Below, in pieces: positions 1 through 64,000 of a stretch of DNA of 64,000 nt. Position 1 is the stretch's first letter; every line of letters begins with the position of its first letter. Under the pieces are notes generated by a model. The model did not search any database. It was not told where the DNA came from and was given only the letters and a program-made list of their open reading frames with translations. The DNA is taken from contig NZ_SMFV01000002.1 in assembly GCF_004339575.1 (NCBI RefSeq), positions 248,001-312,000 on the forward strand, given 5' to 3'. A program made the position numbers and the translations under genes. The DNA is from Phorcysia thermohydrogeniphila. GTDB taxonomy: Bacteria; Aquificota; Aquificia; Desulfurobacteriales; Desulfurobacteriaceae.

Positions 1-446
1 TCGTGTATGAGGGTTACGTCCCTGACAAGCTCCTGAAAGTCAGCAATTCCGAGTATGTCCCGCAGAACTACCCTTGACATCTGAAGGTTTTTGTAAACCC
101 TTAGCCTGTTCATAAAGGATTTTTCCGTTTCACTTTCAAGGAGCTCTACCCGAAACTCTGAGGGTAAAAAACGTTTTTTATAGATTTCTTTAAGTTCCGG
201 TAGTTTATGTGTGTGTTTTATCAGGAAATCTCCTAAGAACTGAGAAAAAGAGAAGAGCTTTATAAGGTGAAAGAGGAAGTCGCCCTGCAGCCACTTAGGC
301 ATCTGGCCGGATAATTTCTCCCGTAACTTCTCTGTGAGTATTAGAGCTCTCCTTTTGTTGGGGAGCTCTTCCTTCTCAATAAAGTCTAAAGCTTTTTGCC
401 ATTCAGGTTCAAAGGAGTTTCTACACTTTTCAAGTAACAGTTTCAT
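1..446 (-). CDS. glnE: Glutamine synthetase adenylyltransferase GlnE, N-terminal part (runs off window)
   Basis: About 148 N-terminal residues of a protein that continues past the left edge. The visible part is helical and ends in a segment (SRVVLRDILGIADFQELV) that resembles the conserved arginine/aspartate-rich helix preceding the first nucleotidyltransferase domain of GlnE. That enzyme adenylylates and deadenylylates glutamine synthetase in response to PII. The ATG start overlaps the rpoN stop codon as ATGA, with a purine-rich GGAGAGAGAA ribosome site inside the end of rpoN, so the two genes are translationally coupled. Pairing a nitrogen regulator with sigma-54 makes sense. The catalytic GSxxDxD motif lies outside the window, so the call rests on the N-terminal segment and context. 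Confidence 0.55.
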   Translation of the reverse strand, partial: MKLLLEKCRNSFEPEWQKALDFIEKEELPNKRRALILTEKLREKLSGQMPKWLQGDFLFHLIKLFSFSQFLGDFLIKHTHKLPELKEIYKKRFLPSEFRVELLESETEKSFMNRLRVYKNLQMSRVVLRDILGIADFQELVRDVTLIH

Positions 447-1726
447 TTCTCTCTCCTCTCAAAGGCTGATGGTATTCCCATCTCCTCCCTGTACTTTGCT
501 ACGGTTCTCCTTGCTATTTTAATCCCCTCTTTTTTCAGAATTTCTGCTATTTTACTATCGCTTAAAGGTTTTTTCTTGTCTTCGTTTTCAATTATTTGTT
601 TGATACGCTCTTTCACGGATTCCGTTGAAATACCGCCTATGCCTTTTTTAAAGAAGAACTTGAAAGGATAAACGCCGTGAGGTGTTTCAACAAACTTATC
701 TTTAACCGCTCTACTTATCGTTGACTCGTGAATTGAGAGCTTCTCCGCAACTTCGTGGTAGCTTAGGGGTTTTAGGGTTCTTCCGTCTTTGAGGAACTCT
801 TTCTGGTGCTCAAAAACAACTTTTCCTATTTTTTTTAGAGTTTCGTTTCTCTGTTCTATAGCCTTTTTAAGGTTTATAGCCCGCTGGTATTTCTCGTATA
901 TGTATTTTTTCAGTTCTTCTCTTGTGGCGTGTTTTAGGTAGAAAGTGTTGATTTTCAGGTTGAACCTTCCCGGCTGCAGCACTTCTACTATTACGTTTTC
1001 GTCCTTAAGGTAGACCCTTAGGTCGGGAACTATCCTAAGGTTAAAGTCTCCGAGGTTTCCGGGCTGGGGGTCAAGTCTTTTTAAGAGTGCTAAGAACTCT
1101 TCAAGTTCTTTGTCCGTGAGGCCTACCTTTTTCTGGAAGTCTTTCCTGCTCTTGGAAAGGAGCTCTAAGTGGTCAATGGCAGATATGAACTTTTCAGTTA
1201 CTTCTAATTCCTGTAGCTGTGCTTTAAAGGCTTCCTTTACAGAGTAAGAGCCGCAGCCGGCTGGTGATAGTTGCTTAACAACTTCGCGCACCTTTTTAAC
1301 CGTTTCAGTCGGAACGGAGAGCTCCTTGGCTATCTCGTTCTCCGTTAGGCTCAGGAACCCTCTTTCATCAAGGTTCTCAATTATCAACTTAGCTATTTCA
1401 AGCTCTTTTCCCTCAAGTTCTGCTGCTGCTTGCTGCAGGAGAGATTCTCTCAGGGAAAGCCTTGAAGGTATAACGGTTTTTTCTTCCTCCTCTGCCGGAA
1501 ATACGTTGCCTCCTTCAAAGATAAACTCAGGGATTTCTCTTTCTTCTATCTCCTTTTCTGCTTCTTCGCCCTCTTCCAGCTCTAAGAGTGGGTTTTCTTC
1601 TATTTCGTTCTTTATGGCTTCCTCAAGCTTTAAAAGGGGAAGCTGGAGGACCTCAAGGTGAAGGTAAACGCTCGGGGTTAGCTTGAGCTGTAAGGAAAGC
1701 TTTAAATCGTAGCGGAGCTCTGCCAT
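443..1726 (-). CDS. rpoN: RNA polymerase sigma-54 factor RpoN
   Basis: 427 residues, slightly shorter than typical RpoN. The glutamine/leucine-rich activator-responsive region I is at residues about 8-50 (LSLQLKLTPS, then ENPLLELEE). It is followed by a very acidic region II, the core-binding domain, a helix-turn-helix at about 330-355 (YHEVAEKLSIHESTISRAV), and the diagnostic RpoN box at about 405-414 (ARRTVAKYRE). It directs polymerase to -24/-12 promoters and needs AAA+ activators. I looked in the longer intergenic gaps for a TGGC-N8-TGC type promoter and saw no convincing one. It is transcribed toward glnE and divergently from the M48 peptidase gene, with only 32 bases between the two starts. 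Confidence 0.96.
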   Translation of the reverse strand: MAELRYDLKLSLQLKLTPSVYLHLEVLQLPLLKLEEAIKNEIEENPLLELEEGEEAEKEIEEREIPEFIFEGGNVFPAEEEEKTVIPSRLSLRESLLQQAAAELEGKELEIAKLIIENLDERGFLSLTENEIAKELSVPTETVKKVREVVKQLSPAGCGSYSVKEAFKAQLQELEVTEKFISAIDHLELLSKSRKDFQKKVGLTDKELEEFLALLKRLDPQPGNLGDFNLRIVPDLRVYLKDENVIVEVLQPGRFNLKINTFYLKHATREELKKYIYEKYQRAINLKKAIEQRNETLKKIGKVVFEHQKEFLKDGRTLKPLSYHEVAEKLSIHESTISRAVKDKFVETPHGVYPFKFFFKKGIGGISTESVKERIKQIIENEDKKKPLSDSKIAEILKKEGIKIARRTVAKYREEMGIPSAFERREK

Positions 1727-1758
1727 ACGTTCCCGTTTGCTTTGATAGAATTTCTGAC

Positions 1759-2589
1759 ATGAAGAGAATATATGTTCACCTACTCATTGTATCATTGCTG
1801 GCCTTCCTTGCAGCCTGCGGAGTTGTAAGGACCTCCCCCTTCGGAGATAAGGCTTTTATTTTTATCCCTACTCCTCAAGAAGTAAACATCGGTAGGCAGG
1901 CTGCAAGGCAGGTAGAGAGGAAAGTCAAACTCTGTCGTGACCCCGTTATAAACGAGTACGTTAGGTTTGTAGGAAATAAAATAGCGGCGGTTAGCGACAG
2001 GCACGACGTTATCTATCACTTTAAGGTCATAGACTCTGACGAGATTAACGCCTTTGCCCTGCCCGGGGGGTGGGTCTATATCTATACCGGCCTTTTACGC
2101 CACTTGAAGAATGAGGCTGAGCTTGCCTTTGTTCTTGGGCACGAGGTTGGTCACGTTGTTGGAAGGCATGCCGTTAGGAGGCTACAGTTCATATACGGAC
2201 TGGACTTTATTCTTTCTCTGACCTTTGGGGGAAAGGAGCTCTCGCCGGCAGAGAGGGAGTTCCTCAACATTCTTCTCAACCTCGTGGTGGCTGGGTACAG
2301 CAGGAAGGAAGAGCTTGAAGCAGATGCTATGGGTGCCTATTATACGGGGAAGGCAGGCTGGAATCCCGTTGCCTCTGTTGAGACCATTAGGCTCCTTGAC
2401 TCTCTAATAAAGTTTAAGCCTACAGGGGTAACGGAGCTCTTTATGGACCACCCCACTAACAGGAAAAGGGTAAGAAACCTTAACCGCTGGTTGAGTAACT
2501 TTCCAAAGGAGTGGCAGAAAAATCCCTTCAACGAGGAGAGGTATAGGGAAAAAGTCTTAAGGAGGCTTGAGGTTGGACATTGTAGATGA
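1759..2589 (+). CDS. M48-family metallopeptidase lipoprotein
   Basis: 276 residues. An N-terminal lipoprotein signal ends in the lipobox LAAC with Cys20, so the mature enzyme is probably anchored in the envelope facing the periplasm. The zinc site HEVGH is at 128-132. The third ligand is probably Glu185, in the EELEADAMG segment typical of M48 enzymes. Architecture and length match the BepA/YggG/LoiP type of periplasmic peptidases that act in outer-membrane protein quality control. I see no C-terminal TPR array, so it is a core-domain version. Its last 17 bases overlap the likely start of kdsD, which suggests co-transcription in an envelope-biogenesis pair. Confidence 0.87.
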   Translation: MKRIYVHLLIVSLLAFLAACGVVRTSPFGDKAFIFIPTPQEVNIGRQAARQVERKVKLCRDPVINEYVRFVGNKIAAVSDRHDVIYHFKVIDSDEINAFALPGGWVYIYTGLLRHLKNEAELAFVLGHEVGHVVGRHAVRRLQFIYGLDFILSLTFGGKELSPAEREFLNILLNLVVAGYSRKEELEADAMGAYYTGKAGWNPVASVETIRLLDSLIKFKPTGVTELFMDHPTNRKRVRNLNRWLSNFPKEWQKNPFNEERYREKVLRRLEVGHCR

Positions 2590-3526
2590 AGCAAGGCGAG
2601 TAATCCTGCAGGAGGCAGAGGCCTTAAAAAAGCTTGCTCAGGGTCTTGACGATAGTTTCGTAAAGGCAGTTGACATACTCCTTAAAACGAAAGGAAGGGT
2701 TGTCTTAACGGGAGTTGGAAAGTCAGGTCTTATATGTAAGAAAATTGCTGCTACGCTTGCAAGTACCGGAACTCCGGCCTTTTTCCTCCACCCTGCCGAT
2801 GCTGCCCACGGTGACCTTGGTATGGTTAGGGGAGACGACACGGTTATTGCCGTTTCAAACAGCGGAGAGACGGCGGAGCTCCTAAACGTCGTTCCGATAA
2901 TAAAGAGCTTTGGTATTCCCGTTATAGCTGTAACAAACAATCCAAACTCCTCCTTGGCAAAGCTTGCCGACGTGACGCTGCTCTTGCACGTAGAAAAAGA
3001 GGCCTGTCCCCTCGGTCTTGCCCCTACAACCTCAACAACGGCAACCCTTGCCCTCGGTGATGCTATTGCAGCTGTCCTTATGAAGCTGAAAGGGTTCACG
3101 AGCCAAGACTTTGCCAAATTCCACCCCGGCGGCAAGCTGGGTATAAGACTTTCAAGGGTTAAAGACTTAATGAGGACAGGCGATGAGATACCCGCTGTTT
3201 CACCTGACACGGCTCTTAAAGACGTTATTTATGAGATTTCTTCCAAGAAACTTGGAGCTACTCTTGTCCTTGATGGTGGAAAGCTCGTCGGGATAATAAC
3301 TGATGGAGACCTCAGAAGAGCCTTTGAAAGGGGGGTGGATTTTTCTACACGGGCTGAGGAGATAATGACCAAAAATCCAAAGACGGTTGAGGAAGATGTC
3401 TTTGCAGAGAAGGCTATAGAGATTATGGAAAGGTACAAGATAACTGTTCTGCCTGTTGTGGGTAGGGACAGAGAAGTGAGAGGAATAATTCACCTTCACG
3501 ATATTCTCGGCAGGAGAATAGTCTAA
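2573..3526 (+). CDS. kdsD: D-arabinose-5-phosphate isomerase (KdsD/KpsF family)
   Basis: Converts D-ribulose 5-phosphate to D-arabinose 5-phosphate, the first step toward Kdo for lipopolysaccharide. An N-terminal SIS sugar-isomerase domain carries TGVGKSGLICKK and SNSGETAELL. It is followed by the HPGGKLG segment and two CBS domains (about 200-317). Length of about 317 is normal. A strong AGGAGG lies 7 bases before a TTG at 2573, which I take as the start. An in-frame TTG at 2567 is too close to that ribosome site. The gene begins inside the end of the M48 peptidase gene. The presence of a Kdo pathway enzyme indicates a diderm LPS-containing envelope. Confidence 0.93.
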   Translation: MDIVDEARRVILQEAEALKKLAQGLDDSFVKAVDILLKTKGRVVLTGVGKSGLICKKIAATLASTGTPAFFLHPADAAHGDLGMVRGDDTVIAVSNSGETAELLNVVPIIKSFGIPVIAVTNNPNSSLAKLADVTLLLHVEKEACPLGLAPTTSTTATLALGDAIAAVLMKLKGFTSQDFAKFHPGGKLGIRLSRVKDLMRTGDEIPAVSPDTALKDVIYEISSKKLGATLVLDGGKLVGIITDGDLRRAFERGVDFSTRAEEIMTKNPKTVEEDVFAEKAIEIMERYKITVLPVVGRDREVRGIIHLHDILGRRIV

Positions 3527-3560
3527 ATCTTCTAATAAATCTCTCTGTTTTATACCTTAT

Positions 3561-3597
3561 TTGGAATTTTTAACTAATTTGTTACAATCAAATTAGT
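3561..3597 (+). promoter_or_regulatory. Candidate promoter with overlapping 8-bp inverted repeat
   Basis: TTGGAA (3561-3566) and TACAAT (3583-3588) are separated by 16 bases, a plausible sigma-70 promoter. The arms ACTAATTT (3573-3580) and AAATTAGT (3590-3597) form a perfect 8-bp inverted repeat with a 9-base spacer that straddles the -10 element. That is the geometry of a repressor operator. The downstream gene is a ribbon-helix-helix-like protein, so autorepression is a reasonable inference. There is no T-run after the repeat, so I do not call it a terminator for kdsD. Confidence 0.45.
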
Positions 3598-3644
3598 GAT
3601 GTTTGTAATTGAAAAACTGCCTGTGGTAACTATGATAGACAGGG

Positions 3645-3664
3645 AACGGGTAGGAATGCCCGTT
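3645..3664 (+). other. Hairpin in leader of the RHH gene
   Basis: AACGGG and CCCGTT form a perfect 6-bp stem around an 8-base loop. It lies about 20 bases before the AGGGAGG ribosome site of the small DNA-binding-like gene. It sits in a leader of roughly 100 bases that is unusually long for this compact genome. No known riboswitch family is recognised in it. Confidence 0.35.
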
Positions 3665-3696
3665 TAGGTGCGTAAAACCATCCAAGGGAGGCTAAG

Positions 3697-3924
3697 ATGG
3701 CAAGAGGAAGGAAACCCGGAAAAAGAGCTAACAAGGTTGTAAAGCTTTCCCTTCCGAAGAGGATATACTACGTTCTCTACGGAATTGCTGGAAACAACGA
3801 GCAGAGGATGAACAAGCTGATTAGGGCTATTCTGGAAGAGAAGCTGGAAAACTCAACCCTTGCTGAGCTTGCAAGCCTACTGGAGACCGGCAGAAGGGAG
3901 AAGGAAGAAGAAACTGCCGAGTAG
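3697..3924 (+). CDS. Small ribbon-helix-helix-like protein (CopG/Arc/MetJ fold)
   Basis: 75 residues: a basic N-terminal tail (ARGRKPGKRANK), a short strand VVKLSLPKRIY, then two helices (YVLYGIAGNNEQRMNKLI and IRAILEEKL), then an acidic charged C-terminus. The strand-helix-helix order and the spacing fit a ribbon-helix-helix DNA-binding domain. The match is by pattern rather than a diagnostic motif. A clear GGGAGG ribosome site precedes the ATG. No toxin gene lies next to it (the neighbour is pabB in convergent orientation, 6 bases away), so it is more likely a stand-alone regulator than an antitoxin. An inverted repeat over its own promoter is a candidate operator. Confidence 0.6.
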   Translation: MARGRKPGKRANKVVKLSLPKRIYYVLYGIAGNNEQRMNKLIRAILEEKLENSTLAELASLLETGRREKEEETAE

Positions 3925-3930
3925 CCGTGG

Positions 3931-5214
3931 TTACACTTTGATTCCAAGGCTTTCTAGGAGGGCCCTCCCCTTGTGGAGGGTCTCCTTAAACTCTTTTTCA
4001 GGGATAGAGTCCCAAACGATACCTGCTCCCACTTGGAGAAATCCTAAATCTCCTCTGAAGAGGAGAGTCCTTATTACTATGTTTAGGTCCATCGTTTCGT
4101 TAAAGCCGATGTAACCGACAGAGCCAGTGTAGAGAGAGCGCCTTGTAGGTTCAAGCTCTGCAATTATTTCCATAGTTCTAACTTTTGGAGCTCCCGTTAT
4201 GGTTCCCCCCGGAAACATTGCCTTTATAACGTCTACACTGTCAAGTCCTTCTCTTAGTTCCCCTCTAACGTTTGAGACTATGTGAATGACGTGGGAGTAC
4301 TTCTCCTTCACCATTAGCTCGTCAACCTCTACGCTACCGTAGCGGCACACCCTTCCAAGGTCGTTCCTCTCAAGGTCAACAAGCATTATGTGTTCTGCCC
4401 TCTCCTTCTCTGAGAGAAAGAGCTCCTCCTCAAGTCTCCTCTCTTCCTGAAGGTTTCTTCCCCTCCTTCTCGTTCCTGCTATAGGCCTTGTTTCAAGGTG
4501 TTTCCCATCTCTCTTAATCAGCCTTTCAGGAGAGCAGGAAACTGCCTTTATTTCACCGAAGTCAAGGAAAAAGGAGAAGGGAGAGGGGTTTATCTTCCTT
4601 AGTTTGTGGTAGAGGTACAGGATATCCCCTTTAAAGTAGACGTCAATTCTCTGGGAGAAGTTAACCTGAAAGGTGTCCCCAGCAGCTATGTACTCTTTGA
4701 TTTTCTCAACACACTCCTCAAAGTACTCCTTAGACATGTTAAAGCCTTTAAACTCTGCTGAAAACTCTCCAAAGTTTGGTGGTTCTAAGGAGAGCTCCGG
4801 TACTTCTGAAAAGGTTACAGCGTGGAGCTCCTTTTTAACGTTGTCAAATATTAGGGTAGTTTCTGGAAGGAAAAATAGAAGGTCTGGAAAGTTTATATCG
4901 TCAATTTGCTTTCCTTCTATCCTTTCAAGAAACCTGTTTGCATCGTAGGAGATAAGGCCGTATATCCCAAAAGGTACGTTGTCTACTCTGTATTTTTGCG
5001 AAAGCCTTTTGTGGAAACTCTTGAGCTTCTCAAAGAGAAGAGGGTCGTCCTTACACCTTAGCTCTTCTACACATCCGATAGCTATTACTGAGTAACGTCC
5101 CGTTTTGGGATTTACACTTGCCGAATCAAGAAATAACTTAACAGGATAACCCCTCTTTTTTAAGGATAGAAATGTTCTGTACGGGTCCTGAAATGGGAGT
5201 CTTTTTAGCTTCAA
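3931..5214 (-). CDS. pabB: Aminodeoxychorismate synthase component I (PabB) / anthranilate synthase-like
   Basis: Chorismate-utilising enzyme of about 427 residues. The C-terminal catalytic domain has LERNDLGRVC, FPGGTITGAPKVRTMEI and GSVGYIGFN, which read as PabB rather than TrpE. The motif that is PIKGT in classical PabB is PIAGT here, so the lysine nucleophile is replaced by alanine, as in anthranilate synthases. Function is therefore PabB by overall similarity with TrpE-like chemistry at one key residue. No PabA/TrpG glutaminase or PabC lyase is adjacent. The longest frame starts at a GTG (5241) lacking a ribosome site. An AAGGAG lies 7-8 bases before a TTG at 5214, which I prefer. Confidence 0.75.
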   Translation of the reverse strand: MKLKRLPFQDPYRTFLSLKKRGYPVKLFLDSASVNPKTGRYSVIAIGCVEELRCKDDPLLFEKLKSFHKRLSQKYRVDNVPFGIYGLISYDANRFLERIEGKQIDDINFPDLLFFLPETTLIFDNVKKELHAVTFSEVPELSLEPPNFGEFSAEFKGFNMSKEYFEECVEKIKEYIAAGDTFQVNFSQRIDVYFKGDILYLYHKLRKINPSPFSFFLDFGEIKAVSCSPERLIKRDGKHLETRPIAGTRRRGRNLQEERRLEEELFLSEKERAEHIMLVDLERNDLGRVCRYGSVEVDELMVKEKYSHVIHIVSNVRGELREGLDSVDVIKAMFPGGTITGAPKVRTMEIIAELEPTRRSLYTGSVGYIGFNETMDLNIVIRTLLFRGDLGFLQVGAGIVWDSIPEKEFKETLHKGRALLESLGIKV

Positions 5215-5243
5215 ACTCACTCTCCTTTTAAGGAGTGTCACGG

Positions 5244-5283
5244 GGGAATATAGGCACTAAAAGCCTTTTATGCTAATATTCCC
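5244..5283. promoter_or_regulatory. Inverted repeat between pabB and ilvB
   Basis: GGGAATAT (5244-5251) and ATATTCCC (5276-5283) are perfect 8-bp arms separated by 24 bases. Inside them a shorter AGGC/GCCT pair can form. The element fills most of the divergent pabB-ilvB gap and ends 15 bases before the ilvB ribosome site. It could be a two-half-site operator or an RNA hairpin in the ilv leader. No leader peptide with runs of Leu/Ile/Val codons fits in the gap, so classical attenuation is not supported. Confidence 0.4.
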
Positions 5284-5308
5284 AATTACAAGTAAACAGG
5301 AGGAACAG

Positions 5309-7048
5309 ATGAAGCTTTCCGGCGCAGAAATTCTCCTAAGGGCTCTTGAGCTTGAGGGAGTTGATAGGATATTCGGGTACCCGGGCGGTGCAGTTCTTGA
5401 CATCTACGACAGACTCCCCTTTTGCTCCATTAAGCACTACCTAACAAGGCACGAGCAGGGGGCAGCCCACGCTGCCGACGGTTACGCAAGGGTAACCGGA
5501 AAGGTTGGGGTGTGCTTTGCAACTTCTGGCCCCGGAGCGACTAACCTCGTAACCGGCCTTGCGACGGCCCAGATAGATTCTGTTCCCATTGTTGCCTTTA
5601 CCGGAAACGTTCCAACTTTCATGATAGGAAACGACGCCTTTCAGGAAGTTAACACCGTTGGAATAACGAGGCCTATAACAAAGCACAACTTTCTAGTAAA
5701 AGACGTTAAGGACTTAGCAGACACCGTTAAGAAGGCCTTTCATATAGCAAGAACCGGACGTCCCGGCGTAGTTCTTGTTGACCTGCCAAAGGACGTTACG
5801 AGGGAGCTTGAAGACTTCTTTGAGGAGGAGTACAAGGCGCCGATTCAGATAAGGAGCTACAAGCCTGTCCTTAAGGGACACCCGGGACAGATAAAGAGGG
5901 CAGCTAAAGCTATTGCCTCTGCTGAAAGGCCGGTTCTCTACATCGGTGGTGGGGTCGTCTCTTCTGGTGCTTCTGAGCTTGTCGTCAAGATGGCCGAAGT
6001 CGCCAACATCCCTATGGTTGCTACTTTAATGGGGCTTTCTGCCGTTCCGGGCAACCATCCCTTCTTCTTTGGAATGCTGGGAATGCACGGAACGTACGCT
6101 GCCAACATGGCGGTAACAGAGTGCGACCTCCTAATAGCGATAGGTGCAAGGTTTGACGATAGGGTTACTGGAAAGCTTTCTGAGTTTGCTCCAAATGCTA
6201 AGGTTATTCACATAGACATAGACAGTGCTGAAATTGGTAAGAACAAGGCCGTTGATATACCTATAGTTGGAGATGCAAAGCTCGTTATGGAGGAGCTCCT
6301 GCCCGAGGTTGAAAAACAGGTTGCAAAGAACAGGGAGCTCTACGCCCACCGTGAAAGCTGGATAAGGCAGGTTAAAAGGTGGGCAGAGAGGTATCCCCTC
6401 TGGTACGAGCCAAGCGACAGGGTTATAAAGCCCCAGTTCGTCATTCAGAAAATCTGGGAAGTAACGAAGGGTGAGGCGATAATCACGACTGACGTCGGTC
6501 AGCACCAGATGTGGGTTGCCCAGTACTATAAGTTCCGCTTCCCAAGGCAGCTTGTAACTTCTGGCGGACTTGGAACGATGGGATTTGGAGTTCCTGCGGC
6601 GATAGGTGCTAAGGTTGGGAGACCGGATAAAACGGTCTTCTGCGTTTCTGGTGATGGTTCCTTCCAGATGAACATGCAGGAGATAGTTACGGCCGTTCAG
6701 TACGGGATAGCCATAAAGGTTGCGATAATAAACAACGGCTTCTTAGGAATGGTTCGCCAGTGGCAGGGAATCTTCTACGACAGGAACTACTCTCAGAGCT
6801 CCCTTGATGTCCAGCCCGACTTTGTAAGGCTCGTTGAGGCAATGGGAGGAGTCGGGCTTAGAGCTGAAAGGCCTCAGGACGTTGAGAAAGTTCTCAAGGA
6901 GGCTATGGCTATAAACGATAGGCCTGTTGTTATAGACTTCGTTGTTGACAGAGAGGAGGATGTCCTCCCTATGGTTCCTCCGGGCGGTGCTATAAAGGAC
7001 ATGATACTGCCGGACTACGGCAGGAAGGTGGAGAAAAAGGCAGTTTAG
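5309..7048 (+). CDS. ilvB: Acetolactate synthase large (catalytic) subunit
   Basis: 579-residue thiamine-diphosphate enzyme that makes 2-acetolactate or 2-aceto-2-hydroxybutyrate, the first common step to valine, leucine and isoleucine. The N-terminal Pyr domain shows GYPGGAVLDIYD and HEQGAAHAADGYARVTG with the catalytic glutamate. The C-terminal PP domain shows the ThDP motif starting GDGSFQMNMQE and ending in NN. AGGAGG at 5298-5303 lies 5 bases before the ATG at 5309. The frame is open further upstream but lacks a ribosome site, so I trim 13 residues. It is followed 10 bases later by ilvN. Confidence 0.97.
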   Translation: MKLSGAEILLRALELEGVDRIFGYPGGAVLDIYDRLPFCSIKHYLTRHEQGAAHAADGYARVTGKVGVCFATSGPGATNLVTGLATAQIDSVPIVAFTGNVPTFMIGNDAFQEVNTVGITRPITKHNFLVKDVKDLADTVKKAFHIARTGRPGVVLVDLPKDVTRELEDFFEEEYKAPIQIRSYKPVLKGHPGQIKRAAKAIASAERPVLYIGGGVVSSGASELVVKMAEVANIPMVATLMGLSAVPGNHPFFFGMLGMHGTYAANMAVTECDLLIAIGARFDDRVTGKLSEFAPNAKVIHIDIDSAEIGKNKAVDIPIVGDAKLVMEELLPEVEKQVAKNRELYAHRESWIRQVKRWAERYPLWYEPSDRVIKPQFVIQKIWEVTKGEAIITTDVGQHQMWVAQYYKFRFPRQLVTSGGLGTMGFGVPAAIGAKVGRPDKTVFCVSGDGSFQMNMQEIVTAVQYGIAIKVAIINNGFLGMVRQWQGIFYDRNYSQSSLDVQPDFVRLVEAMGGVGLRAERPQDVEKVLKEAMAINDRPVVIDFVVDREEDVLPMVPPGGAIKDMILPDYGRKVEKKAV

Positions 7049-7058
7049 AGGGGTAGTT

Positions 7059-7586
7059 ATGGAAAAGTCCCGTTACAGGAAGCACGTGATAAGCGTTCTT
7101 GTTGAGAACCAGCCGGGAGCTCTTGCAAGGATCATTGAACTCTTTAGCTCCCGCGGTTACAACATAGAGAGCTTAAACGTTGGCCATACTGAAGACCCTA
7201 CGATTTCAAGAATCACTATGGTTGCAAAGGGTGATGAGCACACCATAGAGCAGATAGTTAAGCAGCTAAGGCGGATAATAGACGTCTTTAAGGTTAGGGA
7301 CTTAACCGATAAGAAGAAGCTTGACAGGGAGCTCCTCATAGTCCGCGTAAACGTAGAATCTGCGGAGAAAAAAGAAGAGGTAAAGAGGCTTGTTGACATT
7401 TTTGGAGCTCAGATAGTTGACGTTTCTCACGACACCTACACCGTAGAGCTTACAGGGGACGAGGAGCAGATTGACGCCTTCTTAGAGCTCATAAAGCCCC
7501 TTGGAATCAGGGAAATGGCAAGAACCGGCAGGGTGGCTATGGTGAGAGCTCTTCAGGGAGATACCTTTGGAGGAGAAAGGGTATAA
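7059..7586 (+). CDS. ilvN: Acetolactate synthase small (regulatory) subunit
   Basis: 175 residues. An N-terminal ACT domain (HVISVLVENQPGALARI, RGYNIESLNVG) binds valine for feedback control, and the C-terminal ALS_ss domain completes the subunit. Length is normal for the long IlvN/IlvH type. It follows ilvB by 10 bases. In most bacteria ilvC comes directly after this gene. Here 4.1 kb of foreign-looking sequence intervenes. The stop codon lies inside a TATAAT hexamer (7582-7587), which might serve as a -10 element for the inserted genes, but no good -35 is visible. Confidence 0.97.
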   Translation: MEKSRYRKHVISVLVENQPGALARIIELFSSRGYNIESLNVGHTEDPTISRITMVAKGDEHTIEQIVKQLRRIIDVFKVRDLTDKKKLDRELLIVRVNVESAEKKEEVKRLVDIFGAQIVDVSHDTYTVELTGDEEQIDAFLELIKPLGIREMARTGRVAMVRALQGDTFGGERV

Positions 7587-7628
7587 TTATTTTGTAACTT
7601 TCCGAAATTGCAGAAATGTGGAGGGGGG

Positions 7629-9086
7629 ATGAGGTTAAGTTTTCGGGTTGAAGAGCCTATGGAAATAGTAAAGTATGAAAGCTACGGATGTGAAAAGTTA
7701 AAGGAGAAAGATGCTCTTGGAATGGAGGAACAGGTTGAGAAATTTAAAGAGGAGATTTTAATGCAGAATGGGAAGTTTAGAGAGGGAACTGTGGGAATAG
7801 TTTCTCAGTATGGAGGAGGTAAAAGTTTTTTTCTTAGTCTTCTTTATTGTAAGCTTAAGCAGGATAGAAACTGTATTTACGTGGATATATCGCGTTATGA
7901 GCATGAACCAGACGTGTTTAGGGTGCTTATGGAAGAAATACTGAGAGAGGCGACTATCAAGTCTTCTCTTAGAGAGAGGGTTAAAGAATTTATAAAGATT
8001 GTTAGGAGTACTACCCCTTTGATTCAAGGATTTGCTACATTCCTTTATCCTGTAGCACTTCCTGCTGTTCAGTTAGGGAAAGGATTGGTAGATACCTTGG
8101 ACAGTGTGGTAAATGATGGGAATTTGCGTGATGAGCTTTATGCTAAGCTAAGTGAAGTAACGCAGGATATGCCTTTGGTGGTCTTAATAGACAATTTGGA
8201 TCGTTGCAGGCCAGATTACGTTCTTCATTTTCTTGCAAGTGTAAAGGATATTTTGAAAATGAGAGGAATATTGTTCATCGTAGCTTACGATAAAACAGAG
8301 CTTTTGAATGTTATTAAGAAAACTTTTGGTGAGAAAATAGATGTAGAAAGTTATTTACGAAAATACATAGCTGTGGAATTTTCGTTAGATAGTTTTTTTT
8401 GGCATTTTGACAAGGAAAAGAAGATTAAAGCATTGAACAAACTTTTAGTTTTTTCTGAGGAAGAGAGAAAGGTGGTAGAAGAGAATTTGAAAGAAGTGGG
8501 AGCGGGGATTTCGGATTTTGAAGGGGTGGTGAAAAGTTTAGAAGAAAATAGTATTACTGCTATGGAGGAATTTTTCTGTCTGTTTCCGGCAGTTTCTTTT
8601 CGTAAGTTGGAGCTAATTTTTAAGCATTTTAAAACTTTACTGCTTCGAAAAGATTTTAGCAAGGCGTTGTTAGAACTAAATGAAGGATTTTTTAAAGGAG
8701 AAAAACAAAAAATCTCTGAAAAGGCGGCTTTTTATTTGCCTTTCTGTGTAATTTTTCTTTTATTTGTAAAAAGTCTGAGTAGTAATATTTATGAGTTTTG
8801 GAAACTCTCGCTGGGAGATGATGTTCTTTTAATTGGTCTTTTTGATGAGGAAGAGCGCGAAAAGATGGAAAAGGAAATAGAGCAATTACTCAATAGTGCG
8901 AAAAAAATTGTAGAAGAAATAGATAAAAAATTTAATTTCTCTTTACTAGAAGCGGGTATTTTCGATGGTAATTTTGAGGAAAATGGAAGGATATATATTT
9001 GGAAAAAAGCTTTTTCGCTTGTTGATGTTATTAGTGATTTTGAATTGTATTCAGGAGTAACTAGTGAAGAAGGAAAGAGTGAATAG
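7629..9086 (+). CDS. KAP-family P-loop NTPase (cassette gene 1)
   Basis: 485 residues from an ATG behind a GGAGGGGGG ribosome site. The Walker A segment SQYGGGKSFF (59-68) has serine where the first glycine/alanine is usual. A hydrophobic stretch (about 131-150) lies between Walker A and Walker B, as in KAP NTPases, which insert membrane helices there. Walker B is VVLIDNLDRC (184-193), followed by the KAP-typical FIVAYDKTELLNVI and YLRKYIAVEFSL. A second hydrophobic segment follows at about 375-390. KAP proteins are named for Kidins220/ARMS and phage-exclusion protein PifA. Bacterial members are membrane-associated and often plasmid- or island-borne. The gene is strongly A/T-rich compared with ilvN. 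Family assignment is by motif; function is unknown. Confidence 0.78.
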   Translation: MRLSFRVEEPMEIVKYESYGCEKLKEKDALGMEEQVEKFKEEILMQNGKFREGTVGIVSQYGGGKSFFLSLLYCKLKQDRNCIYVDISRYEHEPDVFRVLMEEILREATIKSSLRERVKEFIKIVRSTTPLIQGFATFLYPVALPAVQLGKGLVDTLDSVVNDGNLRDELYAKLSEVTQDMPLVVLIDNLDRCRPDYVLHFLASVKDILKMRGILFIVAYDKTELLNVIKKTFGEKIDVESYLRKYIAVEFSLDSFFWHFDKEKKIKALNKLLVFSEEERKVVEENLKEVGAGISDFEGVVKSLEENSITAMEEFFCLFPAVSFRKLELIFKHFKTLLLRKDFSKALLELNEGFFKGEKQKISEKAAFYLPFCVIFLLFVKSLSSNIYEFWKLSLGDDVLLIGLFDEEEREKMEKEIEQLLNSAKKIVEEIDKKFNFSLLEAGIFDGNFEENGRIYIWKKAFSLVDVISDFELYSGVTSEEGKSE

Positions 9087-9101
9087 AAGGAGTCTGTAGA
9101 G

Positions 9102-12750
<3,649 letters not shown>

Positions 12751-12756
12751 TTTTTC

Positions 12757-12773
12757 GGGGGGATTATCCCCCC
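12757..12773. terminator. Hairpin between convergent ilvC and the SPOR gene
   Basis: GGGGGG (12757-12762), loop ATTAT, then CCCCCC (12768-12773), a perfect 6-bp G/C stem 6 bases after the ilvC stop. On the plus strand it is followed by TTAAATT, a weak T-tract. It overlaps the last codons of the SPOR protein gene on the other strand. It is likely the ilv operon terminator. Confidence 0.6.
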
Positions 12774-13744
12774 TTAAATTCCTTGCCTGATAAGCTTTCA
12801 GCTTTTTTCTCAAAAAGGTCAGCCAGAATGTCTAAACCTTTCTTCCTTAGGTCCTCTGCAATTTCGCTGTAGAGAGTAGAAGCCTCTAAGTACCTTCCAG
12901 TTTTCTCAAAGCTTTCTGCAACTGCCTTCTTTACAAAGGTATCTTCTGGATTCTTGCTGAGGTAGGGAATTCCAATTTCTAAGACCCTCTCGTACTTATC
13001 TTCCTTCAGGAGGGAGGCTATAAATTTTTCAAACTCGGCTTCTTTTACCTTTTTGCCCTTCCTCTTTCTGCTACCTTTTACTATAAGAGCTCCAAGAGGT
13101 ATTAAAAGTGCCGGTATCAGGAGAAAGGGGAAGTAGTTTGTCCTCTCAGGCTTCTTCTCTGTTACACTGAGGGAGTTATCCTCCAGTTTTTGGAGCTCCT
13201 CCTCTATCCTCTCTATTGTTTGCTCAGGTGTTTCCTCCTTTTCTACCTTAGGTGGTTCTTTTTCTTCTTCTTTGGCTGGTGGAAGGGGAGGTGGAGGTTC
13301 TGTAACCTTGTCTGTCTTGTTTACCTCTCCTTCAGTTTTTTGTGGGGGAGACTCTTCTTCCCTTTCTGCCTGCCTTCTGGGAGTTTCTTCCTTTGCAGGG
13401 AGAGAGGAGGATGAAAAGAACTCAACGTTTTCGGGAATAAACTTTATTGCTGTTATGTAGTAGTCTGGAGCTACTTCATCTAAGTTGTTCTTCTTTCCAA
13501 ATTCTGAAGCCTCCTTGGCACTCTTAAAGAAACCGACCCTGACCTTGAACCTTCCTTTCCTGTAGCTTATTCTGGCGTAAGGAAGGTTCTTAACTTTCTC
13601 AAGGATTTCTAAGGCCTTCTTTTTAGTCTTAAAGGAGCCGACCTGAATTGTGAAAACCTTTTCTCCTGCTTTTGGGATGCTCATAGCAAAGGAAGGAGAA
13701 ATAAGAAGAGAAAGGAAAATGGCCAAGTATATGGGAGCTCTCAT
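12764..13744 (-). CDS. SPOR-domain membrane protein with cytoplasmic TPR-like tail
   Basis: 326 residues. A signal peptide (1-20, ending SFA) is followed by a SPOR domain at about 28-105 ([34 protein letters not shown]), which binds denuded septal peptidoglycan. A Pro/Glu/Lys-rich linker spans about 115-200, then one transmembrane helix at about 204-222 and a basic stop-transfer. The C-terminal region at about 235-318 looks like one or two TPR-type helical repeats. The order places SPOR outside and TPR inside, the reverse of FtsN-type proteins, which have a cytoplasmic N-terminus and a C-terminal SPOR domain. It overlaps the cysE stop by 4 bases (ATGA). No named family recognised. Confidence 0.75.
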
Positions 13745-14391
13745 TTTTTCAGTTCCTTCCTCAAGGATTTAACTTCAAGCTCCAAGTCGTGAATGATGTC
13801 AAGCATCTGTTTTAGGGATTCCATAACGGGGTCGGGAAGTTTGCCATGTTCAAGGTCTACCTTGGTTGGCTTTATTCCATTCCTCTTTACCACTTTACCC
13901 GGGATACCAACAACGGTTGAGTTGGGGGGAACGTCCTTTATAACAACTGAGTTAGCACCTATTTTACAGTTGTCACCTATTTTTACAGGTCCAAGAATTT
14001 TAGCTCCGGCACCTATAACAACGTTGTTTCCTATGGTCGGGTGTCTTTTTCCCTTTTTGGTGCTCGTTCCCCCTAAGGTAACCTGATGGTAGATGGTAAC
14101 GTCGTCCCCTATTTCTGCTGTTTCGCCGATAACGACTCCCATACCGTGGTCTATAAAGAAGCGCCTCCCTATCTTTGCGCCGGGGTGAATTTCTATGCCG
14201 GTAAACCACCTAGAAAAGTGAGATATGAGCCTCGCAAGGAGCTTAAAGTTGTGGTTCCAGAGCCAGTGGGCAATCCTGTGGAGCCATATAGCGTGAAGTC
14301 CCGGGTAGCAGAGGATAACCTCTATTACGCTTCTTGCCGCAGGGTCTCTCTCAAAGACGGTTTCTATGTCCTCTTTTAGCCTTTTAAACAT
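13741..14391 (-). CDS. cysE: Serine O-acetyltransferase
   Basis: 216 residues, the short (EpsC-like) form. It makes O-acetylserine for cysteine synthesis from serine and acetyl-CoA. An N-terminal helical part includes [11 protein letters not shown] and HRIAHWLW. It is followed by the left-handed beta-helix of hexapeptide repeats with [35 protein letters not shown] and the GKRHPTIG loop. The C-terminus carries a helical tail that is longer than in the minimal form. A GGAGAAGGA ribosome site precedes the ATG. It is divergent from the ArsR-type regulator gene, with 67 bases between the two starts. Confidence 0.95.
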
Positions 14392-14458
14392 TCCTTCTCC
14401 TGTAAATGCCCAAGTTGCTTTTTGCTAAAATACATCCATCCGAGCAGGGAGGTAGTGG

Positions 14459-14755
14459 ATGGACGAAACGTGCCAGAAGTTTTACGAAAAGTATAACGAA
14501 TATGCTAGGCTCTTTGAAATCCTCTCTAACCCCATAAGAATCGGCATCATTGTAATGCTTGCGAAAGGGCCAAAAAGACCTAAGGAAATAAGGGAAAAGC
14601 TGGGAGTCCCTCAATCACTCCTCTCACAACATGCATCAATACTGAGGGAGATGGGGATAATAGAGAAAGTTGATAGGTTTAACGTTAAATCGCCGTGTAG
14701 GCTGAAAAATCCTAGGGTTTTGGAGATACTGAAGGCTGCTGGAATAGAGTTTTAG
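14459..14755 (+). CDS. ArsR/SmtB-family winged-helix regulator
   Basis: 98 residues with the ArsR winged-helix pattern: LFEILSNPIRIGIIVMLAKG, then KEIREKLGVPQSLLSQHASILREMGII with the recognition helix. Cysteines at residue 5 and near the C-terminus (SPCRL) could serve as metal or redox ligands, but the classical ELCVCDL metal motif is absent. The GGGAGG ribosome site lies 7 bases before the ATG. It is divergent from cysE, and an extended -10 TGCTAAAAT is present in the shared gap. It is therefore a reasonable candidate regulator of cysteine synthesis (inference). The stop overlaps the mraY stop by 4 bases in convergent orientation. Confidence 0.82.
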   Translation: MDETCQKFYEKYNEYARLFEILSNPIRIGIIVMLAKGPKRPKEIREKLGVPQSLLSQHASILREMGIIEKVDRFNVKSPCRLKNPRVLEILKAAGIEF

Positions 14756-15828
14756 CGAATTTTTAGCATACTTAAGGCTAAAAGTGCAAGAATTATTGAA
14801 ATTATCCAGAACCTGACTGTTATTTTAGGTTCCTCCCATCCTTTTTTCTCAAAGTGGTGGTGAAGGGGGGCCATTTTAAAGATTCTTCTGCCCTCTCCGT
14901 ACTTTCTCTTCGTGTACTTAAAGTAGTAGCGTTGAACGATTACAGATAGTGTCTCAAGGACAAAAATTCCTCCTGCAATTGCGAGAATAAACTCTTGCTT
15001 TGTAAGGATGGCGACTGTTCCAAGGAGAGCTCCCAGCGACAGCGACCCAACGTCCCCCATAAAGACGTCGGCCGGGTAAGCGTTAAACCAGAGAAAAGCT
15101 AAGGAAGCGCCTATCACTGCGGCGCAGATTATTGTTAGCTCTCCCGTCCCGGGGACGTAGGGAAGCTGAAGGTATTGAGAGAGCTTTACGTTACCGATAA
15201 CGTAGGAGAAAACCATAAACACGAAGGAAGTGGTTATCACTGGTCCTATTGCAAGGCCATCAAGTCCATCTGTTAGGTTTACGGCGTTTGAAGTTCCAAC
15301 TATTACAAACACAGCCCAAGGGATAAAGAGTAGCCCTAAGTCTATATGGAGGTTCTTAAAGACGGGGAAGTAAAGTTCCGTAGAGAACCCCATCTTGTAG
15401 AGGGCAACAGCGATAACCGTTGCTACGGCGACCTGAGAGAAGAACTTTTTCTTCTCTGAAAGACCTTCTGGATTTTTCTTCTTCGCCTTTATGTAGTCAT
15501 CAATAAAGCCGATAACACCAAATCCTATAACGGCCGTTATAACGAGCCAAACGTAAGGGTTTTTCAAGTTGTTCCAGAAGAGAACGGAGATAAGTAGGGC
15601 TGTGATTATGAGAAGTCCTCCCATTGTGGGGACGTTTTTCTTCTTGTGGGTCTCTGGAAGGTACTCCTTAACTGTCTGTTTGAACTGTAAATCCTTGAGT
15701 TTCTTCTCAAAGTAGGGGTAGAGGGCAAAGCCTATGAACATGGCCGTTATGGCGGCGTAGATACTTCTAAAGGTGATGTACTTAAAGAGAACTATCCCAA
15801 AAACCTGATAGAACAGGAAGTAGAGCAT
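14752..15828 (-). CDS. mraY: Phospho-N-acetylmuramoyl-pentapeptide transferase
   Basis: 358-residue polytopic inner-membrane enzyme that transfers phospho-MurNAc-pentapeptide to undecaprenyl phosphate, giving lipid I. The MraY signatures are all present: GFIDDYIKAKKKN, NLTDGLDGLA, MGDVGSLSLGA and the HHHFEKKGW loop. About ten hydrophobic segments are visible. It is normally in the mur/fts cell-division cluster. Here it is the last gene of a mixed run after dppC, only 3 bases downstream, with its ribosome site GAGGTAACGG partly in the dppC end. Confidence 0.97.
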   Translation of the reverse strand: MLYFLFYQVFGIVLFKYITFRSIYAAITAMFIGFALYPYFEKKLKDLQFKQTVKEYLPETHKKKNVPTMGGLLIITALLISVLFWNNLKNPYVWLVITAVIGFGVIGFIDDYIKAKKKNPEGLSEKKKFFSQVAVATVIAVALYKMGFSTELYFPVFKNLHIDLGLLFIPWAVFVIVGTSNAVNLTDGLDGLAIGPVITTSFVFMVFSYVIGNVKLSQYLQLPYVPGTGELTIICAAVIGASLAFLWFNAYPADVFMGDVGSLSLGALLGTVAILTKQEFILAIAGGIFVLETLSVIVQRYYFKYTKRKYGEGRRIFKMAPLHHHFEKKGWEEPKITVRFWIISIILALLALSMLKIR

Positions 15829-15831
15829 CCG

Positions 15832-16899
15832 TTACCTCTCTAACTTTACGTCAAAGTAGTCCCTTAAGCCGTCACCGAGGAGGTTAAAGGCCACTATAAC
15901 TGAAAAAATGGCAAATCCCGGAAGAAGTACCCACGGGTAAGCGGAGAGTGTATGAACGTTAGTAGCCTCAGAGAGCATGTTACCCCATGAGGGGTACGGC
16001 TCTTGGATTCCAAGCCCTATAAGGCTAAGGGCCGACTCTCCGAGGATGTAACTCGGAACGCTAAGTGTCGCGGCAATGATAACATAAGAGAGAGTGTTTG
16101 GGATAACGTGTCTAAAAATTACGTAAAGGTGACTGCCTCCGAGAACTCTTGCTGCCTTTACAAACTCCTGTTCCCTTATTGATAGGACCATTCCCCTTAT
16201 TACTCGGGAAAGTCCAGCCCACCCGATAAGTGAGAGGATTGCGACGATAATTATGAATACAAGGACGCTTGGCATATCCACCGGAAACATTGAGCGAAGG
16301 GCAAGCATTAAGTAAAAAGCAGGGAAGGCCATGAGAATCTCTATGAGCCTCATTATGACGTTATCTACTTTGCCACCAAAGTAGCCGGCGATGGAGCCGA
16401 CCAGAATGCCTATGGAGAACGAAATAGCTACCCCTATAAGTCCTATGGTTAGGGATATCCTAGTTCCGTATAGAAGCCTTGAGAATATGTCCCTTCCGAG
16501 CCTGTCCGTTCCAAGCAGGAATACGTGTCCATCCCCTTCAACGCCAAAAAGGTGAATGTCCGTCTTTATGAAGCCGAGGAGGTAGTGAGTTTCTCCTTTT
16601 ACAAAGAACTTTATCGGGTAAATCTTGGAGTAATCTGTTTCGTAGGTTTTTGTAACGGGGTCTACGAGGCAGTGGCCGTAAACGAAGGGTCTTAGGTGAA
16701 ATTTTCCTTCCCTGTCAAAAAAGTGGATAGGGGTCGGTGGATGGTATGGATACTGTCTAAACTGGGTATCGTATGGGTAGGGGGCTATAAAGTCGGCAAA
16801 GAGGGCAATAAAGTACAGGAAGACGAGGAAGGCTAAGGAGTAAGCTGCAAGCTTGTTTTTGGCGTAGAGCTTTTCAATGAAGGAGGTCCTACCTGACAA
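15832..16899 (-). CDS. Dipeptide/oligopeptide ABC transporter permease (DppC/OppC type)
   Basis: 355 residues. One N-terminal membrane helix is followed by a long extracytoplasmic insert (about 50-130). Then comes the binding-protein-dependent permease domain, with LGTDRLGRDIFSRLLYGTRISL and the EAA loop (EQEFVKAARVLGGS). The C-terminus GDGLRDYFDVKLER is typical of DppC. Start is TTG at 16899 behind GAGGG, overlapping dppB by 11 bases. No ATPase (DppD/F) or binding-protein gene is adjacent, so those parts must be encoded elsewhere or the permeases pair with a shared ATPase. Confidence 0.92.
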   Translation of the reverse strand: MSGRTSFIEKLYAKNKLAAYSLAFLVFLYFIALFADFIAPYPYDTQFRQYPYHPPTPIHFFDREGKFHLRPFVYGHCLVDPVTKTYETDYSKIYPIKFFVKGETHYLLGFIKTDIHLFGVEGDGHVFLLGTDRLGRDIFSRLLYGTRISLTIGLIGVAISFSIGILVGSIAGYFGGKVDNVIMRLIEILMAFPAFYLMLALRSMFPVDMPSVLVFIIIVAILSLIGWAGLSRVIRGMVLSIREQEFVKAARVLGGSHLYVIFRHVIPNTLSYVIIAATLSVPSYILGESALSLIGLGIQEPYPSWGNMLSEATNVHTLSAYPWVLLPGFAIFSVIVAFNLLGDGLRDYFDVKLER

Positions 16900-17878
16900 C
16901 TTTTCCCTCTACCTCTTTTTCCCTAATTCTTGGGTCGTTTAGGGCAAGGAGGATGTCTGCAATTAGGTTTCCTACGACAAGCATGATTCCACCGATGTAG
17001 AGAGAGCCCATCACTAAGAAGAGGTCCTGAGACATAACGGCGTCAAACATTAGCCTTCCCATTCCCGGCCACGCCGTGATTATTTCTATAAGGGCAGCTC
17101 CCGAAAGTAGTCCGGCTATATCAAAACCTATGAGGGTCAGAAAGGGGTTCATGGCGTTTCTAAAGGCGTGTTTCATAACTACTGTTCTGTAGGGAAGTCC
17201 TTTGGCAATGGCCACTTTAACGTAGTCCTTGTTTAGCTCCTCTATTATGGTGCTCCTTACAAGCCTTAAAAGTCCTGCGATACTTCCAACAATGAGAACT
17301 GTAAGGGGTATCGCCATGTGCCAGAGCCTATCGGCAATTTTTCCGATTAGGGAGAGCTCCTCGTAGTTTTCTGATACAACTCCACCTATCGGAAAGAGTC
17401 CCGTTTTTGAAGCAACGTACATCAGTATGAAGGCTAAGAAGAAGTTGGGAAGTGATATTCCGAAGAGGGAAAAGAGTGTAATTATCCTGTCAAGGAGTTT
17501 GCCGTTGTAAACTCCGGCGATAATCCCGAGGGGTACTGCAATTAGCCAAGAGAGGATAAAGGAGGAGACCGTAAGCTGGAGAGTGTTAATTAGCCTTTCG
17601 CCGATTAGCTCTGTTACGGGCTTGTGGTATGCAAAGGAGTATCCGAGGTTAAACTGGAGTGCGTTGATTAACCAGTGGAAATACTGTAGAAGTAAGTTTT
17701 GGTCAAGGCCGTAAGATTTGCGGAGTTCCTCAATCGTTTCCTTTGAAATCGCGGGGTTCATCTCTAACTGTGTAAAAAAGTCCCCCGGAGCAAGCTTAAT
17801 AACGAGGAAGGATACAAAAGTCATCCCGATGATTATGGGTATCATCTGAAGGAGGCGTTTTAAGAGGAAAAGGAGCAT
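16889..17878 (-). CDS. Dipeptide/oligopeptide ABC transporter permease (DppB/OppB type)
   Basis: 329 residues. The N-terminal signature LLKRLLQMIPIIIGMTFVSF is typical of DppB/OppB, followed by about five more membrane helices. The EAA loop is NKDYVKVAIAKGLPYRTV and the conserved C-terminal segment is ALNDPRIREKE. It forms a heterodimeric channel with the following DppC-type gene. It lies 16 bases after the pyrimidine reductase gene in the same transcriptional run. The substrate could be peptides, nickel or another small solute; sequence alone does not say. Confidence 0.93.
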   Translation of the reverse strand: MLLFLLKRLLQMIPIIIGMTFVSFLVIKLAPGDFFTQLEMNPAISKETIEELRKSYGLDQNLLLQYFHWLINALQFNLGYSFAYHKPVTELIGERLINTLQLTVSSFILSWLIAVPLGIIAGVYNGKLLDRIITLFSLFGISLPNFFLAFILMYVASKTGLFPIGGVVSENYEELSLIGKIADRLWHMAIPLTVLIVGSIAGLLRLVRSTIIEELNKDYVKVAIAKGLPYRTVVMKHAFRNAMNPFLTLIGFDIAGLLSGAALIEIITAWPGMGRLMFDAVMSQDLFLVMGSLYIGGIMLVVGNLIADILLALNDPRIREKEVEGKVVR

Positions 17879-17894
17879 TGTCTATACCCTGTTT

Positions 17895-18557
17895 TTACGC
17901 CCTCTCATACTCGGTTATTATCTGGTTACCACACTGAAAGACCCTTTTAATTTTGAACTTTTTAACGGCATCAAGGCTTTTAAAACCTTCCCCTGACATT
18001 AAGGATGGAACGTCATCTCCCCCAACAACTACCGGAAGGTGAATTAGCCTTATCTCGTCAACCAAATCGTTCTTTATGAGCTCCCAGTTAACTTTACTGC
18101 CTCCTTCAACCATGAGCTTTTTTATGCCCATCTCGTAGAGCTTTTCAAAGAGCTCCACAAAGTCCACCCTGTCCTTCCCTGCAACGATTACCTTAGCTCC
18201 TCTTTCCTCTATAGCCTTTATTTTTTCTTTGGGAGCTCTCTCAGAAACTGCAATTACCGTTGGAGCAACTTCCGTGTTTAAAACGTTTGATTCAAGGGGA
18301 ATATCTGCCGTTGAGGAAGGAATGATTCTTGTTGGGTTCTCTCCCTCAACGTACCTAACCGTCAGGTTGGGGTTATCTATCCTGACGGTGTTTGCTCCCA
18401 CCATTATTCCGTCACATTCAGCCCTTATGGCGTGAAGGTACTTGTTGGCTTCATCGTCCATCAGCTTCATTATCTCCTTGCTGGAAACGCCCTTTGCAAG
18501 GGTCAACTTACCGTCAATGGTAACTTCCGAAACTATCATTACGTAGGGTCTTTTCAT
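17895..18557 (-). CDS. Single-domain diaminohydroxy-ribosylamino-pyrimidine phosphate reductase (RibD-C/archaeal RIB7 type)
   Basis: 220 residues of the DHFR-like RibD C-terminal fold. It starts PYVMIVSEVTIDGKLTLAKG, has the NADPH site AIRAECDGIMVGANTVRIDNP and the LMVEGGSKVNWELI segment. It lacks the N-terminal zinc deaminase domain that bacterial RibD carries, so it resembles the stand-alone archaeal/fungal reductase, which acts before deamination in riboflavin synthesis. ribE lies nearby at 21.5 kb on the other strand, consistent with a riboflavin role. A bacterial RibD may exist elsewhere, in which case this could reduce a related substrate. Confidence 0.85.
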   Translation of the reverse strand: MKRPYVMIVSEVTIDGKLTLAKGVSSKEIMKLMDDEANKYLHAIRAECDGIMVGANTVRIDNPNLTVRYVEGENPTRIIPSSTADIPLESNVLNTEVAPTVIAVSERAPKEKIKAIEERGAKVIVAGKDRVDFVELFEKLYEMGIKKLMVEGGSKVNWELIKNDLVDEIRLIHLPVVVGGDDVPSLMSGEGFKSLDAVKKFKIKRVFQCGNQIITEYERA

Positions 18558-18559
18558 AG

Positions 18560-19183
18560 CTACTCCTCGTAAACCTTACCGTATCTTTTGTAGAGGTAGT
18601 AAACCCTGTGCATCAGGGATAGGAAAGTCATAACGGCAATGAACTCTATTCCGTAGGTTAGGGACTTCTGGTAAAAGGGGTAAACGATGGAGCTTATAAA
18701 TAGAACTGCGAAGGTTTCCGGCCTGCCGAAAAAGCCCGTGCTCTCTAAGGGGTCTTTTATCTTTCCTACCTTCCTCTCCTCGTAACCTATCTCTGCGTAG
18801 GCTACCGGCTTTATGAAGGTGTGAAGCATACTGGCCACTACAACGAAGAGGGCAACCCACTCGGAGGAGTACTTGAGGGCAACTGCTCCAAGGACAAAGC
18901 CGTCAACCCACTTATCGGCAAGCCAGTCAAAGACAGCTCCAAACTTAGTGGCTTTCCTGTTGTTGACTGCAACGTAACCGTCACAGAGGTCAAGAACCCC
19001 TGAGGCAAATAGAAGGAAAGCCCCTATAACGGGGTGGCCCAAGTAGTAAAGTAAAGCTGCAATTGTTCCCGTAACGATGGCCATTAATGTTACGGTGTTT
19101 GGGGATACGTTCGTTTTTGCAAGAACCCAACCAAACGGGGAGTATAGCTTTTTGAGAGAGTCTCTCTTACTGGTAATGTTCAT
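18560..19183 (-). CDS. CDP-alcohol phosphatidyltransferase family membrane protein
   Basis: 207 residues, about five to six membrane segments. The family motif D-x2-DG-x2-AR-x8-G-x3-D-x3-D is present as DLCDGYVAV, then NNRKATKFGAVFDWLAD, with all four aspartates kept and valine in place of the conserved arginine. The enzyme joins a CDP-activated lipid or polyol to an alcohol acceptor (glycerophosphate, inositol phosphate or serine); the substrate cannot be read here. Start ATG overlaps the UDP-glucose dehydrogenase stop by one base (TAATG). The neighbour suggests a surface-lipid or compatible-solute role, which is inference. Confidence 0.82.
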   Translation of the reverse strand: MNITSKRDSLKKLYSPFGWVLAKTNVSPNTVTLMAIVTGTIAALLYYLGHPVIGAFLLFASGVLDLCDGYVAVNNRKATKFGAVFDWLADKWVDGFVLGAVALKYSSEWVALFVVVASMLHTFIKPVAYAEIGYEERKVGKIKDPLESTGFFGRPETFAVLFISSIVYPFYQKSLTYGIEFIAVMTFLSLMHRVYYLYKRYGKVYEE

Positions 19184-20517
19184 TACGGTCTCCCTATGCT
19201 TTCATAGGTGCAAATACTCTTCATGACGGAAGGTTCCCAGAGGTTTCTTCCGTCTATTACCACTTTTCCCGTAAGTTTATCAAAATCAACGTCCCTGAAC
19301 TCTTCCCACTCTGTAACGAGTATCAGGGCGTTTGCCCCTTCAAGAGCCTTGTCCTTTTCTGTGACGAACTGGAGACGCTCACCGTACTTTTCAATCTCCC
19401 TGCTGAAAACTCTCTTTGCGTTCTGTAGGGCTACAGGGTCGTAAGCCTTTACGGTAGCGCCAAGCTCAAGGAGCTTTCTGATTATGGGGATTGATGGGGC
19501 TTCTCTCATGTCGTCGGTTTCTGGCTTGAAGGCAAGTCCCCATACTGCAACCGTCTTTCCTTCAAGGTTTGGTATGTGTTTTAGAAGTTTCTCAACAGGC
19601 TTAAGTTTCTGCCTCTCGTTTACTTCAATAACGGCTTCAAGGATTTTGGGCTCTCCGTCTACCTGCTTTGCCGTATAGATGAGGGCTTTTACGTCCTTTG
19701 GGAAACAGCTCCCGCCAAAACCGCAACCAGCGCCTAAGAAATAAGGGCTTATCCTGTGGTCAAGTCCCATTCCCCTTGCAACTACAGTTACGTCTGCCCC
19801 TGTGGCCTCACAGATGTTTGCTATCTCGTTGATAAAGGAGATTTTTGTTGCTAAGAAGGCGTTTGATGCGTACTTAATCATCTCTGCCGTCGGTAGGTCG
19901 GTTATTATCATTGCCGGCTGGAGCTTCTCGTAAAGGGAGGCTACCATTCCGGCAATGTCCCTGTTATCTGCTCCAACAACTACCCTGTCCGGGTTCATAA
20001 AGTCCTCTACTGCCTTGCCTTCCCTTAAGAATTCGGGGTTTGATACGACTTCAAATCTCTCCTCAGGGTTCTTTATACCTCTTTTGCGAAGGAGCTCCGC
20101 TATAAACTCCTTTGCCCACCTTCCAGTCCCGACCGGAACGGTAGATTTGTTTACTATTACCTTAAAGTCCTCATCTCCTATCTGCTCTGCTATGCTCCTG
20201 TAGGCGCTTTCAACGTATGAAAGGTCTGCTGAGCCGTCCTCCTTTGATGGCGTTCCGACGGCGATAAAGATGAAGTCTGAGTTCTTGACGGCGTAGGCGT
20301 AATCGGTTGTGAACTCTATGTTTCCCTTCTCAAGAGCTCTCTGCAAAATTTTGTCCAGTCCCGGCTCGTAAATGGGGATTTCTCCTCTTTTTAGCCTCTC
20401 AATCTTTGTCTCGTCTATGTCAAGGCCTATAACTTTGTGTCCCAAGTAGGCAAAGCATGCACCGGAAACAAGACCTACGTACCCAGTTCCAATTACAGCT
20501 ATCCTCTTTGTTGACAT
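19183..20517 (-). CDS. UDP-glucose 6-dehydrogenase
   Basis: 444 residues. Two NAD-dependent oxidations turn UDP-glucose into UDP-glucuronate for surface polysaccharide. The N-terminal Rossmann motif is GTGYVGLVSGACFAYLGHKV. The catalytic cysteine is in GCGFGGSCFPKDVKAL. The C-terminal UDP-binding domain includes VWGLAFKPETDDMREAPS. It could also accept other UDP-sugars, as related UDP-ManNAc dehydrogenases do, but the central domain reads as the UDP-glucose type. The start lies 19 bases inside the end of the Ppx/GppA gene. Confidence 0.94.
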   Translation of the reverse strand: MSTKRIAVIGTGYVGLVSGACFAYLGHKVIGLDIDETKIERLKRGEIPIYEPGLDKILQRALEKGNIEFTTDYAYAVKNSDFIFIAVGTPSKEDGSADLSYVESAYRSIAEQIGDEDFKVIVNKSTVPVGTGRWAKEFIAELLRKRGIKNPEERFEVVSNPEFLREGKAVEDFMNPDRVVVGADNRDIAGMVASLYEKLQPAMIITDLPTAEMIKYASNAFLATKISFINEIANICEATGADVTVVARGMGLDHRISPYFLGAGCGFGGSCFPKDVKALIYTAKQVDGEPKILEAVIEVNERQKLKPVEKLLKHIPNLEGKTVAVWGLAFKPETDDMREAPSIPIIRKLLELGATVKAYDPVALQNAKRVFSREIEKYGERLQFVTEKDKALEGANALILVTEWEEFRDVDFDKLTGKVVIDGRNLWEPSVMKSICTYESIGRP

Positions 20518-21419
20518 TTTAAGGCCTCCTTCAGTGCTAAAGCGTAAAGTAAGCCCAGTTCACTAACAGTCAATTCTTTAACTTCAAAGACTTCGCAGAA
20601 GACCTTGAAAAAGGCCAGTCCCGGAATTATTACGTCGGCCCTTTTCTCTTCAAGTCCCTCTACCTTTTTCCTCTCCTCCATCCTCATTGAGGAGAGCTCC
20701 CTGTACCACCTCTCAATCATCTCCCTCGTTACCCTGTAGCCGTGAACGACTTCCGGTTTATAAACTATCATTTTCTCTTCCATAGCAACGACTGAGGTAA
20801 TCGTTCCTCCTACGGCGTAAACGACAGGCTTTTCCTTTATCTTTGGCTTTATCTTGGAGAGCTCTCCCCTTATAAAACCTTCCATTTTGAGGAGCTCTTC
20901 ACTTTTTGGGGGGTCAGACTTTATGAAAGTTTCGTAGAGTGCAACGACGCCAAACTTAAGGCTCGTTAAAAACTCAATTTCCTCTCTGCTCCCGTAGACT
21001 ATCTCAGTGCTTCCACCTCCAAGGTCAACGGTCATCGCCTTCTGATTTGGGTTAAAGTGGAGAACGTTTGCCCAGAAGACGAGCTCTGCCTCCTCTCTAT
21101 CCTGCAGGATTTCTATCTCAAAGCCCAGTTCTGAGGCAGCTGCCAAGAACTCGGAGGCGTTCTCTGCTACCCTCGCAGCTTCTGTTGTTACTACTATAAC
21201 CTTTTCTACGCAGTAACTCTCTATAATCTCCTTAAACTCCCTGAGTGCGTTAATCGTCCTCTCTATTCCCTCTCTTGAGAGCCTTTTTCTTTCTCTGACC
21301 CCCTCACCAAGGCGGGTTACTCTTCCGGTTTTGAATATCTCGTGAACTTTTCCATCTTTTATTTCAGAGATTAGAAGTCTTGTTGAGTTTGTTCCTACGT
21401 CAACAGTTGCTATTTTCAA
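20499..21419 (-). CDS. Ppx/GppA family phosphatase (exopolyphosphatase or pppGpp phosphohydrolase)
   Basis: 306 residues of the ASKHA fold: phosphate-1 motif TVDVGTNSTRLLI at the N-terminus, phosphate-2 MTVDLGGGSTEIVYG, and the adenosine-like motif VYAVGGTITSVVAME. It lacks the C-terminal HD-type extension of E. coli Ppx, so it is the short form. It degrades polyphosphate or pppGpp; sequence does not separate the two. It starts at TTG (21419) behind AAGAGG. It is the first gene of a seven-gene minus-strand run that ends with mraY, and is divergent from ribE across a 59-base A/T-rich gap. Confidence 0.93.
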   Translation of the reverse strand: MKIATVDVGTNSTRLLISEIKDGKVHEIFKTGRVTRLGEGVRERKRLSREGIERTINALREFKEIIESYCVEKVIVVTTEAARVAENASEFLAAASELGFEIEILQDREEAELVFWANVLHFNPNQKAMTVDLGGGSTEIVYGSREEIEFLTSLKFGVVALYETFIKSDPPKSEELLKMEGFIRGELSKIKPKIKEKPVVYAVGGTITSVVAMEEKMIVYKPEVVHGYRVTREMIERWYRELSSMRMEERKKVEGLEEKRADVIIPGLAFFKVFCEVFEVKELTVSELGLLYALALKEALKCQQRG

Positions 21420-21478
21420 ACCTCTTTTCCTCCCCTGTTATAAATTTTGGATATCAAATTTTACACGAGGAGTAGCCT

Positions 21479-22075
21479 ATGTTCACAGGCCTTGTTGAGG
21501 AGGTAGGGAGAGTATTAGAGCTGAGGAGGTCTTCCTCATTCGGTAGGTTGAAGGTAAAGTGTTCCAAGGTTCTTGAGGACGTTAAGGAGGGAGATAGCGT
21601 AGCCGTTAACGGTGTATGTCTTACAGTTGTAGAGATTGGAGCTAACCATCTGCTCTTTGACGTTTCTGCTGAGACCCTTAGAAGGACGACTGTAGGAAGT
21701 TTTAAATCGGGAGACCCCGTTAACCTTGAGAGAGCTCTAAGGCTTTCAGATAGGCTTGGAGGGCACATTCTACAGGGACACGTGGACACGACAACAAAAC
21801 TGATGGGAGTGAAGAGGGAAGGAAACGGCTTCGTATTTACTTTCCGCTTACCTCCAAATTTTTCCCACTTAGTCGTTGAGAAAGGCTCAGTTGGAATAGA
21901 CGGAATAAGCCTTACTGTTGCAAATCTTTTTAGCGATTCCTTTACGGTGGCTGTTATACCCCACACTTACGAGAACACCAACCTTAAATACCTTAGACCG
22001 GGGGAGCTTGTAAACGTTGAGTTTGACATAATTGGAAAGTACGTTGAGAGAATCTTAAAGGCTTGGAAGAGATGA
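21479..22075 (+). CDS. ribE: Riboflavin synthase, alpha subunit
   Basis: 198 residues, two lumazine-binding barrels. It begins with the invariant MFTGLVEEVGRV and repeats the fold from about residue 98 (HILQGHVDTT). NGVCLTVVEI and DGISLTVANL are the paired motifs of the two halves. It dismutates 6,7-dimethyl-8-ribityllumazine to riboflavin. GAGGAG precedes the ATG. The gap upstream is too short for an FMN riboswitch. The stop overlaps the following permease gene as ATGA. Confidence 0.97.
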   Translation: MFTGLVEEVGRVLELRRSSSFGRLKVKCSKVLEDVKEGDSVAVNGVCLTVVEIGANHLLFDVSAETLRRTTVGSFKSGDPVNLERALRLSDRLGGHILQGHVDTTTKLMGVKREGNGFVFTFRLPPNFSHLVVEKGSVGIDGISLTVANLFSDSFTVAVIPHTYENTNLKYLRPGELVNVEFDIIGKYVERILKAWKR

Positions 22076-23298
22076 ACACTTTAATTAGGTGGCTGGTTCT
22101 AAGGGGTTTCCGTCTCAAAAAAGGTTACTTTTCCTTTGCCTTCTTTATTGCCGTTCTTGGGGTTATCGTCGGCGTAGCAGCCCTGATAGTCGTTAACGCC
22201 GTAATGACAGGTTTTCAGGACGCCATTAAGGAGAGACTCCTCTCAAGCAACGCCGACATCATCGTTATGAAAAGGAGTGGGAGCTTCTATAAGTATGAGT
22301 ACGCAGAGAGGAAAATCTCAGAAATTCCCCACGTTGTCGGGACGGAAGAGTTCCTCTACGTTCCCGTTATGGCGACTTCTACCGATGTTTCAGCTGCAAC
22401 AAGCGCCTCAATTAGGGGGTGTAACCCCGATAAAGAGCCCTTGGTTACCGACCTACCTAAGAAGCTCATCTTGGGAGACTGGGAGCTCTTTAAGTCTTCA
22501 AAAAACGGGGTTGTCATTGGGAAGATACTTGCAGATACTCTCGGTGTTACCCTCGGGGACGAGATAACCGTCTTTTCCCCGATTGGTAGAAAAACCCCTT
22601 TTGGAATCATCCCAAGGAGCACCAAATTTATTGTCGTTGGTATCTTTGAGGCCGGAATGTACCAGTTTGACTCCTCCTTAATTCTTGCCCACATAGATGC
22701 TGTGAGGAAAAAGTTCGGTTTTGGAGACGTTGTAACGGGAATTATGGTTAAGCTTGATAACCCTGAGCACGCCAAGGAGGTAGAGAAAAAGATAGAGGAG
22801 GTTTTAGGAGAGGACTACATAGCTCAAGACTGGATAAGTTTAAACAAGAGCCTCTTTTCTGCACTAAAGCTTGAGAAGTTGGCAATGTTCTTAATCCTTA
22901 CCCTCATAGTTATCGTTGCCTCATTCAACATATCAAGCCTTTTAATGATGACCGTTAACTCAAGGGCCCGAGAGATAGCTATCTTAAAGGCCGTTGGAGC
23001 TCTTGACTCCTTCATACTTAAGCTCTTTATCCTGAGGGGGCTCTTTATCGGCGTTGTTGGAACGGTAATTGGTGAGGTTATAGGAATTTCTGTTTCCCTC
23101 CTCGGTGAAAAGTATAAGCTCTTTCCGTTACCTCCCGACGTTTACTACATTGACCACCTACCCTTTAAGCTCCATATTTTTGACTGTTTAGTTGCAGCCC
23201 TCGCAGCTATACTTATAAGTGTCCTCGCTACAGTTTACCCGGCAAGGAAAGCTGCAAGAACCGACCCGGTTAAAGTTTTAAGGATGGGAGAGAGTTAA
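22072..23298 (+). CDS. LolC/LolE-type lipoprotein-releasing ABC permease
   Basis: 408 residues with the MacB/FtsX topology. A first membrane helix (about 18-42, FAFFIAVLGVIVGVAALIVV) is followed by a large periplasmic domain (about 45-255) and three C-terminal helices. NSRAREIAILKAVGA is the conserved cytoplasmic coupling loop, and the end ARTDPVKVLR is typical. It probably extracts lipoproteins for the outer membrane together with a LolD-type ATPase, which is not encoded here. I use the ATG at 22072, which overlaps the ribE stop as ATGA, rather than the upstream TTG at 22063. Confidence 0.88.
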   Translation: MNTLIRWLVLRGFRLKKGYFSFAFFIAVLGVIVGVAALIVVNAVMTGFQDAIKERLLSSNADIIVMKRSGSFYKYEYAERKISEIPHVVGTEEFLYVPVMATSTDVSAATSASIRGCNPDKEPLVTDLPKKLILGDWELFKSSKNGVVIGKILADTLGVTLGDEITVFSPIGRKTPFGIIPRSTKFIVVGIFEAGMYQFDSSLILAHIDAVRKKFGFGDVVTGIMVKLDNPEHAKEVEKKIEEVLGEDYIAQDWISLNKSLFSALKLEKLAMFLILTLIVIVASFNISSLLMMTVNSRAREIAILKAVGALDSFILKLFILRGLFIGVVGTVIGEVIGISVSLLGEKYKLFPLPPDVYYIDHLPFKLHIFDCLVAALAAILISVLATVYPARKAARTDPVKVLRMGES

Positions 23299-23300
23299 CA

Positions 23301-23774
23301 TTGGAAGGAACTGTAAGGAAGGCGAAAATTTCCGACGCTGAAAGGATACAGTACTTGATTAACGAGTACGCCAAGCAGGGACTCATGCTCCCCCGTTCAA
23401 TAAACAGCATTTATGAGAACATAAGGGACTTCTGGGTTTATGAGGAAGGGGGAGAGGTTCTTGGAGTGTGTGCCCTTACGATTTTCTGGAACGACCTTGC
23501 AGAGATTCGCTCTTTGGCCGTTGACCCAAAGCACACGGGCAAGGGCATAGGGACTGCCCTTGTAAAGAAAGCCCTTGAAGAGGCCAAGGAATTTGGAATA
23601 TACAGAGTCTTTACGCTAACCTATCAGGTGAAGTTTTTTGAAAAGCTTGGCTTTAAGGTTATTGACAAGAACACACTTCCCCATAAAATCTGGCGGGACT
23701 GTATAAACTGTGTAAAATTTCCAAACTGCGACGAGACTGCAATGGAAATCTGGCTAAAAGAGGTGGAGGGATGA
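23301..23774 (+). CDS. GNAT acetyltransferase resembling short N-acetylglutamate synthase
   Basis: 157 residues. The acetyl-CoA motif is [19 protein letters not shown], flanked by [20 protein letters not shown] and [14 protein letters not shown]. The distinctive segments [15 protein letters not shown] and [17 protein letters not shown] match the stand-alone GNAT type associated with arginine biosynthesis (ArgA-like) in bacteria lacking the kinase-fused form. The assignment to glutamate acetylation is from these family segments; no arg gene is adjacent. Start is TTG at 23301, two bases after the permease stop. The stop overlaps tyrS as ATGA. Confidence 0.8.
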
Positions 23775-24994
23775 CACCGGAAGAGCAGCTGAGGATTATA
23801 AAGAGAGGAACTGCCGAGATAATTGGTGAAGAGGAGCTCCTTGAAAAGTTAAAAAGTGGCAAGGTATTGAGGGTAAAGGCCGGTTTTGACCCGACAGCTC
23901 CAGACCTTCACCTTGGACATACAGTTTTACTCTGGAAGTTAAGGGACTTTCAGGAGCTTGGACATAAAGTTTACTTCCTCATAGGCGACTTTACTGCAAT
24001 GATTGGCGACCCTACTGGTAAATCTGAGACCCGTCCTCCTTTAAGCAGGGAGGAGGTCTTAAAGAACGCAGAAACTTACGCTCAGCAGGTATTTAAGATT
24101 CTTGACCCTGAAAAGACTGTAGTTGTCTTTAACAGCGAGTGGCTTGGAAAGCTATCGGCTACCGACCTTATAAAGCTTTCCTCAAAGTACACCGTTGCGA
24201 GGATGCTTGAAAGGGACGACTTTGCGAAGAGGTTTAAAGAAGGCCGTCCGATACACATCCACGAGTTTATATACCCACTCCTTCAAGGTTATGACTCCGT
24301 TGAGCTAAAGGCAGACGTTGAGCTCGGAGGAACTGACCAGAAGTTTAACCTCCTCATCGGGAGACACTTACAGAGGGAGTTCGGGCAAGAGGAGCAGGTC
24401 TGCATAATGATGCCCATCTTAGAGGGGCTTGACGGCGTTCAAAAGATGAGTAAGTCCCTTGGAAACTACATCGGGATATTAGAGCCTCCAGAGGAGCAGT
24501 TCGGAAAGGTCATGAGAATCTCTGATGAACTTATGTGGCGTTACTATAGGCTTGTTACTCGCATTCCTGAAGAAGAGATAGCTGAAATGGAAAAAGCTGT
24601 TCAGGAAGGTAAACTCCACCCAATGGAGGCGAAAAAGCGCCTTGCCGAAACGATAGTTAAGACCTTTCACGGGGAAGAAGCTGCAAGAAAGGCAAGGGAA
24701 CACTTTGAGAGGGTGTTCTCTAAGAGGGAGCTCCCCGAAAACATCCCAGAACCTAAGATAACCGTTACCGAAAACCCAATCTGGCTTCCAAAGCTCTTAA
24801 AGCTTGTAGGACTTGTTTCTTCAACCTCTGAAGGAAGGAGACAGATAAGGGGAGGTGGAGTCAGGATAGACGGCGAAAAAATCCTTGACGAGAACTTTAA
24901 GGTTGACCTCCTTGAAAAGGAGTTTGTCCTTCAGGTTGGTAAGAGAAGGTTTGCAAGGATAAAGCCGGAGAACGTAAAGGTTGAAGGGACTTAA
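23771..24994 (+). CDS. tyrS: Tyrosyl-tRNA synthetase
   Basis: 407-residue class I synthetase of the TyrZ-like bacterial type. The HIGH motif is [11 protein letters not shown], the KMSKS motif is [11 protein letters not shown], and tyrosine/tRNA contacts lie around [10 protein letters not shown] and [14 protein letters not shown]-terminal S4 RNA-binding domain (about 340-400, [17 protein letters not shown]) is present. A GGTGGAGGG ribosome site lies inside the end of the GNAT gene. It appears to be the last host-style gene before an A/T-rich patch. Confidence 0.97.
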
Positions 24995-24997
24995 ACG

Positions 24998-25660
24998 ATG
25001 AACAAAGAGTTGGTTCAATTGGCTTTTTTGTTTTTACCGGGTTTATTGGGAGATTCTATACTCCGAAAGCTTACTGGAGTAAAAAGAGAAAGAGTTTGGC
25101 AAGACTTTGTTTCTGTTTTTGTTTTCGCTTTGTTGAGTTATTTACTATCGGAAATTACGCTGATGGGACTTAATTATTGTCTTGACATTAATATTCCTTT
25201 GGTTTTTCCCATTTTGGAAGATGGGAACGGTAACCGGCAAGCTTATTATCTTTCCGTAATTTTAGGCTCTATTTATGGAGTTTCGTTAGGCTTTTTGGGA
25301 GCTTTCATTGAAAGTAGAAATTTTATAAACAAAATGGGAATGCGTTTAAAGGTATCTAAAAGATATGGTGGTGAGGATGTTTGGAGCTTTTTTCATAAAA
25401 CTTTCAATAAGGAGTTTGAATGGGTAATAGTTAGAGATCATAAGACAGACCTTGTCTACTATGGGCATATAGTGGCTTTCTCGGAGTCTGAGAAGGAGAG
25501 AGAGCTCTTGATGAGTAATGTTGATGTCTTCAGTAACGAAACAGGTGAAAAATTGTATAGTGCTGAATATATTTATATATGTCGCAATAGATATGATCTA
25601 TCCATTGAGATAATGAGGGAAATGAATGAAGAAAGGAACGAAAGGCCCGAAGCAGATTAG
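24998..25660 (+). CDS. Membrane protein of DUF6338-like type
   Basis: 220 residues. Three hydrophobic segments lie in the N-terminal half (about 5-20, 38-60 and 84-106). The soluble C-terminal half contains EDVWSFFHKTFNKEFEWV, YYGHIVAFSESEKERELL, then a DV-rich strand and a final IEIMRE. I recall this pattern from DUF6338 proteins; the match is by memory and should be checked. No function is known. It is A/T-richer than tyrS, starts 4 bases after it, and overlaps a small proline-rich ORF at its 3' end. The location just before a tRNA gene suggests acquired DNA. Confidence 0.55.
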   Translation: MNKELVQLAFLFLPGLLGDSILRKLTGVKRERVWQDFVSVFVFALLSYLLSEITLMGLNYCLDINIPLVFPILEDGNGNRQAYYLSVILGSIYGVSLGFLGAFIESRNFINKMGMRLKVSKRYGGEDVWSFFHKTFNKEFEWVIVRDHKTDLVYYGHIVAFSESEKERELLMSNVDVFSNETGEKLYSAEYIYICRNRYDLSIEIMREMNEERNERPEAD

Positions 25661-25778
25661 TGAAGGTTGGCTCAATAAAGGTGGGGTTAATCCCTCACCT
25701 ACGACAAAGAAACCTGTTTTGGGTTTTATCCCACCCCAGAAGCCTAAACCTACAAAAGTTTCTGGTGGGAAGAGTTAA
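25626..25778 (+). CDS. Small basic Pro/Gly/Lys-rich protein (50 residues)
   Basis: ATG at 25626 behind GAGGGAAATGA, overlapping the last 35 bases of the membrane-protein gene and stopping 2 bases before the tRNA. The product starts MKKGTKGPKQISEGW and ends with a PPQKPKPTKVSGGKS tail. It has no membrane segment and looks disordered. The ribosome site, spacing and adjacency suggest it is the real partner of the upstream gene rather than chance, but an ORF this short could be spurious. Small proline-rich companions next to DUF6338-type genes are something I believe recurs; this is unverified. Confidence 0.5.
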   Translation: MKKGTKGPKQISEGWLNKGGVNPSPTTKKPVLGFIPPQKPKPTKVSGGKS

Positions 25779-25780
25779 AA

Positions 25781-25858
25781 CGGGGCGTGGCGCAGCCTGG
25801 TTAGCGCGCTTGGTTCGGGACCAAGAGGTCGGGGGTTCAAATCCCCCCGCCCCGACCA
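25781..25858 (+). tRNA. tRNA-Pro (anticodon CGG)
   Basis: Complete cloverleaf. Acceptor CGGGGCG pairs with CGCCCCG; the D stem is GCGC/GCGC; the anticodon stem CTTGG/CCAAG encloses loop TTCGGGA, giving anticodon CGG. The T stem GGGGG/CCCCC encloses TTCAAAT. Discriminator A and an encoded CCA end the gene at 25858, one base before the convergent uvrB stop. All stems are G/C-rich, as expected for a thermophile. Confidence 0.97.
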
Positions 25859-25859
25859 T

Positions 25860-27848
25860 TTAAGCAGGTATTAATAGTTTCCTCAGCTCCTTGATCCTGT
25901 CCCTTAACTCAGCTGCTCTCTCAAATTCCCAGTTCTTGGCAGCCTCTTTCATTTCCCTTTCAAGGCGGGCGATTTCTTCAAGGAGCTCCTCTTCCGTTCT
26001 CGGTATTCTCTCTCCCTTCTTTTTCTTTAACTTGTGGAAAGGTAGTAGCCCAGCATCCTCTAAGATGCTTGAGTCAAGGTTTCTCTTTACGGTTTGAGGG
26101 GTGATTCCGTGCTTTCTGTTGTACTCTTCCTGAATTCGTCTTCTCCTTTCCGTTTCCTCAATAGCCCTTTTCATTGATTGAGTAATTCTGTCGGCGTAGA
26201 GTATTACCTTGCCGTTTACGTTCCTTGCAGCCCTGCCGATTGTCTGAATTAAGGAGGTAGTTGAGCGCAAAAAACCTTCCTTGTCGGCGTCAAGAATCGC
26301 GACTAAGGAAACCTCTGGTAGATCAAGTCCTTCCCTTAAGAGGTTTACCCCGACTAAGACATCAAACTCTCCGCTCCTTAAACCCCTTATTATTTCAACC
26401 CTTTCAACAGAGTCTATCTCTGAGTGCATATACTTTGCCTTTATTTCCTTTTCAATGAGATACTCTGTTAACTCCTCGGCGCTCCTCTTTGTGAGGGTCG
26501 TTACGAGAACTCTCTCGTTTCTCTTAATTCTCTCCCTTATCTCTGAAAGGAGGTGGTCAATCTGCCCTTCTGTTTTCCTTACTTCAACAACGGGGTCTAA
26601 AAGTCCCGTCGGCCTTATTATCTGCTCAACCACCTTTTCGGAAACTGAGAGTTCAAACTCTCCGGGGGTGGCGGAGACAAATATGGCCTGTGGGACTCTT
26701 TCTAAGAACTCTTCAAAGTTTAGTGGGCGGTTGTCGTAGGCAGAGGGTAGGCGGAAGCCGTGCTCAACGAGGTTAAACTTCCTTGCCCTGTCTCCCCTCC
26801 ACATTGCCCTTATCTGTGGAATCGTAACGTGGGACTCGTCTATGACTACTAAGAAGTCCTCAGGGAAGTAGTCTAAAAGGGTGTAAGGGGGCTCTCCGGG
26901 CTTTCTGCCGTCTAAGTGGCGTGAGTAGTTTTCAATTCCCTTACAGTGACCGACCTCTAAAAGGAGCTCCATATCGTACCGCGTTCTCTGTTCTAACCTC
27001 CTTGCCTCAAGCTCCTTTCCCTGTTTTAAAAAGTAGGCAATCCTCTCCTCAAGCTCCTTCTCTATGGACTTTACCGCCTCAACTATCCTTGAGTATGGGG
27101 TTGCGTAGTGGGAGGCTGGGTAAACGGTGTAAGAGTCAAAGGTCTTAAATACTTTCTGGTTGAAGTAGTCAAGCATAACTATTGAATCAACTTCATCGCC
27201 AAAGAGCTCCACCCTTACAAAAAAGTCCTCCGTGTCTGCCGGAAAGATGTCAATGACATCTCCCCTTACCTTAAAAATTCCCGGACGGAGGTCGTACTCG
27301 CTCCTCTCATACCCAAGGGTGACGAGCTTCCTTATGACTTCGTCCCTTTCAATCTCTTCTCCGACCGTAAACCTTAAAGAGAGGTTCTTGTAGTAGTCGG
27401 GAGAACCGAGGCCGTAGATGCAGGATACAGAAGCAACGACTATTACGTCCCTTCGGGTTAAAAGGGAGACGGTGGCAGAGTGGCGCATCCTGTCTATGAC
27501 GGGGTTTATGGAGCAGTCCTTCTCTATGTAGAGGTCTCTGCTTGGGATGTAGGCCTCTGGCTGGTAGTAGTCGTAGTAGCTTATGAAGTACTCAACTGCG
27601 TTTTCTGGAAAGAAGTTCTTAAGCTCGTGGTAGAGCTGTGCTGCTAAGACCTTGTTGTGGGATATGACGAGGGTGGGCTTTTGAACTTCCTCTATGACTT
27701 TTGCAATTGTGTAGGTTTTTCCGCTTCCTGTTATTCCAAGTAAGGTCTGAAATCTAAGCCCTTTTTTTATCCCTTCTGAGAGCTCCCTTATAGCCTTTGG
27801 CTGGTCTCCCTTAGGAGTAAATGGTGATACTACCTTAAACTTTTTCAT
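25860..27848 (-). CDS. uvrB: Excinuclease ABC subunit B
   Basis: 662-residue DNA-repair helicase. Walker A is [15 protein letters not shown]; the beta-hairpin region is [15 protein letters not shown]; the DEAD-like box is VVIDESH. The helicase C-terminal motifs include [14 protein letters not shown] and TIGRAARN. The UvrC/UvrA-contacting UVR coiled coil is at the end (about 625-660). I start at the ATG at 27848, four bases after the DUF2283 stop. An upstream in-frame TTG at 27881 would add 11 residues unrelated to UvrB and overlap the DUF2283 gene. No ribosome site is evident, so coupling to the upstream gene is likely. Confidence 0.96.
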
Positions 27849-27852
27849 GGTT

Positions 27853-28062
27853 CTAAGCTGAAACCATAAGAAATTTTCCAATTAGAGGCAACTCAAGATT
27901 TTTTCGTTTGCTCCAGTCAAAAATTTCAATCCCAACAACCTCACCATTCTCGTCATAGTCAATGACAATTCCTTCGTCCTCTAAATGCTCACTCTCAACG
28001 GGATACTTATCGGTTAGTTCAATGACAAGAATGTCCACATCAGGGCTATACTTTACTCGCAT
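27853..28062 (-). CDS. DUF2283 family small protein
   Basis: 69 residues with the DUF2283 pattern: [16 protein letters not shown], then [24 protein letters not shown]. Acidic, compact beta-rich protein. DUF2283 proteins are commonly encoded next to DUF4258 proteins, as here, and the pair is suspected to be a toxin-antitoxin-like module, though biochemical proof is lacking. A GGAGGAAAGG ribosome site precedes the ATG. It overlaps the DUF4258 gene by 10 bases and is followed 4 bases later by uvrB. Confidence 0.85.
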
Positions 28063-28322
28063 AATCCTTTCCTCCGGAGATTACGGTCAAACATCAACGT
28101 TATAACCACCAATTTTTCTCTGCAAAGTTCTACCACTACTTTTAAACATCGGTCTTCCACCTTTTTAATGCGACATTCTCTATTGGGACGATTCTTATCT
28201 GGCAATACAAAGTCGGGAGAAGAGATAGCAAGTTCTACCAATTCTAAAGTCAAGGGCACTGGTGATTCTCTCTGTCTCCGATAAAATCTATCCCAAAAGT
28301 GTTTGGTATAGACTATTTCCAC
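28053..28322 (-). CDS. DUF4258 family small protein
   Basis: 89 residues. It begins MEIVYTKHFWDRFYRRQ, contains LVELAISSPDFVLPDK, and ends with the strands CLKVVVELCREKLVVITLMF. This is the DUF4258 pattern, distantly like RelE/BrnT folds. It starts at GTG (28322) behind GAGGTAAAAA. It is first in a three-gene run with DUF2283 and uvrB, separated from purB by a strong terminator, so it should have its own promoter. It is a toxin-like candidate, inferred from its partner; no activity is shown for this sequence. Confidence 0.8.
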   Translation of the reverse strand: MEIVYTKHFWDRFYRRQRESPVPLTLELVELAISSPDFVLPDKNRPNRECRIKKVEDRCLKVVVELCREKLVVITLMFDRNLRRKGLCE

Positions 28323-28333
28323 TTTTTACCTCG

Positions 28334-28356
28334 TTAAAAGGTGGGCAGAGCCCACC
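28334..28356 (-). terminator. Rho-independent terminator of purB
   Basis: On the minus strand GGTGGGC, loop TCT, GCCCACC, then TTTTAA: a perfect 7-bp G/C-rich stem with a T-tract 9 bases beyond the purB stop. It isolates the DUF4258-DUF2283-uvrB run from purB. Confidence 0.85.
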
Positions 28357-28365
28357 GGGAGGTAA

Positions 28366-29688
28366 TTATTCGCCAAAAACTCTCTTGAATATGTAATCAA
28401 CGTGTTTTGTGTGGTAGGAAAGGTCAAAGATGTCCTCAATTTCCTCCTCTGTTAGAACCTTCCTGACTCTCTCATCGCCCTTTAGGAGCTCCTTAAAGTC
28501 AGCCCCCTCGTTCCAGACCTTCATTGCGTTTTCCTGAACGATGGCGTAGGCATCTTCCCTTGTAAGTCCTCCCTTTTCAATGAGTGTGAGGAGAACTCTC
28601 TGGGAGAAAACGAGGCCTTTTAGGAGGTTTAGGTTCTTGAGCATGTTCTCCGGATAAACGACCAAGTTCTCTATGAGGTTCGCAAACTTCTGGAGCATGT
28701 AGTCAAGAGCTATACAAGCGTCTGGGAAGATTGTCCTCTCTGTTGAGGAGTGGGAGATGTCCCTTTCGTGCCATAGAGGTATGTTCTCCATTCCGACGAT
28801 GCAGGCGCTTCTAACTACCCTTGCAAGTCCACAGAGCCTTTCAGAAAGTATCGGATTCCTCTTGTGGGGCATTGCAGAAGAGCCCTTCTGTCCCTTCCTG
28901 AAGGGTTCTTCAACTTCCCTTACTTCGGTTCTTTGAAGGTGTCTAATTTCAGTTGCAAACTTTTCAATTGATGATGCAGTTAGAGCCATTGCTGCTAAGA
29001 ACTCAGCGTGTCTGTCTCTTTGAACTACTTGGTTTGAGGCCTTGGCGTAGCCTATTCCAAGCCTTTCGCAGGTCATTTCTTCAACTTTCGGGTCTATGTT
29101 TGCAAAAGTTCCGACAGCTCCAGAAATCTTTCCGACTGCCGCCCTCTCGGTTGCGGCCTTTAGCCTCTCGTAGTTTCTTCTCATCTCGTCGTACCAGATT
29201 GCAAGCTTTAAGCCAAAGGTTATTGGTTCAGCGTGAATTCCGTGAGTTCTACCTATCATAACTGTGTACTTGTGCTCAAAGGCACGCTTCTTTATGGCCT
29301 CCATGACTTTCTGGATGTCCTTTAAAAGGAGCTCCCCAGCCTGCTTTATCTGGAGGGCAAAGGCAGTGTCAAGCATGTCTGATGAAGTCATTCCAAAGTG
29401 GAGGTATTTGGCCTCTTCTCCTACAACCTCCCTTATGTAGGTGAGGAAAGCTATAACGTCGTGGTTTGTAACTGCCTCTATCTCGTTGATTCTCTTAACG
29501 TCAAACTCTTTTTCTCCTTCAAGGAAAGGTTTTACCTTTTCCTTTATTTTCTCTACTGCCTCCTTCGGAACTTTTCCGAGCTCTGCCCAAGCTTCTGCAA
29601 CTGCAACCTCAACCTTTAGCCAGTTCCTGAGCTTATTCTGCTCGTCCCAGATAGCGCCCATTTCGGGGAGGGTGTATCTTGGTATCAT
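28366..29688 (-). CDS. purB: Adenylosuccinate lyase
   Basis: 440-residue fumarase/aspartase-superfamily enzyme acting twice in purine synthesis (SAICAR to AICAR, adenylosuccinate to AMP). Visible signatures are TSSDMLDTAFALQ, GRTHGIHAEPITFG with the catalytic histidine, and the flexible loop GSSAMPHKRNPI with the catalytic serine. Length is typical. It follows the RluA-type gene by 30 bases and ends at a strong terminator. Confidence 0.97.
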   Translation of the reverse strand: MIPRYTLPEMGAIWDEQNKLRNWLKVEVAVAEAWAELGKVPKEAVEKIKEKVKPFLEGEKEFDVKRINEIEAVTNHDVIAFLTYIREVVGEEAKYLHFGMTSSDMLDTAFALQIKQAGELLLKDIQKVMEAIKKRAFEHKYTVMIGRTHGIHAEPITFGLKLAIWYDEMRRNYERLKAATERAAVGKISGAVGTFANIDPKVEEMTCERLGIGYAKASNQVVQRDRHAEFLAAMALTASSIEKFATEIRHLQRTEVREVEEPFRKGQKGSSAMPHKRNPILSERLCGLARVVRSACIVGMENIPLWHERDISHSSTERTIFPDACIALDYMLQKFANLIENLVVYPENMLKNLNLLKGLVFSQRVLLTLIEKGGLTREDAYAIVQENAMKVWNEGADFKELLKGDERVRKVLTEEEIEDIFDLSYHTKHVDYIFKRVFGE

Positions 29689-29718
29689 TTCAAACCTCCG
29701 AAAAATTTTTGCGAGATT

Positions 29719-30570
29719 TTAACCTACTTCTTTTTCTATCACTTTGAGCTCCTCTTCTCCTCTTAAGATTCGCAAGAAAAGCTTAAAGTCCTCTGGAAAG
29801 GGAGCTTTTACGGAAACCGTCTTTTTCAGTATCGGGTGGGGGAACTCTATTTTTCGGGCGTGAAGGAGTATTCTCGGAGAAAAGAGGTGAATTTCCTTGT
29901 CCCACTTCCTCTTCCAGTAGTTAAACTCCCCAAGGACTGGGTGGTTGATTAGTGAAAGGTGTCTCCTTATCTGGTGCTTCCTTCCGGTCGGTATTTCAAC
30001 CTCAAGGAGGGAAGTTCCGTTAAACTCTTCCAAGACTCTGAAAAGCGTTTCTGACGGTTTCCCGTCAAGGGGAACGTTTACCTTACCGCTCTTTTTCTTA
30101 AAGTTTCCTGCAGCGAGGCACAAGTAGACTTTTTTGACTCTCTTCTTCTTAAAGAGCTCCTTAAAACTTTCAAAGACCTTTCTCTCCTTGGCCGCTATCA
30201 GAGCTCCACTTGTCTGCTTGTCAAGCCTGTGGACGACTGTGTAGTCTTTATTTTTCCTTCTCAGTATCTCTTCAACGTTTGGAACATCTTTGTTACTATT
30301 TATGAATGGTGGTTTGTTGATTATGAGAATATACTCATCTTCGTAGAGTTTTTCTATTCTTTTTTCATCAAAAAGAAGATGGTTAAAGGAAACGTAAATG
30401 GAACTCTTAGCCTTTATTTTTTTGCGGTAAAAGAGTTCTTTTAGCCCATTTACGGAACACAGCCCTTCGTTTATCAACTTTTTTGCCCTCTTCTTACTGC
30501 CTGTAACCGTAGAAACGCACTCTATAAGTGGTTGTTCCCCTCTACTTTTAAGCTTAAAAAACTCCACCAT
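29719..30570 (-). CDS. RluA-family pseudouridine synthase
   Basis: 283 residues. An N-terminal S4 RNA-binding domain (about 12-65, GSKKRAKKLINEGLCSVNG) is followed by the catalytic domain with VVHRLDKQTSGALIAAKE, whose aspartate is the catalytic residue, and the motif GRKHQIRRHLSLINHPVLG. It modifies uridines in rRNA or tRNA; whether it corresponds to RluC, RluD or another specificity cannot be read. It heads a run with purB. Confidence 0.92.
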   Translation of the reverse strand: MVEFFKLKSRGEQPLIECVSTVTGSKKRAKKLINEGLCSVNGLKELFYRKKIKAKSSIYVSFNHLLFDEKRIEKLYEDEYILIINKPPFINSNKDVPNVEEILRRKNKDYTVVHRLDKQTSGALIAAKERKVFESFKELFKKKRVKKVYLCLAAGNFKKKSGKVNVPLDGKPSETLFRVLEEFNGTSLLEVEIPTGRKHQIRRHLSLINHPVLGEFNYWKRKWDKEIHLFSPRILLHARKIEFPHPILKKTVSVKAPFPEDFKLFLRILRGEEELKVIEKEVG

Positions 30571-30635
30571 TTTTTCTCTCCTGCTGTATGAATTTTATCT
30601 CTCTATTTTATAGACAAATTCAATCCTTTGAATAG

Positions 30636-30663
30636 TTGACTTAGGGAAGTTCTATAACTAAGT
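30636..30663 (+). promoter_or_regulatory. Possible promoter/operator of the selenoperoxiredoxin gene
   Basis: TTGACT (30636-30641) is a good -35. The -10 at proper distance (TAAGTT) is poor. ACTTAG (30639-30644) and CTAAGT (30658-30663) are inverted arms 13 bases apart that would cover the promoter. This is a weak candidate for an oxidative-stress operator. It does not match the PerR or Fur boxes I know. Confidence 0.3.
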
Positions 30664-30695
30664 TTAAAACTGAAAATAACTTGCAGGAGGGAGAC

Positions 30696-31310
30696 ATGGC
30701 TCTCGTTGGACAAAAGGCTCCTGAGTTTGAACTCCAAGCCTATGACCCAAACACCGACAGCTACACGACCGTAAAGCTCTCTGATTACGTTCCTAACAAC
30801 GAAGGTAAGTTCCTCGTTGTATGCTTCTATCCGGCAGACTTTACCTTCGTCTGACCAACAGAGCTGGCTGCGGTCGCAGCCAAATATGAGGAGATTAAGG
30901 CCCGTGGGGCAGAGGTAATTGCCATTTCTACGGACACTGTTTTCAGCCACCAGATTTTCTGCAAGGTTGAGCCTCTTATGAAGGACGTTAAATTCCTCCT
31001 TGCAGCAGACCCAACAGGAGAGACTGCAAGGAAGTACGGCGTCTACATTGAGGAAGCAGGTCTTGCAAGGAGAGGAAGGTTCATTATCAACCCTGACGGC
31101 ATCATAGTAGCTGAAGAGGTTCTCAACCCACCAGTTGGTAGGAACGTCAACGAGCTCCTCAGACAGCTTGACGCTTGGAAGTACGTTTACGAGCATCCTG
31201 ACGAGGCCTGCCCAGCTAACTGGAGACCCGGTAAGAAGACTCTCAAGCCCGGTCCAAGTATTGCTGGAAAAGTAGGAGAGGTAATTACGATAGATGAGAT
31301 TCTCTCTTAA
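30696..31310 (+). CDS. Selenocysteine-containing 2-Cys peroxiredoxin (AhpC/Prx1 type)
   Basis: 204 residues when the in-frame TGA at 30852-30854 is read as selenocysteine (residue 53). The flanking sequence FYPADFTFV-U-PTELAAVA is the peroxidatic active site of 2-Cys peroxiredoxins, with U exactly where the peroxidatic cysteine normally sits. The resolving cysteine is kept in DEACPANWRPG near the C-terminus. No other stop or frameshift is present on either side, so this is recoding rather than decay. GGAGGGAG lies before the ATG at 30696. A SECIS-like hairpin starts 11 bases after the TGA. It reduces peroxides. Its expression needs SelA, encoded at 47.7 kb, plus SelB, SelC and SelD from elsewhere. 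Standard gene callers would truncate it to the C-terminal 110 residues. Confidence 0.93.
30855..30881 (+). promoter_or_regulatory. Bacterial SECIS-like element
   Basis: GGCTGC (30866-30871), loop GGTC, GCAGCC (30876-30881): a perfect 6-bp stem whose loop contains the GU dinucleotide that SelB recognises in the E. coli fdhF element (loop AGGUCU). The 11 bases between the TGA and the stem equal the spacing in fdhF. It lies in coding sequence directly after the recoded TGA. Confidence 0.82.
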
Positions 31311-32368
31311 TCCTTTCTTTGCCCCGCTCTGCGGGGCTTTTCTCCGTTAATCGCCAAGAAGAAAAACTCGGCCTTCCTTCCAGTTTCCCTGTTAAAACAT
31401 CTTATTCCGATTCTCGTTTTAAGCCTTTTTATCTTCAAGGGAAAGGGAGATTCAACGACCTTTCCCTTTTTCTTTGCCTTTACCCAGCCATTTTCGGAAG
31501 TGTATATAGAACAGTTTTTGTACTTTTCGGGCTCTTTTAGGAGGAAACGGACTGTGACAGGATTTTCCTCTAAAAGCCCTATTTCCGGATAGTGGCTAAC
31601 TACCGGAAGAGGTTCTATCTGGAGGTTCCTTACAAAATTTCTAAAGCCTGATAGTGAACCTACAACAGCCATTCTTGGAATGGGGTCTTCTTTACCGCTG
31701 TAGCTTCCCCTGTCCTGAGAAAGGAGGAGCTTGTATCCCTTCTTCTTGAAGAATTCAACGCTCAGCCTATCGTAGCTACCGTATGGGAAAGCGAAAAACT
31801 CAGGCTCACTGCCGAGGAGTTCTTTAAACCGCTTTCTTGAGAGCTCCTCCTCTTTTTCAAGAACTTTCAGGTATTCCTTAGGGGAGAGTTTTGCTCTTAA
31901 AACTGCTAAATCGGGGTGGCTGTACAGGTGATTTCCGAAGTCTGCGAGGCCGCTCTTTTGGAGCTCCTCTAACTCTTCTTTGGTTAAAAAGTCTGGATAC
32001 CTTCCGACCGCTTCCATGTAGAGAAAGACAGTGAAAGGGAATCTGTATTCCTTAAGTATCTCAAAGGCTTTCATCGTTGTTCTGTAACCGTCGTCAATTG
32101 TTATTACAACGGTCTTTGGAGGAATGGCTTTCCCTGATGAGACAATCTTGTAGAGTTCTCTCAAGTGTATTACGTTGTAGCCGTTTTTCTTCAGGTATTC
32201 CATCTGCTTCCTGAAGTCCTGTAAAGAGACAGACGTTGAAGGATACCTTTCGTCACCAAAGCGGTGGTAAATTAGGATAGTAGCGTAGTTATCTGTTGCA
32301 AGGAGTCTCTTCGGCAAGAACAAACTTAGAATCGTCAAAGCGAGTAAAACCGTTCTTTTCAATAACAT
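31307..32368 (-). CDS. Polysaccharide deacetylase family protein
   Basis: 353 residues. Signal peptide or anchor at 1-24, then a NodB-type deacetylase domain with ILIYHRFGD, the metal-binding TIDDGYRTTMKAF and HLYSHPDLA, and a FAFPYGSYD motif. The C-terminal 100 residues look like an added beta domain (EIGLLEENPVTVRFLL). It probably removes acetyl groups from peptidoglycan or an exopolysaccharide outside the inner membrane. The start overlaps the upstream glucosaminidase gene by 80 bases, unusually long, but the signal peptide falls in the overlap and supports it. The 3' end overlaps the selenoperoxiredoxin stop by 4 bases. Confidence 0.9.
   Translation of the reverse strand: MLLKRTVLLALTILSLFLPKRLLATDNYATILIYHRFGDERYPSTSVSLQDFRKQMEYLKKNGYNVIHLRELYKIVSSGKAIPPKTVVITIDDGYRTTMKAFEILKEYRFPFTVFLYMEAVGRYPDFLTKEELEELQKSGLADFGNHLYSHPDLAVLRAKLSPKEYLKVLEKEEELSRKRFKELLGSEPEFFAFPYGSYDRLSVEFFKKKGYKLLLSQDRGSYSGKEDPIPRMAVVGSLSGFRNFVRNLQIEPLPVVSHYPEIGLLEENPVTVRFLLKEPEKYKNCSIYTSENGWVKAKKKGKVVESPFPLKIKRLKTRIGIRCFNRETGRKAEFFFLAINGEKPRRAGQRKD
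31321..31343 (+). terminator. Rho-independent terminator of the peroxiredoxin gene
   Basis: GCCCCGC (31321-31327), loop TCT, GCGGGGC (31331-31337), then TTTTCT: a perfect 7-bp G/C stem 10 bases after the stop. It lies inside the 3' coding end of the convergent deacetylase gene, whose last residues (RAGQRKD) are read through the stem. Confidence 0.9.
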
Positions 32369-33089
32369 TTTTGACCAGCCTCACGTATTCGTCCCTTAGG
32401 GTTGAGTACTTCTCAAGGGCTTCAACTAAGGTGTAAACGTCGGCTCCTTTTTCCCTTGCCTTCCTGAATTCTTCATATGCCCAGCTGACGTTGATATTGT
32501 ATATGTAGTCCTTAACCGACTGGTATAGGTTATCGTAGACTTTGAGGCAAACGTTGCTGTCTTTGGCCTTTATGCATTTTGTTTTATCCTTCATGGCGTA
32601 CATGCCGAAGGCGTTGTTTGCCTCTGTAAAGAACCTTGAAGTTCCCCACCCGCTCTCAACGGCGGCCTGAGCTAAAATGAGGCTTACGGGAACAGCATCA
32701 ACACGTCTTAAGAGTTCGGAGATAGTAGAGGCTTTGTACTTTTTAAGGATCTCCTCTAACTTCCTCTTTTCCTCCGGCGTCAGTTCTTTTTTGTTTGAAA
32801 CCGAAACAACAAATTCCCTCTCTTTAAGAACCTCTTGGTTAGCCCTCACGATAAGGGGAAGCATTATTTCAACGAACTTTTTCTTTCTTTCTTCTGGTTT
32901 TAAGTGCTTTAGAGAGACGTGGGATGGAAAAAGTGTTTTAGACTCTTCATGAATGATTTCACAGACCTCTGAAATCGTGTTGGAGCTCTCTGCTGTTTCT
33001 TCGCTCTTCTTACACGTTAGAGTTCCTTCAGAGTTTATGAAAGAAAGCAGGGGAATCCCCGCTATTAGAATCCAGAGCCTGTGCTTCAC
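32289..33089 (-). CDS. Bax-like glucosaminidase-domain protein
   Basis: 266 residues. Signal peptide (1-20), then a helical region, then a glucosaminidase/lysozyme-like domain at about 130-240. VPVSLILAQAAVESGWGTS holds the catalytic glutamate, and FFTEANNAFGMYAMKD follows. This matches the E. coli Bax / FlgJ-type muramidase-glucosaminidase fold that cleaves peptidoglycan in the periplasm. It starts at GTG (33089) behind AGGAGG. It is paired with the following deacetylase, so the two probably act on the same wall polymer. Confidence 0.85.
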   Translation of the reverse strand: MKHRLWILIAGIPLLSFINSEGTLTCKKSEETAESSNTISEVCEIIHEESKTLFPSHVSLKHLKPEERKKKFVEIMLPLIVRANQEVLKEREFVVSVSNKKELTPEEKRKLEEILKKYKASTISELLRRVDAVPVSLILAQAAVESGWGTSRFFTEANNAFGMYAMKDKTKCIKAKDSNVCLKVYDNLYQSVKDYIYNINVSWAYEEFRKAREKGADVYTLVEALEKYSTLRDEYVRLVKNVIEKNGFTRFDDSKFVLAEETPCNR

Positions 33090-33141
33090 TTGGCCTCCTA
33101 TGCCTAATTTAAGGGTTTGCTAACCGCAAATTTATCTCGTT

Positions 33142-33150
33142 TGCTATACT
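33142..33150 (+). promoter_or_regulatory. Extended -10 promoter for fumarase beta gene
   Basis: TGCTATACT, an extended -10 element, 30 bases before the ATG at 33180. No clear -35 hexamer is present, as often accepted for extended -10 promoters. It lies in the divergent gap with the glucosaminidase gene. Confidence 0.45.
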
Positions 33151-33179
33151 ATGATTATCCCCACCTTAGGAGGTTTTGC

Positions 33180-33758
33180 ATGTCTGCAATAAGGATTACA
33201 ACGCCAATTGATGAGAAAGTAATTGAAAAGCTCAAAGCTGGTGACTTTGTACTCATCTCTGGAGTCATCTACACAGCAAGAGATGCTGCCCACAAACGTA
33301 TGGTAGAGGCCTTAGAAAGGGGTGAGGAGCTCCCCTTTGACCTTCAGGGACAGATAATCTACTACGCTGGTCCTGCCCCGGCTAAGCCCGGAAAACCTAT
33401 TGGTTCTGTAGGACCAACCACAAGCTACAGGATGGACCCTTACGCGCCAAAGCTCTTAGAGGCCGGCCTTAAGGGAATGATAGGAAAGGGAACGAGGAGC
33501 AAAGAGGTAGTTGAGGCGATAAAGAAGTTTAAAGGCGTCTACTTTGGAGCTGTTGGAGGAGCTGCGGCCTACCTTGCAAGGTGCGTGAAGTCTGCAGAGG
33601 TCATTGCCTATGAGGACCTTGGGCCGGAAGCTGTAAGGAGACTCGTTGTAGAGGACTTTCCTGCCTTTGTGATAAACGACATTTACGGCAACGACCTTTA
33701 CAAAATGGGAAGGTACAAGTATACAGAGGTTGAAGACCCAGCCCTCTTTGGATGTTAA
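33180..33758 (+). CDS. Class I fumarate hydratase, beta (C-terminal) subunit
   Basis: 192 residues. The Fe-S hydro-lyase beta domain is recognised from GDFVLISGVIYTARDAAHKRM, YYAGPAPAKPGKPIGSVGPTTSYRMD, GMIGKG and GAAAYLARCVKSAEV. It hydrates fumarate to malate, or acts on tartrate in related enzymes, together with an alpha subunit carrying the [4Fe-4S] cluster that is not in the window. AGGAGG precedes the ATG at 33180; the frame is open further upstream but lacks a ribosome site. The role fits a reductive TCA cycle, as expected in Aquificota (inference). Confidence 0.93.
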   Translation: MSAIRITTPIDEKVIEKLKAGDFVLISGVIYTARDAAHKRMVEALERGEELPFDLQGQIIYYAGPAPAKPGKPIGSVGPTTSYRMDPYAPKLLEAGLKGMIGKGTRSKEVVEAIKKFKGVYFGAVGGAAAYLARCVKSAEVIAYEDLGPEAVRRLVVEDFPAFVINDIYGNDLYKMGRYKYTEVEDPALFGC

Positions 33759-33784
33759 CAAAATGTTAACATCGTGCTATAATA
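33754..33784 (+). promoter_or_regulatory. nuo operon promoter with twin TGTTAACA palindromes
   Basis: TTAACA (33756-33761) and TATAAT (33779-33784) are 17 bases apart, a strong sigma-70 type promoter. The palindrome TGTTAACA occurs at 33754-33761 and again at 33765-33772, together forming a 19-bp perfect inverted repeat over the -35 and spacer. The element ends 48 bases before the nuoA start. A dimeric repressor site is the simplest reading. Confidence 0.75.
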
Positions 33785-33832
33785 CCCATGCCTTTTTCCG
33801 AATATACAAAATAGCGGATAGAGGAGACTGAG

Positions 33833-34198
33833 TTGGGAAGTTACGTGGTTCTTTTCGTCTTCTTCCTCGTGGCTCTTGTTGTAGCCCTTTTAGTTCCAAA
33901 CATTAACCTCATAACGAACCGTTTCCTGAAGATAAACAGGGACGTTGCTGGAAAGTATGAACCCTATGAGTGTGGAATACCGCAAGTTTCTCCCCTTAAC
34001 AGGCGTTACTTTGCTCTTTTTTACGTCCTTGCACTTGTTTTTCTACTCTTTGACATTGAGACAGTTTTCCTCTTTCCGTGGGCTGTGGCCTTTAGGGAAC
34101 TTGGAGTTCTTGGTTTTGTGGAGGCCTTTGTCTTTATAGCGATACTCCTTGTTGGTTTCTTTTACGCTGTAGCCAAGGGAGCTCTAAAATGGGACTAA
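33833..34198 (+). CDS. nuoA: NADH-quinone oxidoreductase subunit A
   Basis: 121 residues, three membrane helices. The family signature KYEPYECGIPQ includes the conserved glutamate-cysteine, and ALVFLLFDIETVFLFPWAV follows. Start is TTG (33833) behind GAGGAGAC. It is the first gene of a complex I operon controlled by the palindromic promoter upstream and overlaps nuoB by 10 bases. Confidence 0.96.
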   Translation: MGSYVVLFVFFLVALVVALLVPNINLITNRFLKINRDVAGKYEPYECGIPQVSPLNRRYFALFYVLALVFLLFDIETVFLFPWAVAFRELGVLGFVEAFVFIAILLVGFFYAVAKGALKWD

Positions 34199-34662
34199 GA
34201 AACGGAGTTTTCTTAGCAAGGCTACAGGACCTTATAAACTGGGGTAGGAAAGGGGCTCTTTGGCCTTTGGCCTTTGCGACTGCCTGCTGCGGAATAGAGA
34301 TGATGGCCGCGGCGGCTTCCCGTTACGACTTTGACCGCTTTGGAGTTATCTTCAGGAACACTCCAAGGCAGTGTGACCTTCTGATAATGTGTGGAACGAT
34401 AAGCAGAAAGATGGCTCCCATTATAAAAAGACTCTGGGAGCAGATGCCCGACCCTAAGTGGGCGATAGCGATTGGAAGCTGTGCAATTAGCGGAAACATC
34501 TTTCAGACCTACTCAACTCTAAGGGGACTTGACTGCATAGTTCCCGTTGACGTCTACGTTCCGGGCTGTGCTCCAAAGCCGGAGGCCTTTTACGAGGCCC
34601 TCATAATGCTTCAGGAAAAGATAAAGAAGGACAGACCTATAGTTCTTGACGGTGAAAAATGA
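34189..34662 (+). CDS. nuoB: NADH-quinone oxidoreductase subunit B
   Basis: 157 residues. It carries cluster N2, the last Fe-S centre before quinone: the twin cysteines in TACCGIEMMA, then the later ligands in AIGSCAISG and DVYVPGCAPKPEA. It is peripheral to the membrane, next to NuoD. A short N-terminus is typical of thermophile NuoB. Overlaps nuoC as ATGA. Confidence 0.97.
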   Translation: MGLRNGVFLARLQDLINWGRKGALWPLAFATACCGIEMMAAAASRYDFDRFGVIFRNTPRQCDLLIMCGTISRKMAPIIKRLWEQMPDPKWAIAIGSCAISGNIFQTYSTLRGLDCIVPVDVYVPGCAPKPEAFYEALIMLQEKIKKDRPIVLDGEK

Positions 34663-35144
34663 GGTATGTAGCTCCAGAACTTGTTGAAAAACTAAAAAGA
34701 ACTTTTCCAGAGGCTATAGAGTCTGTAGAGGAGTTTAGAGGAGAAGTAACGGTTACAGTTAAGAAAGAGTTCTTGCTTGAGTTTATGAGATTTTTAAAGG
34801 TGGATAAAGACTTTCAAATGGACATGCTCGTTGACGTTACTGCCGTTGACTACCCAGAGAACGAGCCCCGTTTTGTAGTTGTCTATCATCTTCGCTCCCT
34901 CTCAAAGAGGCATAACCTGAGAGTGAAGTGTTGGGCAGAAGGGGAAGAAGTTCCATCAGTTGTTGATATCTGGAAGACCGCCGAGTGGACAGAAAGGGAA
35001 GTTTATGAAATGTTCGGCGTAAGGTTCACAGGAAGGAAGCTAAGGAAACTCCTCCTTCCCCAGAAGTACCCCTACTTCCCTTTGAGAAAGGACTTCCCGC
35101 TTGAAGGGTACGAAGAGCCCTGTGAAGTTTGGGACTGGGAGTAA
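34659..35144 (+). CDS. nuoC: NADH-quinone oxidoreductase subunit C
   Basis: 161 residues of the 30-kDa subunit: VDVTAVDYPENEPRFVVVYHLRS, then the signature EWTEREVYEMFGVRF and the C-terminal PLRKDFPLEG. Separate from nuoD rather than fused. Followed 4 bases later by nuoD. Confidence 0.96.
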   Translation: MRYVAPELVEKLKRTFPEAIESVEEFRGEVTVTVKKEFLLEFMRFLKVDKDFQMDMLVDVTAVDYPENEPRFVVVYHLRSLSKRHNLRVKCWAEGEEVPSVVDIWKTAEWTEREVYEMFGVRFTGRKLRKLLLPQKYPYFPLRKDFPLEGYEEPCEVWDWE

Positions 35145-35148
35145 GTGG

Positions 35149-36330
35149 ATGGAGAGGGAAAAGGTAGACCTCGTTATAAATATGGGACCTCAGCACCCAT
35201 CAACTCACGGCGTTTTAAGGCTTATCTTAGAGCTGAAGGGAGAGAAGATAGTTGGAGCCGATACGGTCATAGGTTACGTTCACAGGGGCGTTGAGAAGTT
35301 AGCGGAGAGCAGAAGGTATATGCAAGTTCTTCCCGTTTTTGACAGGGTTGACTACGTTTCTGCTACCTCCAACGAGCTTGGATTCGTCCTTGCCGTTGAG
35401 AAGCTCCTTGGCATAAGTGAAAGAGTTCCCGAAAGGGCCCAGTACTTAAGGGTCATTATGGCTGAGCTTACCCGTATCTCCTCACACCTCCTTTGGCTTG
35501 GCACTCACGCCCTTGAGCTTGGGGCTATGAGCGTCTTTTTATACGCCTTTAGGGAAAGGGAAAAAATACTTGACCTTTTTGAGGAGATAGCGGGTGGGAG
35601 ACTTCACACCGGTTATATGAGGATTGGGGGCGTTGCCAATGACGCAACTCCCAAGTTCTTAGAGGAGCTTGAAGAGTTTCTTGAATTTTTCCCAGAAAAA
35701 ATTGACGAGTATGAGACCCTTTTAACGAAAAACAGAATTTGGCTTTCAAGGACAAAGGGCGTAGGCGTTATAGACAAGGAAACGGCGATAAACTGGGGAA
35801 TAACAGGCCCTACTTTAAGGGCTGCAGGCTGTGATTATGATGTGAGGAAGTATTACCCCTACTGCGTTTACGACCGCTTAGAGTTTGACGTTCCCGTCTT
35901 TCACAACGGGGATGTTTACGACCGCTACCGCGTCAGAATGGAGGAGATGAGGCAGTCTGTCAGGATAATAAAGCAGTGCCTTGAAAAGATGCCTGAAGGC
36001 CCTGTTCAAATTGACGATCCCCACGTCTTTTTACCGCCGAAGGAAGAAGTCTACAACACAATGGTTGGCCTCCTTCAGCACTTTGAGCTGGTAATTCACG
36101 GAATAAAGCCTCCTCCCGGTGAGGTTTACGCTGCCGTTGAGGGTCCCCGGGGAGAACTCGGCTACTACATAGTGAGCGACGGTTCAGACAAACCTTACAG
36201 GCTGAGGATAAGGCCTCCTTCACTCATAAACATCGCCATAATGCCGGAGCTCCTTAAGGGCCACTACGTTGCAGACGTTATTTCCATCATAGGTAGCTTA
36301 GACCCCCTTATGGGAGAAGTTGACAGATGA
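35149..36330 (+). CDS. nuoD: NADH-quinone oxidoreductase subunit D
   Basis: 393 residues of the 49-kDa subunit that forms the quinone cavity. NMGPQHPSTHGVLRL holds the conserved histidine, and GYVHRGVEKLAE and the C-terminal end SLDPLMGEVDR are family-typical. I use the ATG at 35149 just after the nuoC stop. The frame is open 48 bases upstream, but that stretch reads as nuoC shadow. Overlaps nuoE as ATGA. Confidence 0.97.
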   Translation: MEREKVDLVINMGPQHPSTHGVLRLILELKGEKIVGADTVIGYVHRGVEKLAESRRYMQVLPVFDRVDYVSATSNELGFVLAVEKLLGISERVPERAQYLRVIMAELTRISSHLLWLGTHALELGAMSVFLYAFREREKILDLFEEIAGGRLHTGYMRIGGVANDATPKFLEELEEFLEFFPEKIDEYETLLTKNRIWLSRTKGVGVIDKETAINWGITGPTLRAAGCDYDVRKYYPYCVYDRLEFDVPVFHNGDVYDRYRVRMEEMRQSVRIIKQCLEKMPEGPVQIDDPHVFLPPKEEVYNTMVGLLQHFELVIHGIKPPPGEVYAAVEGPRGELGYYIVSDGSDKPYRLRIRPPSLINIAIMPELLKGHYVADVISIIGSLDPLMGEVDR

Positions 36331-36806
36331 CCCTTGAAGAGTTCAGGGAAAAGGTAAGAGAACTAAAGAACAGCGGGAAGTATCCGGTGGCAAGGTCCTA
36401 CATTCTTCCCGCCCTCTGGATTGCCGAGAAGAACTTTCCTGCAATTACCCACGAGGTTATGAAGGTCGTTGCGGAGGAGCTCGGCGTTAAACCTGTTGAG
36501 GTTGAAGAGGTTGCAGAGTTCTACGCAATGTTCCATACAAAGCCAAAGGGAAAGTACGTCATAAGGGTCTGCACGAACCTTTCCTGTATGCTCTGCGGCG
36601 GGGAAGGAATCCTCGCTAAATTTTCTGACCTTCTTGGGATTTCCCCCGGTGAAACTACGGAAGATGGTCTTTTTACCTTAGAAGTTTCTGAGTGTATGGG
36701 CTTGTGCGATGGAGCTCCCGCCGTAACCGTTAACGAGGAAAGGTTCTTGAAGGTAACCTCTGAAAAAGTTCCAGAGATACTCAGGAAATTTGGCTGGAAG
36801 GGCTAA
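36327..36806 (+). CDS. nuoE: NADH-quinone oxidoreductase subunit E
   Basis: 159 residues. Thioredoxin-like [2Fe-2S] subunit of the NADH module: ligands in RVCTNLSCMLCGG and, later, SECMGLCDGAPAVTVN. It pairs with NuoF. Presence of NuoE, F and G indicates a true NADH-oxidising complex rather than the ferredoxin-only form. Confidence 0.96.
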   Translation: MTLEEFREKVRELKNSGKYPVARSYILPALWIAEKNFPAITHEVMKVVAEELGVKPVEVEEVAEFYAMFHTKPKGKYVIRVCTNLSCMLCGGEGILAKFSDLLGISPGETTEDGLFTLEVSECMGLCDGAPAVTVNEERFLKVTSEKVPEILRKFGWKG

Positions 36807-36808
36807 GG

Positions 36809-38077
36809 ATGGAAAGGCTTCTCCTTAGAAACGTTGATAAGGAAAACTCCCATACCATAGAGGTTTACATAAAGGGCGGTGGCTATCAGGCCTTAAAGAA
36901 AGCGTTAAAGGAGATGTCCCCTGAGGACATTATTGAGGAGGTAAAGGAGAGCGGACTCAGGGGAAGGGGTGGAGCAGGTTTTCCTACGGGACTAAAGTGG
37001 GAGTTTGCCGCCGCCGACGTAAAAGAGCCCAAATTCTTCGTCTGTAATGCCGACGAAGGTGAGCCCTGTACCTTTAAGGACAGGGTGATAATTGAGAAGG
37101 ATCCCCACGCCCTCATTGAGGGAATGTTAATTGGCGCTTACGCTACAGGCTGTCGTTACGGTTACATATACCTACGTGGGGAGTACCCCATAGGTAGGAA
37201 AATACTGGAAAGGGCAATAGCTGAGGCCTACGAGAAAGGCTTTCTCGGTGAAAACATCCTTGGGACGGAGTTTTCCTTTGACCTTTACGTTCACTCTGGG
37301 GCTGGCGCTTACATATGCGGAGAGGAAACTGCCCTTATAGATTCCCTTGAGGGTAGGAGGGGAGAGCCGAGGATAAAGCCTCCCTTCCCAGTTAACGCCG
37401 GTTACCTCTGGCAACCGACCGTCGTCAACAACGTTGAGACCCTTGCAAACATTCCCCTCATTATTGAGAGGGGAGGAAAGTGGTACTCACAGATAGGCTC
37501 TCCCGACTGTCCGGGGCCAAAGCTTTATGCGGTCAGCGGAAAAGTAAAAAGACCCGGGGTCTATGAGCTACCAATGGGAACGCCTTTAAGGGAGATTATC
37601 TACGAGCACGCCGGTGGTATCGTCGGTGATAGGAAGTTAAAGGCAGTTTTTCCGGGTGGAGCTTCAAGCTGTGTTTTAACCCCAGAGGAAATAGACGTTC
37701 CTATGGACTTTCCCTCCTTAGCTAAGGCCGGAACGATGCTTGGTTCTGGTGCAGTGATGGTTCTTGATGAGACGGACTGTATCGTTAAAGCGGCGCTAAG
37801 GCTCATAGAGTTCTTTAGGCACGAGTCCTGCGGTAAGTGCGTCCCCTGTAGGGAAGGAACGGACTGGCTTGTGAGGATAGTGAGGAGGATAGAGGAAGGG
37901 CAGGGAACAGAGGACGACCTTGACGTGATACTCTCTGTTTCTGAGACGATGGAGAACTCTTTCTGCGGCCTTGGAATGGCTGCCCACAACCCTGTAGCTT
38001 CAACGGTTAAGAAATTCAGGGAAGAGTTCTTAAAGCACATTAAGCTTGGAAGATGTCCCTTTAGGAGTGGCCAATGA
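36809..38077 (+). CDS. nuoF: NADH-quinone oxidoreductase subunit F
   Basis: 422 residues. The NADH- and FMN-binding subunit: RGRGGAGFPTGLKWEF is the NADH site, CNADEGEPCTFKDR the FMN site, and ESCGKCVPCREG with the later CGLG carries the [4Fe-4S] cluster N3. Normal length. Starts 2 bases after nuoE and overlaps nuoG as ATGA. Confidence 0.97.
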   Translation: MERLLLRNVDKENSHTIEVYIKGGGYQALKKALKEMSPEDIIEEVKESGLRGRGGAGFPTGLKWEFAAADVKEPKFFVCNADEGEPCTFKDRVIIEKDPHALIEGMLIGAYATGCRYGYIYLRGEYPIGRKILERAIAEAYEKGFLGENILGTEFSFDLYVHSGAGAYICGEETALIDSLEGRRGEPRIKPPFPVNAGYLWQPTVVNNVETLANIPLIIERGGKWYSQIGSPDCPGPKLYAVSGKVKRPGVYELPMGTPLREIIYEHAGGIVGDRKLKAVFPGGASSCVLTPEEIDVPMDFPSLAKAGTMLGSGAVMVLDETDCIVKAALRLIEFFRHESCGKCVPCREGTDWLVRIVRRIEEGQGTEDDLDVILSVSETMENSFCGLGMAAHNPVASTVKKFREEFLKHIKLGRCPFRSGQ

Positions 38078-40266
38078 ATAGCTTCAAGATAGTTATAGAC
38101 GGTAAGGAGTGTGAGGCCTATCCGGGAGAGACGGTTTTACAGGTTGCTGAAAGGAACGGGATAGTTATTCCGGTTTTTTGCTACCACAGGGAGCTCCGCC
38201 CGGAAGGAGCCTGTAGGGTTTGCCTTGTTGAAGTTGAGGGAGCTCCCCGTTTGGCGACCGCCTGCACTCTTAAGGCCATGCCCAACATGGTCGTAAGGAC
38301 AAACACCGAAAGGGTAAAGAAGGCAAGGGCCGGGGTCATAGAGCTCATTCTCAACAACCATACCTTGGAGTGTCCTATCTGCGATAAGTCCGGTGAGTGT
38401 GAGCTCCAGATGACGGGCTTTAGGCACGGCCCAAAGAAGTCCCGCTATAAGGAGCCAAGGCGTGAGAAAGACATTGTTATAAAAGGCCCTCTTATTGAGA
38501 TAGACAACGACCGCTGTATCCTGTGCCGCCGTTGCATAAGGATGTGCGGCGAAAATATGGGGAACCGAGTTCTTGGAATCCTTAAAAGGGGCTACAAAGC
38601 TTACGTTTCTCCTTTTAAAGGTGACTTCCTTGAAAGTGGCTGCAGGCACTGTGGAAGTTGCATAGACGTATGTCCCGTTGGCTCTCTCCTTGACAGAGCT
38701 TTTAAGTATAAAGACCGCCCTTGGCGTATGGAAAAGACGTGGACTACTTGCACCTTCTGCGGTTCAGGTTGTAGGCTGGAAGTAGACACCTATCACGGCC
38801 GAATAAAGAGAGTTGTCGGAAGAATAGGAGTAAACAGCGGACACAACAGAGGATACCTTTGCGTAAGAGGAAAGTGGGGCTGGGACGTTGTTTACTCTGA
38901 GAGGAGGCTAAAGAAACCTCTATTAAAGGATGGGGAGGGACTCCGAGAGATAACCCTACAGGAAGCTATAGATGTTCTAAAGGAGAAAGTTTGTGGCAGG
39001 AGAGTTAACCTTTACGTTGATAGCTCCCTGACAAATGAAGAGCTGGAGTTCCTTTATGCTGTCTTTGGAGGCGAGAACGTAACATCTGACGCCTATTCCT
39101 TTTCTCAGGCTCTTTCTGGAATTTCAGAGATAACCGGCAGTTTTGAGACAGATAGATTTTCGTCAATATACGACGCGGACATAGTTTTCGTCGTTGGCGA
39201 CTTCATAGAGGAGATAACTCCTGTTGTGGCAACGCTTTTAAGGCTTGCAGTTATTCAGAGAGGGAAAAGGTTAATAAGGCTTGGAACCTTCCCTTCAAAG
39301 CTTGACTCTGTAGCTTTTCAGTCCTTACTCGTTGGGGAAGAGGACCTTATAGACACCTTGAAGCACTTTATCATGGGAGCTCTTGACTCTTCCTATACTT
39401 CAAACAGCCGGGATATAGACAGAGCTGCAAAGGTTCTGAGGAACAAGAAGGTAGCCTTCGTTTTAGCTGGTTTAACCCTTTTCAGTCCCGATGTAAAGGA
39501 GATTTCCAAGACGGTTGCTTACCTTGCCAAAAGACTCTTTGCTAATAGTCCTGTAATAGTTGTTCCTCCAAAGGCTAACTCAATAAAGGTTTCAAAACTC
39601 TTTAACCTGAAAAAGCCTTCTGAGCTTGAAGGTGAGGTAAACGTCCTTGTGAATGTAGAGCTTAACAGGGACTTTCCGGGAGTTTCTTTAAAGGAAGGTT
39701 TCACCGTTCTCTTTTCTCCCTACTATACCCGGGACGTGGCCTTGGCAGACCTTATAATTCCCGTAGAGACGGGGCTTGAGAAGAGGGGAACGGTTGAAGG
39801 GGTAGAAGGGGAGCTCTCCTTGGAGACCTCCCTTGAGCCTGAATATTCCCTGAAGGAGATACTGAACTCGCTGCCGTTAGAACCTGTAGAAGTTTTAAGA
39901 AAAGAGTTTCCTCTGAACGAGGAGCTTGGCCATACAAGTCTAAAGAGGGAAGAGGGAGAGTTTTACCTGACTGTTCTTTTAAACAGGACAGGGTGGAACT
40001 CTGTGAGCTACTACTCTGAAAACGTTAGTAGGGTAGCTTCTGGAAGGGTTCTCCTCCTTAACCCTGAAGATGGGAAAGGAAGGGAGATTGTAACTTTGAA
40101 AACTTCCGGAGGAGAGCTGACAGTTCCGGTAAAGGAGTGGGAAGGAGTTCCACAGGGTAGAGCTCTGCTTAGGATAGAAAGGTTTACGAGGGACGTTTCA
40201 CAGCTTTTAAGAGGATACTTTCCTGCAATGACAGGAATTCCGTGTAAACTGCTACTGGAGGCGTGA
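38074..40266 (+). CDS. nuoG: NADH-quinone oxidoreductase subunit G
   Basis: 730 residues. The N-terminal [2Fe-2S] domain is at about 1-80 (CYHRELRPEGACRVCLVEVE), then the H-C3 cluster region (LECPICDKSGECELQ), two [4Fe-4S] motifs (CILCRRCIRMC, CRHCGSCIDVCPVGS), and CTFCGSGC of cluster N7. The remaining part is a degenerate molybdopterin-oxidoreductase domain without cofactor motifs, as is normal for NuoG. It is shorter than E. coli NuoG. It overlaps the following CNBD gene by one base (TGATG). Confidence 0.95.
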   Translation: MNSFKIVIDGKECEAYPGETVLQVAERNGIVIPVFCYHRELRPEGACRVCLVEVEGAPRLATACTLKAMPNMVVRTNTERVKKARAGVIELILNNHTLECPICDKSGECELQMTGFRHGPKKSRYKEPRREKDIVIKGPLIEIDNDRCILCRRCIRMCGENMGNRVLGILKRGYKAYVSPFKGDFLESGCRHCGSCIDVCPVGSLLDRAFKYKDRPWRMEKTWTTCTFCGSGCRLEVDTYHGRIKRVVGRIGVNSGHNRGYLCVRGKWGWDVVYSERRLKKPLLKDGEGLREITLQEAIDVLKEKVCGRRVNLYVDSSLTNEELEFLYAVFGGENVTSDAYSFSQALSGISEITGSFETDRFSSIYDADIVFVVGDFIEEITPVVATLLRLAVIQRGKRLIRLGTFPSKLDSVAFQSLLVGEEDLIDTLKHFIMGALDSSYTSNSRDIDRAAKVLRNKKVAFVLAGLTLFSPDVKEISKTVAYLAKRLFANSPVIVVPPKANSIKVSKLFNLKKPSELEGEVNVLVNVELNRDFPGVSLKEGFTVLFSPYYTRDVALADLIIPVETGLEKRGTVEGVEGELSLETSLEPEYSLKEILNSLPLEPVEVLRKEFPLNEELGHTSLKREEGEFYLTVLLNRTGWNSVSYYSENVSRVASGRVLLLNPEDGKGREIVTLKTSGGELTVPVKEWEGVPQGRALLRIERFTRDVSQLLRGYFPAMTGIPCKLLLEA

Positions 40267-40739
40267 TGGTAAAGGTTGAGATGGCAAAAAAGTTTCCTCT
40301 CTTTTCAAACTTTACGGAGAAAGAGCTTGAAGAGGTTTCCCACTACCTTGACTACAAAGTTTTCCCAAAGGGAGAGGTTCTCTTTGAAGAGGGAGACCCC
40401 GGAGACAAGATATTCTTCTTGGTAAAGGGAAGGGTAGGGCTTTACCGTCCAGACCCTTTTGGAAATGAGGTGAAGGTGGCCGTAAGCGAGGCCGGAACTC
40501 CTCTTGGAGAGCTCTCCTTCTTTAGCAGCAAGTTTCACTCTTCAAAAGGTGTGGCTCTAAAAGAAACCCATGCCTTAGTTCTTACAAGGGAAGGTTACGA
40601 GAAATTAAAGGAAGAAGACCCCTACTTGGCGGTTAAGATGGTGGAATCTTTGGCCAGAGTCGTTGCAGAAAGGCTAAAAGAAATGAACAGAAAGTTCGTT
40701 GATACCGTCTGCTTTATCTGGGGAGGTCCTAAGAAGTGA
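40266..40739 (+). CDS. Stand-alone cyclic-nucleotide-binding-domain protein inside the nuo operon
   Basis: 157 residues. Single CNBD: FPLFSNFTEKELEEVSHYLD, FPKGEVLFEEGDPGDKIFFL, then GRVGLYRPD and PLGELSFFSSKFHSSKGVAL. The phosphate-binding position usually occupied by arginine before the A of RxA reads as lysine/glycine (SSKGVA), so nucleotide binding is uncertain. A C-terminal helix (KMVESLARVVAERLKEMN) follows, with no helix-turn-helix, so it is not a Crp-type activator. It lies between nuoG and nuoH with overlaps on both sides (TGATG, and 4 bases with nuoH), so it is made with complex I and may be an assembly or regulatory factor (inference). Confidence 0.85.
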   Translation: MVKVEMAKKFPLFSNFTEKELEEVSHYLDYKVFPKGEVLFEEGDPGDKIFFLVKGRVGLYRPDPFGNEVKVAVSEAGTPLGELSFFSSKFHSSKGVALKETHALVLTREGYEKLKEEDPYLAVKMVESLARVVAERLKEMNRKFVDTVCFIWGGPKK

Positions 40740-41698
40740 CGAGTAACTTTTTAAGCCTTCTCTTCGTCGTGGGGCTTATGCTCGTTGCGGTTCCCCCTAT
40801 TACTTACCTTGAAAGGAAGGTTCTCGGCCACATGCAGCAGAGGCCGGGGCCTATGGTTGTAGGCTTCCACGGCCTACTTCAGCCCCTTGCCGACGCTATA
40901 AAGCTCATTTTTAAGGAAGACATAGTTCCCCGTGGAGCGGATAGACTCCTATTTATGCTTGCCCCTTCTTTCAGCGTCTTTGGAGCTCTCCTTGCTGCCT
41001 CTGTGGTTCCAATTGGCTTTATACAGGCCGTTCCGCTAAAGTCTGGTCTCCTCTTTGTTATGGCGATGAGCGCCATTTCCATCTACGCCTTGGTTCTTGC
41101 CGGTTACGCTTCAAACAGCAAGTACTCCTTCTTGGGCGGAATGAGGGCTGCCGCTCAGGTTCTCGGTTTTGAGCTACCTATGGGATTTGCCATTATGGCC
41201 ATGGTTCTCCTCTACGGCACCCTTGACTTTAATGAAATGGTAAAGTGGCAGCAGGAGCACGGCTGGGGAATCTTTTACCAGCCCGTAGCTTTTCTCCTCT
41301 TCCTCTTTATGATGGTTGCAGAAATTGGAAGACCTCCCTTTGACCTGCCGGAGGGAGAGAGCGAGCTCGTTGGAGGTTTCCACACAGAATATTCCGGAAT
41401 GAGGTTCGCCGCCTTCTACTTTGGGGAGTACATAAACATAATCGTTTTGTCACTAATTGTTTCCCTTCTCTTTTTGGGTGGCTGGAGTGGACCTTTTGCA
41501 AAAGAATATCCCGTCCTTGGCGTTATTTACCACCTTCTGAAGGCCGGTTTCTTCATCTTCCTAACCTTCTGGCTTCGGGCTACATTCCCACGCTACAGGT
41601 TTGACCAGATGCTCTCAATTATGTGGAAGATAATGCTTCCAGTTTCCATAGTTAACGTTTTTGTAGCAGCGCTTCAAGTTTTTCTTTTTAGACTTTAA
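40736..41698 (+). CDS. nuoH: NADH-quinone oxidoreductase subunit H
   Basis: 320 residues, eight or so membrane helices, contacts the quinone site. Family segments: TYLERKVLGHMQQRPGP, QPLADAIKLIFKED, and EIGRPPFDLPEGESELVGG. Start is GTG (40736) overlapping the CNBD stop by 4 bases. Confidence 0.97.
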   Translation: MTSNFLSLLFVVGLMLVAVPPITYLERKVLGHMQQRPGPMVVGFHGLLQPLADAIKLIFKEDIVPRGADRLLFMLAPSFSVFGALLAASVVPIGFIQAVPLKSGLLFVMAMSAISIYALVLAGYASNSKYSFLGGMRAAAQVLGFELPMGFAIMAMVLLYGTLDFNEMVKWQQEHGWGIFYQPVAFLLFLFMMVAEIGRPPFDLPEGESELVGGFHTEYSGMRFAAFYFGEYINIIVLSLIVSLLFLGGWSGPFAKEYPVLGVIYHLLKAGFFIFLTFWLRATFPRYRFDQMLSIMWKIMLPVSIVNVFVAALQVFLFRL

Positions 41699-41710
41699 AG
41701 GGGTAGGTGG

Positions 41711-42166
41711 ATGGAAGTACTGAAGAAGGCGCTTTTTACAGACCTTCTCAAAGGGATGAGGGTGACTTTAAGGACTATGTTTAAGCCTACGGTCACCCTT
41801 CACTACCCCTTTGAGAAGGAAAAGCCCAGAAAGCGCTTTAGAGGTATTCACGCCCTCAAACTTAACCCGGACGGTAGCTTGCGTTGCGAGGCCTGCTTTT
41901 TGTGTGCAACTATGTGTCCAAGTAACGTCATAGATATGGAAATGACAGAGGGAGAGAACGGTGAGAAGGTTCTCGTTGACTTCACCGTTGATCTAACGAG
42001 GTGTCTCTTCTGTGGGCTATGCGTTGAAGCCTGTCCAAGGGATGCAATCGTTATGACAGATATTTACGAGTTCTCCCAGTACAGTGTAGATAAACTCGTT
42101 CTGCACAAGGAAGATCTTTTAAAGCTCGGAGAGTACTACCAGAAGTGGGAGAGGGAAAATAAATGA
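41711..42166 (+). CDS. nuoI: NADH-quinone oxidoreductase subunit I
   Basis: 151 residues. Two [4Fe-4S] ferredoxin motifs, CEACFLCATMCPSNV and CLFCGLCVEACPRDAI, carry clusters N6a and N6b linking NuoG to NuoB. An amphipathic N-terminus docks on the membrane arm. Overlaps nuoJ as ATGA. Confidence 0.97.
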   Translation: MEVLKKALFTDLLKGMRVTLRTMFKPTVTLHYPFEKEKPRKRFRGIHALKLNPDGSLRCEACFLCATMCPSNVIDMEMTEGENGEKVLVDFTVDLTRCLFCGLCVEACPRDAIVMTDIYEFSQYSVDKLVLHKEDLLKLGEYYQKWERENK

Positions 42167-42642
42167 GTGAGGTGTTCTTTTACTTTTTCTCCGTTCTCTC
42201 TATAGTCTTTGCTGCGGTTGCAGTTACTTCGCAGAACATCATAAGAGGTGGAGTAGCCCTCCTTGGATGCTTTGTTTCACTTGGGGCAGTTTACTTTACC
42301 GTAGGCGCGGAGTTTCTCGGAATAGTTCAGGTTATCGTCTACGGTGGAGCCATTATAGTTCTTTACCTATTTGCCCTTATGACGATGGATTTAGCCTCTT
42401 TAAAGTCTGAGCCTTTTAAGGCTTTTCTTGTTGCAGCTGGTGGTTTACTGTCGGTTGTTACGGCCTTCCTCTTGCTGACGGGAGGTATGGTTCTTACTAA
42501 GGACTTTAAGCCTTCTATTTCTGGTGCTGAGGACCTTGCCCTGCCGATGTTCTTTAAGTTTCTTCTGCCTTTTGAGGTCGTTTCGGTGTTGCTTTTAATT
42601 GCCACTGTAGGGGCTGTTGCGATTGGAAGGAGGGAAAGCTGA
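42163..42642 (+). CDS. nuoJ: NADH-quinone oxidoreductase subunit J
   Basis: 159 residues, five membrane helices. Contains GAEFLGIVQVIVYGGAIIVLYLF, the family signature with the pi-bulge helix. Shares one base with nuoK (TGATG). Confidence 0.95.
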   Translation: MSEVFFYFFSVLSIVFAAVAVTSQNIIRGGVALLGCFVSLGAVYFTVGAEFLGIVQVIVYGGAIIVLYLFALMTMDLASLKSEPFKAFLVAAGGLLSVVTAFLLLTGGMVLTKDFKPSISGAEDLALPMFFKFLLPFEVVSVLLLIATVGAVAIGRRES

Positions 42643-42941
42643 TGGCACCGACGGACTTTTTTGTCTTAAGCGCTTTTCTCTTTGGGATAGGAATTTTCGG
42701 GCTCGTTGTGAGGAGGAACGTTATATCAATCTTTTTCTCTTTGGAGCTCCTTTTAAACAGCGCAAACGTTCTTCTTGTTGGCTTTTCAAAGCTTCACGGA
42801 AATCTCTACGGTGAAGTTTTTGTCTTTTTCGTCCTTGCAGTAGCGGCTGCAGAGGCTGCTGTTGGGTTGGCAATAGTTGTAGCCCTATATAGGCTAACTG
42901 GTAGCGTGGACACTTCAGAGTTTAGAAGGCTGAGGTGGTGA
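42642..42941 (+). CDS. nuoK: NADH-quinone oxidoreductase subunit K
   Basis: 99 residues, three membrane helices. It has the conserved buried glutamates of the proton path in FFSLELLLNSANVLLV and VAAAEAAVGLAIVVALYR. The neighbour nuoL begins 2 bases after the stop. Confidence 0.96.
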   Translation: MAPTDFFVLSAFLFGIGIFGLVVRRNVISIFFSLELLLNSANVLLVGFSKLHGNLYGEVFVFFVLAVAAAEAAVGLAIVVALYRLTGSVDTSEFRRLRW

Positions 42942-42943
42942 GG

Positions 42944-44806
42944 ATGGGACTTACTTTCCTTATAGCTTTTCTGCCGCTGGTTGCCTTCTTAGTAAACGGC
43001 ATATGTGGGTCACTCTTTGGCCTTAGTGGTTTTCGCAATCGCTCTCACTACGTTGGCGTTACAGCGGTTGGAGCTTCTATGCTCCTTTCCTTTTACGTTC
43101 TCTTTAAGGTAACGGGTGGAGAGGTAATCTCGGAAGTCTGGTTTAGCTGGCTCATTTCCGGTGGACTTTCCGCCTCCTTTGGAGGCTACGTTGACTCCCT
43201 AACGGCAGTTATGCTCGTTGTTGTAACTTTAGTCTCGTTCCTCGTCCACGTTTACTCCGTCGGCTACATGCACGAAGACCCCGGTTACGACCGCTTCTTT
43301 GCTTACCTTGGGCTTTTTACTTTTTCAATGCTCGTTCTGGTGCTGTCCCCCAACTTCCTCCAGCTGTTCTTTGGATGGGAGGCTGTAGGACTATCTTCTT
43401 ACCTCTTAATAGGTTTTTGGTACAAGAAAAAGAGTGCCGCCGACGCTGCCGTTAAGGCCTTCCTGATGAACAGGGTGGGAGATTTCCTGTTTATACTGGG
43501 AGTAGTGTCTGTCTTCTGGGTGTTTGGCTCTCTGGATTTTCACGATGTATTTAGCAAAGTTCCGGAAGTTTCGGTTAAGGAGCTCTCAATCATTGCCCTT
43601 CTCCTCCTTGGCGGAGCTGTTGGAAAGTCCGCTCAGTTTCCCCTTCACACTTGGCTTCCAGACGCAATGGAAGGTCCTACGCCAATCTCTGCCCTAATTC
43701 ACGCCGCAACTATGGTTGCTGCCGGAGTTTTTATGGTTGCAAGGTGTGCACCAATTTATGAGGCCTCTCAAGTTCTTACAGTCGTTGGGGTTATCGGCGT
43801 TATAACCGCCTTTGGAGCGGCAACCATAGGTCTTACCCAGTTTGACATAAAGAGAGTTCTTGCCTATTCAACTCTTTCCCAGCTTGGGTATATGTTTGCA
43901 GCCCTTGGGGTTGGGGCATACGTCTACGCAATGTTCCACCTCTTTACCCACGCCTTTTTCAAGGCACTTCTCTTTTTAGGTTCCGGTAGCGTTATCCACG
44001 CTATGGGAGGGGAGCAGGATATAAGGAAGATGGGAGGACTTTATAAATACATGAAGGTGACTGCTGTTACTTTCATTGTTGGAGCTTTAGCCCTTTCTGG
44101 TATTCCTCCCCTTGCTGGATTTTTCAGTAAAGACAAGATAATAACTTCCGCCTTTGGAGAGGGCCACTTGGCCTTCTGGTTCTTCTTAACGGCCGGTACC
44201 TTTCTCACCTCCCTCTACATGGGAAGGCTGATTTTTCTCGTCTTCTTTGGAGAAGAAAGGTTTGGCGATGAGGTGAGGAAGCACCTTCATGAATCACCTC
44301 CCGTTATGACGGTACCTCTTTTGGTTCTTGCGGTTCTTTCACTCTTTGCAGGTTTCCTTGAGGGTTGGTTCGTCCACTTCGTTGGGAATTCCGTTCCGAA
44401 CGTTTCCTTTGAGCTTTCCCACTCGGTGGAGGTTTTCTTAGTTCTTACTTCTATTGGTCTTTCTCTCCTTGGAATTTTTGTTGCGGCTTACATCTACTTG
44501 TGGAGAAAAGCTTCTCCGGAGAAAATTGCAACCCTTTTCGGGCCTCTCTATAGGCTCGTTTACAACAAGTACTACTTTGACGAGGTGTATGATTTCCTCT
44601 TTGTAAGGGGCGTTGGCTTTGTTACCGGTAAAGCCTTGGCTCTTACTGACAAGTATGTGATTGACGGGGTCGTTAACGGCCTTGCGGCCACAGCGAAGTG
44701 GTCGGGAGAGCTCTTAAGGCTCACTCAGACTGGAGTCGTTAACACCTACGTTGCCTACATGGTTATTGGAATGATTCTCTTTGCAGTAATTATCTGGCTC
44801 TACTAA
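42944..44806 (+). CDS. nuoL: NADH-quinone oxidoreductase subunit L
   Basis: 620-residue antiporter-like proton-pumping subunit with the conserved glutamate in FGWEAVGLSSYLLIGFW, the lysine/histidine helices (PLHTWLPDAMEGPTPISALI, HAFFKALLFLGSGSVIHA) and the long C-terminal lateral helix. I place the start at the ATG at 42944 rather than the GTG at 42935, which overlaps nuoK. No sodium-specific feature can be read from sequence. Confidence 0.97.
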   Translation: MGLTFLIAFLPLVAFLVNGICGSLFGLSGFRNRSHYVGVTAVGASMLLSFYVLFKVTGGEVISEVWFSWLISGGLSASFGGYVDSLTAVMLVVVTLVSFLVHVYSVGYMHEDPGYDRFFAYLGLFTFSMLVLVLSPNFLQLFFGWEAVGLSSYLLIGFWYKKKSAADAAVKAFLMNRVGDFLFILGVVSVFWVFGSLDFHDVFSKVPEVSVKELSIIALLLLGGAVGKSAQFPLHTWLPDAMEGPTPISALIHAATMVAAGVFMVARCAPIYEASQVLTVVGVIGVITAFGAATIGLTQFDIKRVLAYSTLSQLGYMFAALGVGAYVYAMFHLFTHAFFKALLFLGSGSVIHAMGGEQDIRKMGGLYKYMKVTAVTFIVGALALSGIPPLAGFFSKDKIITSAFGEGHLAFWFFLTAGTFLTSLYMGRLIFLVFFGEERFGDEVRKHLHESPPVMTVPLLVLAVLSLFAGFLEGWFVHFVGNSVPNVSFELSHSVEVFLVLTSIGLSLLGIFVAAYIYLWRKASPEKIATLFGPLYRLVYNKYYFDEVYDFLFVRGVGFVTGKALALTDKYVIDGVVNGLAATAKWSGELLRLTQTGVVNTYVAYMVIGMILFAVIIWLY

Positions 44807-44817
44807 GGGGTGTGTGG

Positions 44818-46272
44818 ATGCTGAGTGCTATTTTGCTGATTCCACTTTTGGGGGCTTTACTGGTTGCTTTCTGTAGGAATGAAGAGAGGGTAAAGTGGAT
44901 TGCCCTTTTCTTTACTGGGGTGGAGCTCCTTCTAACCCTTTACGTTATGTTTAACTTTGACCCTTCAAGGAGCGGTTTCCAGTTCGTTGACTACGGCAGC
45001 TGGGTTCCGGACATTTCCGTAATGTACAAGGTGGGAGTTGACGGCCTAAGTCTTGTGATGCTCTTTATGACGACCCTCATTACGTTCATAGCAGTTCCTT
45101 CTGCTTGGAACTACATCAAAGAAAGGAAGAAACTCTTTTACGCCCTTCTCCTTCTACTTGAAACGGCTATGGTGGGTGTCTTTATTTCCCTTGACCTTCT
45201 CCTCTTTTACATCTTCTGGGAGGCAATGCTCATCCCTATGGCCCTCATAATCGGCATTTGGGGAGGGGAAAGGAGGATATACTCGGCTTTAAAGTTCTTC
45301 ATCTACACCTTTGCCGGTAGCATTTTCCTTTTAGTTGGAATGGTTGTTCTTGTCATCCTTTACGGTAGTACCACCGGAAACTATACCTTTGACATTACTG
45401 AGCTTACAAAGCTAAAACTTCCTTTAGAGGTTCAGAAGTGGCTCTTCTGGGCCTTCTTCATTGCCTTTGCAGTGAAAGTCCCTGTGTGGCCCTTCCACAC
45501 TTGGCTTCCCGATGCCCACGTTGAAGCTCCAACTCCCGGAAGTGTTATTCTTGCGGGCGTTTTACTGAAAATGGGAACTTACGGATTCTTAAGGTTCTCA
45601 CTTCCCCTCTTTCCCGATGCCTTTAAACTCTACGCTCCGGTGGTTTTCGTCTTGGGAGTTATCGCCATAATTTATACAGCCCTTGTAGCTCTCGTTCAGG
45701 AAGACGTGAAAAAGATAGTTGCTTATAGCTCCGTTTCCCATATGGGATTTGTGATGATAGGTATGTTCTCACTAAACGTTCAAGGGATAGAAGGGGCTAT
45801 TTTCCAGATGCTAAACCACGGCTTGGTGAGCGCTGCCCTCTTTTTTGTAGTTGGCGTTATCTATGAAAGGCTCCATACGAGGAATATTACGCAGATGGGT
45901 GGACTTTCGGAGTTCGCTCCAAAGCTTGCAACGCTTGCGATGGTCTTTACTATGGCCTCCGTTGGACTACCGGGTACCAGTTCCTTTATAGGTGAGTTTC
46001 TCACGATTCTCGGTGGCTTTAAAGCTGCTAAATGGGCTGGCATTCTAATGGCTCTTGGGGTGATTTTCGGAGCTGCCTACATGCTCTACATGTACAGGAA
46101 CGTTTTCTTCCTGAAACCTAAGGTTAGCAAGTTTTCAGACCTTGACTTGAGGGAGCTTGCTACTCTGGCATTTATTGCTGTTCTTGTTGTCTGGTGGGGA
46201 TTTTTCCCTGAGGTGATAATGGGCTTTTTCCACAGCTACGTTTCTGAAATCTTAAAAGTTGCCGGAGTGTAG
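44818..46272 (+). CDS. nuoM: NADH-quinone oxidoreductase subunit M
   Basis: 484-residue antiporter-like subunit: FYIFWEAMLIPMALIIG with the conserved glutamate, KVPVWPFHTWLPDAHVEAPT, and HMGFVMIGMFSLN. Start chosen at the ATG at 44818, 11 bases after nuoL; a GTG two codons upstream is possible. Confidence 0.97.
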   Translation: MLSAILLIPLLGALLVAFCRNEERVKWIALFFTGVELLLTLYVMFNFDPSRSGFQFVDYGSWVPDISVMYKVGVDGLSLVMLFMTTLITFIAVPSAWNYIKERKKLFYALLLLLETAMVGVFISLDLLLFYIFWEAMLIPMALIIGIWGGERRIYSALKFFIYTFAGSIFLLVGMVVLVILYGSTTGNYTFDITELTKLKLPLEVQKWLFWAFFIAFAVKVPVWPFHTWLPDAHVEAPTPGSVILAGVLLKMGTYGFLRFSLPLFPDAFKLYAPVVFVLGVIAIIYTALVALVQEDVKKIVAYSSVSHMGFVMIGMFSLNVQGIEGAIFQMLNHGLVSAALFFVVGVIYERLHTRNITQMGGLSEFAPKLATLAMVFTMASVGLPGTSSFIGEFLTILGGFKAAKWAGILMALGVIFGAAYMLYMYRNVFFLKPKVSKFSDLDLRELATLAFIAVLVVWWGFFPEVIMGFFHSYVSEILKVAGV

Positions 46273-46273
46273 G

Positions 46274-47722
46274 ATGGAGCTGAATCCGAACCTTTTACTT
46301 CCGGAAGGTTTTTTGCTTGTTTCTGCTCTGATTATGTTACTCGTTGACCTTGTGGTCCCCGACAGGCGAAAAAACGGGCTGTTTGCTGCTGTTTCCTTTG
46401 TGGTTATTGCAGTTACGATGTTCCTTGTTGCCTCTACAGTTACTCTTGAGCCGCAACGCGCCTTTAACGGCTTTGTTAAGAAAGACGCAATGGTCGTTAT
46501 CTCTCAGGTGTTTATCCTTCTGTGTGGCCTATTTTCGGTTCTCATGAGCTACAGTTACATTGAAAAGTTTCCTTTAAAGCACAAGGGAGAGTACTACTAC
46601 ACACTTCTTTTTGCCGTTTTAGGGGGGATGCTTTTAGTTGAAGCCAACGAGTTTTCAACGCTCTTTGTTTCCTTAGAAGTTATGTCTATATCGGTTTACA
46701 TCTTAATTGCTCTGTTTAAGGGTGAAGAGAGAAGTTTAGAGGCTGGTCTTAAGTACTTCATAATGGGCTCTGTCGGTGCTGCAGTTCTTGTTTATGGCCT
46801 TGCTGTGCTCTACGGCCTGAGCGGAACAACTCTCTACTCGGGAGTTTCTGATGTAGTTAACGAAGCTGAAATAACGCCGGCCCTTCTACTCTCTGTTATC
46901 CTTGTTGCTGTGGCCTTCCTCTTTAAGACGGGAGCTGTTCCCTTTCACGGCTGGGTTCCCGACGTTTACCAAGGTTCTGCGGCGCCGGTTACTGCATTTA
47001 TGAGCGCTGCTGTGAAGCTCGCTGCCTTCGTAGCCTTCTTAAGGCTGTTCCTTCCTCTCTTTTCCAGTATAGCTACCGAGTGGACACTGGCAGTTTTAGC
47101 TGTTGCGGTCGTTACTATGTTTGCCGGGGCTCTTATGGCCTTGAATCAGGATAACGTCAAGAGAATGTTGGCTTACTCTGCGATTTCCCATACCGGCGTA
47201 GTCCTCGCAGCCTTCGTTACCGTTCCGGCTTTAGCCTCTTTTACAGTTCTTTTCTACCTTTTCGTTTACGTCTTTATGACTGTTGCTGCCTTTGGAATAG
47301 TCTCGCTACTTACATCTCGCGGGTTTAAAGGTGAGGACGTTCAGGACTGGAAGGGTCTTTTAAAGAAAAGTCCTTTCCTCTCTTTCTGCGTTGTCGTTAT
47401 TTTCATGTCACTTGCAGGTATTCCTCCCTTTGCCGGCTTTTGGGCAAAGTTTTACGTCCTCCTCGCTCTCGTAAGGGAAGGGTTTGTTCTAACAGCTTTA
47501 GCAGTCCTTCTATCAAGCCTGCTTTCCCTTTACATTTACCTTAAGCCGCTTGTCTACGTTTTCATGAAAGAAGGTTCTGAACTGGAAGTTTCCTTTAGCT
47601 CTACGGATTACGTAGTTGTCGGTTTTACGAGCTTGTCTATTTTAGTTCTTGGTATTTTCCCAAAGCTCGTGGCAGAGCTCTCCCTCCTTAGCGTTGCCTC
47701 TTTCTTGAGGGGGCTAAGTTGA
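46274..47722 (+). CDS. nuoN: NADH-quinone oxidoreductase subunit N
   Basis: 482 residues, third antiporter-like subunit. Contains EVMSISVYILIALFKGEERS, FKTGAVPFHGWVPDVYQGS and AGIPPFAGFWAKFYV. The ATG at 46274 lies one base after the nuoM stop; a further-upstream ATG would overlap nuoM. Its stop overlaps the selA TTG start (TTGA), so selA is read from the same transcript. Confidence 0.96.
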   Translation: MELNPNLLLPEGFLLVSALIMLLVDLVVPDRRKNGLFAAVSFVVIAVTMFLVASTVTLEPQRAFNGFVKKDAMVVISQVFILLCGLFSVLMSYSYIEKFPLKHKGEYYYTLLFAVLGGMLLVEANEFSTLFVSLEVMSISVYILIALFKGEERSLEAGLKYFIMGSVGAAVLVYGLAVLYGLSGTTLYSGVSDVVNEAEITPALLLSVILVAVAFLFKTGAVPFHGWVPDVYQGSAAPVTAFMSAAVKLAAFVAFLRLFLPLFSSIATEWTLAVLAVAVVTMFAGALMALNQDNVKRMLAYSAISHTGVVLAAFVTVPALASFTVLFYLFVYVFMTVAAFGIVSLLTSRGFKGEDVQDWKGLLKKSPFLSFCVVVIFMSLAGIPPFAGFWAKFYVLLALVREGFVLTALAVLLSSLLSLYIYLKPLVYVFMKEGSELEVSFSSTDYVVVGFTSLSILVLGIFPKLVAELSLLSVASFLRGLS

Positions 47723-49116
47723 AAAAGGAACTTTTCAGGCAGATTCCAAAAGTTGACGTTTTCCTAAGCGATAAAGAACTTCTTGAAGTACTTGGAGATT
47801 CACCCCGTCCTCTCCTTGTTAAGGCGGTAAGAGATGTCCTTGAGGATTTAAGGGCTGGAATAGCTGCCGGTAAGGTTCAGGAGGTTGACGTAGACAGGAT
47901 AAGGGAAGAGATAAAGTCAGAGCTTAAAAAGCTCTTAAGACCTAAGCTCCATAGGGTAATAAACGCCACTGGCGTTGTTCTTCACACAAACCTTGGTAGA
48001 GCTCCAATATCAGAAAGAGTTGCAGAGCACCTTAAAGAGATAATAACCGGCTACTCAAACCTTGAGTACGACCTTGAGAAGGGGAAAAGAGGCCTCAGGT
48101 ATAGAAACCTTGAGTGGATACTCAAAGAACTTACAGGTGCAGAGGACGTCTGTGTCGTTAACAACAACGCCGGTGCTGTTTTGCTCGTTCTTTCTGCCCT
48201 TGCAAAGGGTAAAGAGGTTATCGTTTCAAGGGGTGAGCTGATAGAGATAGGAGGCTCTTTCAGGATTCCTGACGTTATGGCGCAAAGCGGTGCAATCCTT
48301 AAAGAGGTAGGAACGACGAACAAAACTCACCTGAGGGATTACGAGAGCGCCATAAACGAGAACACGGGACTTCTCCTTAAAGTTCACACGAGCAACTACA
48401 AAATTCTTGGCTTTACAGAGTCCGTTTCAACTGAGGAGCTTGTTGAGCTCGGTAGGCGCTACGGTATTCCTGTTTACGAGGACCTTGGAAGCGGTAGCTT
48501 TATAGATGTGAGGAAACTGGGACTTTCCTACGAGCCTACAGTTCAGGATGTCTTAAAGAGCGGAGTTGATGTCGTTTCCTTTAGCGGGGATAAACTCTTA
48601 GGCGGAGCTCAGGCGGGGATAATTCTCGGCAAGAAGGAGTTTATTGAAAAAATAAAGAAGCATCCCCTTAACAGAGCTCTCAGGATTGACAAAATGACTT
48701 TGGCCGTCCTTGAGGCCACTTTAGTTTACTACTTGGATGAAGAGAAGGCCCTTAAAGAGATACCGACTTGGAGGTTACTCTCACAGTCTCCAGCCGTCAT
48801 AAGGGAAAGGGCAGAGAAACTTGTGGAGCTTCTTAAACCTCGTTTGCTGGATAAAGCCCTGCTGGAAGTAGTTGAGGATGAATCTGAGGTGGGAGGAGGA
48901 GCTCTGCCCTTGCAAAGGCTACCTACTTACTGCGTCGCCGTAAAACCTCTCTCTCTTTCGGTCGGCGAACTTGACTGTAGACTAAGGAGCTGCGAGGTTC
49001 CAGTAATTGGTAGAATTAAAGATGAGAGGTATCTCCTTGACATGAGGACAGTATTTGATGAAGAGTTGGAGATACTCGCAAATAACCTTTTCAGGGTTCT
49101 TAAGGGAAGTTCTTAA
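47719..49116 (+). CDS. selA: L-seryl-tRNA(Sec) selenium transferase
   Basis: 465-residue PLP enzyme that converts Ser-tRNA(Sec) to Sec-tRNA(Sec) using selenophosphate. Family segments: RVINATGVVLHTNLGRAP, YSNLEYDLEKGKRG, GGSFRIPDVM, EDLGSGSF, and the PLP lysine in SFSGDKLLGGAQAG. The N-terminal domain for tRNA and decamer contacts (about 1-70, KVDVFLSDKELL) is present. TTG start at 47719 behind GAGGGGG, overlapping nuoN. Normally selA sits with selB or selD; here it is downstream of complex I. Its function is needed for the UGA-containing peroxiredoxin at 30.7 kb. Confidence 0.97.
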   Translation: MKKELFRQIPKVDVFLSDKELLEVLGDSPRPLLVKAVRDVLEDLRAGIAAGKVQEVDVDRIREEIKSELKKLLRPKLHRVINATGVVLHTNLGRAPISERVAEHLKEIITGYSNLEYDLEKGKRGLRYRNLEWILKELTGAEDVCVVNNNAGAVLLVLSALAKGKEVIVSRGELIEIGGSFRIPDVMAQSGAILKEVGTTNKTHLRDYESAINENTGLLLKVHTSNYKILGFTESVSTEELVELGRRYGIPVYEDLGSGSFIDVRKLGLSYEPTVQDVLKSGVDVVSFSGDKLLGGAQAGIILGKKEFIEKIKKHPLNRALRIDKMTLAVLEATLVYYLDEEKALKEIPTWRLLSQSPAVIRERAEKLVELLKPRLLDKALLEVVEDESEVGGGALPLQRLPTYCVAVKPLSLSVGELDCRLRSCEVPVIGRIKDERYLLDMRTVFDEELEILANNLFRVLKGSS

Positions 49117-51115
49117 AAAGGGAGGAAATATCCTTCTGCTTTTCTTCCTCTTCCCTCCTTTTGTTAACGCTCAAACGGAGCAGACCTTTCCTTTTTCTTA
49201 CTACCTTGTAGAGAAGGAGCTCCAGATAATTTCAGCCACAAAGGAGGTAATCCTTTACTCTTCTGTACCTCGTTATATGAGGGTAATAACGAGGGAGCAG
49301 ATAGACAGGTGGGGAGCTAAGAATCTCTTTGACCTCTTTAGACACCTACCTGAGTTCTACGTTAGAAAGAGCGACTTCTACCTAAACGCCGTTGGAGCTT
49401 TAGGCCTTAGACAGAGTTACTTTTCCGAAAAAGTTCAGGTTCTAATAGACGGTATCCCTCTAGCAGACCCGTCAAACGGTTCCTCGTTTAGCACGAACAA
49501 CAACATATCCCTTGATAACGTAAAGAGGGTTGAGATAATCTACGGCCCTATGACCTCCCTTTACGGTTTTAACGCTTCTTTGGCCGTTGTTAACCTCATA
49601 ACTTACTCTCCGGAGGATATTGACGTTAAGGTAGGAACTTCCCTGAGTACCTCTGGTTCAAGTGATAGTTATCTGGTCGGTTCCTTTAAAAAGGGTGGTT
49701 TTGAGGGCATTTACTCTTTTGTTTACAGAGAAGATAAGGGACCTCATGAAGGGTATACGGATTGGATAGGTACTACGAGGAATATCTCTCTATTCAGTAA
49801 GCACTTTACCTACTACTTGAAGCTCAACCACGAGAGCGGTTTCTACTTTAAATCTTACGGAGTAAACAGGGACGATTCTTTCCCACTTTCCATTTCAGGA
49901 TTTATAGTTAACGGTGAGCATTCGTTTACCGATAGAACTGCTTACTTTAACCAGTTTGGCTTTAAGAGGAACAAAGATGCCTTTTTCTTTGATTTCCACG
50001 CTTACTTTAACTGGTTCTACCTCAAAAGGGGATACAACCTATGTCCATCAACCGTTTCTATCTGTAGTAATTACTTTGCCCCTGACGGCCTTTACGCTGT
50101 TGAAAAGAGGTACGTAAAAAATCCGGGACTCTCCTTATTTGCGAGTTATACCTCTGACTATGGAAAGTTTTCTGGAGGATTTGATTTAAGCGTTGCGGAG
50201 CTCTATAAAACGACTATAGATGCTAACTTTCTGCTTTCTTCAACGCTTTTTTTGAGCTTTGAGGATGTTGAGAAAGTTCCTTATAGCACTCTTCCAGCAT
50301 CCGAAAATCTAATAGACGAAGTTACGAGAGTTACGCTTTCCCCTTACTTTCAGTACCTTTTAGCGGAGGATAACTACAGCTTTCTTTTCAACGTAAGAGT
50401 AGACAGAGCAACAGATGTAGGTAACGCCCTTTCTTACTCTCTTTCGGCCCTCTATAAGTTTAACGATAATTTGAGCTTTAAGCTCAACCTTGGTAGAGCC
50501 GCAAGGGTTCCTTCCTTTGAAGAGATGTACATCAAGAACAACCCGGTGTTGCTCGGTAACAGAGATTTGAAATTTGAGAAAGTGGATTCTGTAATGCCTG
50601 CCCTTGAGTACACAGGGGATACAACGCAGCTTAAGCTGCTTTTCTACTTTAACTGGATTAGTGACCTGATTTACAAAGAGACTGTAAACGATATTCAAAA
50701 ACGTTGGACCAATGCTGACGGCTCTGTAAAGGTAAGAGGTATGCTCCTTACTCTCAAGAAATCTCTCTTTAATCGCTATGAAGTCTACTTTGATGTCGGC
50801 AGAAGGTTCTCATACTCAGGTAGTGTTGAAAAGGATTACTTTCAGTTTCCCTCTTGGAAAGGAGTTACGGGAGTTACGTATACTGGCAGTGGCGTAGAAC
50901 TTGACGTCTGTACAGAGTTCTACTCGCGTATTTCAGATGATGTTGGAGGATACTACCTGCTCAACCTCAGTTCGCGCTGGAATCTTCGTAAAGACCTTAC
51001 CCTTACTCTTGAACTGAGAAACATTTTGGACAGGAACGTTTATTACCCGGCATCTTGGCCAAAATTGGTAGATGAAGGTAGAAATCTATGGCTTGGATTA
51101 GAGTATTCCTTTTAG
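49058..51115 (+). CDS. TonB-dependent outer-membrane receptor
   Basis: 685 residues. Signal peptide with a long n-region ending around FPPFVNAQ. The plug domain at about 60-170 has RVITREQIDRWGAKNLFDLF, QVLIDGIPLADP and RVEIIYGPMTSLYGFNA. A 22-strand type barrel with a terminal phenylalanine (LGLEYSF) follows. No TonB box is obvious. The start is uncertain: ATG 49058 lies inside selA with only a weak GAGG upstream, while a strong GGGAGG at about 49121 lies before a frame with no ATG, GTG or TTG in reach. The ligand is unknown (siderophore, cobalamin, metal or sugar). The neighbours (binding protein, diguanylate cyclase) suggest a sensing role. Confidence 0.9.
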   Translation: MKSWRYSQITFSGFLREVLKKGGNILLLFFLFPPFVNAQTEQTFPFSYYLVEKELQIISATKEVILYSSVPRYMRVITREQIDRWGAKNLFDLFRHLPEFYVRKSDFYLNAVGALGLRQSYFSEKVQVLIDGIPLADPSNGSSFSTNNNISLDNVKRVEIIYGPMTSLYGFNASLAVVNLITYSPEDIDVKVGTSLSTSGSSDSYLVGSFKKGGFEGIYSFVYREDKGPHEGYTDWIGTTRNISLFSKHFTYYLKLNHESGFYFKSYGVNRDDSFPLSISGFIVNGEHSFTDRTAYFNQFGFKRNKDAFFFDFHAYFNWFYLKRGYNLCPSTVSICSNYFAPDGLYAVEKRYVKNPGLSLFASYTSDYGKFSGGFDLSVAELYKTTIDANFLLSSTLFLSFEDVEKVPYSTLPASENLIDEVTRVTLSPYFQYLLAEDNYSFLFNVRVDRATDVGNALSYSLSALYKFNDNLSFKLNLGRAARVPSFEEMYIKNNPVLLGNRDLKFEKVDSVMPALEYTGDTTQLKLLFYFNWISDLIYKETVNDIQKRWTNADGSVKVRGMLLTLKKSLFNRYEVYFDVGRRFSYSGSVEKDYFQFPSWKGVTGVTYTGSGVELDVCTEFYSRISDDVGGYYLLNLSSRWNLRKDLTLTLELRNILDRNVYYPASWPKLVDEGRNLWLGLEYSF

Positions 51116-51849
51116 TTTTTATTGTTTTGTTGCCGCTGGCTTCAAGTGCTAAAGAGGTTAGAGCTTGTATTATTGACAGCTACGGTATTAGGGTCACTAA
51201 TTACGTCAGAGAGCGTCTTGAGGAGCTTTTGAAGAGAAAGTACACCTTGGTTTCTTACTCAAGAAAGAGCTGTGATGTAAAGGTGCTTTTGGGCACTCCA
51301 GCAGTTGTGAGGGCTTTAAAGGAGGGAGAAAAGGGCAGAGTAATTTATACCTTTGTTATGTTTCCTGAGCTTCTTAGGCTTGAAAAGAAGAAGAACTTTA
51401 TAGGCATTAGGATATTTCCATTACCTAAGAGAACTGCTGAAAAGTTCTTTACCTATACAGGGCTTGAGAGGAAAAAAATTGCTGTTCCTATTAGTAAGGA
51501 TATGGTAAAACTTGCCAAACGCTACCTGCCACCGGACCTTTTTGACCTTGTCCCTTTTTCTGGGGACGTTGCTACTGTTTACCCTAAGCTAAAGGACTAT
51601 AGCTATGTATACGTCTTCCCTGACCCCGTAGTTTTGAGGATAGTTAACATGCTTAACCTCGTTAAGTTCTGTAAGAACAGCGGGATAATCCTTATCTCTG
51701 GTCTCCCTGATCTTGATAGGTATGATGTGAACTTCATATATGCTGTTGATTATAACGACCTCGTGGATATAATTGTGGAGCTAATTAACGAGAACCCTAA
51801 GGAGAGAATAATTCCCTGTCCGGCAAGAGTAAAAGTATGGAATCGCTAA
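51088..51849 (+). CDS. Periplasmic ABC-type substrate-binding-like protein
   Basis: 253 residues with a signal peptide (1-21, ending SSA). Two lobes typical of the ABC substrate-binding family can be read: VLLGTPAVVRALKEG, then VIYTFVMFPELL, ERKKIAVPISKDMVKLAKR, and SYVYVFPDPVVLRIVN. It has no lipobox and no permease or ATPase next to it. It overlaps the receptor gene by 28 bases and the diguanylate cyclase by 13. It is therefore more likely a ligand-sensing partner for these than a transporter component (inference). Confidence 0.75.
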   Translation: MAWIRVFLLVFIVLLPLASSAKEVRACIIDSYGIRVTNYVRERLEELLKRKYTLVSYSRKSCDVKVLLGTPAVVRALKEGEKGRVIYTFVMFPELLRLEKKKNFIGIRIFPLPKRTAEKFFTYTGLERKKIAVPISKDMVKLAKRYLPPDLFDLVPFSGDVATVYPKLKDYSYVYVFPDPVVLRIVNMLNLVKFCKNSGIILISGLPDLDRYDVNFIYAVDYNDLVDIIVELINENPKERIIPCPARVKVWNR

Positions 51850-53093
51850 AGAGGTTTCTCCTTAAAAGGTCGTCGGTAATTTTCATTTTCTCTATAGTGG
51901 CTATAGTAGCCTTTAGTTACGTTTCAACAAGGGATGTTGGCAAGATTTACAATAAAAATTACCTCTACATAACTGCACTTGCGGGAAAAAGCCTTCGTTA
52001 TATAACTGATATATACTACAATGATTACCTTATTTATCAGAATTTGAAAAACGTTAAATATAGAATCAATGACGTTGAAGCGGTCTATCTGTTTTTTAGA
52101 GGGAAAGAATACCTGTATTCCGAAGGTGTTTCTGGGGACTACTTCCCTCTCTTTAGGAAGTGTCACGAAGTTGAAAAAGAAAAAATGATTTCAGTTGATG
52201 GAAAGGTTCTTGTATGCTATCCATTTCATGAAGAGTTAGCTTCAGAACTTTTAAGGGATACGCGAAAAGAGGGAGTATTTGCCATTCTATTTGATAAAAA
52301 ATACGTTGAGGTTATTCTAAAGGACTGGTTTTTAAAGAACTTGGTACTGCTGTTTCTACTCTTTGGTGTGGGAACCTTGATTGTTGTGGCTATTCTTGTT
52401 CGTATTTCTGAAAACTTCCGTCTTTTGGAGAGTATGATTAGGAGGACGGAGGAGTTTCTGAAGAGAGAGAACTTAGCACAGGAATATAAAAAGGAACTCC
52501 AGAAATTTGTTGACTCGTTTTCTTTCTTGGAGTTCAGCAAGATAGGAAACCTAATAATAAACTTGATGGGAAGAGTTGTAGAGCTTACCCAGAGGTTAAA
52601 GGAGCAGGCTATAGTTGATGCTTTGACAGGTCTTTATAACAGGAACTACTTGGAACAGTTTGTAGATAAAATAGTTAACTTGGTCCAAAGACAGGGACTT
52701 CCGTTAGCTGTAGCGATGATTGACATAGATAATTTTAAACAGGTAAATGATACCTACGGTCACAAGAAAGGGGACGAGGTTTTAAGAACCCTTGGAAAGA
52801 TTGTTAAGTCTTCCGTAAGGAGGTCGGATATTGCCATTCGTTACGGAGGAGAAGAGATACTTATTATCTTTCCTAACAGTAAGAAAGAGTATGCTAAGTA
52901 TGTTGTGAATAGGATTAAAGAAAGGTTGAAGAGTTACGACTTTGGCATAGGAAGGCCTGTAACCTTTAGTGCTGGTATCGCAGGTTACCCAGAAGAAGTT
53001 AAAGATTTGAGTTCTCTCAACAGTATAATTGAGATAGCGGATAAAAAACTTTATTTAGCCAAGAAGAAAGGCAAGGACAGAATAGAGCTATAG
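51837..53093 (+). CDS. Membrane-bound diguanylate cyclase (GGDEF domain)
   Basis: 418 residues. Transmembrane helices at about 12-30 and 167-190 enclose a periplasmic sensor of about 135 residues with two cysteines. A HAMP-like/coiled region (about 190-255) follows, then a GGDEF domain from about 258 (DALTGLYNRNYLEQF). The active-site loop is GGEEI (337-341), an accepted active variant. The inhibitory I-site R-x-x-D is present (RRSD, 328-331), so product feedback is expected. It makes cyclic di-GMP. With the two preceding genes it forms a receptor - binding protein - cyclase relay. Confidence 0.93.
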   Translation: MESLKRFLLKRSSVIFIFSIVAIVAFSYVSTRDVGKIYNKNYLYITALAGKSLRYITDIYYNDYLIYQNLKNVKYRINDVEAVYLFFRGKEYLYSEGVSGDYFPLFRKCHEVEKEKMISVDGKVLVCYPFHEELASELLRDTRKEGVFAILFDKKYVEVILKDWFLKNLVLLFLLFGVGTLIVVAILVRISENFRLLESMIRRTEEFLKRENLAQEYKKELQKFVDSFSFLEFSKIGNLIINLMGRVVELTQRLKEQAIVDALTGLYNRNYLEQFVDKIVNLVQRQGLPLAVAMIDIDNFKQVNDTYGHKKGDEVLRTLGKIVKSSVRRSDIAIRYGGEEILIIFPNSKKEYAKYVVNRIKERLKSYDFGIGRPVTFSAGIAGYPEEVKDLSSLNSIIEIADKKLYLAKKKGKDRIEL

Positions 53094-53102
53094 AGATAGG
53101 AA

Positions 53103-53126
53103 CCGCCCGGAGAATCGTCCGGACGG
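53103..53126. other. Hairpin after the diguanylate cyclase gene
   Basis: CCGCCCGG (53103-53110) and CCGGACGG (53119-53126) pair with one C-A mismatch around an 8-base loop in the convergent gap to the LysM gene. No T-tract follows on either strand, so termination here would be inefficient or factor-dependent. Confidence 0.4.
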
Positions 53127-53147
53127 CACTAAAAGGAAAAACTCATT

Positions 53148-53858
53148 CTATTTCTTACACTTCTTGCAGAGGAAGTAATCTGTAGCGGTTGTTGGTATCT
53201 CCTCAGCCTTTACGGGCCCTACTTTCTTAGGCTTTACTCCGGGAGGTGGTGGGGTCCTAAGAGCTTCCTTGCGGGCTTTTATTATATCTTCGCAAGTGAT
53301 ATCTCTCGGTATTTTGAGCTTCTGCTTGGGAAAGATAAGGTGGGGATTCTTAATCTTGTCCCTGTTTGCTTTGTAAATTAAAGGCCACTGCCATGGGTCT
53401 CCGTAGATGTAATCTTTTGAAGCTATTCCCCATAGAGTGTCCCCTTTCTTGACTACGTAACTCTTTGGAAGGGATTGCCACTTTTCAAGGAGCTCCTTGC
53501 ACCTGTCCACCTTTTGACGGGCGATTTCTTCAAGCCTTTGTAACCGCTTTAAGAGGTTTTCTCTTTCTTCTAACTCTCTCCTTAGTTTGTCAACTTCAGA
53601 AGATACAACCCCAAAGCGTTCCTTTAGCTCTTCTTCTTTTGCTCTCAGGAGGGCAAGCTCTTTTCTACACTTTTCAAGCTTTGCAAGAAGTTCCTTATGT
53701 TCCTCTTTTGCCTTCTTGTAGGCCTTAAAGAGGGCTTCTGGGTAGAATGCAAAGTCTGGAGCATATAGGATGTAGTTTTCTGTGGCGTTAGCTTGGTTTG
53801 TGCCTGTAGCAATTCCGCTTATAAGTGCTATTGATAAAGCTGCTAATATTTTTTTCAT
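53148..53858 (-). CDS. Periplasmic coiled-coil LysM protein
   Basis: 236 residues. Signal peptide (1-25), then a charged coiled coil at about 40-125 with heptad leucines, then one LysM peptidoglycan-binding domain ([40 protein letters not shown]). A proline-rich tail follows, ending in CKKCKK. The C-terminal CxxC could be a metal or disulfide site. The layout resembles YgaU/Tol-associated envelope proteins but no named family fits. It follows the small coiled-coil gene by 3 bases and the two likely act together. Confidence 0.85.
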
Positions 53859-53861
53859 CTT

Positions 53862-54200
53862 TTACCTCCCAAGCTTCTCTTCAAGTTCGCGAATTTTCAT
53901 TAGGAGCTCCCACTTTGAAGGGTAAGATTCAAGCTTATTAGTCAACTGAGCTCTTTCTCTTTCAAGGTTGGCAAGCTGAGATTCTAAGGAGGAAATTTCT
54001 TTTCTTATAGCTTCTTTCTCTTTCATGCATTTATTTAACGCGCTTTTAAGGGCCTCATTCTCCTTTTTGAGTTTCTGATACCGGGCTGGGAGTGTATCGG
54101 TTTTTGATTCAGCTTCCGGTTTTATATCGCAAACGCCGGCATAAGCGGAGGCAGATAGGAGCATTCCTGAGGAAATTAGAATAGCAGACAGTTTTTTCAT
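53862..54200 (-). CDS. Small secreted coiled-coil protein
   Basis: 112 residues. Signal peptide ending ASAYA (about 1-21), a cysteine at the mature N-terminus region (GVCDIKPE), and a long coiled coil (about 45-110) of Glu/Lys/Leu heptads. No enzymatic motif. GGGAGG precedes the ATG and an extended -10 promoter lies 40 bases upstream. It heads a two-gene unit with the LysM protein, whose own coiled coil could pair with this one. Confidence 0.75.
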   Translation of the reverse strand: MKKLSAILISSGMLLSASAYAGVCDIKPEAESKTDTLPARYQKLKKENEALKSALNKCMKEKEAIRKEISSLESQLANLERERAQLTNKLESYPSKWELLMKIRELEEKLGR

Positions 54201-54239
54201 GCTTCCTCCCGTTTTAATCTAAGTTACCTGCTGCAGTTC

Positions 54240-54248
54240 ATTATATCA
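54240..54248 (-). promoter_or_regulatory. Extended -10 promoter of the coiled-coil/LysM unit
   Basis: On the minus strand TGATATAAT, a perfect -10 hexamer with the extended TG, about 40 bases before the ATG at 54200 and directly after the RND terminator. No good -35 is present because the terminator stem occupies that position. Confidence 0.65.
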
Positions 54249-54258
54249 CAAAGAGATG

Positions 54259-54287
54259 AAAAGCCCCCAGCAAAGGCAGGGGGCTTT
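54259..54287 (-). terminator. Rho-independent terminator of the RND efflux operon
   Basis: On the minus strand AAAGCCCCC, a 10-base loop, GGGGGCTTTT: a 9-bp stem ending in a T-tract, three bases after the RND transporter stop at 54291. Confidence 0.88.
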
Positions 54288-54290
54288 GGT

Positions 54291-57200
54291 TTAGTTTTGC
54301 TGTTCGTTCCACCGCTTTTTCTCAATCATGTAGTAGATAACCGGAATTACTACAAGGGTTAGCGTTGTTGAGGCAAAGACGCCAAAGAGGAGGGAAATTG
54401 CAAGTCCTTGGAATATCGGGTCAAGGAGGATAACCGCTGCGCCGACCATTGCTGCAGCTGCTGTGAGGACTATTGGTCTAAACCTAACTGCACCGGCCTC
54501 TATGATGGACTCTTTTAACGGAGCTCCCTCTTTTTTCTTCATCAGGATAAAGTCAACCAAGATAATGGAGTTCCTAACAACTATACCTGCGAGAGCTATA
54601 AACCCTATCATTGATGTAGCTGTAAAGTAGGTTGTCTTTCCAAGGAGCTTTGTCATTATCCAGTGGCCGGGGACAATTCCTATCATGGTTAGCGGAATTG
54701 GAACCATGATTATCATCGGAATTACGAAGGACTGGAACTGACCAACGATAAGGAGGTAAATAAGGATTAGGGCAACTGCAAAGGCAGCTCCCATATCCCT
54801 GAAGGTCTCATACGTAATCTGCCACTCTCCGTCCCACTTCATCATTGGCTTAAAGTCGTCTTTTGGCATGGACGGTGGAATGAAGGTGTAGTCTATCTTG
54901 TAGCCTTCGGGGAGCGGATTCTCTGAAAGGTACTTGTTAATTGCCAGTATCGGGTAGATTGGAGCTTCGTATTTTCCTGCCACGTCTCCAATTACGTAGG
55001 AAACGGGGTGGAGGTTCTTGTGGTAGATAGTTTTATCCGCTGGAACTTTAACTATCTCTACGAGCTCCCTTAAAGGAATGAGTTTACCCTGCCTGTTCAT
55101 TACAGAGAGGCTGAGGATGTCCTCAATTTTTTCCCTTTGCTCCCTTGGAAGCCTCACGAATATCTTGACTGGGTCTGAGTCAAGGTCTGTATGGGCAACG
55201 CTAACTGGAGCTCCTTGAAGGGCAATGCTGATAGTCTTGGTAATCTGTTCCTCTGTTACGCCGGACTCCCTTGCTTTACGCCTGTTTATTTTCACCTCGT
55301 ACTTGTAGTAGTCGGCGTCAACGAGGGTGTCAACGTCAACTACACCTTCCGTCTTCCTGAATACTTCGGCAATCTGCAGGGCTATCCTTCTCCTAACCTC
55401 ATCGTCTTTTCCGTAGATTTCTGCGACAAGGGTTGAGAGAACCGGAGGACCCGGAGGAACTTCAACGATTTTAATGTTAGCTTCAGGGTTGACTGCTTTA
55501 GCTACCTCTTGAATCTTAGGCCTTTCTTCTTTTGCAATGTCGTGGGACTGACGCTTCCTCTCGTGCTTATCTATGAGGTTAACCCTTATATCTGCAACGT
55601 TTCCGCCTTGCCTTAGGTAGTAGTGTCTTACAAGTCCGTTAAAGTCAAAGGGAGATGCCGTTCCTATATAGGCTTCGTAGTCTGTAACCTCTGGGATGCT
55701 AGAGAGGTACTCTGTAATAGCTTTTACTACCCTTGCAGTTTCTTCAAGTGAAGTACCTTCAGGCATATCTACGACTACTTGGAACTCGCTCTTGTTGTCA
55801 AAGGGGAGGAGCTTAACGATAACTGTCTTTGTGTAGAACATTGAAACGGCTCCTACCATCATGAGGAGGACGGCAGAGAGGAAAGCCCACCTCTTCCAAG
55901 CGGACTCAAGGAGGGGCCTTACAATTTTGTTGTAAGCCCTGTAGGTGAAGCTCTTCTTTAGGTCAAACTTTTCCTCTTCTTCTTCAGCCTCTTTCTTTAG
56001 GAGGTAGTAAGCAGCCCAAGGGGAAATTACGAATGCGACTATGAGGGAGAAGAACATTGCAATTGAGGCGTTAACTGGAATTGGCCTCATGTAGGGACCC
56101 ATGAGGCCGCTGACGAATGCCATCGGCAGGAGGGCAGCTATAACGGTAAAGGTCGCGAGGATTGTCGGGTTACCAACCTCTGCTACGGCGTATATAGCCG
56201 CCTGAAGTGGGGGCCTCTCTTTTAGCTTGAGGTGCCTATGGATATTCTCAACTACTACGATTGCATCGTCAACAAGGAGACCTAAGGTGAATATTAGGGC
56301 AAAGAGGGTAACGCGGTTGAGGGTGTAGCCTGTTAAGAGGTCAATAAAGAGAGTTAGTGCTAAGGTTGTCGGAATTGCGATGGATACAACGAAGGCCTCT
56401 TTTACTCCAAGGGTTAAGCCTATGAATATAACAACTGCGAAAATAGCCACTCCTAAGTGGAACATTAGCTCGTCAAACTTGTCCTGAGCGGTTTTACCGT
56501 AGTTCCTCGTAACGGTAACGTGGACGTCTTTTGGAAGTATTTTGGGCTTTATTTCTTCAAGCTTTTTAAGTATTTCCTTGGCAACTACAACAGCGTTTGT
56601 TCCTTTCTTCTTAGCAATTGCTATTGTAACTGCCGGGAACTGGTTGCCGTGCTTTTCTATAAATTCCCTGCTTACTCCTTTTTTCTCGGCGTTTGGACCA
56701 AAACCTATGAAGACGTAGTTCTCAGGGTCAATTGGGGCATCTGTAACGGTCGCAACGTCCTTTAGGTAAACAGGTTTGCCCCTGTAAACGGCAACGACGA
56801 CGTTTTTAAGGTCGTCTATCGTTTTTATGAACTCTCCCGCTTCAACGGGGAATTCAGTGTTATCTTCAACAACCTTTCCGGCTGGGAGTTTCTGGTTAGC
56901 AGACCTTATGGCCTGAACTACCTGAAGGAGGGAGAGATGGTAGCTCTTGAGCTTGTTCTTGTCTATTAAAACCTTATACCTCTTAGTATCGCCGCCGATT
57001 ATCCACGTCTTTGAAACGTCTTCTACCTGCTTGAGCTGTAAGCAGAGCTCCTTTGCTATCTGCCTTAGCTCGTAGGGAGTCCTCTTTTCGCTCCAGAGAG
57101 TTAAGGCGACTATCGGAACGTCGTTTATGTCCATCGGTTTAACGAGAGGTTGGAGAGCTCCCGGCGGGAGCTTGTCCATGTTTGACATTAGCTTGTTGTA

Positions 57201-57548
57201 GAGTTTTACAAGGGAGTCCTCCATGTCCTCGCCGACTTTAAACCTTGCAACTATCAGCGCCATTCCCGGCTTGGACACGGAGTAAACGTAGTCCATTCCC
57301 TTTATTTCCCAAATCAGCTTTTCAAACTCCGTCGTAACTTTCCTTTCAACCTCTTTTGCAGAAGCTCCCGGATAAGGAATGAAGATATCAACCATAGGGA
57401 CGACTATCTGGGGTTCCTCTTCCTTGGGAGTGAGGACGATAGCAGCAAGTCCTATGAGTATTGATGCCAGCAAGAAGAGAGGCGTAAGCTTAGAGGTTAT
57501 GAACTTTTTGGTTATGTTTCCCGCTATTCCAAGCTGAACGTTTTTCAT
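54291..57548 (-). CDS. RND-family efflux transporter (AcrB-like)
   Basis: 1085 residues, twelve membrane helices in the 1+5 / 1+5 pattern with two large periplasmic loops. TM4 carries the proton-relay aspartates in LVDDAIVVVENIHRH. The pseudo-repeat around GMALIVARFK and GTSLEETARVV is typical, as is the late segment ALAGIVVRNSIILVDFI. It forms an inner-membrane trimer and exports hydrophobic or toxic compounds with the adaptor encoded upstream; a heavy-metal function is not indicated by a clear metal motif. The outer-membrane channel (TolC type) is not in this cluster. Confidence 0.95.
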   Translation of the reverse strand: MKNVQLGIAGNITKKFITSKLTPLFLLASILIGLAAIVLTPKEEEPQIVVPMVDIFIPYPGASAKEVERKVTTEFEKLIWEIKGMDYVYSVSKPGMALIVARFKVGEDMEDSLVKLYNKLMSNMDKLPPGALQPLVKPMDINDVPIVALTLWSEKRTPYELRQIAKELCLQLKQVEDVSKTWIIGGDTKRYKVLIDKNKLKSYHLSLLQVVQAIRSANQKLPAGKVVEDNTEFPVEAGEFIKTIDDLKNVVVAVYRGKPVYLKDVATVTDAPIDPENYVFIGFGPNAEKKGVSREFIEKHGNQFPAVTIAIAKKKGTNAVVVAKEILKKLEEIKPKILPKDVHVTVTRNYGKTAQDKFDELMFHLGVAIFAVVIFIGLTLGVKEAFVVSIAIPTTLALTLFIDLLTGYTLNRVTLFALIFTLGLLVDDAIVVVENIHRHLKLKERPPLQAAIYAVAEVGNPTILATFTVIAALLPMAFVSGLMGPYMRPIPVNASIAMFFSLIVAFVISPWAAYYLLKKEAEEEEEKFDLKKSFTYRAYNKIVRPLLESAWKRWAFLSAVLLMMVGAVSMFYTKTVIVKLLPFDNKSEFQVVVDMPEGTSLEETARVVKAITEYLSSIPEVTDYEAYIGTASPFDFNGLVRHYYLRQGGNVADIRVNLIDKHERKRQSHDIAKEERPKIQEVAKAVNPEANIKIVEVPPGPPVLSTLVAEIYGKDDEVRRRIALQIAEVFRKTEGVVDVDTLVDADYYKYEVKINRRKARESGVTEEQITKTISIALQGAPVSVAHTDLDSDPVKIFVRLPREQREKIEDILSLSVMNRQGKLIPLRELVEIVKVPADKTIYHKNLHPVSYVIGDVAGKYEAPIYPILAINKYLSENPLPEGYKIDYTFIPPSMPKDDFKPMMKWDGEWQITYETFRDMGAAFAVALILIYLLIVGQFQSFVIPMIIMVPIPLTMIGIVPGHWIMTKLLGKTTYFTATSMIGFIALAGIVVRNSIILVDFILMKKKEGAPLKESIIEAGAVRFRPIVLTAAAAMVGAAVILLDPIFQGLAISLLFGVFASTTLTLVVIPVIYYMIEKKRWNEQQN

Positions 57549-57551
57549 TTC

Positions 57552-58727
57552 TTACCCCTCTACCTTTGCTCCGTCGCAGAGTTTACTTACGCCGGAAACA
57601 GCTATTGTCTCTCCTTCGTGAAGTCCCGAAATAACGGTGACCCTATCCCCTTTCCTCTTTCCTGTCTTTATGAGCCTTAGGTGGGCAGTGCCGTTCTCTA
57701 TAACAAAGACGTACTCAAGGGAGCCTACTCTGTAAACTGCAGAGGCAGGGATTGATATCTCTTTTCTTGAGGATATAGGAAATTCAATAACTGCGTAAGT
57801 TCCGGGTATTACATTTGGAGCTTCGGGGAGAGTAACTTTTACTCCGAACTTGTGGGAAACGGGGTCGGAGCTCCTGTCAACCTCCGATACCGTTCCTACA
57901 AGCTTTAGTCCTTTTACTTTTACAGTTACTTTGTCACCTACGTGGATTTTACCCGCATAAGTGTTATCTATAAAAGCTCTAACCTTTAGAGGGTATGTCC
58001 CTATTTTAAATACAGGAGTCTGGGGTGAGACCAGATTGCCGCTGTCAACGAGCTTCTGGAGGACAACACCGTCAACCGGTGACTTTAGGTAGGTGTAGGA
58101 GAGGTAGGCGCTTGCTTTTTTAAGGTCCGCCTCTATCTGTTCTTTCTTTGCAAGGAGTGCCTTTTCCCTTTCTTTAAGCTGGGCCTCTTTGGCCTTTACG
58201 GCTTCAAGGTTTGCCTTTGCAGCCTCATACTGGGTTTTAACTTCATCAAACTTCTGCTTTGAAACGGCATCGGCCTTTAAGAGCTCTTCAAACCTTCTGT
58301 AAGTTTTCTCGGCTAAGAGTAGATTTGCCTCGGCAGCTCTCCTGTGAGCTCTAACTTCTTCCATAGCTTGGGAAATCTCTTTAAGGGCGGCCTCTATCTC
58401 TTTAATACCGGCTTTTGCCTTTTCAACGTCCGGCCTTATATCGCTGCTGTCAATAACGGCGAGAACCTCTCCCTTCTTTACTTTCTTTCCGGGAGTAGCT
58501 TTTACTTCTATGAGATAACCTACGACCTTGGGGGAGATAAATATTTCTTGGTCGGGAATTACAGTTCCGGAGAACGTTTCCTTTTCTTCTACGGTGGTTG
58601 ACTGAACGGTTGCCGTTTTAACTCCCGTTACAGTTTTCACTTTGAGCGGTTCAAGCGATGACTCTTCGCTACCGCAGGAAGAAACGGCCAAAAGGAGTGC
58701 AGCGGCAATGAGTAGCCTTCTCGCCAT
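57552..58727 (-). CDS. RND efflux adaptor (membrane fusion) lipoprotein
   Basis: 391 residues. Lipoprotein signal with lipobox AVSSC (Cys18 or close), then the split biotinyl-lipoyl domain (VGYLIEVKATPGKKVKKGEVL, then LKSPVDGVVLQKLVDSGNLV) around an alpha-helical hairpin (about 88-200, Ala/Lys/Glu-rich). A beta-barrel and a membrane-proximal domain follow (PASAVYRVGSLEYVF). It bridges the RND pump to an outer-membrane channel. Three bases separate it from the pump gene. A good promoter lies upstream. Confidence 0.93.
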   Translation of the reverse strand: MARRLLIAAALLLAVSSCGSEESSLEPLKVKTVTGVKTATVQSTTVEEKETFSGTVIPDQEIFISPKVVGYLIEVKATPGKKVKKGEVLAVIDSSDIRPDVEKAKAGIKEIEAALKEISQAMEEVRAHRRAAEANLLLAEKTYRRFEELLKADAVSKQKFDEVKTQYEAAKANLEAVKAKEAQLKEREKALLAKKEQIEADLKKASAYLSYTYLKSPVDGVVLQKLVDSGNLVSPQTPVFKIGTYPLKVRAFIDNTYAGKIHVGDKVTVKVKGLKLVGTVSEVDRSSDPVSHKFGVKVTLPEAPNVIPGTYAVIEFPISSRKEISIPASAVYRVGSLEYVFVIENGTAHLRLIKTGKRKGDRVTVISGLHEGETIAVSGVSKLCDGAKVEG

Positions 58728-58766
58728 TTGATACCTCTCTTCTTAAAGTTTGCTGTCGGAATAATT

Positions 58767-58794
58767 ATCTTATTAGAATCAAGCATAATGTCAA
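58767..58794 (-). promoter_or_regulatory. Promoter of the RND efflux operon
   Basis: On the minus strand TTGACA (58794-58789), 16 bases, TAAGAT (58772-58767): a full consensus -35 with a near-consensus -10, about 40 bases before the adaptor start. The surrounding 120-base gap is A/T-rich. No local regulator gene of TetR or MarR type is present. Confidence 0.7.
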
Positions 58795-58849
58795 GTATTG
58801 TAAGTTACGATTGAAGCTATTAAGCCGCTGCACCCTTAAGAAGAATTTC

Positions 58850-59521
58850 CTAAAGTTTTAGGAAGTAGTTAACGAAGACATCGCAGTAGAGTTCTAACCT
58901 CTTCCACTTTTCCTCAGTTCCCCTGACGATGCCTGTGTCTATCCCCTCCTCCTTGAGTTCTTCTCTATAGGCCTCTATCCACTTTTCCACGTCTTCCTGA
59001 GTAACTTCCAAGTGGAACTGGAGGCCAACAACTTGGTTTCCTATCCTAAAGGCTTGATTCCTGTACTTTACGGAGGAGGCCATTCTTACAGCACCTTCTG
59101 GAAGGTCAAAGGTATCCCCATGCCAGTGGAAGACCTCAATCTCGCTCTGGTATATCACTTCAAGCTGGTCCTGAGGGTAGATAAAGTCCCAGCCTATTTC
59201 TTTCCCCCACTTGCCCTTGTAGACCTTTGCACCGAAAGCGCTCGCTATGAGCTGGGCTCCCAAACACACTCCAAGAACCTTCTTTCCTGAGCTGTAGAAC
59301 TTCTTTATGAGCTCTTTCTCGTAGGAGAGGAAGGGGTACTTGTCCTCTTCGTAAACTCCCATTGGGCCGCCTAAAATAAGGAGTATGTCAAAGTCCTCCT
59401 CTCTGGCCTCTTCCCCATTAAAGGCGTTAATTTCTGTTATCTCAACTCCCCTCCTCTCAAAGCTCTTTTTAAAGTTTCCAAGTCCTTCTATTTCAATGTT
59501 TTTTATGGCTAAGAGTTTCAT
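58850..59521 (-). CDS. Class I glutamine amidotransferase (GMP synthase-like)
   Basis: 223 residues. Type 1 GATase triad: nucleophile in GVCLGAQLIASAFGAKV, histidine in FHLEVTQEDVEKW, and glutamate in the same segment. It belongs to the YfeJ/Rv-type stand-alone amidotransferases rather than GuaA, since the ATP-pyrophosphatase domain is absent. The synthase partner is unknown. The start overlaps the tldD stop as ATGA, so it is last in the nadE-tldD run. Confidence 0.88.
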   Translation of the reverse strand: MKLLAIKNIEIEGLGNFKKSFERRGVEITEINAFNGEEAREEDFDILLILGGPMGVYEEDKYPFLSYEKELIKKFYSSGKKVLGVCLGAQLIASAFGAKVYKGKWGKEIGWDFIYPQDQLEVIYQSEIEVFHWHGDTFDLPEGAVRMASSVKYRNQAFRIGNQVVGLQFHLEVTQEDVEKWIEAYREELKEEGIDTGIVRGTEEKWKRLELYCDVFVNYFLKL

Positions 59522-60903
59522 TTCGTTCCTCCCACCGTAATTTCTGGAATTCTAATCGTGGGGAGTCCATCAGAAACCGGAACGCCTTGTCCATCTTTTC
59601 CGCACGTTCCAATGGAGAATCCTAAGTCGTTACCGACAGCGTCTATCTGACGGAGAACCTCAGGACCGTTACCTATCAGCGAAACACCCCTTATGGGCTC
59701 TGTAACTTCGCCGTTTTCAATGAGGTAGCCCTCTGACACTTCAAAGATAAAGTCCCCGTTTACCGTATTTACTTGACCGCCTCCCATTTTTACGACGAGT
59801 ATGCCTTTTTTTGTGTCCCTTATTATTTCTTCTGGGTCGGTGTCTCCCGGGGCTATGTAGGTGTTTGTCATCCTCGGGATTGGAACGTGCATGTAGGACT
59901 GTCTCCTTCCGTTCCCGGTTGAGAACTCGCCGCTCTTCATAGCCTCAGTGAGGTCGTACATGAAGCTTTTAAGAACACCGTTTTCTATGAGGACATTTTT
60001 GCGGGTAGGAGTTCCCTCATCGTCGTAGCCGGAGCTCCCGTACATTCCAGCCATACTACCATCATCAATAACCGTGATGAGCTCAGAGGCCACTTTTTCA
60101 CCGATTTTTCCTGAGTATACTGATAGTCCCTGATTTGCAAGGTCTGCTTCAAGGCCGTGGCCAACGGCCTCGTGTATCATCGTTCCGCCGGCCTTTGAGG
60201 AAATTACAACGGTAAACTTCCCGGCCGGTGCTGGCTTTGCGGAGAGCATCCTTAGAGCTCTCTCCGCCGCCTGTTTAGCTATCTCCTCTGGTGGGTACTT
60301 TTCAAATATTGAGTAGTCTCCAAGGTGACCAACTGGCTCATAGCCCGTCTGGAGGACGTTCCCGTCTGAGGCTACAACGAGGGTATAGAAAACAATTCTT
60401 GGCCTTACATCTTCAACAATATCGCCGTTTGTATTAACGATTGTTACTTCTTGAAGTTGGTCTCTTAAGACAACAGTTACCTGTTTAATCCTGTCGCCGT
60501 GGGAACGGGCAACGTCGTTGGCGCGAAGGAGCAGGTCAATTTTCTTCTCCACAGGAACTTCAAAGTCCATCCCGCTAACTAAGTTGCTGTAGCGAGGCTC
60601 TCTCGTGTTAAAGTCAAGGACAACCTCTTTTTCGGCGTCAGCGGCAGCTGCTAAGCTCTCTATAACTCTTCTGATAGATTCCTCTGAAAGCTCGTTTGTG
60701 AACCCGTAGTAGGTTTTGAAGTTCTTAATGTAGCGAATGCCAACTCCAGCTTCTAAGCCAGAGGAGATGTTTTCAATCCTGTTGTCCTCACACTTGGCGG
60801 TAAAAGTGAACCTCTTCTCAAAGAAAAGGTCTCCGTAGTCTGCGCCTTTTTTCTTGAGCTCTTTAGCTCCGAAGATTCCAAGCTCTTTAAAGTCCAGAAG
60901 CAT
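59518..60903 (-). CDS. tldD: TldD-family metalloprotease
   Basis: 461 residues. Zinc-binding HEAVGHGLEAD (HExxxH), and the family segments SGLEAGVGIRYIKNFKTYYGFTNE (in part), RQSYMHVPIPRMTNTYI and GGGQVNTVNGDFIFEVSEG. TldD with TldE processes peptides such as microcin B17 and the CcdA antitoxin. tldE is not in the window. It starts immediately after the nadE stop. Confidence 0.95.
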   Translation of the reverse strand: MLLDFKELGIFGAKELKKKGADYGDLFFEKRFTFTAKCEDNRIENISSGLEAGVGIRYIKNFKTYYGFTNELSEESIRRVIESLAAAADAEKEVVLDFNTREPRYSNLVSGMDFEVPVEKKIDLLLRANDVARSHGDRIKQVTVVLRDQLQEVTIVNTNGDIVEDVRPRIVFYTLVVASDGNVLQTGYEPVGHLGDYSIFEKYPPEEIAKQAAERALRMLSAKPAPAGKFTVVISSKAGGTMIHEAVGHGLEADLANQGLSVYSGKIGEKVASELITVIDDGSMAGMYGSSGYDDEGTPTRKNVLIENGVLKSFMYDLTEAMKSGEFSTGNGRRQSYMHVPIPRMTNTYIAPGDTDPEEIIRDTKKGILVVKMGGGQVNTVNGDFIFEVSEGYLIENGEVTEPIRGVSLIGNGPEVLRQIDAVGNDLGFSIGTCGKDGQGVPVSDGLPTIRIPEITVGGTK

Positions 60904-61743
60904 TTACAGCCCCCAGTCTCTAAGGTAGAGGAAGTCTTTATCTACCGTTCTCTGGGCAATTTTACAGATTATTGGAAGTCTCCTCTTATACTGGGAGGTT
61001 CTTACCATTTTTAAAACTTTGTCCACAACCTTTTCCTCGTAGCCTAAGGCTACTATCTCTTCTTTCCTGAGGCGGAGCTCCACGTAAGCCACCAAAATCT
61101 CGTCAAGGAGACGGTAGGAAAGTCCTATTTCCCCTTCATCCGTCTGTCCCGGCCAGAGGTCTGCTGACGGCTTTTTCTTAACAATTCTTTCCGGGACTCC
61201 AACGTAAGCGGCCATTTCCCAAACTTGAGTTTTATAGAGGTCTCCTAAGGGGTTGATATCGTGAGCGCCGTCGCCCCAGCGAGTTGAGTAGCCAATGAGG
61301 AGCTCGCTCTTGTTGCTTGTTCCAAGGACTAAAGCTCCCTTCCAGTGGGCAAAGTCGTAGAGGATGCTCATCCTCTCCCTTGCCATCTTATTGCCGCGCC
61401 TGATGTTGTCTGCGTCGGGGAAGTTGCTGTAGTAGGCATCTACCTGAGAGGTAATGTCTATCTCGTGGAACTCAATACCAAGGGTCTTTGCAACGAGCCT
61501 TGCGTCCTCAACTGACTCCTTTGCGCTGGTTCTATAGGGCATGGAAATGCCGATAACGTTTTCCTTGCCGAGGGCTAAAACGCCTAAGAATGCAGATAGA
61601 GCTGAATCTACGCCTCCGGAGATGCCTATAACTGCCTTTTTAAAGCCGGCCTTGTGAAACTCCTGCCTTATGAACTGGACAAGGACCTTTTTGATGAACT
61701 CTTTGTCTTTTATTGAAAGGAGCTCTGCAATTTTCTCCCTCAT
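60904..61743 (-). CDS. nadE: NAD synthetase, ammonia-transferring (synthetase) subunit
   Basis: 279 residues. ATP-pyrophosphatase motif GISGGVDSALSAFLG, then SNKSELLIGYSTRWGDGAHDINPLGDLYKTQV and PSADLWPGQTDEGEIG, which are typical of NadE. It amidates deamido-NAD to NAD. It is the synthetase half only. The glutaminase-like half is the separate gene directly upstream, overlapping it as ATGA. The two together correspond to the fused glutamine-dependent NAD synthetase of other bacteria. Confidence 0.95.
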   Translation of the reverse strand: MREKIAELLSIKDKEFIKKVLVQFIRQEFHKAGFKKAVIGISGGVDSALSAFLGVLALGKENVIGISMPYRTSAKESVEDARLVAKTLGIEFHEIDITSQVDAYYSNFPDADNIRRGNKMARERMSILYDFAHWKGALVLGTSNKSELLIGYSTRWGDGAHDINPLGDLYKTQVWEMAAYVGVPERIVKKKPSADLWPGQTDEGEIGLSYRLLDEILVAYVELRLRKEEIVALGYEEKVVDKVLKMVRTSQYKRRLPIICKIAQRTVDKDFLYLRDWGL

Positions 61744-62573
61744 CCGAGTATTCTCCTGAGGTTGTTCATGACCATTTCTGGCTTTTCATCCCTTAAAAGT
61801 GGAAGGTTTATCCTCGCAGAGCGAATTAAAGACTCCTTGATTTCAACGGTGATGAGTTCCTCCTCAAAAGGAGACCCTTCTGCAACGATGTTACCGTAAG
61901 GGTCTGCAACGAAGGATTTTCCAGAGAAGACAAAACCGTCTTCTGTCCCGACCCTGTTAACAAAGAAAAAGTAACTGCCCGTCATTCGGGAGTAGAACTC
62001 CCCCATGTTCATCCAGACTTCAGCGTTACCGAACATTCCCTCTTCCCTGTACCCTCTACCGGGGCTGGCAGATAGTGCAAAGATGTGTTTTGCTCCCTGA
62101 ATAAAGGCTAAATAAACCGTTGAAAAGTGCCAGAGGTCCTCACATATGAGTATGCACCCCTTTCCAACTGGTGAGGAGAAAGTTTCAACCTTGTTCCCTG
62201 CTCCTGTAAACCTTGCTTCGTCAAACATTCCGTAGGTTGGAAGGTAAACTTTCCTGTGAACGTGAACTATTTTGCCGTCCTTCATGTAGAAGGCAGAGTT
62301 AAAGAAGAGGTTCTCTTCTGTTTCCTCAATAAGTCCAACGATTATTCCTATTTCCCTACTGAGCTCTAAAAGGGGAATTAACCTCTCGTCTTCACGGGTC
62401 ATTGCCACTTCAAAGGTTAAATCCTGTAGGGTGTATCCTGTAAGGCTAAGTTCTGGGAAGATGCAGAGGGAGGATTTTTCCCTTATCGCCTCTTTTACAA
62501 AGGCTACCGTTTTCTCAATATTTGCCTCTACGTCTCCAAGCTTTGGGTAAACCTGTGCAACCGAAACCCTCAT
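61740..62573 (-). CDS. Nitrilase-fold glutaminase subunit of a split NAD synthetase
   Basis: 277 residues with the Glu-Lys-Cys triad of the nitrilase superfamily: FPELSLTGYTLQDL, HRKVYLPTYGMFDEARF and ILICEDLWHF. These are the exact segments of the N-terminal glutaminase domain of glutamine-dependent NadE, not of generic amidases. It should hydrolyse glutamine and pass ammonia to the NadE subunit. ATG at 62573 follows AGGTGGTAGGA; an upstream GTG (62582) overlaps the preceding gene. The stop overlaps nadE (ATGA). Confidence 0.88.
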   Translation of the reverse strand: MRVSVAQVYPKLGDVEANIEKTVAFVKEAIREKSSLCIFPELSLTGYTLQDLTFEVAMTREDERLIPLLELSREIGIIVGLIEETEENLFFNSAFYMKDGKIVHVHRKVYLPTYGMFDEARFTGAGNKVETFSSPVGKGCILICEDLWHFSTVYLAFIQGAKHIFALSASPGRGYREEGMFGNAEVWMNMGEFYSRMTGSYFFFVNRVGTEDGFVFSGKSFVADPYGNIVAEGSPFEEELITVEIKESLIRSARINLPLLRDEKPEMVMNNLRRILG

Positions 62574-62575
62574 TC

Positions 62576-63775
62576 CTACCACCTAAAGTCAAATCTAAAG
62601 TTTGTTTGGGTATCACTTCCCTTTCCTATACCCTTAGAAAATTTGAGACTAATAATACCATCAGCGAGTTTGGCCCAAAAGGCCGTAAGTTCAAAACCGG
62701 GAGCAATTAAGAGGTCATCCGGCCTACTTTTAAAGGCGTCGCCGACGGTTAAATTCGGCCGTAGAAAGACGCTCTTACCTACTATGGCCTTCTTTAAAGA
62801 GAAGTTCCACCTAAGGAAACGTTTGTTTATAGTTTTCTCGCTTTTGTAACCCGGTATGCCGGAGTTTACGAAAAATCCTTCCGAATACCCTACCTTTGTC
62901 CCTGCGGAGAAACTGCAGGAGTATGTGTCAACGTAATTTACGTGAATGTTGTTTTCCCAGTGGAAGAATAGTGCTCCCGTAAAGACGGAAGAGGTTGTCG
63001 GTTCTGCAACTTCTCCGTATATGTAGGCTCTACTTCCCTTTATGTAGTAGACCATATCGCTTGTCCTATCAAAGACTAATCCGAAAGTTAAGTAGTAGAA
63101 CCTTCTGTCAGAAACGAACTCTGAGTAGTGGCTGAATGTAGGCCTGATTCCGACGATTATTTGCTTGACTTTCTCAGGGTCCAAGTAGGAAGTTAGGGAT
63201 ATGGGAATGCTAACCATTCTGAGGTTATACTTACCGAGCACTTTGTTGTCTTCTACGTATTCTATGTCCTCACCCTTAGCCCAAGAGATGCCGGCGTTTA
63301 AGTCTATGTCGTTTTCTATGATTCTGTAGAGTTTTGTGTAGATGAAGGCATTTTTCCAGTGATTATCAGTTCCGAACCAGCGGGTATACCCTACGTAGAG
63401 CCTGTGTCCCATTCCAAATAGGTTGTAATCTCTTACCTCCATTCCGGCCTTGTAGGTTCCGTCAGCCTTTAACCTCACACGCGGAATTGGGACAATCGGA
63501 AACCTCTCCTTAAAGCGGAGCTTTATTACTACTTTCCCGTCAACTTCCTTTATCTCAGGCACAACTTTGTAAAAGAGGTGGGTGTTGAGGAGGTTCCTTA
63601 TTGATTTCTTTAACTTCTCCTTAGAAAACTCCTCACCTTCGTGTATTAGGAGCTCCTTTCTAACGAGAGCTTTTTTGGTCCATTTAAGGCCTACTATTTC
63701 AATTTTTGAAACTGTTTTACCGTATCCACTGAGGGGAAAGAGAACTGCAAGGAGGAAAATGATGAGCTTCTTCAT
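62576..63775 (-). CDS. Small Omp85-like outer-membrane protein (one POTRA plus barrel)
   Basis: 399 residues. Signal peptide (1-19), one POTRA domain (about 20-95, SKIEIVGLKWTKKALVRKEL, then LFYKVVPEIKEVDGKVVIKL), then beta-barrel strands alternating aromatic residues and ending in an aromatic (FRFDFRW). A full BamA has five POTRA domains, so this is a minimal version. It could be a lipid- or patatin-type surface protein, or an assembly accessory (FhaC-like, though the gene partner is lacking). The start overlaps the DUF2905 stop as ATGA. Confidence 0.75.
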   Translation of the reverse strand: MKKLIIFLLAVLFPLSGYGKTVSKIEIVGLKWTKKALVRKELLIHEGEEFSKEKLKKSIRNLLNTHLFYKVVPEIKEVDGKVVIKLRFKERFPIVPIPRVRLKADGTYKAGMEVRDYNLFGMGHRLYVGYTRWFGTDNHWKNAFIYTKLYRIIENDIDLNAGISWAKGEDIEYVEDNKVLGKYNLRMVSIPISLTSYLDPEKVKQIIVGIRPTFSHYSEFVSDRRFYYLTFGLVFDRTSDMVYYIKGSRAYIYGEVAEPTTSSVFTGALFFHWENNIHVNYVDTYSCSFSAGTKVGYSEGFFVNSGIPGYKSEKTINKRFLRWNFSLKKAIVGKSVFLRPNLTVGDAFKSRPDDLLIAPGFELTAFWAKLADGIISLKFSKGIGKGSDTQTNFRFDFRW

Positions 63776-64000
63776 TGTTTCCTCATCAGAAGGAAAAGGA
63801 GGAAGGAGAACAGTGAAAACGCTAAGCTTATGAGAAGGCTTGTCCCCAAGGGAAAGTAGAAAGCGAAATTATCCTTCTTTATGTAAATGTCTCCCGGTAG
63901 TTTTCCTATTGGAATGTTCCACTTTGAGACAGCCATTATGACAACGCCCGTGATGACGAGAAAAACACCCGTGTAGATAAGAACCTTTCCTACTTCTTCC
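63772..64000 (-). CDS. DUF2905 family small membrane protein (5' end beyond window)
   Basis: About 75 residues visible, ending MRKQ; the N-terminal few residues lie outside the window. First helix GKVLIYTGVFLVITGVVIM, then the family signature IPIGKLPGDIYIKKDNFAFYFP, then a second helix (TSLLISLAFSLFSFLLFLL). This is the DUF2905 pattern; function unknown. It overlaps the Omp85-like gene by 4 bases and so belongs to the same run. Confidence 0.85.
   Translation of the reverse strand, partial: EEVGKVLIYTGVFLVITGVVIMAVSKWNIPIGKLPGDIYIKKDNFAFYFPLGTSLLISLAFSLFSFLLFLLMRKQ

Follow-up and report, generated by a model that had tools for sequence, protein, structure and literature searches.

We conclude, with a probability of about 95%, that positions 30696–31310 of the window (the whole 64,000-nucleotide stretch of Phorcysia thermohydrogeniphila DNA analysed here) carry a functional selenoprotein gene. 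It would encode a peroxiredoxin (Prx) into which selenocysteine (Sec) is inserted at an in-frame UGA through a GGUC-loop hairpin, and its origin appears to lie within the Desulfurobacteriaceae, in a Cys peroxiredoxin of that family. By every sequence test made, this is a real selenoprotein gene.

The peroxiredoxin gene and its product

Translating 30696–31310 (plus strand) with TGA read as Sec gives a 2-Cys peroxiredoxin of the AhpC/Prx1 type, 204 residues long, with U at residue 53 (PADFTFV-U-PTEL) and zero other stops. The UGA codon for Sec53 (30852–30854, plus strand) was assigned to the peroxidatic position by translation and by alignment to homologues, whose redox Cys stands in its place. 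Pfam finds AhpC-TSA (2.2e-37) and, at the C-terminus, 1-cysPrx_C (2.5e-8); the preliminary description was right about the length and class of the protein and about its peroxidatic site. The protein has Cys at 43, 89 and 172. The active site PxxxTxxC/U is present as PADFTFVU and the VCPANW-like resolving motif as EACPANW, whose Cys172 (codon 31209–31211, plus strand) stands where the resolving Cys is usually found. Both the active-site motif and this putative resolving Cys are conserved in all Desulfurobacteriaceae Sec forms, in line with the earlier claim that the resolving residue was kept. Among solved structures, the nearest chains belong to AhpC and 2-Cys Prx proteins, and we infer from the sequence that the protein functions as a peroxidase.

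For this gene, the standard listing of open reading frames in the window contains just a 110-aa frame starting at ATG (30978–31310), which bears out the expectation that standard callers lose the N-terminal part. The top NCBIfam match is PrxU, NF040737 (228.1 bits, E 1.1e-67, below its equivalog cut-off of 270), and the AhpC equivalog TIGR03137 reaches 185.9 bits, below its cut-off of 272. As both curated models score the gene below cut-off, automatic annotation likely misses or truncates it. A Shine-Dalgarno sequence, AGGAGG, read from the sequence, lies 5' of the ATG at 30696 (30684–30689, plus strand), and an intrinsic-terminator-like hairpin with a 7-bp all-GC stem, then TTTT, lies 3' of the stop (31321–31337, plus strand). 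An Rfam scan of 30000–32000 gave zero matches. We also observed a four-residue insert (VPNN or similar) at residues 32–35 (30789–30800), present in the family Sec forms and absent from the Cys forms.

Conservation of the UGA codon

TGA occupies codon 53 in 19 of the 22 Desulfurobacteriaceae genomes; the other three (G005, G018 and G020) have a Cys form only. Its recurrence at the same codon excludes chance or a sequencing error, and so disposes of the concern, raised in the preliminary description, that the true codon might be TGC or TGT. Each of the 18 full-length distinct Sec genes compared has one in-frame stop, always at codon 53. Third codon positions hold 70% of the differences among these genes upstream of the TGA and 81% downstream, a concentration that indicates purifying selection on both sides.

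The SECIS hairpin

The putative bSECIS hairpin (30865–30882, plus strand) has a 7-bp stem, a GGUC tetraloop at 30872–30875 (+18 to +21 after the UGA) and a folding energy of -12.8 kcal/mol. Published bSECIS criteria ask for a loop of 3–9 nt with G in its first two positions, a stem of 4–16 bp, a spacing of 16–37 nt and an MFE of at most -7.5 (PMC13188914); the Prx hairpin lies within all of these limits (loop 4, stem 7, GGUC, 17 nt between UGA and loop, -12.8 kcal/mol).

Across the 19 Sec genes, codons 58–61, the core of the hairpin, are the four lowest in entropy of 61 invariant fourfold-degenerate codons, a level that 100,000 random codon draws never reached. In the Cys paralogues, synonymous variation at these positions is ordinary. 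In 18 of the 19 genes the core includes GCG; eleven window genes use this codon for only 12% of their Ala residues. Two stem pairs covary (UA to CG in one; GU, GC, AU, CG or UA in the other). Pairing holds in 99.2% of cells; shuffles give 95.8%, and sliding the stem brings it to 73% or less. When sequences are shuffled synonymously one at a time, the z-scores are modest (mean -1.46; 3 of 19 below 0.05), since the Ala-Ala-Val-Ala-Ala sequence alone dictates most of the stem; codon-entropy ranking across the family replaced this weak single-sequence shuffling. The E. coli fdhF element has a bulged U in its stem, whereas the window Prx stem has none. Immediately 5' of the UGA, the Val52 codon (30849–30851) is GTC in 17 of 19 genes and, after the hairpin core, ranks with the most conserved synonymous sites; it perhaps provides an upstream context for UGA decoding.

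The hairpin also left a mark on the protein. Sec forms have Leu57 (with a G-ending codon in 15 of 19) and Ala61, where the family Cys forms have Ile57 and Asn61; judged from the aligned genes, these two substitutions supply the bases needed by the SECIS stem. Similar substitutions mark the Sec forms of Campylobacterota, where Ile has become Leu and Met has become Val; the Val provides the GU of the loop. We read these parallels as the SECIS having shaped the Prx protein convergently in Desulfurobacteriaceae and Campylobacterota.

Selenocysteine decoding and other selenoproteins

The preliminary description had tied its reading to selB, selC and selD, and all three are present in the window's genome (selB, 430 bits; selD, 380 bits; a tRNA-Sec with anticodon UCA). 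The window itself holds selA, encoding L-seryl-tRNA(Sec) selenium transferase (47734–49089, plus strand; TIGR00474, 642.6 bits, cut-off 267.9). Of the 22 family genomes, 20 yielded a selB and 21 a selD, and every selD has one in-frame TGA. The selD of this genome (G000:C3:171402-172328, L082) is itself a selenoprotein gene, with Sec in RASG-U-GAKLSP, and in the family members inspected the selD SECIS has its GGUC loop at +18, identical to the Prx spacing.

The decoding parts can be read from the sequence, and from them we infer Sec insertion itself. SelB with Sec-tRNA(UCA) would bind the GGUC-loop hairpin 3' of the UGA, directing Sec to the peroxidatic site. By analogy with family chemistry, Sec53 would then reduce peroxide to water via a selenenic acid, which would condense with Cys172 to a selenylsulfide, and a thioredoxin-type donor would re-reduce the Sec53-Cys172 bond.

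The selenoproteome of the genome was probed by family and covariance-model searches only. A Prx-SECIS covariance model, built mostly from Prx, gave convincing matches in this genome to Prx and SelD only, and at most two matches per genome across the family; with its weighting towards Prx, the model may miss other selenoproteins. Searches with the FdhA family found no Sec formate dehydrogenase, all matches being without an in-frame TGA; they include two FdhA-like molybdopterin oxidoreductases (L123, G000:C1:224394-226415; L124, C5:76515-78851). The genome thus seems to keep Sec decoding without a Sec formate dehydrogenase. According to a 2006 survey, which proposed co-evolution of Sec decoding with Sec formate dehydrogenase, organisms without that enzyme have a Sec SelD (PMC1794560); the Cys-type FdhA homologues and Sec SelD found here agree with this rule. 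In another family genome, G018 (L106), selB is present and selD contains an in-frame TGA, but there is no Sec Prx and the SECIS model has zero matches; the SECIS of its SelD may differ from the family type.

Origin of the Sec peroxiredoxin

In the protein tree, the Desulfurobacteriaceae Sec forms are united in one clade (100/100) that adjoins or nests among the Cys forms of the same family. With residues 53–68 left out, a single clade of all Sec forms is rejected (p-AU 2.9e-12), as is joining the family Sec forms to those of Campylobacterota only (2.7e-6). A phylum-wide search showed no Sec site outside Desulfurobacteriaceae, only Cys. Four TGA-flagged Aquificota matches outside the family (G033, G057, G058 and G075) were discarded: three show Cys and L165 starts past the site, and the in-frame TGA of G057 and G058 is merely the terminal stop. 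The Cys sequence L012 is sister to the Sec forms in the protein tree (99/95); it groups with other Cys forms in the DNA tree of first and second codon positions, the root of which was not used because the outgroup is badly aligned. The branching order of the duplication varies with the placement of L012. The direction of change, Cys to Sec, is drawn from outgroup parsimony and the protein tree. Given the trees and the lack of Sec sites elsewhere in the phylum, the simplest history, under either placement of L012, has Cys replaced by Sec on the branch leading to the family Sec clade. The Desulfurobacteriaceae Sec Prx therefore apparently had a separate origin, from the family's own Cys version.

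Synteny is consistent with such an origin. The Sec gene usually lies between an RluA-family pseudouridine synthase gene (29719–30570, minus strand, upstream in the window; TIGR00005, 7.9e-48, below cut-off) and a polysaccharide deacetylase gene (31307–32368, minus strand, downstream; partial PgaB-type matches). At this site, genus g7 has a lone Cys copy (G018, G020), a lone Sec copy (G021) or a tandem of Sec and Cys copies ~165 bp apart (G019), three states that point to duplication plus a Cys-to-Sec change. Overall, 11 of the 19 genomes with Sec Prx, the window's included, also hold a Cys paralogue 80–85% identical, which in the window's genome sits on a different contig; in the remaining 8 (G009-G015, G021), the Sec form is the only close AhpC-type gene. 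The one-for-one replacement of Cys claimed in the preliminary description is therefore too simple an account. Tandem duplication followed by loss or movement of copies fits the synteny, the order of events being our reconstruction: a duplication probably took place between the rluA-type and deacetylase genes, a Cys-to-Sec change and a new SECIS hairpin would have followed in one copy, and the Cys copy would later have moved, stayed or been lost, depending on the genome.

Alternative explanations

The TGA might be a true stop in a decayed peroxiredoxin, a pseudogene whose work is done by the TGA-free, 83–85% identical Cys paralogue in the same genome. Against so close a paralogue stand the single TGA shared by 19 genomes, with purifying selection on either side, the constraint that the hairpin is under in its own right, and the 8 genomes that have no other close AhpC-type gene; we regard decay as very improbable. 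We think just as little of UGA encoding another residue, such as Trp, by reassignment or readthrough and with no selenium involved. The open frame across the TGA allows this in principle, but no other frame in the window is a convincing gene with an internal TGA, the genome has the complete Sec machinery, homologues carry Cys rather than Trp at the site, and SelD repeats the layout of UGA and hairpin. The probability that faulty sequencing or assembly turned TGC or TGT into TGA is negligible, as independent assemblies of many genomes concur on the TGA and the codons near it depart from those of the Cys paralogue in a way specific to the SECIS.

A further alternative, which we consider unlikely, concerns only the source of the Sec form: it may be a horizontal acquisition, either of the entire gene or of a short segment bearing the SECIS, with Campylobacterota or deltaproteobacteria as donor. 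By windowed identity, the stretch UPTELxAVAAKYEEIK that begins at Sec53 is closer to the deltaproteobacterial forms L060 and L061 than to the family Cys forms, and the shared Tyr64 and Lys68 are not accounted for by stem constraint. However, the residues in common fall within the hairpin region, in which Leu57 and Ala61 are dictated by the stem, so that convergence is enough to explain much of the likeness. The rest of the gene goes with the family Cys forms, and one Sec clade is rejected once the segment is removed; transfer of the whole gene is thereby refuted. An origin from the family's own Cys peroxiredoxin remains our preferred reading.

Relation to known peroxiredoxins and significance

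Sec peroxiredoxins are an established family (PMC1794560, PMC1088965, PMC13188914). The preliminary description regarded them as known from few lineages, but they are not especially rare: a Sargasso Sea data set contained 43 Sec Prx genes, the second largest selenoprotein family there (PMC1088965), and several earlier Cys-to-Sec events are recognised in the peroxiredoxin family (PMC1794560). For Aquificae, the 2006 survey listed two selenoproteins only (PMC1794560). In the literature on Desulfurobacterium, Aquificota and hydrothermal Sec Prx, we found no specific report for Desulfurobacteriaceae or for the phylum. The Desulfurobacteriaceae enzyme is thus a new lineage of a known Sec Prx family, and its origin is documented unusually well. 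The presence of closely related Sec and Cys paralogues, in some cases adjacent, together with a clear SECIS history, makes the steps and benefit of the Cys-to-Sec change directly testable in thermophiles. The results also hint that an organism with no Sec formate dehydrogenase can retain Sec decoding, upheld by a peroxidase and SelD. More tentatively, and at somewhat less than even odds, Desulfurobacteriaceae may keep Sec decoding mainly for one peroxidase, and a single site may record the birth of a selenoenzyme together with a de novo SECIS. The former idea comes from finding this SECIS type only in Sec Prx and Sec SelD, with Cys in the formate dehydrogenase homologues; the latter comes from the one site at which genomes form a series of Cys-only, tandem and Sec-only states.

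Compared with typical 2-Cys Prx1 and AhpC (TIGR03137), the window protein shares the fold family, the PxxxTxxC/U motif and the C-terminal resolving Cys, and differs in having Sec in place of the peroxidatic Cys. It resembles PrxU (NF040737), the Sec peroxiredoxin of Eubacterium acidaminophilum (Sohling 2001, cited in PMC13188914), as an AhpC/TSA protein with Sec at the peroxidatic TxxU position, but scores below that model's cut-off (228 vs 270 bits) and groups with its own family's Cys forms. Those Cys forms (L002 and orthologues), although 80–85% identical and found in the same genomes or even at the same site, have Cys53, Ile57 and Asn61 and lack both the 32–35 insert and the hairpin. Campylobacterota Sec Prx (L049, L052-L054, L056, L057, L059) have the same UGA codon, hairpin place and GU distance, and 6 of 7 keep the resolving Cys; they are 50–53% identical, of separate origin, and their loop is of 7 nt, not GGUC. 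The deltaproteobacterial forms L060 and L061 share the UGA at the same codon and have AGUU at the loop position, as does L005, but are about 50% identical, lie on a separate branch and have Thr (EATPAGW) at the resolving position; relative to them, the Desulfurobacteriaceae enzyme retains the full 2-Cys layout. Thr in place of the resolving Cys (EVTPANW or EATPAGW) occurs in L059, L060 and L061, which suggests that Sec Prx of this type use a 1-Cys-like or other resolving scheme.
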